Shown here piece by piece: positions 1 to 37,116 of a DNA stretch of 37,116 bases. The DNA comes from an uncultured Bacteroidales bacterium (GTDB taxonomy: Bacteria; Bacteroidota; Bacteroidia; Bacteroidales; FEN-979), in contig CAIQUS010000049.1 of the NCBI GenBank assembly GCA_903875045.1, forward strand, positions 1 to 37,116, written 5' to 3'. Made by a program: the position numbers and the translations under genes. The notes beneath the pieces are model-generated. The model saw nothing but the letters and a program-made list of their open reading frames with translations. It was not told where the DNA came from and did no database searches. How positions within the stretch are numbered: position 1 is the first letter of the stretch; every line of letters starts with the position of its first letter.

Positions 1-104
1 AACCGCAAAGAACACAAAGAAACCGCAAAGGGCCGCAGAGATAACTCGCAGATAATTATAACTTTGCGAAACTCTGCGAAAAAACTCTGCGGCCCTCTGC
101 GGTT
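1..104. repeat. Interspersed CCGCAAAG/CTCTGCGG hairpin repeat, copy 1
   Basis: Short units of the type CCGCAAAG and CTCTGCGG alternate here. Bases 21-40 are the reverse complement of 85-104 with one mismatch, so the element can form a 20-bp stem around a 44-nt loop. It lies just downstream (in the direction of transcription) of the stop codon of the minus-strand membrane-protein gene at 166, so it could act as a 3'-end structure. A related, less regular copy lies at about 31234-31328. The loop contains TAACTTTG (59-66), which also matches the Bacteroidota -7 promoter consensus. No protein is encoded. The structure is directly visible; the function is unknown. Confidence 0.75.
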
Positions 105-165
105 ATATTATTTGTTAGCAGACTTATCGGAGTGCCCTCATCCTTTAAGTTCAAACGGCTGAACA

Positions 166-3100
166 CTATGTCCCTTTCGATTTTGAAAACAATCCGCTGA
201 ATCTGAGATATACCCCAACCAGCGCTCCTGCTGAAACCAGGATAGTATTCAACCCCGACAGAAAATTTTGCTGGGTTACAAAAAGAAAGACCATGAGACT
301 TGTGGCGATGAGGATCAGGGGTACTTTAAACCGGTGCCAGGTTCCCTCCTCGTCAATCTTTTTCTGCATCGTTTCAAACGAAGTTTTATCGATCTCTGTC
401 AGAATATAATTTTTGAACGAAGGGCTCACGATTTCAATCCGCTCTTTCCTGTGAAGGATGCCTTTTTTAAAAAGCAGGGTGATCGTTTTCTTGTTTTTCA
501 GGTTCAGCAAGGTATCCTGGGCAAGGTCAAGAAGAAGAAACTGCTCATCTTCCGACAAGGATCCCCATACGTAATCGTAAAAAGAGGTGGAGAGTTCCTG
601 TATTTTCAAAATCAGATCTTCCGCCACAGCGGAACATATTGGTTCCATCCCTTTTATGTCGTGAACGTTTGAGGTAGTGTTTTCGCAACAACGCTTAATT
701 TTCCCCTTGATGAGCAGATGGTACCGTTGAACTTCCGGATTGAACCGCTTTTCAGCCTCCAGTATCGCAGATAGTTTTTCGCACAGCCAAGGCCCCTCCG
801 TTTCCGGTTGTTGGATTTCCGGGTAGATGAAAGGTATCCCAAAAATCAACCTGTTGAATTGAGATATCTGAGTGGCTGATTCTCCATGTTCCTTTTGCTT
901 ATCCCAACCATCTTTGTAGGTGGCAACCAATCGTTCCGGCGTTTTATCCATCCAAAGTATGACGGGTCGTTTCTTTAACTGCTTTTCCAGAAACTGAATC
1001 CTGTTCCTGAAATTTAACAGTGATTCAATCCCGGGTTCAAGATTGTATAAAACCCGTCGTTCATCCACTGGTGTATCTGCTGATATCGATACTTCAGCCA
1101 TGTCAATACATTCCCATTCGCGATTACCCAACTCCTCAATTTCGGGATCATGGTATGAAATGATGATGGCGTTTACCCTGGCTTTTGCAATGGTATCCAG
1201 TTCCTGAAAAAGTGGCACCGGAACACATTCTGATTCACACGAAAAGAAAAGTTTTCTAACCAGCCTGTTTACCAAAAAGCCAATAAGTACAAGCATTGCA
1301 ACAATCAAAACCCAGAAAAGGAATGCGTATACACTTCCCGGAAGCGCACGAAACGGATTGAAGAATCCCGACCATTGATTTCGGGTGGTAATCATGGATT
1401 TCGTTTCGGTTTTCTTCCCTTGATCGTTGTAATCCAATCTGTCAAAAATAAGGGAAACACAAGTATCGCCGGTTGCAGGGAATAAGCTCCCGATCATGGG
1501 ATCCGTTGATATTGGCTCTGATTCATTCATCACCCTGTCGAACCATGAACGGGCAGCTTTTAAAACCGGCTGATTCCCGCGGACATGATTAACCGTATGA
1601 GGGGAAATGTTCTGCTGAAACTGAGTGCGGTCAATGTTCATAAAATAAAGACCCTTGCTGTTTCGTGCCCGGAATAATGAATCTCCACTTCCGGAAAAAG
1701 CTTCACTTTTACCGGAAGTAAGGTTTTCTTTATAAAACTGGTGGATCGTTTCAGTTCGCTCGTTTATCTGGTGGGCAAGAAATTGTTGTTGTCTCTGTAA
1801 AAAATTTGTTGTTTCAGCCGAGAAAAACGCACTTGTAGTAAGAACTACCGGCATAATTACAATGGTTAACAGCCAGCTCATCACGAAAATCGTATAGTAT
1901 GGAACATCTTGGGGCATCTTTTTAAAATGTTTGTCATACCCATGCCAGATGCGGAATGTGAGTACACGATAGGTCAGCGTGCAATGTGCAACCATGAAAA
2001 GTACCAGGATGACGATAAGCATGGCAAGGGATAATCCATCGAACAAACCACATATTTCCAACCCCAGAAGGATGATGAAACCCGCGCCATTGAAAATGAT
2101 CAGCTGCCAGTAGGTTTTATTATTCTGTTTGCCCGGAAGCAGCCATTTGAAAAAGTACTCCTTCCCGGCGAGTTTGCTTTTTTTGGTTCTCCATACGATG
2201 ATAGCAATATAGATCAGGAAAAGGATTAAAAAGATCAATGCAAAAAAGCAAAAGACAAACATCGCAGTAAGCGCTCCGATGGACTTGGCCCTTGCTGTAT
2301 TCAGCAGGGAAACAACAAATAAATCAGAATTATCCACCGGTGAGATGTAGGCAAGATAATTCCTGTTGCGGATTTCCAATTCCATGGAGTCACATTCGTT
2401 GGATGTCAATGCCGATATCAGTGTTTTGTTTTCATGACTTTCCGTGATTAAACTATCATTGATATTCATGATTTCGTTTGAGTGATACCAGACTTTCCCG
2501 GTTTTATCGACCAGGCAATATTCAAACCCGTATTGCAAAACCGGCCACTTTAACGAATACATCGAGGTGGTTAAAGCAACGATCCTGGCACTGTCATTTT
2601 TGGATGGCGTGGAAAATGCGATCGCCCACTCTCCGGAGGTTTGGGAATAAATCGGCACCATATTATACCTGACAGTGTTCAACTCATATTTATCCGGATG
2701 TATAAAATATTCCCGTTCATTTACCGACGAGGGGAAGTACTTTTGGTAAGGCGTAATAATTGTACGCTGCGTACCGGTTTCGTCTGCCCAAAAAACAGTT
2801 TTATAAAAAAGGTAAACTGGTTTTTTCAACAATGGGTTTGCCGCTGTATCGGAATCCAGTATGGAGGTGTGTTTTTTAGTTTCTTTGCCAAACGCTATGT
2901 TCCCTGCATTATACCAGTCGAGCTGTTTGAGAGCTGTATCCCTTTCATTTGTAAAGGCTTTTTGAACGGTTTTGTTGAGAATTCGTAATTGATCATACTG
3001 GTCGGTCTGAAATCGGTAGCTGATCAGTTGCTGAGAAAGCATGATGACCAGAAGCAATGTTCCTGTTACCAGCGATATTCCGATCATGGTCACCCCGGTT

Positions 3101-3930
3101 CGTGTCAGTTTCTCCCTGGGCCCCATAATAAATACTTTTAAAATCGGGAAGCTGACGACAATCAGCAGCAGGGTGAAAATAAAAACAACAATCAGGTCAG
3201 ATGGCAGGCTTCGTTTGTCGCGGATAAACTTTTTTTCCTGGATGAAACCTCCCAGGAAACAATCCGGGTAACCATGAAAATTAACGGGAATAAGGAACAG
3301 GAGATAATTTGTTCCGTGTATTGTGATTTTCTCGATGCTACCTGTCTGGATTCCAAATGGTGTAAACTTTGATTCCTGGGCTCCCGGGATCAGGTTAAAT
3401 GCCGGATCAGACTCGGTGGCTTTCTCCTTTTTTGGTAATGAAACAGCGTCTGACAACTGTATATCCCCGGGCAGGGTGGAAAACATGATCCGCTTGTTGC
3501 GGATAAAGATAAAATCAGAGAAAAAATCCCATCGCAGCAATGGTGTGATAAACTCTTTCAAAAGTATATGAACACTATCTGTTTTTTTTCTGTTGGTAGA
3601 ATCAAACGTATAATAAATAGCGTCCGGTTCGTTGGTCCTGTCTGATTTCAGGCTGGCAGTAATCGGACCGGACCCCCAGGAAAAAGATGGGGACGATCCG
3701 GTTTTGGCTTTTTTATCACTGGCACGGTTGGTTATGATGGTCGAGCAAATAGCATCTTTTTGCTTCATTCCCTCGCCGAGCTTTTCCAACGCATGATAAC
3801 CCCGTTTTTCGAGCGTTTCCTGGTTATCTTCCAGCGTCACAAAAAAATAGATGCTGAGCAGCGCCATCATGGTCAGAAAAATCGCAAGGGCCATCCCCGA
3901 AATGCCAAGTTTTGATAAATGTTTGTTCAT
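166..3930 (-). CDS. Large polytopic membrane sensor-like protein with degenerate NTPase/winged-helix-like C-terminus
   Basis: This is a 1254-residue protein that I cannot assign to a named family. An N-terminal membrane anchor (about 12-32) precedes a first extracytoplasmic region (about 35-240). Two membrane segments (about 245-305) lead to a second extracytoplasmic region (about 305-545) with dCache-like features: FWADETG near 380, NEREYF near 404 and a closing strand with LVDKTGKVWYHS. More membrane segments follow (about 552-580, 608-655, 678-700), then a third extracytoplasmic region (700-865) and a membrane helix (868-892). The cytoplasmic part (about 900-1200) has a hydrophobic strand ending in Asp (VILWMD, about 990) and a winged-helix-like stretch (about 1118-1180) reminiscent of STAND ATPases, but I see no Walker A P-loop. 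Two final hydrophobic segments (1203-1245) end the protein. The gene starts 17 bp after the esterase stop codon and is probably cotranscribed with it. A sensory or signalling role is inference. Confidence 0.7.
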   Translation of the reverse strand: MNKHLSKLGISGMALAIFLTMMALLSIYFFVTLEDNQETLEKRGYHALEKLGEGMKQKDAICSTIITNRASDKKAKTGSSPSFSWGSGPITASLKSDRTNEPDAIYYTFDSTNRKKTDSVHILLKEFITPLLRWDFFSDFIFIRNKRIMFSTLPGDIQLSDAVSLPKKEKATESDPAFNLIPGAQESKFTPFGIQTGSIEKITIHGTNYLLFLIPVNFHGYPDCFLGGFIQEKKFIRDKRSLPSDLIVVFIFTLLLIVVSFPILKVFIMGPREKLTRTGVTMIGISLVTGTLLLVIMLSQQLISYRFQTDQYDQLRILNKTVQKAFTNERDTALKQLDWYNAGNIAFGKETKKHTSILDSDTAANPLLKKPVYLFYKTVFWADETGTQRTIITPYQKYFPSSVNEREYFIHPDKYELNTVRYNMVPIYSQTSGEWAIAFSTPSKNDSARIVALTTSMYSLKWPVLQYGFEYCLVDKTGKVWYHSNEIMNINDSLITESHENKTLISALTSNECDSMELEIRNRNYLAYISPVDNSDLFVVSLLNTARAKSIGALTAMFVFCFFALIFLILFLIYIAIIVWRTKKSKLAGKEYFFKWLLPGKQNNKTYWQLIIFNGAGFIILLGLEICGLFDGLSLAMLIVILVLFMVAHCTLTYRVLTFRIWHGYDKHFKKMPQDVPYYTIFVMSWLLTIVIMPVVLTTSAFFSAETTNFLQRQQQFLAHQINERTETIHQFYKENLTSGKSEAFSGSGDSLFRARNSKGLYFMNIDRTQFQQNISPHTVNHVRGNQPVLKAARSWFDRVMNESEPISTDPMIGSLFPATGDTCVSLIFDRLDYNDQGKKTETKSMITTRNQWSGFFNPFRALPGSVYAFLFWVLIVAMLVLIGFLVNRLVRKLFFSCESECVPVPLFQELDTIAKARVNAIIISYHDPEIEELGNREWECIDMAEVSISADTPVDERRVLYNLEPGIESLLNFRNRIQFLEKQLKKRPVILWMDKTPERLVATYKDGWDKQKEHGESATQISQFNRLIFGIPFIYPEIQQPETEGPWLCEKLSAILEAEKRFNPEVQRYHLLIKGKIKRCCENTTSNVHDIKGMEPICSAVAEDLILKIQELSTSFYDYVWGSLSEDEQFLLLDLAQDTLLNLKNKKTITLLFKKGILHRKERIEIVSPSFKNYILTEIDKTSFETMQKKIDEEGTWHRFKVPLILIATSLMVFLFVTQQNFLSGLNTILVSAGALVGVYLRFSGLFSKSKGT

Positions 3931-3947
3931 AAAATCTAAGGTTTAAG

Positions 3948-6107
3948 TTAGAAATTAATGATGATCTCATCAACAAAAAGCCATGCCTTTCCTCCCTTCC
4001 CAGGATGCCATTTCGGACAAAAGCCGGTGTTTTTGGCATAAATTCTGATAAATCTTGCAACGGGGCCGGTTTGACCTGATCCTGGTTGTTGCTGTTCCGA
4101 ACCAATTCCCGGCTCAAAACAATATTCTTTCAAGATAACATCGGTGGTTTTCTGTGATTCCATGGTCTTGATTTCCCTGGAAGGTGAATATTTCACGCCA
4201 TCTTTTGAAATACTGATCTGTACCAGGGTGGGCAGAAAAATCCATGATCCGGAATTCTGCATAAACCCGGCACAGATGTTTTTGACAGAAATCGTATCGC
4301 CCAGATCGATGATTGCATCAAAATCAACCCCCTGATATCCCTGCCAAAAACTATCGGTGAAGTCCTCTGATCCCTGCACCCCGTCGAGCAGCGCGTTGCT
4401 GCCGCCCGGATACTGCTTAGCAAAAGGATGCGTGGTTGTGATACGTTTGTTGATCCCGGCATGACGAAAATATTTTGATTTGCTGACAAGAGAGGAAACA
4501 AGGCTCCCTTTGAACGCCCGGGCTCCGATGCTGCAGGAATGATCGAGCAGAATTGGCTTTTGATACAGCACCGAAGATTTGTCGGGTTCGGTTCCGTCCA
4601 GCGAATAGCGAACCTGGCAAAGGGTGTCGCTGCATTTCAGCGAAAGTTGTTTCAATCCGGTCAGGCTGTCGGTTGAGTAAACGATTTCCACCGGACGGTT
4701 GAAAAACGGGATTGTATCCGTTCTGAAGGGAACCGCAGGCAAACCAGCCTGATTAAAAAGATTAACAGAATCAGTATCCGAAAAAGCATATCGCACCGAA
4801 ACAGGTTCAGATACATTCTGGCTGGTAACAACTACACAATGGCCATCGATCTTTGCATCTGCTTGATAAAAAACATTGTCCTTCCCTGCTATTTTAAAAC
4901 AGGTCAGATCTTCCCCTTTTTTAAACAACCCGCCTTGGACATTTTCGAAGAAAAGCCGAACACTGCTCCCTTCAACCGTCATGCTTCTGTATTCAGGGCC
5001 TTTACAAATAATATTTTCAAAACCATACGTCCCGGAAAGGGCAAGCAAGGCAAGCCGCAATCCGACATCCTGCTTGTTCGCGGGGTGGATGTTCCCGGGG
5101 TTTCCAATATCCATGGTCACGGCCATCCCTGTGTTGGGGACAGACAGCGCCTTAAACTGTGCTTCCCTCAGGTAAGCAGCCGCATCAATATTTTCTTCAT
5201 AAGCAAACGGGGCGATCTGAACATAATAAAACGGGAAATCACCTTGTTTCCAGGCTTCACGCCAGTTGCGGATCATCGTTGTAAAGAGCTTTTCATACAG
5301 ATCGGACTGGTACCTGTTGCTTTCTCCCTGGTACCAGATAACTCCACTGATCCTGAAATTCAGCAGCGGATGGACCATGGCATTGTACAATCCTGACGCG
5401 TTCCGGTAATTGCTTTGATCGCTGTTCGGTGACTTCAGGAAATAGTGTAAATTTTCATCCGCTTCCAGGTATTTCCGGTCGGTCCATGCCTCAGCAGGCG
5501 TTCCGCCGATGTTGGTGGAAATAAGTCCGACCGGAACATGCAGCCTGTTAAACAACTCCCTGCCAAAAAACCATGCAGTGGCACTGAAATCATAAACATT
5601 CTTTACTGTTGCTCTCTTCCAGGTTGCTTTGCATGAATCCTGCGGAACAGACTCCCAGGCATGAGCTACCTGACAAAGACGGATTTGGGTATAATCCGAT
5701 GTTCCGAGGTCTTTCTTCTCATTCTTGTATTTCTCCCATCCACCCAGCATGTTAATGGTAAATTCCATATTTGACTGGCCGGAACAGACCCAAACTTCGC
5801 CAAAAAGAATATCGGTCAATACAATCTTGTTTGTTCCGGTGATCACCATGGAATGCGGTCCGCCAGCCGGGCCGGTAGTTATTGCGACACTCCACTTCCC
5901 GTCGGCCCCGGTGGTTGTCTGAACCGGTTCGGCCAGCCAGGACGCCGCTATCTTTACCATTTCTCCCTGACCGGCCCATCCCCATATCTTTACCACAGAA
6001 TTCCGCTGCAACACCATTCCCGAAGCTAAAACCGAAGGCAAACGCACCGCGGCTTCCCCCGACAGCCATAAAAAAACAAAGAAAATACTGAAAATAATTT
6101 GTTTCAC
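3948..6107 (-). CDS. Sialate O-acetylesterase-like SGNH hydrolase with C-terminal CHB_HEX-like and F5/8C-like modules
   Basis: Members of this family remove O-acetyl groups from sialic acids or other sugars so that exo-glycosidases can proceed. The protein has 719 residues with a signal peptide (1-20). The catalytic block shows CSGQSNMEF (Ser112 the likely nucleophile), NIGGTPAEAW (199-208), WYQGESN (258-264) and GNIHPANKQ with His341, the usual SGNH/DUF303 set. After about residue 478 comes a region like the chitobiase C-terminal domain (YSLDGTEPD motif), then a discoidin/F5/8C-like sandwich (about 555-719). That tail is familiar from beta-hexosaminidases and is longer than a plain esterase needs, suggesting glycan binding. 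There is no lipobox, so the product is probably periplasmic or secreted. It is the first gene of a likely two-gene unit with the large membrane protein. The substrate is inferred from the family only. Confidence 0.87.
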   Translation of the reverse strand: MKQIIFSIFFVFLWLSGEAAVRLPSVLASGMVLQRNSVVKIWGWAGQGEMVKIAASWLAEPVQTTTGADGKWSVAITTGPAGGPHSMVITGTNKIVLTDILFGEVWVCSGQSNMEFTINMLGGWEKYKNEKKDLGTSDYTQIRLCQVAHAWESVPQDSCKATWKRATVKNVYDFSATAWFFGRELFNRLHVPVGLISTNIGGTPAEAWTDRKYLEADENLHYFLKSPNSDQSNYRNASGLYNAMVHPLLNFRISGVIWYQGESNRYQSDLYEKLFTTMIRNWREAWKQGDFPFYYVQIAPFAYEENIDAAAYLREAQFKALSVPNTGMAVTMDIGNPGNIHPANKQDVGLRLALLALSGTYGFENIICKGPEYRSMTVEGSSVRLFFENVQGGLFKKGEDLTCFKIAGKDNVFYQADAKIDGHCVVVTSQNVSEPVSVRYAFSDTDSVNLFNQAGLPAVPFRTDTIPFFNRPVEIVYSTDSLTGLKQLSLKCSDTLCQVRYSLDGTEPDKSSVLYQKPILLDHSCSIGARAFKGSLVSSLVSKSKYFRHAGINKRITTTHPFAKQYPGGSNALLDGVQGSEDFTDSFWQGYQGVDFDAIIDLGDTISVKNICAGFMQNSGSWIFLPTLVQISISKDGVKYSPSREIKTMESQKTTDVILKEYCFEPGIGSEQQQPGSGQTGPVARFIRIYAKNTGFCPKWHPGKGGKAWLFVDEIIINF

Positions 6108-6182
6108 CGTATCATCGGATTCAAATAATCGTTAGCATTACATCCCAATGAAATTTTTCCTAAAAATAAGCAAAATCATTAT

Positions 6183-6953
6183 ATGTCACTATATATCGCA
6201 GCCCTCAATTCAGGAAGCAACGGAAACTGTTATTACATCGGCACTCAGCAGGAGGCTGTGCTGATCGATGCCGGCATCTCCTGCCGTGAAACAGAACGCA
6301 GGATGATGAGGATGGGGCTGCCCCTGCGGAATGTAAAAGCGATATTCATCACCCATGAACATACCGATCATACCCGGGGAGCCGAAGTACTTTCCAGAAA
6401 ATACGGAATTCCCGTCTACATTACAGAGGCAACCTACCGCAGCAGCCGAATAAACCTTGAATCACAGGCATTGATGTCATTTAAGGCAGGAATGCCGGTG
6501 GATATTGGCAACCTCCGGGTGAATCCATTTCCAAAACTTCATGATGCCTCCGAACCACATAGTTTTACAGTGAGCACAAACGGACTTACTGCAGGGGTAT
6601 TTACCGATCTGGGCACGGCTTGTGAACATGTCATACACCACCTCAGCCAGTGCCATGCGGCTTTTCTCGAGGCCAATTATGATGAAAGAATGCTTGAAAA
6701 CGGACGTTACCCCGTCTATCTTAAACGGCGTATCCGGGGAATGGAAGGACACCTTTCGAACGACCAGGCGCTGGACCTTTTTATCACCCACCGGTCACCC
6801 TGGATGCAGCTGCTGGTACTTTCACATCTTTCGGCTGAGAACAACCATCCGCAACTTGTACATGACCTTTTCAGCCGGCATGCAAACGGCACAAAAATCG
6901 TGGTTGCTTCGCGATACGAGGAGACGGAGGTGTTTTGCATTCCGGGTTTCTGA
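6183..6953 (+). CDS. Metallo-beta-lactamase-fold hydrolase, WalJ/YycJ-like
   Basis: The 256-residue protein opens with LNSGSNGNCYYIG and carries the metal-binding motif HEHTDH (58-63), typical of the YycJ/WalJ branch of metallo-beta-lactamase-fold proteins. Members bind two metal ions and are thought to act as 5'-3' exonucleases or DNA-repair factors. Later metal ligands are plausible in FTDLGTA (about 140-146) and LSHLSAENNHP (about 217-227). It is cytoplasmic, with no signal peptide. The start at 6183 gives the canonical N-terminus. The gene is divergent from the esterase gene (75 bp between starts) and ends 36 bp before glyS. The glyS promoter box lies in that gap, so glyS need not depend on this transcript. 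The family assignment is strong; the precise substrate is not shown. Confidence 0.88.
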   Translation: MSLYIAALNSGSNGNCYYIGTQQEAVLIDAGISCRETERRMMRMGLPLRNVKAIFITHEHTDHTRGAEVLSRKYGIPVYITEATYRSSRINLESQALMSFKAGMPVDIGNLRVNPFPKLHDASEPHSFTVSTNGLTAGVFTDLGTACEHVIHHLSQCHAAFLEANYDERMLENGRYPVYLKRRIRGMEGHLSNDQALDLFITHRSPWMQLLVLSHLSAENNHPQLVHDLFSRHANGTKIVVASRYEETEVFCIPGF

Positions 6954-6960
6954 TTTTTCC

Positions 6961-6968
6961 TACCTTTG
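6961..6968 (+). promoter_or_regulatory. Bacteroidota -7 box upstream of glyS
   Basis: TACCTTTG matches the Bacteroidota primary sigma -7 consensus TAnnTTTG and lies 22 bp before the ATG at 6990. Its last three bases form a TTG that could be misread as an upstream start codon. The box argues instead for the ATG at 6990. The -33 element is unconvincing, since the nearest TTG (6934-6936) is 24 bp upstream. Confidence 0.55.
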
Positions 6969-6989
6969 TGGCCCAAAATCAGCATTGCT

Positions 6990-8513
6990 ATGGCCAACAA
7001 CGAAGAACTCTTTAAAAAAATTATCTCCCACGCCAAGGAATACGGCTTTGTATTCCCTTCCAGTGAAATCTACGACGGACTCAGCGCTGTTTATGATTAC
7101 GGTCCCTTTGGTGTTGAACTCAAAAACAACATCAAGGAATACTGGTGGCGCTGGATGACCCAGTTTCATGAAAACATTGTCGGGCTGGATTGCGCCATTT
7201 TCATGCACCCCACCGTTTGGAAAGCATCAGGACATGTGGATGCCTTCAGCGACCCGATGATCGACAACCGTGATTCCAAAAAGCGTTACCGTGCCGATGT
7301 ACTGGTTGAAGACCATCTTCAGAAGATTGAGGATAAAATCCAGAAAGAGGTTGAAAAAGCAAGAATCCGTTTTGGTGAAACCTTTGATGAAAAAATGTAC
7401 CGGGAAACCAACCCCCGTGTAAAGGAATACCAGGACAAGATCAACGCGGTCAAAACGCGGTTTTATGACTCCCTGGGAAAAGACAATCTCGCCGACATCA
7501 AGCTGCTGATCGAAGAAACAGGGATCGTTTGCCCCATCAGCGGAACAAAAAACTGGACCGATGTACGCCAGTTCAACCTCATGTTCTCCACCCAGATGGG
7601 GTCGGTGAATGATGATACTTCCGTGGTTTACCTCCGGCCCGAAACAGCCCAGGGAATCTTTGTCAACTTCCTGAATGTGCAGAAATCGGCCCGCATGAAA
7701 ATCCCATTTGGTATCGCCCAGATCGGGAAAGCCTTCCGCAACGAGATTGTGGCCAGACAGTTCCTCTTCCGGATGCGTGAATTCGAGCAGATGGAGATGC
7801 AATATTTTGTTAAACCCGGTGAAGAGCTGAAGTGGTACGAGTTCTGGAAGGAAGAGCGCATGAAATGGCATCTTTCCCTTGGAATCCCCGCCTCAAAATA
7901 TCGCTTTCACAACCACGAAAAACTGGCCCACTACGCCAATGCCGCCGCCGACATTGAATTTGAATTCCCCATCGGGTTCAAGGAACTGGAAGGTATTCAC
8001 AGTCGTACCGATTTCGACCTCAGCGCCCATCAGCAGCATTCGGGCAGGAAACTCCAGTATTTTGACACCGAAAGCAATGAAAGCTATGTGCCTTATGTGG
8101 TGGAAACTTCCATTGGCCTCGACCGTACCTTTCTTGCGATTTTAAGCCATGCATACCGTGAAGAGAAACTGGAAGATGGCAGCGAACGTGTGGTTTTGGG
8201 GATTCCGGCAAAACTGGCCCCAATCAAACTGGCTGTGCTGCCATTGACCAAAAAAGACGGTTTGTCGGAAAAGGCACGCGAGATCATGGATGTGATGAAG
8301 TACGATTTTCGCTGTTACTACGAAGAAAAAGACACCATCGGACGCCGTTACCGTCGCATGGATGCCCTTGGTACACCATATTGCATCACCATCGACCACC
8401 AAACCCTTGAAGACAATACCGTTACCATCCGTGATCGTGACACCATGCTGCAGGAACGTATTCCGGTGGATGGGATTTCGGCGATTGTTAAGGAGAAGAT
8501 GGTGGCCAAGTGA
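6990..8513 (+). CDS. glyS: Glycyl-tRNA synthetase, single-chain class II type
   Basis: This enzyme attaches glycine to tRNA-Gly in the cytoplasm. The 507-residue protein has the dimeric (non alpha2beta2) architecture. The N-terminus reads SHAKEYGFVFPSSEIY, an ETAQGIF block lies near residue 217, and class II motif 2 (FRNEI...REFEQMEM) near 250. A His/Asp-rich catalytic block follows near 330-350 (HSRTDFDLSAHQQHSGR), and the C-terminal anticodon-binding domain begins at about 408 (LAPIKLAVLP). I chose ATG 6990 over the TTG at 6966 because the TTG is part of a -7 promoter box and the extra residues do not resemble the family N-terminus. The last codons and the stop run into the 8-bp repeat array at about 8501, so the final residues may be repeat-derived. 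Confidence 0.97.
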   Translation: MANNEELFKKIISHAKEYGFVFPSSEIYDGLSAVYDYGPFGVELKNNIKEYWWRWMTQFHENIVGLDCAIFMHPTVWKASGHVDAFSDPMIDNRDSKKRYRADVLVEDHLQKIEDKIQKEVEKARIRFGETFDEKMYRETNPRVKEYQDKINAVKTRFYDSLGKDNLADIKLLIEETGIVCPISGTKNWTDVRQFNLMFSTQMGSVNDDTSVVYLRPETAQGIFVNFLNVQKSARMKIPFGIAQIGKAFRNEIVARQFLFRMREFEQMEMQYFVKPGEELKWYEFWKEERMKWHLSLGIPASKYRFHNHEKLAHYANAAADIEFEFPIGFKELEGIHSRTDFDLSAHQQHSGRKLQYFDTESNESYVPYVVETSIGLDRTFLAILSHAYREEKLEDGSERVVLGIPAKLAPIKLAVLPLTKKDGLSEKAREIMDVMKYDFRCYYEEKDTIGRRYRRMDALGTPYCITIDHQTLEDNTVTIRDRDTMLQERIPVDGISAIVKEKMVAK

Positions 8514-8546
8514 CCGAGTGGGCGAGTGGGCAAGTGACCCGGTGAG
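8501..8546. repeat. 8-bp tandem repeat array (GTGGGCAA type), left copy
   Basis: Degenerate 8-bp units such as GAGTGGGC and AAGTGGGC overlap the glyS stop codon and run into the intergenic space. The array is the reverse complement of the larger array at 9364-9441, so the two bracket the YdcF-like gene in inverted orientation. Bases 8549-8600 continue with an unrelated AT-rich low-complexity stretch (TTCAAATTTCAAC, ATATTCGATATTCC). Confidence 0.75.
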
Positions 8547-8616
8547 TTCCCAAACTTCAAATTTCAACATTCGTTGATCAATATTCGATATTCCATTGGT
8601 TTTGAGGTGAAACAAA

Positions 8617-9357
8617 ATGACCATGTTTAAAAAGATCAGGACCGTTCTTAAATATCTGCTGATCACCATGGGGAGTATTGCCACAATTCTGATCATTCTG
8701 GCCTTTACCTCTGCCCCTTTCTGGATTTGGTATGGCATCGGAATCAGTAAAGCCGGGATCAACCGGCCACCCGATTGCATCGTATTACTTGGGGGAGGCG
8801 GAATGCCCAGCGAAAGCGGACTGATGCGTACCTGGTATACCGCCAGGGCAGCGCGATATTTTACCCGGTCAACTGTCATCATTGCCCTTCCTGGCGATAC
8901 TGCCGACAGCCGCAGCGCCATCCATCTGATGAAAGCGGAACTCGTTATGCGGGGCATCTCACCGGAACGAATTCAATTCGAAGATTCCGGGACAAATACA
9001 CGGTCGCAGGCGCTCAATATTATAAATGGAAATTCGAAATTCGAAATTCGTCAATCGTCATTCGTAAATCGTAAATCATCCATCCTCCTCATCACCTCCC
9101 CCGAGCATCTCTACCGCGCAGTGCTCGCCTTCAGGAAAGCCGGATTTCTCAAGGTGGATGGCCTTCCCGCTTTTGAGCAAGCCATCGAATCTGATATCAC
9201 ATTCAATGCCCGGAAACTTGGCGGCCGGAAATTCATTCCCGATATCGGCAGCAGCATCACCCTGCGCTACCAGTTCTGGACACAAATGAACTATGAACTC
9301 CTCATTCTCCGGGAATTCGCCGCAATATTTTACTATAAACTAAAAGGCTGGATCTAA
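8617..9357 (+). CDS. YdcF/SanA-like (DUF218) membrane-anchored protein with a repeat-derived insertion
   Basis: The 246-residue protein has one N-terminal membrane helix (about 13-38) and a DUF218-type domain (about 52-205) with CIVLLGGGG near the start, SGTNTRSQALN in the middle and ILLITSPEHLYRA after it. Members such as SanA/ElyC are linked to envelope integrity or peptidoglycan precursor metabolism; the biochemical role is poorly defined. Between the NTRSQALN helix and the next core strand is an unusual stretch (NSKFEIRQSSFVNRKSS) encoded by an interspersed AATTCG/AAATCG repeat (9031-9080), which lengthens the usual short loop while keeping frame. ATG 8623 is an equally possible start. 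The gene is bracketed by inverted 8-bp tandem arrays and converges on pth. Confidence 0.82.
   Translation: MTMFKKIRTVLKYLLITMGSIATILIILAFTSAPFWIWYGIGISKAGINRPPDCIVLLGGGGMPSESGLMRTWYTARAARYFTRSTVIIALPGDTADSRSAIHLMKAELVMRGISPERIQFEDSGTNTRSQALNIINGNSKFEIRQSSFVNRKSSILLITSPEHLYRAVLAFRKAGFLKVDGLPAFEQAIESDITFNARKLGGRKFIPDIGSSITLRYQFWTQMNYELLILREFAAIFYYKLKGWI
9031..9080. repeat. AATTCG / AAATCGT low-complexity repeat inside a coding region
   Basis: Units AATTCGA, CGTCAATCGT and CGTAAATC repeat imperfectly over 50 bp. Related sequence in reverse complement follows the susC stop codon at 29474-29495. Here the repeat is translated in frame as part of the YdcF-like protein. The composition differs sharply from the flanking coding sequence. 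Confidence 0.75.
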
Positions 9358-9363
9358 CCCGTC

Positions 9364-9441
9364 CACTTGCCCACTCGCCCACTTGCCCACTTGTCCACTT
9401 GCCCACTTGTCCACTTGCCCACTCGCCCACCCGCTCACCTC
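9364..9441. repeat. 8-bp tandem repeat array (CACTTGCC), right copy
   Basis: About nine and a half consecutive 8-bp units (CACTTGCC, CACTCGCC, CACTTGTC) fill the gap between the YdcF-like gene and pth and overlap the pth stop codon (9435-9437). The units are the reverse complement of those at 8501-8546. The unit length is not a multiple of three, so this is not a coding repeat. Confidence 0.85.
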
Positions 9442-9998
9442 TTATTAAAAAAATTCATCGTCCTCTCCGTTCCAATCAATATAAAACTCTTGATGAGTTC
9501 GACGGTAGTTTCTATCCGGGGGACCAGCACCTTTGCCTCTTCGGCACTCCAGCGGCCAAGAACATAATCGACCTGGTATCCTTTGGCAAAATCGTTGCCG
9601 ATACCAATGCGAAGCCGGGCATATTCGGTGGTTTCAATGGTTTCGTTGATGCTGATCAGTCCGTTGTGGCCTCCGTCACTCCCTTTTGATTTCAAACGAA
9701 GCGCCCCCAGCGGAAGGGCGAGGTCATCAACGATAATGAGTAAATTTTCTTTGGGGATATCTTCCTTTTGCATCCAGTACCTTACAGCTTTCCCGCTCAG
9801 GTTCATGAAGGTGGTTGGTTTGATCACCACCAGGGTGCGCCCCTTCAGCGACATCCGGGCAACAGAAGCGAGCCTTCCAACCTCAAACGTTGATTTAAAA
9901 TTCAACGCAAGTGCATCCACAGCCGTAAAACCAATATTGTGACGAGTATCAGCATACTCATCACCAATATTGCCAAGACCCACAATCAGGTATTTCAT
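9435..9998 (-). CDS. pth: Peptidyl-tRNA hydrolase
   Basis: This cytoplasmic enzyme releases peptides from prematurely dissociated peptidyl-tRNA so the tRNA can be recycled. The 187-residue length is normal for bacterial Pth. Key features are VGLGNIG with Asn10, TRHNIGF with catalytic His20, TFMNLSG (about 63-69), the VDDLALP loop (about 91-97) and GGHNGLISI (about 112-120). It lies downstream of rplY/ctc in the conserved prs-ctc-pth order, but a strong hairpin (10083-10121) sits between ctc and pth. Either read-through occurs or pth has its own promoter, for which I found no good -7 box. Its stop codon lies in the 8-bp repeat array. Confidence 0.97.
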
Positions 9999-10036
9999 CC
10001 TTTAAGCAATTTTTTTAAACCCTATTTCCCTGTTCC

Positions 10037-10078
10037 TGCAATGTTTGCATTGCCTGCATTGTTTGCATTGCTTTCATT
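10037..10078. repeat. TGCATTG direct repeats upstream of pth
   Basis: Several copies of GCAATG/TGCATTG with TT or CC spacers are packed between pth and the rplY terminator. They form short direct and inverted repeats. No protein is encoded and the function is unknown. Confidence 0.6.
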
Positions 10079-10082
10079 CTAA

Positions 10083-10121
10083 AAAAGAAGGTGTAAAGTT
10101 ACTCACCCTACACCTTCTTTT
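10083..10121 (-). terminator. Hairpin terminator downstream of rplY
   Basis: AAAAGAAGGTGTA (10083-10095) and TACACCTTCTTTT (10109-10121) form a 13-bp perfect stem with a 13-nt loop and a T-run on either strand. It lies about 20 bp past the rplY stop codon. It can act as a Rho-independent terminator for rplY and, in principle, in both directions. Confidence 0.85.
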
Positions 10122-10142
10122 AAAAATGATATGACCTTTTCC

Positions 10143-10772
10143 TTAGGCTTTCTTAGCGGCAGGGGCAGCGGCAGCAGGAGCTGCAGCAGCAGAGGCACCC
10201 TCAGCACCAGGGCCGACTTCTTCAACAACCGCACGTGCAGTACGCACACCAACAATCACATTGCTGGCCGGGTCGAGGAAAGTTACATTTTCAAGCACCA
10301 TGTCGGAAACTTTTACAGAATCGCCGATTTCAAGTCCATCGATCGATACGATGATTTCATCAGGAAGATGCTGCACCAATGCCTTGATAACCAGTTTACG
10401 CATTTTTTTAATCAACCGGCCACCGCGCAGAACGCCGGGGGCAACACCGGTCACTTTAATTGGAACGCCAATGGTTACAGGCTTTTCTGGAATTATTTCC
10501 ATAAAGTCAACATGCAGCATACGGTCGGTAACCGGATGATATTGCACATCCTGTACGATCGTACTGTGTTTTTGTTCGCCAACACTCAATTCAAAAATGT
10601 GGGCCACAGGTGTATGCATGATTTTCATCAGCACTTTTTCCTCTGCCACAAAATGAATCTGTTCTTTTCCGCCATACATCACACAAGGAACTTTAAACTC
10701 CTTGCGATGCATTTTGGCATCTTTTTTCCCTACGTTCTCGCGAAGAGAACCGCTCAATGATACCGTTTTCAT
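10143..10772 (-). CDS. rplY: 50S ribosomal protein L25 / general stress protein Ctc
   Basis: L25/Ctc binds 5S rRNA in the large ribosomal subunit. The 209-residue protein has the N-terminal L25 fold (about 1-95: VSLSGSLRENVGKKDAK, KVPCVMYGG, DVQYHPVTDRMLHVDF) followed by the longer Ctc-type beta domain (about 96-185). The tail is rich in Ala, Pro and Lys (AAAAPAAAAPAAKKA), common in Bacteroidota. The start at 10772 gives the conserved MKTVSLSG opening. A -7 box (10853-10860) and a terminator (10083-10121) frame it as a monocistronic unit between prs and pth. The 5' leader carries simple repeats. Confidence 0.97.
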   Translation of the reverse strand: MKTVSLSGSLRENVGKKDAKMHRKEFKVPCVMYGGKEQIHFVAEEKVLMKIMHTPVAHIFELSVGEQKHSTIVQDVQYHPVTDRMLHVDFMEIIPEKPVTIGVPIKVTGVAPGVLRGGRLIKKMRKLVIKALVQHLPDEIIVSIDGLEIGDSVKVSDMVLENVTFLDPASNVIVGVRTARAVVEEVGPGAEGASAAAAPAAAAPAAKKA

Positions 10773-10775
10773 AGT

Positions 10776-10835
10776 GAATGATTGATTGAATGATTGAATG
10801 ATTGATTAAAAAACCGGAAATTGGAAATTGAAAAT
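10776..10835. repeat. ATTGAATG and GGAAATTG simple repeats in the rplY leader
   Basis: About four units of GATTGAAT(GATT) (10776-10807) are followed by GGAAATTGGAAATTGAAAA-like units (up to about 10835). They occupy most of the roughly 75-nt leader between the -7 box at 10853-10860 and the rplY start codon. Confidence 0.65.
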
Positions 10836-10852
10836 TTCTTTTTTTCGGGCTG

Positions 10853-10860
10853 CAAAGGTA
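10853..10860 (-). promoter_or_regulatory. Bacteroidota -7 box upstream of rplY
   Basis: On the minus strand this reads TACCTTTG, an exact match to TAnnTTTG, giving a leader of about 75 nt for rplY. No clear -33 TTTG is seen at the expected distance. It separates rplY transcription from prs upstream. Confidence 0.55.
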
Positions 10861-10870
10861 GGAATTTCTT

Positions 10871-11803
10871 TTAAAACTTAAACAGGGAGGAGATTGATTC
10901 TCTCTTTTTAAGCCGACGGATCACTTCTGCGAAGAGATCGGCGGTGCTGAGTACTTTTATTTTCGGACTTTGCATGGTCAGTGGAATCGTATCGGTGACG
11001 ATCAGTTCGAGGAGTGCTGAATTTTCAATGTTTTCACGGGCATTACCCGACAACAGCGGATGTGTTACCATCGCCCTTACCGAGTTGGCCCCCTGTTCCA
11101 TGATGATTTCAGCCGCTTTGCAAAGGGTACCACCGGTATCTACAATATCATCAAGCAAAACAACATCTTTCCCTTTTACATCACCTACCAGCCTCATTTT
11201 TGCTACTTCATTTGGTTTTGACCTGTGTTTATAGCAAATCACGAAATTGGTATGAAAGTATTTGGCATAAGACCCGGCCCGGCGGGTTCCTCCGGTGTCA
11301 GGTGAAGCGAAGATCAGTTCCGGAAGGTGAAGTGTTTTCAGGTAAGGAATAAATACCGATGAAGCGTACAGGTGATCAACAGGGACATCAAAAAAGCCCT
11401 GGATCTGGTCGGCATGAAGATCAAGAGCAATGATACGGTTTACCCCGGCTGCCGAGAGCAGGTTGGCCACGAGCTTGGCAGCGATGGAAACACGGGGCTT
11501 GTCTTTGCGGTCCTGACGGGCATATCCGAAATAGGGAATGACTGCTACGATGGTTTTTGCCGAAGCGCGGCGTGCTGCATCGATGAGCATCAGCAATTCA
11601 AAAAGGTTATCCGACGGGGCATGGGTCGATTGGATCAGGAACACATCGGTACCACGGATATTCTCTTCAAAGGAAGGCTGAAATTCACCATCAGCAAACC
11701 TGACGACTGATGATTTGCCCATTTCCGCGCCAAAACTTTGTGCAATTTTCTCACCAAGGTTGGCGGTAGCCGAACCCGAAAAGATGTTGATCTTTGATGC
11801 CAT
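10871..11803 (-). CDS. prs: Ribose-phosphate pyrophosphokinase (PRPP synthetase)
   Basis: Prs makes phosphoribosyl pyrophosphate from ribose 5-phosphate and ATP for nucleotide, histidine and tryptophan synthesis. The 310-residue protein carries the N-terminal FSGSATANLGEKI, the flexible-loop segment YARQDRKDKPR (94-104), the metal-binding signature DLHADQIQGFF (128-138), SPDTGGTRRA (167-176) and the PRPP/ribose-phosphate loop VVLLDDIVDTGGT (214-226). It is a standard class I enzyme of normal length. A good promoter (-33 TTTG, 20-bp spacing, -7 TATCTTTG) sits just upstream. The gene precedes rplY/ctc and pth as in Bacillus. Confidence 0.98.
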   Translation of the reverse strand: MASKINIFSGSATANLGEKIAQSFGAEMGKSSVVRFADGEFQPSFEENIRGTDVFLIQSTHAPSDNLFELLMLIDAARRASAKTIVAVIPYFGYARQDRKDKPRVSIAAKLVANLLSAAGVNRIIALDLHADQIQGFFDVPVDHLYASSVFIPYLKTLHLPELIFASPDTGGTRRAGSYAKYFHTNFVICYKHRSKPNEVAKMRLVGDVKGKDVVLLDDIVDTGGTLCKAAEIIMEQGANSVRAMVTHPLLSGNARENIENSALLELIVTDTIPLTMQSPKIKVLSTADLFAEVIRRLKKRESISSLFKF

Positions 11804-11825
11804 GAGGAGGGATAATTACTTTGCG

Positions 11826-11857
11826 CAAAGATAAACCATTAAACTCCGCGGTGCAAA
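11826..11857 (-). promoter_or_regulatory. Bacteroidota promoter of prs
   Basis: Read on the minus strand, TTTG (11854-11857) is followed after 20 bp by TATCTTTG (11826-11833). This fits the Bacteroidota primary sigma consensus with good spacing. The -7 box runs into the palindrome TTTGCGCAAAG (11822-11832). The leader to the prs ATG is about 20 nt. Confidence 0.7.
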
Positions 11858-11868
11858 TTAAACTTCGG

Positions 11869-12441
11869 CTACCCGATGATGATTTGGTATTTATCCAACA
11901 ACCCGATAATACCTGAAGATGAGAATTTAGCCTTCTTTACGCGGTTTGATTCGAGGTCGAAGGAATAATTAAGGGCTGTCCGGAAATCTGCTTTTTCCAG
12001 AACTGTATGCATGAAGATGGTTCTGGTCAAATCACAATTTTGAAAACTGGAACCGGTCAGGTCGGTTTCTGTGAAATCAGCTTCTTTGATGGTGCAGTCT
12101 TTGAACAGGGTGTTTCTGATCTTTTTCTTGGTGAAAGTCGAGTAGTCCAGCAAGCATTTCTCAAAGTTAAATGATAGCAGAAAATCCTTGCATTTTGTAA
12201 AATCAATGCCCAAGAGTTTACATCCGGTAAAACTGACATTTTTAAATCCGGTATTGTTCAGTTTGACCAGACTAAAACTACAATCTATAAAACTGCAATC
12301 CGGAAAATCGCTGTTGGAAAGGTCACTTTTTGAGAAGATGCAGTTTATAAAAGTGCATGTGTCAAACTCATGGTCCGACAAGTGTTGATCGGTATAATCA
12401 ACTTTTGTGAAAGTAGTTTTTTCCTGAAGTATTTTGCTCAT
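11869..12441 (-). CDS. Pentapeptide-repeat protein
   Basis: The 190-residue protein is made largely of pentapeptide-type repeats with F, L or C at the central position, for example CTFINCIFSKSDLSNSDF (about residues 22-39) and TDLTGSSFQNCDLTRTIF (about 127-144). Such proteins fold as a right-handed quadrilateral beta-helix. Some (Qnr, McbG, MfpA) mimic DNA and protect gyrase, but no such role can be claimed here. I chose the start MSKILQEKTTF because repeats begin soon after it. In-frame upstream starts at 12495 (ATG), 12543 (ATG) and 12555 (GTG) are possible. The -7 box at 12573-12580 would give 12543 a short leader. There is no signal peptide. Confidence 0.83.
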   Translation of the reverse strand: MSKILQEKTTFTKVDYTDQHLSDHEFDTCTFINCIFSKSDLSNSDFPDCSFIDCSFSLVKLNNTGFKNVSFTGCKLLGIDFTKCKDFLLSFNFEKCLLDYSTFTKKKIRNTLFKDCTIKEADFTETDLTGSSFQNCDLTRTIFMHTVLEKADFRTALNYSFDLESNRVKKAKFSSSGIIGLLDKYQIIIG

Positions 12442-12572
12442 AATGGTTACCGGATATTCTTCGTGGTATTTTTCCTTTATTAACGGAGTTAACATGATTC
12501 TTGTTTTCTGAATCGGACAGCACGGTGATGATAAAAATGCCATAACCCTGCCCACAGCAAGAGGATTTAATG

Positions 12573-12580
12573 CAAATATA
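12573..12580 (-). promoter_or_regulatory. Bacteroidota -7 box for the pentapeptide gene
   Basis: The minus strand reads TATATTTG, matching TAnnTTTG. It lies 130 bp before the preferred start at 12441 and about 30 bp before an alternative start at 12543. No clear -33 box was found with the right spacing. Confidence 0.45.
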
Positions 12581-12639
12581 TGTTTCTTTGACTAGTATTT
12601 TGGTTTTTCTGCAACAAGTCCGGAGGTCTGGATTAATGT

Positions 12640-12794
12640 GGCTAAAGCCGCCAGAAATAAGCCCTGACCTAAACAGTTGGCTAAAGCCAACTGCAATAGA
12701 TTAATTAATCCGCCATATCTATTGCCGTCAGCTTTAGCTGACGGCACAGCAAAGATGATCCATCCGATCTATTACCGTCAGCTTTAGCTGACGG
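12640..12794. repeat. REPIN-like cluster of palindromic repeats
   Basis: Three strong palindromes and one partial copy occur within 155 bp. GTGGCTAAAGCCGCC lies at about 12639-12653. A 9-bp-stem palindrome centred on GGCTAAAGCC occupies 12674-12693. Two nearly identical 10-bp-stem palindromes centred on CAGCTTTAGCTG occupy 12724-12745 and 12775-12794. GCAATAGAT (12693-12701) after the second is mirrored by ATCTATTGC (12717-12725) before the third, so these two units face each other as in a REPIN. REP/REPIN elements are mobilised by RAYT tyrosine transposases; none is encoded in this window. Confidence 0.8.
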
Positions 12795-12821
12795 CTCCAG
12801 CAGCCAATCAGGAACAAGTCG

Positions 12822-12829
12822 TATCTTTA
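12822..12829 (+). promoter_or_regulatory. Possible -7 box upstream of the metallophosphoesterase gene
   Basis: TATCTTTA matches TAnnTTTG at seven of eight positions and lies 17 bp before the ATG at 12847. It directly follows the REPIN-like cluster. No -33 element is evident. Confidence 0.35.
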
Positions 12830-12846
12830 TCCCAAAATACACAGAG

Positions 12847-14391
12847 ATGCCTGAGCCGGTTTCAACCATAAAACTCATTTCCCGGAAACAATTTTATGTC
12901 TCGGCGCTTATTGGCGGGCCGCTGATGGCCGGTTTTATGGCAGCTCATAATGTTTGGAGCAGCGGACAAAAATTCAGAGCTGTTCTGTTGGTGAGTTTTG
13001 GGTTGGGGCTCAACCTTTTAATGGAGGCTTTTCTGATATTTCTGGTTGCTTTCATTTTTCATCCGCTTGGATTAAAAACCGGGCTTCTGATCATTATTCT
13101 TTTGTGTACAGGCGGCCAACTATTGTTCACATGGTTAATCTCAGCATTGTTAAAGATTAAAAACCAGAATGAACACATTTTCCCGGTGAATGGGGATTAT
13201 TACGGAAAATGGCAAGTCTTGCCAGTCCTATTGTTAAGCCTTGTATATCTGTTCGTGCATATTGATCATCCGGTGTTATTAGCCCATTTCCCAAACATGA
13301 TTCTGCTCTTTTACCTGATCCCCCATTTTTACTTTTATCACAAAATAAAATCCGTTTTCAAGTCACCTGTATTGGTTGTTGTTGCCCGGTGGTTGATCGT
13401 TGTTATTGCCTGTTATATGCCCCTGATGTTTTCGCTGGATGGTCTCTTTCCCAGGGATATCATGAATTTTCCGCTGTTTCTGGCGGAGTACTACATTTAT
13501 ACACTGTTGTACCTGTTTCTTCTCATCCTGGGAGTTGATCTTTCAGCGAAATTGATCCTGAAATTCCAGATACTGCCAGAATCGCTCATCCGGAACCCGA
13601 TTACCAAAACGGTAACGATGGTTTTGGTGGTTTTGTGTTTAACGATCATCCTGGCGGAGGGAAATAAAAGATATAACCACCTGGTTGTAAATTCATTTGA
13701 TATCAGAATTCCGGCAAGGGATGCCGAAATCAGGAGACTGAAAATTTGTTTTGTGGCAGATATGCACCTGAACAACCATACCAGTCAAACGTTTTTTAAT
13801 GATTACCTGAATAAGATATCTCAAATTAATCCCGACATCGTATTATACGGAGGGGATATGGTTGAACAAGGACGAATATCAAAGGAAAAATTAGCTGTAT
13901 TTGATAAGCAACTGGCTTCAATTACGCCAAGGTGGGGCAATTATATCGTGAACGGCAATCATGATTTTTTCCGGTACAATGGATTCAACAAGAATTTAGA
14001 TATGACATTTCTGACGGATAGCCTTGTGAAAGTTGCCAACTCCTTTTATCTGATGGGCGTGAGTTACCGGGCTTATGAAAAAAAACCAATTGCAAAATTA
14101 AAAGACCATGCAAAAGAGAATCTTTCAATTATTCAACTGGACCATTCTCCTTATCAATTAGATGAAGCGGTCAAAAATCATATTGACATTCAGCTTTCCG
14201 GACATACCCATTACGGACAAGTCTGGCCAATCAACTACATTATCGGGCTTCTCTATAAACTTCCGTGGGGGTATAAGCAGATCAACGGTTCACATTTTTT
14301 TGTGACTTCCGGCATCCAGGGTTGGGGAACACCCATCCGGACTACCGGTCAGGCTGAGATCATGGTTATAAATGTTTCATTCGTCAAATAA
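12847..14391 (+). CDS. Membrane-anchored calcineurin-like metallophosphoesterase
   Basis: The N-terminal half (about 1-275) of this 514-residue protein is hydrophobic, with roughly seven or eight membrane helices. The C-terminal half (about 298-512) is a metallophosphoesterase domain with the full metal-binding set: ADMHLN (Asp305, His307), GGDMVEQ (about 335-341), GNHDF (370-374) and SGHTHYGQVWP (Gly452-His455). The late IQGWGTPIRTTGQAEI motif is typical of YkuE/YaeI-type enzymes, which hydrolyse lipid-linked phosphodiesters such as UDP-diacylglucosamine; the substrate here is not determined. The active site probably sits at a membrane face. The gene stands alone between a pentapeptide gene (divergent) and the anSME gene 44 bp downstream. 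Confidence 0.88.
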   Translation: MPEPVSTIKLISRKQFYVSALIGGPLMAGFMAAHNVWSSGQKFRAVLLVSFGLGLNLLMEAFLIFLVAFIFHPLGLKTGLLIIILLCTGGQLLFTWLISALLKIKNQNEHIFPVNGDYYGKWQVLPVLLLSLVYLFVHIDHPVLLAHFPNMILLFYLIPHFYFYHKIKSVFKSPVLVVVARWLIVVIACYMPLMFSLDGLFPRDIMNFPLFLAEYYIYTLLYLFLLILGVDLSAKLILKFQILPESLIRNPITKTVTMVLVVLCLTIILAEGNKRYNHLVVNSFDIRIPARDAEIRRLKICFVADMHLNNHTSQTFFNDYLNKISQINPDIVLYGGDMVEQGRISKEKLAVFDKQLASITPRWGNYIVNGNHDFFRYNGFNKNLDMTFLTDSLVKVANSFYLMGVSYRAYEKKPIAKLKDHAKENLSIIQLDHSPYQLDEAVKNHIDIQLSGHTHYGQVWPINYIIGLLYKLPWGYKQINGSHFFVTSGIQGWGTPIRTTGQAEIMVINVSFVK

Positions 14392-14419
14392 ATTATCGGC
14401 GGAGTTCATATAATCTTTC

Positions 14420-14427
14420 GACTTTTG
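14420..14427 (+). promoter_or_regulatory. Possible -7 box upstream of the anSME gene
   Basis: GACTTTTG matches TAnnTTTG at seven of eight positions, 8 bp before the ATG at 14436. It implies a very short leader, so it is only weak evidence for a separate promoter. Confidence 0.3.
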
Positions 14428-14435
14428 CAAACACG

Positions 14436-15677
14436 ATGAATATAACAGTTTCCCCGAAACTCCCTTTCTCGCTGATGGCCAAGCCCATCGGTTCTGTGTG
14501 TAACCTGAATTGCACCTATTGCTATTACCTCGAGAAAGAAAAACTATATCCCCACGACCCTCACAAATGGTCAATGAGCGAAAAACTCCTTGAAACTTTT
14601 ATTGCTCAAACTATTTACTCTTCCCTGGATCCGGTTGTTCTTTTTGCCTGGCATGGCGGCGAACCGGTGATGCGAGGAATGGATTTCTTCAGGAAGGTTA
14701 TTCAGTTTCAAAAGAAACATGGCAGGGGCCGGGTTATAGAAAATTCTCTGCAAACCAACGGAACAACGCTTACGGATGAATGGTGTGGCTTTTTCAGCGA
14801 CCATCAGTTCCTGATCGGGCTTTCGGTCGATGGCCCTGAACATTGCCACAACCATTACAGGGTCTACAGGAACGGGCAGGGAAGTTTTACACAATGCATG
14901 AAAGGGCTGGCATTGCTGATAAAACACAAGGTCGAATTCAACACGCTTTCGGTGGTTAACGATTACAATGCAAAGTATCCGGATGAGGTATACCGGTTCT
15001 TGAAAAATGCCGGCAGCCGGTACATGCAGTTTCTCCCGGTTGTTGAATGGATTGACCCTGCAGCGAAAACTGATGAACTCAGGATACTGCCACCCGATAC
15101 CAAAAAAAACGCAGAAGTCACCGACTTTACGGTTGACCCGATCGATTATGGAAATTTCCTGATCCGGATATTTGATGAATGGGTGCGGAAAGATGTCGGC
15201 GACTATTTCGTAATCACGTTCGATTGTGTTCTCGCCAACTGGATGCGTGTGCCTCCCTCCGTCTGCGTTGCTGCCGAAACCTGCGGCAATGCCGGTGCTA
15301 TGGAATATAACGGGGATGTTTTCGCCTGCGACCATTTCGTGTTTCCTGAATACAAACTCGGCAACATCAACGAAAAATCATTGCTGACCCTGATGAATTC
15401 TCCGTTTCAACGTCAGTTTGGGCAGAACAAACGTGACACTCTGCCGGCTTTTTGCAGGAAATGTGAATTCCTTGACCTCTGCAATGGGGAATGTCCTAAA
15501 AACCGTATTGTCAATACCCCCGACGGCGAACCGGGATTAAATTATCTCTGTCCCGGGTTCAAACGATTTTACAAACACACCGAACCATATTTCGATTTCA
15601 TGGCCAATGAACTACAACAGAAGCGTATGCCCGCGAATGTTAAAAAGTGGGCTTTAACCCGTCCTTCAGGAACCTGA
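14436..15677 (+). CDS. Anaerobic sulfatase-maturating enzyme (radical SAM/SPASM)
   Basis: anSME converts an active-site Cys or Ser of sulfatases into formylglycine without oxygen, using S-adenosylmethionine and Fe-S clusters in the cytoplasm. The 413-residue protein has the radical SAM motif CNLNCTYC (Cys22, Cys26, Cys29), the segment FAWHGGEPVMRG (about 69-80), and a C-terminal SPASM region with Cys pairs in CVAAETCGNAG, NGDVFACDHF, CRKCEFLDLCNGECPKN (about 278-358). Length and motif order are standard for the family. It converges on a Ser-type sulfatase whose stop codon lies 4 bp away. Ser-type sulfatases depend on this enzyme class, so the neighbour is a likely client. Confidence 0.95.
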   Translation: MNITVSPKLPFSLMAKPIGSVCNLNCTYCYYLEKEKLYPHDPHKWSMSEKLLETFIAQTIYSSLDPVVLFAWHGGEPVMRGMDFFRKVIQFQKKHGRGRVIENSLQTNGTTLTDEWCGFFSDHQFLIGLSVDGPEHCHNHYRVYRNGQGSFTQCMKGLALLIKHKVEFNTLSVVNDYNAKYPDEVYRFLKNAGSRYMQFLPVVEWIDPAAKTDELRILPPDTKKNAEVTDFTVDPIDYGNFLIRIFDEWVRKDVGDYFVITFDCVLANWMRVPPSVCVAAETCGNAGAMEYNGDVFACDHFVFPEYKLGNINEKSLLTLMNSPFQRQFGQNKRDTLPAFCRKCEFLDLCNGECPKNRIVNTPDGEPGLNYLCPGFKRFYKHTEPYFDFMANELQQKRMPANVKKWALTRPSGT

Positions 15678-15681
15678 GCGA

Positions 15682-17910
15682 TCATTTCGTCAGGATCATT
15701 TTCTTCACCGCTTTCTGCAGATGATACGTCAGTGTTACCAGATAAACTCCGGAAGGCAACCGGCTGCCATCAACATCAAATCTGTGGGAACCGGCCGGCA
15801 ATGTTTTATTTACAACGACCATCACCTCTTTCCCCGACTGATCCGCAACTGTCAACCGTACCGGACCTGCTTCGGGTATATAGAATGGAATGGTCGTTTG
15901 CAGGGTAAAAGGATTGGGCAAATTCTGGAAAAGCTTTATTTGTTTTTCCGCAGGTGGAATTTCTGCAACACTGGTTGCATGGGCGAGCTGAGCTCTCAGG
16001 TAATCATTTTTCAATATCAGCTCTTCTCTTGTCATGCCGGGAACGAACACATCGTCACGTACATTCCCCGTCTGGTAATTCACCAGATTTATAAGTTCAA
16101 CCGGATCTGTGGTCAGGCAATAAAGCTCCCATTGATCCTTTTCAGCGCCTTTCGGGTCCACATACTGAACAATTTTCCAGTCACCTGTGCAAAAAGCCCT
16201 TAAGTTATTAGGCTGACGAACAGCTCCTGAAGTGAGGGCATATCCAAGGGCGATGGTTGAATCAACCCGGTTAAGAAACAAATTGTAGCTACCCTTTTTT
16301 ATATCCCCCGGGTTATTGGCTCCTAATTCCGTAATCATATCGTTGCTCATAAACAACACCCCGGTCCGCGGATTTCCGTCAGGTCCGATGATGGGCCCGG
16401 TACTTGTCCCTTTGATATGCGAGGAAAGGTCAGCCCCCGGGAAAGGTTGTACCGCTGGCTGGCCATGAATGGCGATCATTTTGCTTCGCACCTGATCTTC
16501 CTTATACCCGGCAAGGGCCAGCAGGGTTGGCGCGAGGTCCATTGAACTGGTGGGTTGGAGGATTTCCCTGATTGTCTGGCTGTTTGCATTCACAAGTGGG
16601 GAAGATATGACCAAAGGCACCCTCACCGTTTCTTCATACGCATTATGCCATTTCTGAATCATGCCGCCATGCGCTGCCGTCATCTCTCCGTGATCGGAAA
16701 TGAACACAACGATGGTATTATCTGTAAGGCCACTGGCATCAAGGGCCTGCAATATTTTGCGGAGTTGCAGATCGGCCAGATAATGGGCATAGAGATAAAA
16801 CTGGTTATAACTCAGGGACCAGGCAGAGTCGTATGCCCCCTGAAGCTGAAACGGAAGAGGCGACCGGAAAGGCAGCTTCTTTTGCATAAAGTTAAAATCC
16901 GTACTTGCTCCGTAAGCGAGCCCCCATTTTACGGCATTGTCCTGCTGACACCCGGGTTTGGTGCCAAGAGATTCGGAATAGGTTCGTGGCAGAAAGCTGT
17001 TGTTTTGAGGAAACCCGTCAGGGTTCAGGTCAACCTGGAAAATTCTTTCCACCGTATCCCCGTTGATCACTGTCATAACCGTATCGTTTCGGCTTTTGGC
17101 TCCCATCGCGGGAATGGACAGCGGAGGGGGATAATTGATCCATGGTACAACACCCGTAACGCCCGGGGCTTGCCAGTTGATGGGATAGGAACTCACATCA
17201 TGCGGGTTTACCAGCGATCCAACGGTAATCCAGGGTTTGGTGGAGGTGTCTGTCCCCTTTGCATTCAGAAAGTCTACGATTTTTTCGGTGAACAAAACAT
17301 CACGAAAAACCCCCAGGTTGCTGGATGTTCCACCATGAGGTTCCGGATTTGAACTCTCCCAGTCCGAAAAACCCCAGGGTTCAAGGTAATCGGGCGGCTT
17401 GGCCTCAGATACATGCCATTTCCCAAAATAATGGGTTGAATACCCAACTGCACGGAACCAGTCGCCAATGGTTGGTGTGCCAATAGAGTCAAGAAACGGC
17501 ACATCTTCTGCGGATTTGAACAGCCCGTCGGTCTGGTCAACGCCGGTTGCCGTTGAATACTGACCGGTCATGATACACGACCTGCTGGGCACAGAGGCTG
17601 CTGAGGCGGTATAATTTTTTTTCAGGACAACGGCATTTTGACGAAGGCGCAATAAACCCGGGAAAAAACGCGCATAAGAATTGTCCGGGGAAAGTGGCCG
17701 AAAGCCAAGTATCTCCTTCAATTCCTGAATCGCACCCTCATCGGGTCCATATCCTTCCGGCGGAGTTTGCATCTGGTCCACCATGATCAGCAGGATGTTC
17801 GGATGGGTTTCGGTCCTTGAAGGAGGAGTGTCACGAAACCCCGTAAGCGCAGCAACAGCAAGGAGTGTGGGTGGAAGGGTGAGCAATTTGCCGGGAATTC
17901 TTTTCATCAT
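15682..17910 (-). CDS. Ser-type sulfatase with T9SS sorting domain
   Basis: The family hydrolyses sulfate esters, usually on glycans. This 742-residue protein has a signal peptide (about 1-23 from the MMKRIPGK start). The alkaline-phosphatase-fold core shows PNILLIMVDQ (metal Asp45), the sulfatase signature SVPSR with Ser106 (codon 17593-17595) as the formylglycine precursor, GKWH (about 163-166) and ISDHGEM (about 400-406). The last 70 or so residues (NLPNPFTLQTTIPFYI to KKMILTK) are a T9SS type A sorting domain, so the enzyme is exported to the cell surface or medium. I preferred 17910 over the upstream start at 17991 because it places the signal peptide at the N-terminus. The Ser signature requires anSME, encoded convergently. 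The substrate is unknown. Confidence 0.92.
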   Translation of the reverse strand: MMKRIPGKLLTLPPTLLAVAALTGFRDTPPSRTETHPNILLIMVDQMQTPPEGYGPDEGAIQELKEILGFRPLSPDNSYARFFPGLLRLRQNAVVLKKNYTASAASVPSRSCIMTGQYSTATGVDQTDGLFKSAEDVPFLDSIGTPTIGDWFRAVGYSTHYFGKWHVSEAKPPDYLEPWGFSDWESSNPEPHGGTSSNLGVFRDVLFTEKIVDFLNAKGTDTSTKPWITVGSLVNPHDVSSYPINWQAPGVTGVVPWINYPPPLSIPAMGAKSRNDTVMTVINGDTVERIFQVDLNPDGFPQNNSFLPRTYSESLGTKPGCQQDNAVKWGLAYGASTDFNFMQKKLPFRSPLPFQLQGAYDSAWSLSYNQFYLYAHYLADLQLRKILQALDASGLTDNTIVVFISDHGEMTAAHGGMIQKWHNAYEETVRVPLVISSPLVNANSQTIREILQPTSSMDLAPTLLALAGYKEDQVRSKMIAIHGQPAVQPFPGADLSSHIKGTSTGPIIGPDGNPRTGVLFMSNDMITELGANNPGDIKKGSYNLFLNRVDSTIALGYALTSGAVRQPNNLRAFCTGDWKIVQYVDPKGAEKDQWELYCLTTDPVELINLVNYQTGNVRDDVFVPGMTREELILKNDYLRAQLAHATSVAEIPPAEKQIKLFQNLPNPFTLQTTIPFYIPEAGPVRLTVADQSGKEVMVVVNKTLPAGSHRFDVDGSRLPSGVYLVTLTYHLQKAVKKMILTK

Positions 17911-18347
17911 GATTTGTTTATAATGGATAAAATTAGGTAAAACCAGGACAACACATGAAAAATACAATCCAATCGTTGTTCCATTTTTCAAAAATAATAC
18001 AAAACTCTGATAAGGGTTGTACTCAGATTGGCTTCAACCATGTTCTGAATCCTTTTCATGTAAGCCGGAACATACTTAAAAAAAATATATGCCGTGCTCT
18101 ATCGGCTCGTGATATTGACAGTTATCATCAACGATATGATTTATCAGCCCTGTAGGGGACTGGTGAGCCTGTTTAATCCAGATCTGCTGGTAAAATTGCA
18201 GGCAATTAATTAATTTAGCCCGATGAAAATTCCTGGTTAAGTTTTTTTATTTTTGTTCAGGAATAAGTCAATCCCATTCGATGACATGATGAAATTCCTG
18301 ATGAAATCCTCCAACTTAAACATTAACAGAATCTTATCCAACCTGCT
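17911..18347. other. Intergenic region between divergent sulfatase and barrel-protein genes
   Basis: These 437 bp hold no convincing gene. The only recognisable element is a -7 box at 18248-18255 facing the plus-strand operon. The short motif GATGAAAATTCCTG (18222-18235) recurs nearly as GATGAAATTCCTG (18288-18300), followed by GATGAAATCC, which might be an operator; this is weak. No -7 match for the sulfatase gene was found. Confidence 0.5.
18248..18255 (+). promoter_or_regulatory. Bacteroidota -7 box upstream of the 18348-26040 operon
   Basis: TATTTTTG matches TAnnTTTG and gives a leader of about 85 nt before the ATG at 18348. It lies in a T-rich stretch, so a chance match is possible. No clear -33 TTTG is present. 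Confidence 0.4.
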
Positions 18348-19220
18348 ATGAAAAGACAAGTTACCTTTTTGGTTTGCATGCTGGGAATGCTACTTGTTTC
18401 CGGTCAGGAAACAGGCACACCACCGGCTAAGACCGGCAAGTTTCACCTTGCTGTCAATTATTCCTACCTCAACACAGACCTGACCTTGCGTGACATGTCT
18501 CTTCATTCCATCTGGAATGAACACGATTACGGCGTTCAGGACCTGGACCAGGAGGATGTTGACCAGGTGAATGCCATCACCACGTTCAACAAACGGTTCT
18601 CTGGCATAGGCATTGAGGCTGGCGTGACCCTGCTGAATAAACCTGGTTCTCCGTGGCGGATTGATGGCAGTATCATTGGCGGATTGATGAAAGTTACCTC
18701 CCAAACCAGGAATAACAATGTTGATACCATGGTTTTAAAGGTTTCTTCGGGAATGAACAACCCCGTAATCGGATTGAAATTCAGGTTCGACTATGCGTTT
18801 AATACCCGTTGGGGTGTCTCGCTCGCACCCTACTTTATTTACTCCTGGGGCCATCCGTCGGACATCGACGACCGGATGAATGCCAGGGTTGTTTTTTTCA
18901 ATGAAACCAGGAAGTATGCATACGACTACCTCTATGCCCGGATCACCCCTTTGGCTTTTTATAATCTGAAACATGTTAGGATTTCAGCCGGTCCTGGTTT
19001 TTATTATATGTACCTGTCCACAGAATACCAGCTTAAACGGATTGACCCTAACAGCGGCGCCAGCTTCGACGAATTCATCAATTCACGGCTAACCGGCAAA
19101 TACTTTATCGACGGAAGCCTCGCCGCAGAATGGAGAATCATAAACGGTCTTGCGCTGAATGCATTTGTGGGTATTGGCAGCAACATCATCTGTCACGCCG
19201 GAATCGTTTACACATTTTAA
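18348..19220 (+). CDS. Putative outer-membrane beta-barrel protein
   Basis: The 290-residue protein has a signal peptide (about 1-19, ending VSGQE). The remainder alternates hydrophobic and polar residues in strand-like blocks with aromatic ends (FHLAVNYSYLNTDL, IGIEAGVTLL, WRIDGSIIGGLMKV, WGVSLAPYFIYSWG, VRISAGPGFYYMYLS, ALNAFVGIGSN) and ends in Phe, as outer-membrane barrels do. I cannot name a family. It is the first gene of a run followed after 38 bp by a large T9SS protein and a second T9SS protein, so it may help anchor or assemble them; this is inference from proximity. Upstream is a possible promoter at 18248. Confidence 0.7.
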   Translation: MKRQVTFLVCMLGMLLVSGQETGTPPAKTGKFHLAVNYSYLNTDLTLRDMSLHSIWNEHDYGVQDLDQEDVDQVNAITTFNKRFSGIGIEAGVTLLNKPGSPWRIDGSIIGGLMKVTSQTRNNNVDTMVLKVSSGMNNPVIGLKFRFDYAFNTRWGVSLAPYFIYSWGHPSDIDDRMNARVVFFNETRKYAYDYLYARITPLAFYNLKHVRISAGPGFYYMYLSTEYQLKRIDPNSGASFDEFINSRLTGKYFIDGSLAAEWRIINGLALNAFVGIGSNIICHAGIVYTF

Positions 19221-19258
19221 TCAACACAATCTGAGTTAATTATAATATCCTCAACAAC

Positions 19259-22165
19259 ATGAAAAAATATATCTTTATACTATTAGTCGTCATTCCATTT
19301 CTGACGGAAGCCCAGGTTGTCAATCTATACCCTGATGTTACCTGGCGTGATGAATCTGACCATAGCTGGGAAGCCCACGGAACAGCATTTTACAACTATC
19401 AGGGAGATCTTTACTGTGTAAGGTACAAACCCCAGGAAAAGGGAAACTGGCCAAGCAAACACACCATGGGATACCCCCATTTTTACACCTGCATCCCGAA
19501 TTCCGGCAGTTCGAATTCCGACCAGCTCATTGATTACAATTTTGGGACAAAGCATCAAAACTACATCGACAACTGGGGTTACATGGGAGAGGACGGAGCA
19601 AAGGACGAACCCAAGATCATCGGTCAGAATTTCTTCTTCGAATACAACCAGTCGCTGTGGTATTTTCAGCATCTCCATTCAAATTTGTACCCTGGTACAG
19701 GGAATGACCTGGTGAATGAAAGCAACATGTGCTTCGCCCGGATGCCGTCGAATACCAGCCAGGATCCGGATCTCTATTACGTCTACTACCATACGATCCC
19801 CGATATCCATCCCATGGGGGCTGTACAGCTCGACACCCTCCTCTATTTTTTCAGCCTGAACGAAAACAGCAAAAGCACTGATTATCACAAGTGGTTCCTG
19901 CAGGAATACTACTACAACACCAGTGTAAAATATTTCATTCATCTGCGCGACATCAAAATCAGCAACATCAAAGGAGATAAATTCGGAGGTTTTGTTTCAC
20001 GGACTGATTCACTCGGTAATCCTTACCTGTTCATGAATACCTACGACCATTCCTCCCATGTGGGATACGTTGGTAAACTCTCTGTCACGAAGGCAAGCCA
20101 GATGCAGTTCAGCTATGAAGAATATACAAATCTGCAGATGACCGGTACCGGCGCCACCACGATTGTGCCCGGCTCCATCAAGGGGCAACGCAGCTCAGAT
20201 CCGAATCCCGGCAACAAGGACCGGGTGGCCATGTATGGAATCAACAGTTCGAAAGCAAGTGACGGGCAGTACCATGTGAGTTACAAGGAGTTTTATGTAA
20301 ACAAAAATAAACTCTTCCTGAGTTCGGGCGGGGAGGTGATCATGCCTTCCAACTTTTTTCCGCACCAGGATTCGGATGAATTTAACATTGTTGGTGTTTT
20401 TGAAACTGTTCTCAAGGATTGCTCCCAGGAAATCCCGGGAAAGGACGGGTTTCAGGAGTATTCCTGGTTCTTCTTCCCTGATAATGACGGACAGATCGCG
20501 GGCGCATGTTTCTCCTCGGATGTGTGGGCCGTCCTTCCCGGCTCGCTCGTATCAAGCACAGACCTTGCCAACGACGATGAATCCATGTACGGGCGCCAGA
20601 TTCGTACCTTGTGGTCGCTGGTGGGAATACTCGATGGAGCGCCTCCTGCTGTGATAGACTGGGATGTATGGAATTCTTTGCACACCTTTGAATACAAGCC
20701 CACGGAAATCACCTTCACACAAACGACCGGTACAACAGTAAACACCACTGTAACAAACTCTTTCGGGGCACAGTTCACCAGGGGTTCCGAAATATCCATG
20801 GGCTCAAAAAAAGCTGAGTTTGAGTTCGGCAACAAACGCAAGTGGTCGGGCAACCTTGAAAGCAAGGTCAACCTTGGAACATCGGTCAAACGCGAACAGA
20901 CCATTCCGTTTGAGCTGGACAGGGAAACGCAGGAATATGGTGTTTTTTTATGGAGCATCCCCCAGATGGACAGGTTCACCTATATGGTTTATCCATGGTG
21001 GGAAACACAACTTAAAAACCCCGTTCCCAACAGCCTTCAATACCTTTTCAGGATTACCGGGATGTCGCTTTATGCTGAATCCATTGAACTGGCTGAAGCG
21101 CCTTTCAGCATCCCCGATCCGGTTGAGAACAATCTCAAATACTGGAAACAGGAATCCCGCCAGGATCTTTATAAAGCAGTCCACCAGAGCAACATCAACG
21201 GACTGAACATCTCCTGGACAGACAGAACTCATGGCACGGAGACCTTCCTGAGGACAGGAAAAGATTCAACCTCCACGTTCAGCTGGGATATAGAATATGA
21301 GCGGGAGACCACGGCGGGTTTTGCCATCCCCAAGGTGTTTTCCGTTGAGGCAGGTGTCGGAACCTCCATCAAATACTCAACCGATACCAAAGTGCATACT
21401 TTTTTTGGCACATCTCTGAAAGCATCTCTCAGCCACTTATTTCTCAAATCCGACGGAATCAACATGAACTATCTCAGCATCAATGTGTATACCCTGAAAC
21501 CGGAGGATAAAGTGCCATACTGGTTTTATAACGATCTTGACGGGCAGAAACCATGGTACATTGCCTATATCGTTACCGACTGCTATGACAAGATCGTGTC
21601 GCTGGCGCCCATGAACGATGCATGCCTTTCCGAATCCGGGATGATGTTCTCCTGGGCCTCCGAAGCAGGCAGTCTGTCGGACTATACCTTTTTCATTTCC
21701 AGTTCACCCGGCACATCTCCCGCCACCATCCTGTTTCAGAAGTCAACCGGCAATCAGACGACCCTGAGCGCCGATGGATTTACACCGGAAAAAGGTCAGG
21801 CTTACTACTGGTGTGTGAGAGGGGTCAGCCCTCAAGGGGAACAGGTTTGGTCGGATCCGAAAAGATTTGTTTATACCTGCAATGAAACCATAGCGCCGCA
21901 GAACGAAAAAATGAAGGCAATGGTTTATCCCAATCCCTCGTCAGACAGGGATTTTACGATTGCTGTTGAAACTAAAACCGAAGGCACCATCATGGTCACA
22001 CTTACAAAAGTTGATGGCATCGTGCTGGGAATGAAGGAGGTCAGCAATACTGCAGGATCCATTGTGAATGTTGCTTTTCCGGAGCTGGACCTGTCCACAG
22101 GCATCTATTTTGCCGTGATCCGTTCGGGGAATGAGCAGGTTGTCAGGAAAGTGATGATCCGATGA
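19259..22165 (+). CDS. Large T9SS-exported protein of unknown function with pore-former-like beta segments
   Basis: The 968-residue protein has a signal peptide (1-18) and a C-terminal T9SS sorting domain (about 888-968, VYPNPSS to VRKVMIR), so it should reach the cell surface or medium. Residues 20-470 are rich in Tyr, Trp and Asp and look like a beta-propeller or lectin-like domain, without a motif I recognise. Two segments (about 482-548 and 670-728) show long runs of alternating Ser/Thr and hydrophobic residues around Gly-rich turns (TFTQTTGTTVNTTVTNSFG; AIPKVFSVEAGVGTSIKYS). They resemble the insertion and strand regions of aerolysin/ETX-MTX2 pore-formers. A fibronectin-III-like domain (about 782-876) precedes the sorting domain. 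The stop codon overlaps the next start codon by 4 bp, so translation may be coupled. Export is well supported; pore formation is a hypothesis. Confidence 0.75.
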   Translation: MKKYIFILLVVIPFLTEAQVVNLYPDVTWRDESDHSWEAHGTAFYNYQGDLYCVRYKPQEKGNWPSKHTMGYPHFYTCIPNSGSSNSDQLIDYNFGTKHQNYIDNWGYMGEDGAKDEPKIIGQNFFFEYNQSLWYFQHLHSNLYPGTGNDLVNESNMCFARMPSNTSQDPDLYYVYYHTIPDIHPMGAVQLDTLLYFFSLNENSKSTDYHKWFLQEYYYNTSVKYFIHLRDIKISNIKGDKFGGFVSRTDSLGNPYLFMNTYDHSSHVGYVGKLSVTKASQMQFSYEEYTNLQMTGTGATTIVPGSIKGQRSSDPNPGNKDRVAMYGINSSKASDGQYHVSYKEFYVNKNKLFLSSGGEVIMPSNFFPHQDSDEFNIVGVFETVLKDCSQEIPGKDGFQEYSWFFFPDNDGQIAGACFSSDVWAVLPGSLVSSTDLANDDESMYGRQIRTLWSLVGILDGAPPAVIDWDVWNSLHTFEYKPTEITFTQTTGTTVNTTVTNSFGAQFTRGSEISMGSKKAEFEFGNKRKWSGNLESKVNLGTSVKREQTIPFELDRETQEYGVFLWSIPQMDRFTYMVYPWWETQLKNPVPNSLQYLFRITGMSLYAESIELAEAPFSIPDPVENNLKYWKQESRQDLYKAVHQSNINGLNISWTDRTHGTETFLRTGKDSTSTFSWDIEYERETTAGFAIPKVFSVEAGVGTSIKYSTDTKVHTFFGTSLKASLSHLFLKSDGINMNYLSINVYTLKPEDKVPYWFYNDLDGQKPWYIAYIVTDCYDKIVSLAPMNDACLSESGMMFSWASEAGSLSDYTFFISSSPGTSPATILFQKSTGNQTTLSADGFTPEKGQAYYWCVRGVSPQGEQVWSDPKRFVYTCNETIAPQNEKMKAMVYPNPSSDRDFTIAVETKTEGTIMVTLTKVDGIVLGMKEVSNTAGSIVNVAFPELDLSTGIYFAVIRSGNEQVVRKVMIR

Positions 22166-25100
22166 AAAAAGTGTCACTGGTTGTCGGCCTGATTTTCCTT
22201 ATCGCGACAACATCCATTGCACAGGTAACCGTAAGCGGCGCCATCGCAGGCAATGGCACCTACCCCTCGCTGACAAATGCGGGGGGAGCCTTTCTGGCCA
22301 TCAATGGCCCGGCACAAACCGGAGCCGCTATTTTAATCACCATCACCGCAGATGTAACCACCGAAACCGGGTTGTACGGATTGAATGAAGGCGCCTGGTC
22401 CTCTGTCGTCATTCTGCCATCGGGCGCCAGGACCCTTTCGGGCACGGTGGCCGGCAAAGCCCTGCTGACGCTCAACGGGGCAGACCATGTAACCATCAAC
22501 GGGTTAAATGACGGGGCCAATTCACTTACCATTTCGAATATCAGCACTGCAGCCACCGCCGGAACTTCGACAATAAAGTTCATCGGGGATGCCTCTCAAA
22601 ATACCATCACAAACTGTTCGGTGCTTGGTTCTGCAACGGTTCCTGTTGCAACCGACGGGGGAAATATCTTTTTCAGTACCGGAACCATAACCGGCAATGA
22701 CAACAACACCATCTCCTATTGCAACATCGGCCCTGCCGGATCAAACTGTCCCTCGACGGGTGTTTTCAGCAGCGGATCCACCAGTGGCGAAACGATCGCC
22801 AACAGCAACATCACGGTTTCAGATTGCAGCATCTATGATTTCTTCCTGGCAGGCGGTTGCGCCGGGGTGTATGCCATAACCGGCAACACGGAGTGGAGCA
22901 TCACCAACAACAAAATCTTCCAGACTGCTCCACGGTCAATGACTGAATACATGTTTGGAATCTTCTTTGAGAACAGCGTTGATGGAAACAACATTCAAAT
23001 AACAGCCAACCGGATCGGGTTCTCCGGCACCGAGGCGACCGGGACACTGATTCTGAACGGAACAACTCCCGGATTCCAGGGGATTTGCCTGAAGGCATCC
23101 CAAAATGCCGCCAACGCGTGCAACATCAGCAGTAACATCGTTGCTAATATTTCATTAACATCCACCGCCAGGTCATTTTACGGTATTTACAATGCCACAT
23201 CTGCCGGCGCTAATACCATCAGCATTAACAACAACATTGTCAGCAATATTGACGTTTTCACAACCACAGCCACCATCGCCGGGATTTACGCCGGGGAGGC
23301 TCACATACTGAACTGCAATTTCAACAGCATCCAGGGTATTGCACGGAACACCGCAGGCATTTTTTACGGCATCCAGTACAATTCTCCCAACTCGGTTACA
23401 ATACATGGCGACACCATCAGGAACCTGTCCTCCACCAGTACAGCTTCTACCTCGGCGTTTTACGGGATTTTTTCCTCGGGGATTGCTGCCTCGGAAACAT
23501 TAACCGGGAACCTGATTTACAATTTCACCTCCGCATCAACCGGCTCCCAGCCAGTCATTGGCTGGTACAACAATACAAATTCCGGGACAAAGCTGATCCA
23601 AAACAATAAAATACATCACTTCACGGCCGGTGGCGGGGCCATCATGCACGGAATCCGGCTTGCATCCGGAACCAGCTGTGAGATCAGCGAAAACGAAGTT
23701 TATACCTTTAACGGGGCCCTCAAGGTTTATGGAATTGACATTGCGGCCGGTTCGGCAAACCAGGTTTTCAGAAACAGGATTTACGACCTGTCGTCAGCGA
23801 AAGCCGATCCACTGGTTTATGGCATTTCAGTTGAAGGCGGCTCCACCAATAACATTTACAACAATTTCATCAGCGACCTGAGAACACCAATTGCAAACGC
23901 GGATCTGCCCGTGGCAGGCATTTACCTGAAAGGTGGGACCATCAACAATGTTTTTTACAACACAATATACCTCGATGCCGCTAGTACCGGCCTCCACTTC
24001 GGCAGCGCCGCCCTGTATGCCGACGACACTCCCACCCTTGACATGCGGGACAATGTGCTTGTCAATGTCTCCACCCCCGGTGGCACGGGAGTAACAGCCG
24101 CCTATCGCCGGGAGAGTGCCATATTAACAACCTATTCGGTCAACTCAAACGCCAATGCCTTTTATGCCGGTGCCACTGAGGATGCAACCCATGCCGTTTT
24201 CTTCAATGGGACAACAGCTTATAACATGGCCGGGTTTAAAACGCTGGTCGGCCCTTCCCGGGATGCGGTTTCCTTCCGGGAACTGCCCCCATTTTTCAAC
24301 ACTGCCATACGCCCGTATGACCTTCACATGCAACCAACCACCCCCACAAACTGCCTGGGGGGAGGGCTCACCATCACTTCTCCCATTGTCATCACCACAG
24401 ATATTGAAGGGGATACCAGGGCCACACCACCCTGTGTGGGGGCCGATGAGTTTGTAACGGTAGCAGCCACTGTTTGGACCGGCAGTATTAGTACAGACTG
24501 GGCGACCCCCGGCAACTGGAGCCCGAACCAGGTTCCGGGTGCCTCAACCTATGTGGTCATCCCTGCTGCTTCCATTGTAAACTTCCCGATGGTGAATGAA
24601 TCCCCTGCCACACATGCGGCTTGCAACAACCTGATGATCAGTGCCGGAGCCTCTGTCGCGGTGAATGCCGGCAAAGCCCTCAGTGTGAACGGCACCCTGA
24701 CCAACAACAGCGGCACTGCAGGAATCGTGCTGCTTTCCGATGTTCCCGGCAACTCGGCAGGGTCACTCATCTTCAACACGACCGGTGTTCAGGGAAGTGT
24801 TCAACGCTATATTTCCGCCTGGGGAGATTTCTCTCACGGATGGCATTTCCTGTCATCACCGGTGGCAAGCCAGCCCATCCAGCCAGGTTTTGTACCAGAT
24901 CCGCCGGGAAGCGCCCAGGATTTCTACGCCTGGGACGAGGTCAATGGCTGGTGGTTCAACTCTAAAGACCCCGGCCTGGGTTGGGTGCCGGAATTCGATG
25001 CCAGCTTCATCCCCGGGAAAGGATACCTGGTTGCATACGGAAGCAACGGAACAAAAACATTTTCAGGAGTGATGAATGTGGCAAATGTATACAGGCCGGG

Positions 25101-26040
25101 ACTTACCTTTACCCCCGGTCCCTATGCCGGCTATATTACCCCCGGCTGGAACCTGCTGGGCAATCCCTACTCCAGCGCCATTACCTGGAATACGGCAGGA
25201 TGGTCGCTGTCGAACATTGCAGCCATGGCCAAAATCTGGGTGGAAGCCAACGCCGCTTATACCGATGTTGCCGCTGGTGAGATCATTCCCGCCACCCAGG
25301 GATTCATGGTCAATGTAACAGCCGGCACCGGGTCGCTCATCATTCCCGCCGCTGCCCGTACCCACAGTCCGCAGAACTGGTATAAAACTGGTGAAAAATC
25401 CTGTATCAAACTGGTGGTCCGTAACCCCGGTGCACAAACTGCCCAGGAAAGCACGGTTGTGTTTGACAGTGAAGCCGCAACCGGGTTTGATCCCGCCTTC
25501 GATTGCCGCTTCCTGCCCGGCTATGCACCGTACTTCTACACTACGGAGGGAACTGAAAAACTATCGACCAACGTGTTGCCCTCACTCAATGGCCAGACCA
25601 CCGTTCCTTTCAGCTTCATTAAAGCTGAAGAAACCGATTATTGCATTGAAGCCGTGAAAATTGACCACATCCCCGGGCAGGTTTACCTGACTGACCTGAA
25701 ACTCAACGTCACCCAAAACCTGGGTGAAAACCCTGTATATCCCTTCACCGCCGACCCGGGCGACGATCCCACCCGCTTCCTCCTTTCGTTCAGCCATGCC
25801 GGTATTGGCGGGATCACGGGAAGCAACCAGGAAATATACACCTGGCAAAACAACCTTTGCATTGTCAACCCCGGCAGGGCACGGCTGGAAGTATTCAGCC
25901 TTTCGGGCCGGAAGCTTTTCGCCGAAGATATCGACAACCCCGGGTTATACAAAACCACGCTTCATGTTCCCTGCGCGTACTACATGGTGCGGCTGACCAC
26001 CTCGACTAAAGTCATGGTGAGGAAGGTGTTGATCAGGTGA
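22162..26040 (+). CDS. Giant T9SS-exported beta-helix surface protein
   Basis: The 1292-residue protein has a signal peptide (1-20, ending TTSIAQ). Residues about 85-760 contain many short repeats of the right-handed parallel beta-helix type, with recurring patterns such as ITNCSV, ISYCNI, ITNNKIF, ISNNIV, YGI and IYNNF. Around 770-860 is a module starting VWTGSISTDWATPGNW that is common in large surface proteins of Bacteroidota, followed by a further sandwich region (about 880-1060). The end (about 1230-1292, CIVNPGRARLEVFSL to VRKVLIR) is a T9SS sorting domain. Parallel beta-helices are typical of polysaccharide lyases or adhesins, but I see no lyase active-site signature, so adhesion or carbohydrate binding is equally possible. 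The gene overlaps the 968-residue protein gene by 4 bp (ATGA). Confidence 0.82.
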   Translation: MKKVSLVVGLIFLIATTSIAQVTVSGAIAGNGTYPSLTNAGGAFLAINGPAQTGAAILITITADVTTETGLYGLNEGAWSSVVILPSGARTLSGTVAGKALLTLNGADHVTINGLNDGANSLTISNISTAATAGTSTIKFIGDASQNTITNCSVLGSATVPVATDGGNIFFSTGTITGNDNNTISYCNIGPAGSNCPSTGVFSSGSTSGETIANSNITVSDCSIYDFFLAGGCAGVYAITGNTEWSITNNKIFQTAPRSMTEYMFGIFFENSVDGNNIQITANRIGFSGTEATGTLILNGTTPGFQGICLKASQNAANACNISSNIVANISLTSTARSFYGIYNATSAGANTISINNNIVSNIDVFTTTATIAGIYAGEAHILNCNFNSIQGIARNTAGIFYGIQYNSPNSVTIHGDTIRNLSSTSTASTSAFYGIFSSGIAASETLTGNLIYNFTSASTGSQPVIGWYNNTNSGTKLIQNNKIHHFTAGGGAIMHGIRLASGTSCEISENEVYTFNGALKVYGIDIAAGSANQVFRNRIYDLSSAKADPLVYGISVEGGSTNNIYNNFISDLRTPIANADLPVAGIYLKGGTINNVFYNTIYLDAASTGLHFGSAALYADDTPTLDMRDNVLVNVSTPGGTGVTAAYRRESAILTTYSVNSNANAFYAGATEDATHAVFFNGTTAYNMAGFKTLVGPSRDAVSFRELPPFFNTAIRPYDLHMQPTTPTNCLGGGLTITSPIVITTDIEGDTRATPPCVGADEFVTVAATVWTGSISTDWATPGNWSPNQVPGASTYVVIPAASIVNFPMVNESPATHAACNNLMISAGASVAVNAGKALSVNGTLTNNSGTAGIVLLSDVPGNSAGSLIFNTTGVQGSVQRYISAWGDFSHGWHFLSSPVASQPIQPGFVPDPPGSAQDFYAWDEVNGWWFNSKDPGLGWVPEFDASFIPGKGYLVAYGSNGTKTFSGVMNVANVYRPGLTFTPGPYAGYITPGWNLLGNPYSSAITWNTAGWSLSNIAAMAKIWVEANAAYTDVAAGEIIPATQGFMVNVTAGTGSLIIPAAARTHSPQNWYKTGEKSCIKLVVRNPGAQTAQESTVVFDSEAATGFDPAFDCRFLPGYAPYFYTTEGTEKLSTNVLPSLNGQTTVPFSFIKAEETDYCIEAVKIDHIPGQVYLTDLKLNVTQNLGENPVYPFTADPGDDPTRFLLSFSHAGIGGITGSNQEIYTWQNNLCIVNPGRARLEVFSLSGRKLFAEDIDNPGLYKTTLHVPCAYYMVRLTTSTKVMVRKVLIR

Positions 26041-26081
26041 AAATGCAATAAATCTTCAGAAAGGAAAGTCACCCATACGAG

Positions 26082-26113
26082 TTGCCTTTCAATACTATTT
26101 TTTAATATCTTTG
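26082..26113 (+). promoter_or_regulatory. Bacteroidota promoter of susC-like gene
   Basis: TTG (26082-26084) and TATCTTTG (26106-26113) are separated by 21 bp, matching the Bacteroidota primary promoter layout. The leader to the ATG at 26153 is about 33-39 nt. This separates the susCD unit from the T9SS operon upstream. Confidence 0.65.
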
Positions 26114-26152
26114 ACACAGATGAATTCAGGTTGATCAAATTCAAAACGCACC

Positions 26153-29100
26153 ATGCGGGCCAAAGCTCTTATCTTATTTATTTTTACTGTTATTAACCAC
26201 CTGGTTTTCTCTCAAACGGCTACCATTACTGGGAAAGTAACATCCGAAGAAGACCAAAAAGGAATACCTGGTGTGACGGTGGTGATCAAGGGAACCGTGA
26301 AAGGCATCACCACGGATTTGGACGGCAATTACTCCCTGTCAGGCGTAAATCCGTCTGATACCCTGAGATTTAGTTTCATAGGTTTCGAAACGCGTGACAT
26401 CGCGGTTGGGAAGCAGTTAAAAATCGATGTCCTTCTTTTTGTTGACACAAGGGATCTCGAGGAGTTTGTGGTCACCGCCTTCGGGGTAAAACGACAGCTG
26501 CGTGAAATCGGATATTCCACCCAGCATATCGATGCAGAAGTTGTCGTCAGGTCAAACACACCGAACATTCTCAATGGCATGATTGGCCGTGCGGCAGGGG
26601 TCCAGGTTTCACAGGGCGATGGTCTGGAGGGTAGTTCCACCCGTATCGTGATCAGAGGCAACAACACCTTCAGCGGGAAAAACCAGCCCTTGATTGTCGT
26701 CGATAATGTTCCATTGGAAAACATTCCCGGGCAGGAGAATGTTGGCCGTGGAATTGACTGGGGAAATCCCATCTCGGATATTAATTCGCTCGACATCGAA
26801 ACCTATGATGTGCTGAAAGGGGGTGCCGCATCCGCTCAATATGGTTCAAGAGGCGCCAATGGTGTCATCCTGATCACCACCAAGCGAGGAAAAAAACAGG
26901 AAGGGCTGGGCGTTTCCTACAGTTACAGTTATAAATGGACACATCCATACAGGTTCCGGGAGATGCAGAATACTTATGGCGCCGGAGGCCCGGTCTCTTT
27001 CACCCCCCCTGCATTCCCGATGAGTGGCGACACGATGATGTTGTACCCTGTTTACGGTACCGATAACCTGATCATCAATCAGCAGGGCGAAACACGATCA
27101 ACCACCGAGGAGTTTGGTTATTATGGATCAGCGGTTTCATGGGGACCGAAGATGGAAGGCCAGATGATCAAATGGTGGGACGGCAAAATGCGGCCCTATA
27201 CGCCTCAGCCCGACAATTATCAATCGGCATTTCAGGATGGCTCCACCCAAACCCATAACATTTCAGCTTCCGGGGGTAATGACAAGGGAAACCTTCGTAT
27301 CTCCATTACCCGGCAGGATAATAAAGCCATCATCAGCAACAGTTCTTTTAACCGGACTACCATCAATCTGGGAGCAGGGTTAAAAATATCATCGAAAATT
27401 CTGGCCGATCTTACCCTTTCTTACATCAATTTCAACCGGCTGAACAGTCCCATGCTGGGCGAATCGGAGGAATCGTTCAGCAAAGGGTTCCTCTATTCCT
27501 GGCCAAGAAGCTATAAAGGGATCGACAAGGAAAACTATGCAAACCCCGACGGATCACAGAATCCCCAGGAAGGTTATCCGTTCCTTTATATCAAGCCTAC
27601 GCTTTGGTGGGACTATTATAACAACAATACGACCCTGAAACGGGATAAGTATTTCGGTGCGCTGACACTGACATGGGAGATCACCCCATGGCTTAATCTG
27701 ACCGGCCGGGCAGGCCGGGATTTCAACCTCGACCAATATACCACCAAAAACAAACCAACCGATGTACTGGGGTTAAAAAACGGATATTATGCGAACAGCC
27801 TGAACCGGACCTATTCTGATATTTTTGACGGGTTACTTACTGCGAACAAGGAGGGATTTCTTCATCAAAAACTTGATGTAAAATTCACCCTGGGGGCAAG
27901 CCGCTGGGACTACTATTTATATGAGATCAGGGGACACTCCGGAACCTGGTATTTTCCAAACCGTTACACCTTTGATAATTTCACTTCGCCAACCTATATT
28001 ACCAATGCGCAGGGCGAAGTAATCGTCAGCAATCCCGGAGATCCTCCCGGAAGCATGAGACCCGGAGAATCTATCATGCGCGAAAGGACCAATTCTGTAT
28101 TCTCTTTCCTGAACCTGGCCTGGGATAATTACCTGTTCCTGGAATTAACCGGAAGAAATGACTGGTCATCCACATTGCCCGCTGAAAGCAACTCCTATTT
28201 TTATCCGGCTGTTTCTGTAAGTTTTATTGCCACCGAGGCATTTAAAATCCAGAAGACGATCAACTGGCTTAACTTCGTGAAAATAAGAGGCGGATTTTCG
28301 AATTCCGCAACCGATACAGATCCGTATATGCTGGAATTTAATTATAATTCCGGCGTTTTCGGGGGGGCACAAACGGCCTCATTCCCTGGGATCATTCCAC
28401 CCTACCGGCTGATGCCGCAACGGGTGAACACCTGGGAGGTTGGTGTGAACCTCGGCTTCTTCGATAGCCGCATCGACTTTGACCTCACCTATTACAATAA
28501 ACACTGTTACTCTCAGATTTTAACCAATCTGCCTGTTCCCGTCAGCTCTGGGGCTTCTGGCATAACAATCAATGAAGGTATTCTCACCAATTCCGGAATT
28601 GAGATCATCATAAATACAATTCCGGTACAGACAAGGGATTTCATAATTAAGTCCGGTATCAACTTTTCACGGAATAAAAATGTTGTGAAAAGCCTTGGTA
28701 ATTATGCCGATATCTATCCGCTAGCCGATATATGGGGATTGAACGGCCCCGCCATGGCACTGAGGGTGGGCGATGAATACGGAACGATTTATGGCTACGA
28801 TTATGTTTATAATTCAGATGGCAAGCGTATCGTGAACGATGAAGGCACCAAATACCTGATTACCGACACACGTGTTCCGATCGGCAATGCTTCACCTGAT
28901 TTTATCGCCGGCTGGCAAACGGAGTTCATCTATAAAGGGTTCAGGCTGGCAGCGCTGATTGATACCAAATGGGGCGGCGATATTTATTGCGGTTCTTATG
29001 TGATCTCGCTGCAAACCGGACAAAGTCCCGAAACCCTGCTGGAACGGGAAGGTGGCGGGTTGCCCTACACCGACCCTGCCGGAAAAACATCGAACATCGG

Positions 29101-29473
29101 CATCATCCTCGACGGAGTACATGCCGATGGAACCCCGAATGACAAAGTGGTGCACTATTATTATAAATATCTGCCCAATGCCGGAGGATGGGGCAAATTG
29201 CTTTCCACCCCCGGAATCCTGGAAAATTCATGGGTGAAGATGCGGGAAATATCCCTGTCATATACCTTTCAGAACCGGTTTATCGACAAATTGAAGATAT
29301 TTAAGAACCTCACGGTTTCGGTAGTTGGCAGGGATCTTTTTTACATATACTCATCACTGCCCGACCATATAAACCCTGAAGGCATCATGGGTTCCGGGAA
29401 TGCCCAGGGATTTGAATGGGCATCCATGCCGGGAACGATGTCGCTGACTTTTGGTATTGCGGCAGCATTTTAA
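26153..29473 (+). CDS. SusC/RagA-family TonB-dependent outer-membrane transporter
   Basis: SusC-like proteins import oligosaccharides or peptides across the outer membrane together with a SusD lipoprotein lid, driven by TonB. The 1106-residue protein has a signal peptide (about 1-20), a carboxypeptidase-regulatory-like domain (about 22-105, TITGKVTSEEDQKGIPGVTV), a plug domain (about 118-235, with VVDNVPLENIPG and GSRGANGVILITTKRG) and a 22-strand-type barrel ending in Phe (SLTFGIAAAF). No N-terminal STN domain is visible, so it is probably not wired to an anti-sigma factor. It is followed by the susD gene 37 bp downstream and has its own promoter. The ligand is unknown. Confidence 0.96.
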   Translation: MRAKALILFIFTVINHLVFSQTATITGKVTSEEDQKGIPGVTVVIKGTVKGITTDLDGNYSLSGVNPSDTLRFSFIGFETRDIAVGKQLKIDVLLFVDTRDLEEFVVTAFGVKRQLREIGYSTQHIDAEVVVRSNTPNILNGMIGRAAGVQVSQGDGLEGSSTRIVIRGNNTFSGKNQPLIVVDNVPLENIPGQENVGRGIDWGNPISDINSLDIETYDVLKGGAASAQYGSRGANGVILITTKRGKKQEGLGVSYSYSYKWTHPYRFREMQNTYGAGGPVSFTPPAFPMSGDTMMLYPVYGTDNLIINQQGETRSTTEEFGYYGSAVSWGPKMEGQMIKWWDGKMRPYTPQPDNYQSAFQDGSTQTHNISASGGNDKGNLRISITRQDNKAIISNSSFNRTTINLGAGLKISSKILADLTLSYINFNRLNSPMLGESEESFSKGFLYSWPRSYKGIDKENYANPDGSQNPQEGYPFLYIKPTLWWDYYNNNTTLKRDKYFGALTLTWEITPWLNLTGRAGRDFNLDQYTTKNKPTDVLGLKNGYYANSLNRTYSDIFDGLLTANKEGFLHQKLDVKFTLGASRWDYYLYEIRGHSGTWYFPNRYTFDNFTSPTYITNAQGEVIVSNPGDPPGSMRPGESIMRERTNSVFSFLNLAWDNYLFLELTGRNDWSSTLPAESNSYFYPAVSVSFIATEAFKIQKTINWLNFVKIRGGFSNSATDTDPYMLEFNYNSGVFGGAQTASFPGIIPPYRLMPQRVNTWEVGVNLGFFDSRIDFDLTYYNKHCYSQILTNLPVPVSSGASGITINEGILTNSGIEIIINTIPVQTRDFIIKSGINFSRNKNVVKSLGNYADIYPLADIWGLNGPAMALRVGDEYGTIYGYDYVYNSDGKRIVNDEGTKYLITDTRVPIGNASPDFIAGWQTEFIYKGFRLAALIDTKWGGDIYCGSYVISLQTGQSPETLLEREGGGLPYTDPAGKTSNIGIILDGVHADGTPNDKVVHYYYKYLPNAGGWGKLLSTPGILENSWVKMREISLSYTFQNRFIDKLKIFKNLTVSVVGRDLFYIYSSLPDHINPEGIMGSGNAQGFEWASMPGTMSLTFGIAAAF

Positions 29474-29496
29474 TGATTTACGATTGACGATTTAAA
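29474..29496. repeat. AAATCGT-family repeat at the susC 3' end
   Basis: GATTTACGATTGACGATTT begins right after the susC stop codon. In reverse complement it matches the CGTCAATCGTAAATC units of the repeat at 9031-9080. It sits between susC and susD. Confidence 0.65.
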
Positions 29497-29510
29497 ATAA
29501 CCATTTGATT

Positions 29511-31142
29511 ATGAAATGGAACCATAGGTTAACAACATTAATATTGTTTGTGTTAATAATATCCCTGGCAGGATGCCGGAAGGATTTTACGGAGATCAAC
29601 ACCAACCCGAACTCCTTTTCAACGGCAAGCGACGGCTCATTGTTCAATGAGGTGGTCTCAACCTTGACATTGGGAGGGAATGAACAATTCTACATAAACA
29701 ATGAGATCCTCTATAAACAAACCCAGCAGGCTGCCTTGACCAGAGAAGGCTGGGGAAATTTCACTTTGGGTACCGAGGAGATCTGGAGCAACTATTACGG
29801 GGCACTTCCCGAGATAAGGGAACTTGAAAAACGGTTCAGCAAATATGACAATTCGCCAGGGGTGACAAATATGAGAGCCATGCTGAAAATTATCATGGCG
29901 ATGAAAACCTTTAAAGTGACAGATATATTCGGGGATATTCCTTTCAGCCAGGCAGGTTACGCGTTTCAAAACCTTGATTTCCTGCGGCCCAGGTTTGACA
30001 AGCAAAGAGATATCTACCTGGCGCTCCTGAATGATCTGAAATGGGCTGATGAAAATATCAATGAGACTGCCCCACGCGTTGAACCTTTTACTTCGTTCAG
30101 TGGATTTGACAAACTTTTCAAGGGTGATATGAAGTTTTGGCGAAAAATGGCCAATTCCCTCCGTCTGAGGCATGCCATGCGCATGGCGGAAAAAGAGCCG
30201 GCACTGGCCGGAGAAATTATCAGGGATATCATTGAAAACAACAGACCAGTTTTCGTTGGTTATACGATGACCGCTCCGGTCCTTGAAAGTGCCTGTTTAT
30301 GGCCCGCCGCCGTTGGCTTTAAAAATGAGAGTCTCAGCTGGTCATTCCGGGAGCATAAGAACCTTCGGATGGGATCCAACATCTGGCATCTTCTTTCTGA
30401 CAACGACAGCATCAGCGGAAGCGGCATCTTCGATCCGCGTGCCTATATTTTTTTCGAAACAAACAACTTAAACCAATGGGTGCCCTATCCCCAGATTCCT
30501 GATGCCACCACTCCTTCCGAAGGAGGAATCCCATACGACAGTCACAGAGATCAGACAGGGGCCTTCGGTATTAAAGGGGAAACATGTCGCTATTCTCCAT
30601 TTAACTATTTCATTATCTATGATATTAACTATATGCCTGTTATCCTTTTTACCGGGGCTGAAATTCATTTTCTCAAGGCAGAAGCCTTGTTCAGGGGAAT
30701 CGGTGTTGCAGTGAACAAGGATATGGCCGATAATGAATATATGAATGGAGTTAATGCATCAGTGGCATGGTGGCTGAACGTTTCAAAAAATTCCAAACTT
30801 CCCTTATCGGGCATGACCTTTCCGGAAATGATCCCCATTCCCGAAAATCTGAACGCTACCTCTGTGCTGATGCGCTATGGAAGCTGGAATGCTGCTACGG
30901 AAGAGGAAAAGCTGGAATTCATCTATACCCAGTGGTTGCTGGATGCTTTCCGTCAGCCCTGGGAAATTTATGCGCTTGTCCGCAGAACCGGTAAAACTCC
31001 GCACGAAGGAACGCCTGCCAACCATTTCCGGCTGCCCTACCCGCCATCAGAGGTGGAATACAACCCGGCCAATTGTGCAACCGCCATTTCACTGCAGGGG
31101 GGCGATAAACCGGATAATAAAATCTGGTGGATACCGAATTAG
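29511..31142 (+). CDS. SusD/RagB-family outer-membrane lipoprotein (SusD-like_2 type)
   Basis: SusD-like lipoproteins cap the SusC barrel on the cell surface and bind the nutrient. The 543-residue protein has a lipoprotein signal peptide with lipobox LAGC (Cys22). The N-terminal stretch RKDFTEINTNPNSFSTAS and the following helical TPR-like region (MRAMLKIIMAMKTFKVTDIFGDIPFSQAG, shown here only as a locator) fit the SusD-like_2 group. The C-terminal part contains FIYTQWLLDAFRQPWEIYA and KIWWIPN, also usual for that group. I chose ATG 29511, since the TTG six bases earlier only adds two residues. It pairs with the SusC gene immediately upstream. Confidence 0.95.
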   Translation: MKWNHRLTTLILFVLIISLAGCRKDFTEINTNPNSFSTASDGSLFNEVVSTLTLGGNEQFYINNEILYKQTQQAALTREGWGNFTLGTEEIWSNYYGALPEIRELEKRFSKYDNSPGVTNMRAMLKIIMAMKTFKVTDIFGDIPFSQAGYAFQNLDFLRPRFDKQRDIYLALLNDLKWADENINETAPRVEPFTSFSGFDKLFKGDMKFWRKMANSLRLRHAMRMAEKEPALAGEIIRDIIENNRPVFVGYTMTAPVLESACLWPAAVGFKNESLSWSFREHKNLRMGSNIWHLLSDNDSISGSGIFDPRAYIFFETNNLNQWVPYPQIPDATTPSEGGIPYDSHRDQTGAFGIKGETCRYSPFNYFIIYDINYMPVILFTGAEIHFLKAEALFRGIGVAVNKDMADNEYMNGVNASVAWWLNVSKNSKLPLSGMTFPEMIPIPENLNATSVLMRYGSWNAATEEEKLEFIYTQWLLDAFRQPWEIYALVRRTGKTPHEGTPANHFRLPYPPSEVEYNPANCATAISLQGGDKPDNKIWWIPN

Positions 31143-31146
31143 TCAA

Positions 31147-31172
31147 ATTGAAAATTGAAAATTGAGAATTCA
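31147..31172. repeat. AAATTGA simple repeat at the susD 3' end
   Basis: The unit AAATTGAA/AAATTGAG occurs about three times, starting 2-5 bp after the susD stop codon. It resembles the GGAAATTGAAAA units in the rplY leader. Confidence 0.6.
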
Positions 31173-31233
31173 GAAAAGACAATCCGGTTGTGCCATTGGT
31201 TTACAAGGAATTAAAAGATTGGTTAACAATCTT

Positions 31234-31328
31234 TAGCTTTGCGGTTCTCTGCGTAATAACTCACCGGTTCTCTGCGGTTAACTTTTTTTACCGCGGAGTT
31301 ACGCAAAGAAATCGCAAAGAGCCACAGA
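31234..31328. repeat. Interspersed CTTTGCGG/CTCTGCGG hairpin repeat, copy 2
   Basis: Units TTTGCGGTTCTCTGCG and CCGGTTCTCTGCGG are mirrored after a T-run by CCGCGGAGTTACGCAAAG and CGCAAAGAGCCACAGAG, giving an imperfect inverted repeat related to the one at 1-104. The first unit begins with TAGCTTTG (31234-31241), a match to the -7 promoter consensus. It lies between susD and the PNGase F-like gene and could act as a terminator, processing site or promoter. Confidence 0.7.
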
Positions 31329-31406
31329 GTAGCTAAATAATAATTACACAAGCGGATAGTCATAAAAATTAAAAAACAAAACAGGTCAAACAAAAAACAA
31401 ATCCCG

Positions 31407-33914
31407 ATGAAAAAAATGTACTTCAATTTTAACCTGCTGCTGATCACTGTGTTGATGTTGCAGCCTTTTTTACTGATGTCTCAGTCGAACCAGTATCTGC
31501 ATTTTGATAAGGTAGATGATTTTGCGCAGTTACCGAACGGTTCACAGTATTTTTCGGGCGGTACCCAGCTCTCGCTCACCGGATGGTTTTATTGCGATGC
31601 ACTTGCTTACGGACAGGGTTATATGGGATTCCGTGCCGGTTCGGGAACAGCAGAATTCTACATGATCCAGTTGAACACCGGGGTTATGGAATGCCGCCTG
31701 CTTACCACGGCAGGGCTATTCGAATTTGTAGCTCCGGCAAACACCGCCATTCCTCAGATTTGGCAGCACTTCGCCTGGATTTACGATGGATCCACCATAA
31801 AACTTTATGTCAACGGGGTTTTGAAAGGCAGCAAACCTGCTTCGGGAACTTTTCTTGGTCCGAATGTAACCTTTGCCATCGGGAAAAGTGTGCTGGGTGG
31901 TTTCAATTTTGTTTATGGCGGAAGGGTTGATGAGGTTTCCGCCTGGAATAAGGCACTCACACAGGCTGAGATCCAGAATATCATGGCCAATGAACTCACC
32001 GGCCAGGAGGCAAACCTGCAACTTTATTATAAGTTTAACCAGGGTGTGCCCGGGGGCAACAACACCTCCATCACCAAACTGATTTGCATGACAGGCAACG
32101 GCGAACGGGATGCCGACCTGCTGAACTTTGCCATGACAGGCGCTACCTCCAATTTCAACGGCACACTCGATCCGGGTTATCAGGCCATTTCATTCCCGCA
32201 GATACCTGATCATCTTACCACCGATCCTCCTTTTACCATTGATGCTACTGCCACATCAGGCCTCCCGGTGGGTTTTGAAGTGCTGTCGGGCCCTGCCACC
32301 ATCAATGGTTATACAGTCACCCTCACAGGTGCCCCCGGAGAGGTCAGCATCAAGGCCACTCAACCCGGAAATGGCACTTTCTCTGCTGCAGATCCGGTTA
32401 TTAACAAGTTCATGGTCCTCGACCCGATGCTGCATGTGCCTTTGATCGATGCCCGGCATCCGCTGGCAGGAGATGTGTTTGTAACATCTCTTTCAAAGAT
32501 ACTGCTCTCGGCTTTTTCAACAATCGCCTACCCGGCATTGTTCCATGTGCAGGAGGTGAAGTTCAAGATAAATTCAGAGACGATTCCGGCACAGACCTTT
32601 AATAACGGACACTTTATTGCCTGGTGGACACCTCCCTCTTATGGCAACTATACCCTCACCATTATTTCTACCAACAATTACGGCGCTTCTGCCGAGGAAA
32701 CATTTACCATAAACATTGTCCCCGAAGCAACCAATATGGTAGTCGTCGCAGCACAAAACGTATGGCTTAATCCGACCAATGTCACGCAAACCGTTGCTGC
32801 CGACTTACCATCCTATCTTGGTGCATTTGAAAAAGTAACGGCCACCTTGTCACTCACATGTCCGCCGGGGGGCTGCGGCGAATGGGACAGGGTTGCCAGT
32901 GTTGATTTGAAAGGCCACAACGGCCAATGGTATGAGATCATACGGTATATCACGCCTTATGGCGTTGCCTGTTCACATTCCATCGATTTGACCGATTACA
33001 TGTCGCTTTTGCTCGGGAAAGCAGAATTCAGGTTCAATTGTTCTACCCTCGACAACGGTTACTATTATAAACTCACGTTGAATTACACCAAAGGGGTTCC
33101 GGCATATTTATACAGTACGGTACACGAAGTGTGGAAGGATATTTATCCTTTCGGGGATTATGCCAATCTCCAGCCCGTTGAAAACCGGCTCTTTGAATTT
33201 CCTGATGGTTCGGCAGCGGCTAAACTGAAGTTGGTTTCTACCGGACATGGCTGGGGCGACCTGAATACCAGCAATGCAGCTGAGTTTTATGACGCAACGC
33301 ACCACATCTGGGTAAACGGGGTACAAACCTTTGAACAGCATAATTGGAAAGACTGCAACCCGAATCCCGATGCCTGCCAGCCTCAGAACGGAACCTGGTA
33401 TTATGACCGTGCCGGTTGGTGCCCCGGTTCCATTGCCCAATGGTTTGACTACAGCATGACACCCTATATTGCAGGGCAAAACGTGGAGTTGAAATATGTT
33501 TTTTATGAAAACTATGTCGACCAGTGCCATCCCAACAATCCCAGCTGCGTTACAGGGGTTACCTGTACCAATTGCGCCGATGGGTTCAACCCGACACTTG
33601 ATGTTGCCTGCAACATGGTAGTCTTTGCAAACAATCCGTTGCTGACCGGGACAGAAAACCTGCGTACCACTCCAACACGATACAGTGTCAGGCCAAACCC
33701 CGCCAGCGAAAGTGCAGAGATTTATGCTTTTGGATCCCCTGCTGCACAAACCTTTCCGGTTCAAATGCTGACCATTGCCGGCACATTGGTTGGACAGTTC
33801 GATTGGGATGGAAAATTGCTGAGGCTTAATCTTTCACAGTACCCCAGGGGGGTGTATATCCTGAAGATCCGTACACCGGACAGAACGGAGATCAAAAAGC
33901 TTGTTCTTCAGTAA
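31407..33914 (+). CDS. LamG + PNGase F-like T9SS-exported protein
   Basis: The 835-residue protein has a signal peptide (about 1-25), a LamG/concanavalin-like domain (about 28-215, WFYCDA, WQHFAWIYDGSTIKLYVNG, RVDEVSAWNKALT), Ig-like segments (about 265-440), a PNGase F-like region (about 445-745) and a T9SS sorting domain (about 760-835, VRPNPASES to IKKLVLQ). The PNGase F part contains GCGEWDR (Asp494), EIIRYITPYG, GHGWGDLNTSNAAEF (Glu626) and YDRAGWCPG, recalling peptide:N-glycosidase F, which releases N-glycans from glycoproteins. Asp494 and Glu626 align with PNGase F Asp60 and Glu206 by my reading; the position I align with Glu118 is Ser546. Located after susCD, it suggests glycoprotein deglycosylation; activity is untested. 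Confidence 0.85.
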   Translation: MKKMYFNFNLLLITVLMLQPFLLMSQSNQYLHFDKVDDFAQLPNGSQYFSGGTQLSLTGWFYCDALAYGQGYMGFRAGSGTAEFYMIQLNTGVMECRLLTTAGLFEFVAPANTAIPQIWQHFAWIYDGSTIKLYVNGVLKGSKPASGTFLGPNVTFAIGKSVLGGFNFVYGGRVDEVSAWNKALTQAEIQNIMANELTGQEANLQLYYKFNQGVPGGNNTSITKLICMTGNGERDADLLNFAMTGATSNFNGTLDPGYQAISFPQIPDHLTTDPPFTIDATATSGLPVGFEVLSGPATINGYTVTLTGAPGEVSIKATQPGNGTFSAADPVINKFMVLDPMLHVPLIDARHPLAGDVFVTSLSKILLSAFSTIAYPALFHVQEVKFKINSETIPAQTFNNGHFIAWWTPPSYGNYTLTIISTNNYGASAEETFTINIVPEATNMVVVAAQNVWLNPTNVTQTVAADLPSYLGAFEKVTATLSLTCPPGGCGEWDRVASVDLKGHNGQWYEIIRYITPYGVACSHSIDLTDYMSLLLGKAEFRFNCSTLDNGYYYKLTLNYTKGVPAYLYSTVHEVWKDIYPFGDYANLQPVENRLFEFPDGSAAAKLKLVSTGHGWGDLNTSNAAEFYDATHHIWVNGVQTFEQHNWKDCNPNPDACQPQNGTWYYDRAGWCPGSIAQWFDYSMTPYIAGQNVELKYVFYENYVDQCHPNNPSCVTGVTCTNCADGFNPTLDVACNMVVFANNPLLTGTENLRTTPTRYSVRPNPASESAEIYAFGSPAAQTFPVQMLTIAGTLVGQFDWDGKLLRLNLSQYPRGVYILKIRTPDRTEIKKLVLQ

Positions 33915-33921
33915 AACCAGG

Positions 33922-35247
33922 TCATTTTTTCAATGCCTCCATCGGATCAGGCACCGAATGACTAAGCCCTCCGGCCAATTCATCGTTAAAAGTTGTCGGA
34001 ACATGGTTGGCTTCGGTTCGCTGTTTCCAGGATTGAGATTGCTTCCCGTCATCCTTGCGGATCATGGTGATGCAATTTTCCACCGGGCAGATCAGGGAAC
34101 ATAAATTGCAACCGACACAGTTCTCTTCATTGATCCGGGGAATCCGGTCATTTTTATCATCATTCAGTTCAATGGCCTGGTGGGCGCCATCTTCGCAGGC
34201 AATGTAACATAGCTGGCAACCGATACACTTTTTACTGTCGATGGTTGCTTTTATGCTGTAATTGAGGTTGAGTTCCTCCCAGGTTTTTACATTCGGAAGC
34301 GCTTTCCCGACAAATTGATCAATGGTTGAAAATCCATGTGAATCCATATATTGCCCGAGTCCCGATGTAAGATCACGGATAATTCCAAAACCATAATGCA
34401 TCACAGCCGTGCAAATTTGTACCGATGATGCCCCAAGCAGGATGAATTCCACCGCATCACGCCAGTTTTCAACTCCGCCTATCCCCGAGATCGGTAGCCT
34501 GACCAGCGGATGCTGTGCACAGTTTTTCACCATATTGAGTGCGATCGGTTTTACCGCCGGGCCGCAATATCCGCCATTGGTACTGTGATTTTCAACAACA
34601 GGGTATGTTACAAAATTGTCAATGTCCACACCAATCAAACTCTGAATGGTATTGATCAACGAGATGGCATTTGCCCCTGCACGGCGAGCCGCCTGGGCGG
34701 GCTTGGTAATGTCTGATATGTTAGGCGTTAACTTTACGACGACCGGAATTTTTGCAACCTCCATCACCCAGCGCGTAATGGTTTCAAGGACTTCAGGCTC
34801 CTGCCCCACCACAGAACCCATGCCTCTTTCGCACATCCCGTGAGGGCACCCGAAATTCAGTTCAATTCCATCGGCTCCGGCATTCTGAACATCACTGACA
34901 ATTTGCTGCCACTCCTTTTTGGTTTGTACCATCAATGAAGCAATGACCGCGTGGTTGGGAAAATGTTTTTTAACCTCTTCCATTTCACGCAGGTTATCGC
35001 ATAAACGACGATCGGTTATGAGTTCAATGTTGTTAAACCCCACTACCCTGGTTCCCCGGTGGTTCATCCCGCCATATCTGCTCGAAACGTTCACCACAGG
35101 CACGCCGAGGGTTTTCCACACAGCTCCGCCCCAACCCTGGTCAAATGCCTTCATGATTTGATAACCTGAATTTGTAGGCGGTCCGGAAGCCAGCCAAAAA
35201 GGATTTGGCGCTTTTATGCCGGCAAAATTTATTTCAAGATTGGCCAT
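33922..35247 (-). CDS. preA: NAD-dependent dihydropyrimidine dehydrogenase subunit PreA
   Basis: PreA is the FMN/Fe-S subunit that reduces uracil or thymine (or runs in reverse) with its partner PreT. The 441-residue protein has a dihydroorotate-dehydrogenase-like FMN barrel (about 1-305; NFAGIKAPNPFWLASGPP, ELNFGCPHGMCERGMG, SGIGGVENWRDA) and a C-terminal two-cluster ferredoxin domain with CIGCQLCYIAC (Cys341-351) and CVGCNLCSLIC (Cys377-387). No preT or hydantoinase gene is adjacent in this window. Where mammalian dihydropyrimidine dehydrogenase has its active-site Cys (in LACGQ, from memory), this protein reads SVVGQ; a nearby Cys139 in GMCERG may matter. A -7 box lies upstream. The gene converges on the PNGase F-like gene with a 7-bp gap. 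Confidence 0.93.
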   Translation of the reverse strand: MANLEINFAGIKAPNPFWLASGPPTNSGYQIMKAFDQGWGGAVWKTLGVPVVNVSSRYGGMNHRGTRVVGFNNIELITDRRLCDNLREMEEVKKHFPNHAVIASLMVQTKKEWQQIVSDVQNAGADGIELNFGCPHGMCERGMGSVVGQEPEVLETITRWVMEVAKIPVVVKLTPNISDITKPAQAARRAGANAISLINTIQSLIGVDIDNFVTYPVVENHSTNGGYCGPAVKPIALNMVKNCAQHPLVRLPISGIGGVENWRDAVEFILLGASSVQICTAVMHYGFGIIRDLTSGLGQYMDSHGFSTIDQFVGKALPNVKTWEELNLNYSIKATIDSKKCIGCQLCYIACEDGAHQAIELNDDKNDRIPRINEENCVGCNLCSLICPVENCITMIRKDDGKQSQSWKQRTEANHVPTTFNDELAGGLSHSVPDPMEALKK

Positions 35248-35320
35248 TGATGCTTCTGTTTAAAGTATACAACCTCATGGTAACGTGGTTTACTCTTTTC
35301 ACACTGGCTATTAAAAGCCG

Positions 35321-35328
35321 CAAACTTA
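35321..35328 (-). promoter_or_regulatory. Bacteroidota -7 box upstream of preA
   Basis: The minus strand reads TAAGTTTG, matching TAnnTTTG, about 74 bp before the preA start codon. No strong -33 TTTG is present; TTTA lies 23 bp further upstream. Confidence 0.45.
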
Positions 35329-35840
35329 ACTTTTTTTAAGTGGGAGAGGGATTAAACCATGGTCATCCTGATTATCCGTTCTACAGGCCGGAACCCTTTA
35401 TTCCCAGGTCAATTGAAAGCAAAAGTAACGTGAATGTAACTTCTTTGCAAATTTATTTCGGGGTTATCGAATCTTATCTTTTAACATCGGATACTATAAT
35501 TGTTTTCAGGTTGACTTTGCTAACCTCATCATTTACTGATATTTTTCGGACCAGGTGGATGATCAGATGAATATTTTTTGAAAAATGATTATCTTTGTGA
35601 AAAGTTGGAATATGAAGACAACTCATCTTCCAAAAGATATAACCACGAAAAAGAACACAAACCGGGCTTTATCATAACCCCAACGCGCATTGAAGTCCTG
35701 AAAGCCATAAGTTCACGAATGCGAATTTCAGGGTTGAGGGCAGCGAGGCAGATAAAAATCTGAGGAAAATTGTTCATAGGAATAATCGGAGTCCTGATGT
35801 ATTATACTTAAAACGGGATAAAAACGTACATTTTTAAAAA

Positions 35841-35960
35841 TCCAAATTCCAAGTTTCAAGCCCCAAATTCCAAGAAAAAAACTCATGAGCGTTGCTGATT
35901 AATAAACTGTGAAAGCCAGGATTTGGGATTTGAGGCTTGGAATTTGAGACTTGGAATTTG
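35841..35960. repeat. Inverted arrays of the CTTGGAATTTG unit
   Basis: The left arm (35841-35874) carries CCAAATTCCAAG units. The right arm (35919-35960) carries the complementary CTTGGAATTTG/GGATTTGGGATTTG units. They are separated by about 44 bp, so the region could fold into a long imperfect hairpin. No protein is encoded. Confidence 0.75.
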
Positions 35961-36176
35961 CGATCAGAATGTCATGATTTACACCGTTTGCAGTATAATT
36001 GAGCGTGGATTCCAAGTATTACCACTTCATCATGCTGAAAGACCAACATCGACAGGTACCAGGCAGCACTATCAAGTGAGGGAGCAGCCGAAGGATAAAT
36101 TCACGGGATAGTTTGCCTGCTAAAATAGTTCTGCGAAAAATAAAATATTCACTCAAATGAATTCAAAATCATCCCT

Positions 36177-36986
36177 ATGCTCAGGATTGACCGGCTCTTT
36201 ATTCTTCTCTTTTCAGGCTTTACAATACTTGCAGGTTGCAGCAAGAACGAAACAATATATGAACCGGTGGGGCCGGACATGGCAACACTAAAGAAACAAT
36301 ACAAACTGGCGGTTATCGATGCAAAAACAGCCCAACCTTATGAGATTTACCGGAGCCTTGTGGCCATCAAATATTATGGAGACAGTACGGCCGGACAAGG
36401 AAATCTATCCTGGTCGGCTGATTCAACCGGGAAAATGCGGATCCTGGTTATTTCATGGATGAAAAAAAGTTCAACCCAATACTGGCCTGCTGGAAAAACT
36501 TTCAAAACCAACAACAACCAGGCTTATATGTCATGGGTAACGACAGCTCCGGAGATGACGGACTTTTTAAAAAAAAACCAGTTCCAGAATCAACCTTCAT
36601 TGCACTTGCGCGTCGCTCAAATTTTGGGAATGCCTCCTGACAGCCAAAATGATTATTTTGTCGAATTCTGGGTTTATCCGGGAAATTTGTTTCGCCCTGC
36701 ACCGGATCCGGAAATCACCGACCATGAAGCCGATCTGTTTTTCCCTTCATCTGCCACCCGGAAGCACAAGTCCTGGTTCCTGAACGAAATGAAGAATAAA
36801 TATGATACCTCAACAACCTCCGCATTCCCATGGACCCGGCTAGGATACACTTATGACTGGGGCAATCCGATTCATCCGATAGGCTTCAGTGAATTTGTCG
36901 TGGATACCTCTTCCCTGGTCACCGTTAAAAGAATCTGTACCTCCTGGGAATATTACCTTACCTCGGGGAATTCTCTAATCGAGTAG
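36177..36986 (+). pseudogene. Lipoprotein gene truncated at its 3' end by an antisense group II intron
   Basis: The reading frame encodes 269 residues with a lipoprotein signal peptide and lipobox LAGC (Cys21). The mature part has no family I recognise. It is Trp-, Tyr- and Lys-rich, with segments such as YWPAGKTFKTNNNQAYMSWV and a C-terminal region LGYTYDWGNPIHPIGFSEFVVD, the latter typical of small secreted Bacteroidota lipoproteins. The last codons (Ile-Glu-stop, 36978-36986) fall inside what I read as the 3' end of a group II intron on the opposite strand. The native frame therefore ends at Leu267 (codon 36975-36977) and its true C-terminus would lie beyond the intron, outside the window. 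Because the intron is antisense to the gene, splicing cannot restore it. The remaining protein may still be made. Confidence 0.7.
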
Positions 36987-37116
36987 GTAGGGGGATTGCT
37001 CCCCCGCCCTCTCACACCACCGGGCATACTTTCGTACACGGCGGTTTCTTTAAATTGTTTAGCCGATTGTAATTCAATGTAAGGTTGTACAAACCTTGCT
37101 CTTCAAACCATCGAAT
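36978..37116 (-). mobile_element. Group II intron, 3' end (domains V and VI), antisense to the lipoprotein gene
   Basis: On the minus strand, 37045-37016 folds as a domain V hairpin. It has a 7-bp lower stem (ACCGCCG with CGGTGGT), a 2-nt CC bulge on the 3' side, a 5-bp upper stem and a GAAA tetraloop. The catalytic triad reads CGC rather than the commoner AGC. Domain VI follows (37013-36981), with an upper stem GGGGGA/TCCCCC, a GCAA loop, and a lower stem (GAG, AGG with CCT, CTC) that leaves one A unpaired at 36984. This is the expected branch-point adenosine, seven nucleotides from a predicted 3' splice site after 36978. The 5' part and most of the reverse transcriptase lie beyond the window. 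Fold and layout are directly visible; the boundary is inferred to within a base or two. Confidence 0.82.
37012..37116 (-). CDS. C-terminal end of a group II intron reverse transcriptase/maturase (partial)
   Basis: The frame open at the window edge reads IRWFEEQGLYNLTLNYNRLN (37116-37057) and runs 34 codons to a TGA at 37014-37012, overlapping intron domain V. The WFEEQGL-NLT pattern resembles the C-terminal tail of LtrA-type intron proteins. Only the tail is present, so neither the reverse transcriptase domain nor the maturase domain can be checked. The frame's continuation through domain V is common for such ORFs but could also mean that the true stop codon has been lost. Confidence 0.6.
   Translation of the reverse strand: MRWFEEQGLYNLTLNYNRLNNLKKPPCTKVCPVV

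Follow-up and report, generated by a model that had tools for sequence, protein, structure and literature searches.

A multicopy group IIC-type intron ending antisense at the end of a lipoprotein gene in an uncultured Bacteroidales bacterium

Group IIC introns are described, in passages of PMC4424553, PMC8919778 and PMC3898094, as inserting at intrinsic terminators or other DNA hairpins. According to a passage of PMC8919778 citing Leclercq 2011, most bacteria carry three or fewer group II introns, and rarely more than ten. A related habit is known from Pseudomonas putida KT2440, for which a table row in PMC1525189 places group II introns in REP palindromes in 2 of 9 cases. Within the library and wording that we searched, no literature on IIC introns at terminators in Bacteroid hosts was found.

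The locus analyzed here is a window of 37,116 nt, which is one whole contig (C49) of the genome of an uncultured Bacteroidales bacterium (G000, hereafter "this genome"). The contig stops 139 nt into a group II intron, whose last bases coincide with the end of a lipoprotein frame on the opposite strand. The features at this end of the window are:

36177..36977, plus strand: lipoprotein gene, codons 1 to 267, with a lipobox-like LAGC read from the sequence and no Pfam, NCBIfam or PHROG family
36978..36986, plus strand: closing Ile-Glu-stop of the lipoprotein frame, its letters supplied by the last 9 intron nt read antisense
36978..37116, minus strand: 3'-terminal 139 nt of a group IIC-type intron (family A), which is cut off where the contig stops
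36981..37013, minus strand: intron domain VI hairpin, with an unpaired A at 36984
37016..37045, minus strand: intron domain V, with CGC triad, GAAA tetraloop and bulge
37012..37116, minus strand: last 34 codons and stop of a reverse transcriptase/maturase, overlapping domain V (frame read by eye)

Identity of the intron end in the window

What lies antisense to the lipoprotein frame is a group II intron 3' end. A 217-base search with the Rfam model RF00029 gave a match at 36978-37046 on the minus strand, covering the model in full (positions 1 to 77), with 36.5 bits and an E-value of 5.4e-6. The Rfam check that the preliminary description had suggested gave a match, but one below the gathering score of 40; the same holds for all six family A copies of this genome, and a scan of the whole window at gathering cut-offs listed nothing. 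The last intron base, 36978, directly follows codon 267, and the match together with the frame coordinates bears out the antisense orientation and the boundary between codons 267 and 268 that had been proposed from the letters.

The strand carrying domains V and VI folds with a z score of -4.8, and none of 200 shuffled sequences was equally stable. The GAAA tetraloop of domain V and the unpaired A of domain VI, seven nt from the intron end, were both seen in the fold, and the CGC triad, whose meaning is taken from a passage of PMC4424553, was read from the sequence; all three had been predicted. The predicted 2-nt bulge of domain V fared less evenly, as it is present in the centroid, whereas a 1-by-3 internal loop takes its place in the minimum-energy structure. 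Domains V and VI of the window copy are built as in other group II introns, and both the catalytic triad and the bulged A are present.

A hand-written structure of the two domains was tested on an alignment of 15 rows (22 loci were examined and 19 yielded the stretch; the duplicates L009, L125 and L030, as well as L023, which had a wrong start, were omitted). It paired 95.2% of 270 cells, versus 31-53% if slid by one to three columns. Changes on both sides were found at 3 of 18 pairs. The double-change cells and the covariation score lay above all 500 shuffles. The number of pairs with double changes was not in excess (189 of 500 shuffles reached it), and further pair types were fewer than in every one of the 500. 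Next to the bulge, the window copy places U opposite C in this structure, at a position that is unpaired in 4 of the 15 rows.

A full relative of family A was found in a genome of the same genus (G020, contig C42, locus L068, 5001-3087, minus strand), where it measures 1,915 nt between boundaries read by eye. Its domain I-IV core was recognized by two Rfam models above their cut-offs (116.3 and 61.1 bits versus 32 and 35), and its RF00029 score, 36.5, is that of the window copy. It encodes a reverse transcriptase/maturase of 483 aa, which has RVT_1 and GIIM as its only Pfam domains at E 0.001 and scores 408.9 bits with the NCBI group II model TIGR04416 (cut-off 300). Compared with solved proteins, it scored 376 bits with the GsI-IIC reverse transcriptase, 347 with 7uim, which we take to be that of the E. 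rectale IIC intron, 138 with LtrA and 115 with 6me0. The best solved match and the Pfam result point to a class C intron protein without endonuclease domain. This protein ends in the same way as the 34-codon tail in the window, and in family A its frame stays open through domain V, with the stop behind it (37012-37116 minus in the window; 3121-4572 minus in L068).

Across the order, related 3' ends at E up to 1e-20 were found in 7 of 393 genomes, this one included; two candidates were scored per genome in this survey, and the matches per genome are therefore lower bounds. Within the family, 8 of 43 genomes, again including this one, had an intron match at E up to 0.001. Among the seven others only G020 matched nearly the whole stretch (94%), the matches in the rest being 42-74 nt long.

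Hairpins at all 5' ends found in the genome

Family A has six 3' ends in this genome, each 137-140 nt from a contig end, and seven 5' ends, recognized by sequence match and also located at contig ends (an eighth match, C113 at 74%, belongs to family B, described below, and was not counted). The six 3' ends have six different downstream flanks and a sharp common boundary. Contigs stop at the intron as expected of a multicopy repeat that collapses in assembly; a multicopy intron accounts for the end of the window contig as well. Counting a second family, the group II intron 3' ends of this genome number at least 16.

The intron 5' end is absent from the window, and the intron body, sought in the assembly via its reverse transcriptase, was not found there. 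The assembly has three RVT_1 genes only, which were rejected as intron body since they score 28.5, 49.1 and 105.5 bits with TIGR04416, far below the cut-off of 300. One of them, at L018 (contig C244), is a reverse transcriptase with best retron-type matches adjoining a Cas1-like gene, the two occupying 1210-2334 and 227-1198 on the minus strand. Another (L017, contig C93, 1162-2373) is a non-intron reverse transcriptase scoring best with retron-type models. The third (L019, contig C29, 1270-2460), to which the 105.5 bits belong, is likewise of non-intron type and passed no model cut-off, its best match being the generic reverse transcriptase model in PADLOC; it may be akin to the DGR enzymes.

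All seven 5' ends lie behind a terminator-like hairpin, with energies of -14.5 to -27.7 kcal/mol in the last 45 nt, and the G020 copy likewise lies behind a stem-loop. Hairpins as stable as the weakest of these eight (-14.5 kcal/mol) occurred in 2.3% of 2,000 random 45-nt stretches and in 2.9% of 654 T-run ends, both drawn from ten stretches of this genome. At least five T directly precede the intron at six of the seven 5' ends, and the remaining one, C20, ends in CTTCATTT. In other genomes of the order, three of four copies have a 5' end behind a hairpin and a T-run, although for one of the three the 5' end was placed through a motif match containing 3 mismatches, and the frame of that copy spans only 218 codons; the 5' end of the fourth was sought and not found. 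By analogy with these sites, we infer that the 5' flank of the window copy, which lies off the contig, is a terminator.

At the other boundary, a convergent open frame ends 0-17 nt from the intron in four of the six cases (the count took in open frames of 100 codons or more, rather than annotated genes). For the other two, the next frame is 58 and 91 nt away and runs in the direction of the intron. The window copy is the one whose convergent frame runs into the intron, while those on C12, C174 and C176 stop 4-17 nt before it.

Family A comprises sub-variants, with three and three copies at the 3' end, and three and four at the 5' end. The G020 copy differs from them at 4 or 8 positions at the 3' end and at 10 or 11 at the 5' end. 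As these differences are not decisive, pairing the window 3' end with one 5' end by sub-variant was rejected. When open frames of 100 or more codons around the seven 5' ends were compared with eight relatives, five matches resulted. One of them, a C20 frame 2.2 kb from the intron end, is 37% identical to a gene that stands 1.4 kb behind the lipoprotein gene of G024, and would be convergent to the lipoprotein if C20 were joined to the window. The intervening G024 gene is a 54% relative of window gene 33922-35247. Joining C20 would also close the lipoprotein frame after one codon, and of the seven ends it is the one that lacks a clean T-run. These sequence matches give a weak hint that C20 may be the partner of the window 3' end.

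Position at the natural end of the lipoprotein gene, judged from homologues

The lipoprotein frame (36177-36986, plus strand) encodes 269 aa and ends Leu267-Ile-Glu-stop, the antisense of the last nine intron nt reading ATC GAG TAG in frame. Searches of Pfam (also at E 10), NCBIfam and PHROGs gave no match. Upstream on the same strand, window positions 26153-33914 hold a TonB-receptor/SusD-type pair and, after it, a protein that combines a lectin-like domain with an N-glycanase C-terminal domain and ends in a T9SS sorting tail, a region that looks like one for glycan uptake.

A match to the lipoprotein was found in 21 of the 43 genomes of the family, this one included. Eighteen homologues with a complete C-terminus were compared, one per genome, with 62-79% identity across the matched stretch; three of them lack part of the N-terminus, and L061 is broken internally. 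Not counted were the fragments L063, L064 and L066, the other piece of L061 (L065) and a distant paralogue of 33-39% identity (L067). All 18 stop 4-8 residues after a conserved Tyr-Tyr: 7 residues in 11 homologues, 4 in four, 8 in two and 6 in one. The window gene has seven residues between Tyr-Tyr and the intron start. Its tail, LTSGNSL, is unlike the commonest homologue tail, QLSLTKK. None of the contigs carrying these homologues was among those with an intron match at E 0.001.

Since the homologues stop at or close to the residue where the intron begins, what the intron replaced was probably no more than the stop and a few codons before it, and the lipoprotein gene is probably complete rather than broken; we infer that its product still works. 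The preliminary description had read the locus as a truncation and a true gene disruption, and had itself named homologues ending naturally at the same residue as the observation that would speak against this. Such homologues are what the comparison yielded, and no loss of a conserved protein part was seen.

The arrangement is very likely that of a multicopy mobile group IIC-type intron inserted between a terminator and the end of a convergent lipoprotein gene. By the mechanism of the known IIC family, the intron ribonucleoprotein would recognize a stem-loop in the DNA, which at this site would be an intrinsic terminator and its T-run, and the intron would reverse-splice directly behind it, to be copied into DNA by the reverse transcriptase. 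The terminator would belong to, or be shared with, the gene convergent to the lipoprotein gene, and the intron would have landed in the gap that separates this terminator from the lipoprotein frame. The protein would keep its full conserved length of 267 residues and gain a new end, Ile-Glu-stop, from the antisense of the domain VI end. Depending on which 5' end is the partner of the window copy, the ancestral tail may have been longer.

Had the intron instead interrupted a longer lipoprotein, at the cost of a functional C-terminal part, one would expect, as is the case, no native stop codon before the intron. If the flanks of the seven family A 5' ends are joined beyond Leu267, the frame continues for 1 codon (C20), 5 (C126), 6 (C78), 19 (C12), 37 (C70), 43 (C39) or 117 (C26), and joining one of the last three would indeed extend it by 37-117 codons. 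These long continuations run through hairpins, however, and the stops of the 18 homologues, 11 of them at the very residue where the intron starts, make such a disruption improbable. An assembly error, in which the repeat was joined to the lipoprotein contig and the living genome has no insertion at the end of the gene, is less credible still. Repeats did break the assembly, as the position of all six 3' ends close to contig ends indicates, but six different flanks meeting one sharp boundary are as expected for real insertions, and in four cases the 3' end adjoins the end of an open frame convergent to it.

A further rival to the preferred explanation holds that the antisense intron end is tolerated not merely as extragenic but as a candidate new 3' end of the lipoprotein mRNA, made of a stop and the domain VI and V hairpins read antisense. 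The in-frame ATC GAG TAG and the strong folding of this region in the sense strand are in its favor, but the other three convergent frames stop before reaching the intron, and we consider this role rather unlikely. At this locus, the antisense intron that closes the frame most likely reflects terminator targeting and not gene loss.

A second family in a palindromic repeat and comparison with known introns

A second intron family, B, has ten 3' ends and seven 5' ends in this genome (an eighth match in the 5'-end search was family A and was not counted). They are located as follows:

5' ends: G000 contigs C113, C57, C137, C226, C53, C225 and C163
3' ends: G000 contigs C10, C39, C40, C68, C81, C92, C104, C106, C198 and C216
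full copy: G013, contig C1 (L069)

The family B protein stops before domain V, unlike that of family A. All seven 5' ends lie 8-11 nt behind a short perfect palindrome (stem of 4-7 bp, loop of 3-4), with a CCNNAGG core in five of the seven flanks. The 8-11 nt spacer ends in TTG or TTGG at six sites and in CTGG at one, and the 3' flank begins with TAG in all ten cases. Family B splits a dispersed REP-like repeat at nearly one point, usually TTG|TAG. The uninterrupted site, CCNNAGG...ATNWTTGTAG, had 108 matches in the whole genome with at most one mismatch, versus 1 for the reversed pattern; as the pattern was written after viewing the sites, this reversed control, and not the count, is the test. 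In places the uninterrupted repeats form 53-nt tandem arrays. A first count of the repeat motif in 133,825 bases of this genome gave no excess (1 match versus 1-5 in five shuffles), and those bases hold almost no such repeats.

On balance, we favor the view that two IIC-type families divide the stem-loop DNA of this genome, A using intrinsic terminators, often between convergent genes, and B a dispersed REP-like palindromic repeat. If this is true, the pair could help to find the component of the ribonucleoprotein that is responsible for hairpin recognition. Family B in its dispersed repeat offers a natural counterpart for studying the choice of stem-loops by IIC introns.

Judged by its sequence, the window intron is of the known group IIC kind, for which features were compared from passages of PMC4424553, PMC8919778, PMC3898094 and PMC7161350. 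Family A shares with B.h.I1, the O. iheyensis intron, Ta.it.I1 and GsI-IIC the CGC triad in domain V, and the insertion behind terminator-like hairpins at several sites. The intron protein of this class consists of reverse transcriptase and maturase without further Pfam domain, as in the G020 copy, whose closest solved enzyme is the GsI-IIC reverse transcriptase. Family A differs from these introns in its host, a Bacteroidales-type metagenome-assembled genome, in a protein frame that runs on through domain V, and in having several sites at the ends of convergent frames, but these differences do not make it another kind of intron. Like the REP introns of P. putida KT2440, family B sits behind a palindromic repeat, but it does so at all seven 5' ends found in this genome, versus 2 of 9 in KT2440. 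Family A, unlike the KT2440 REP introns, lies behind terminators.
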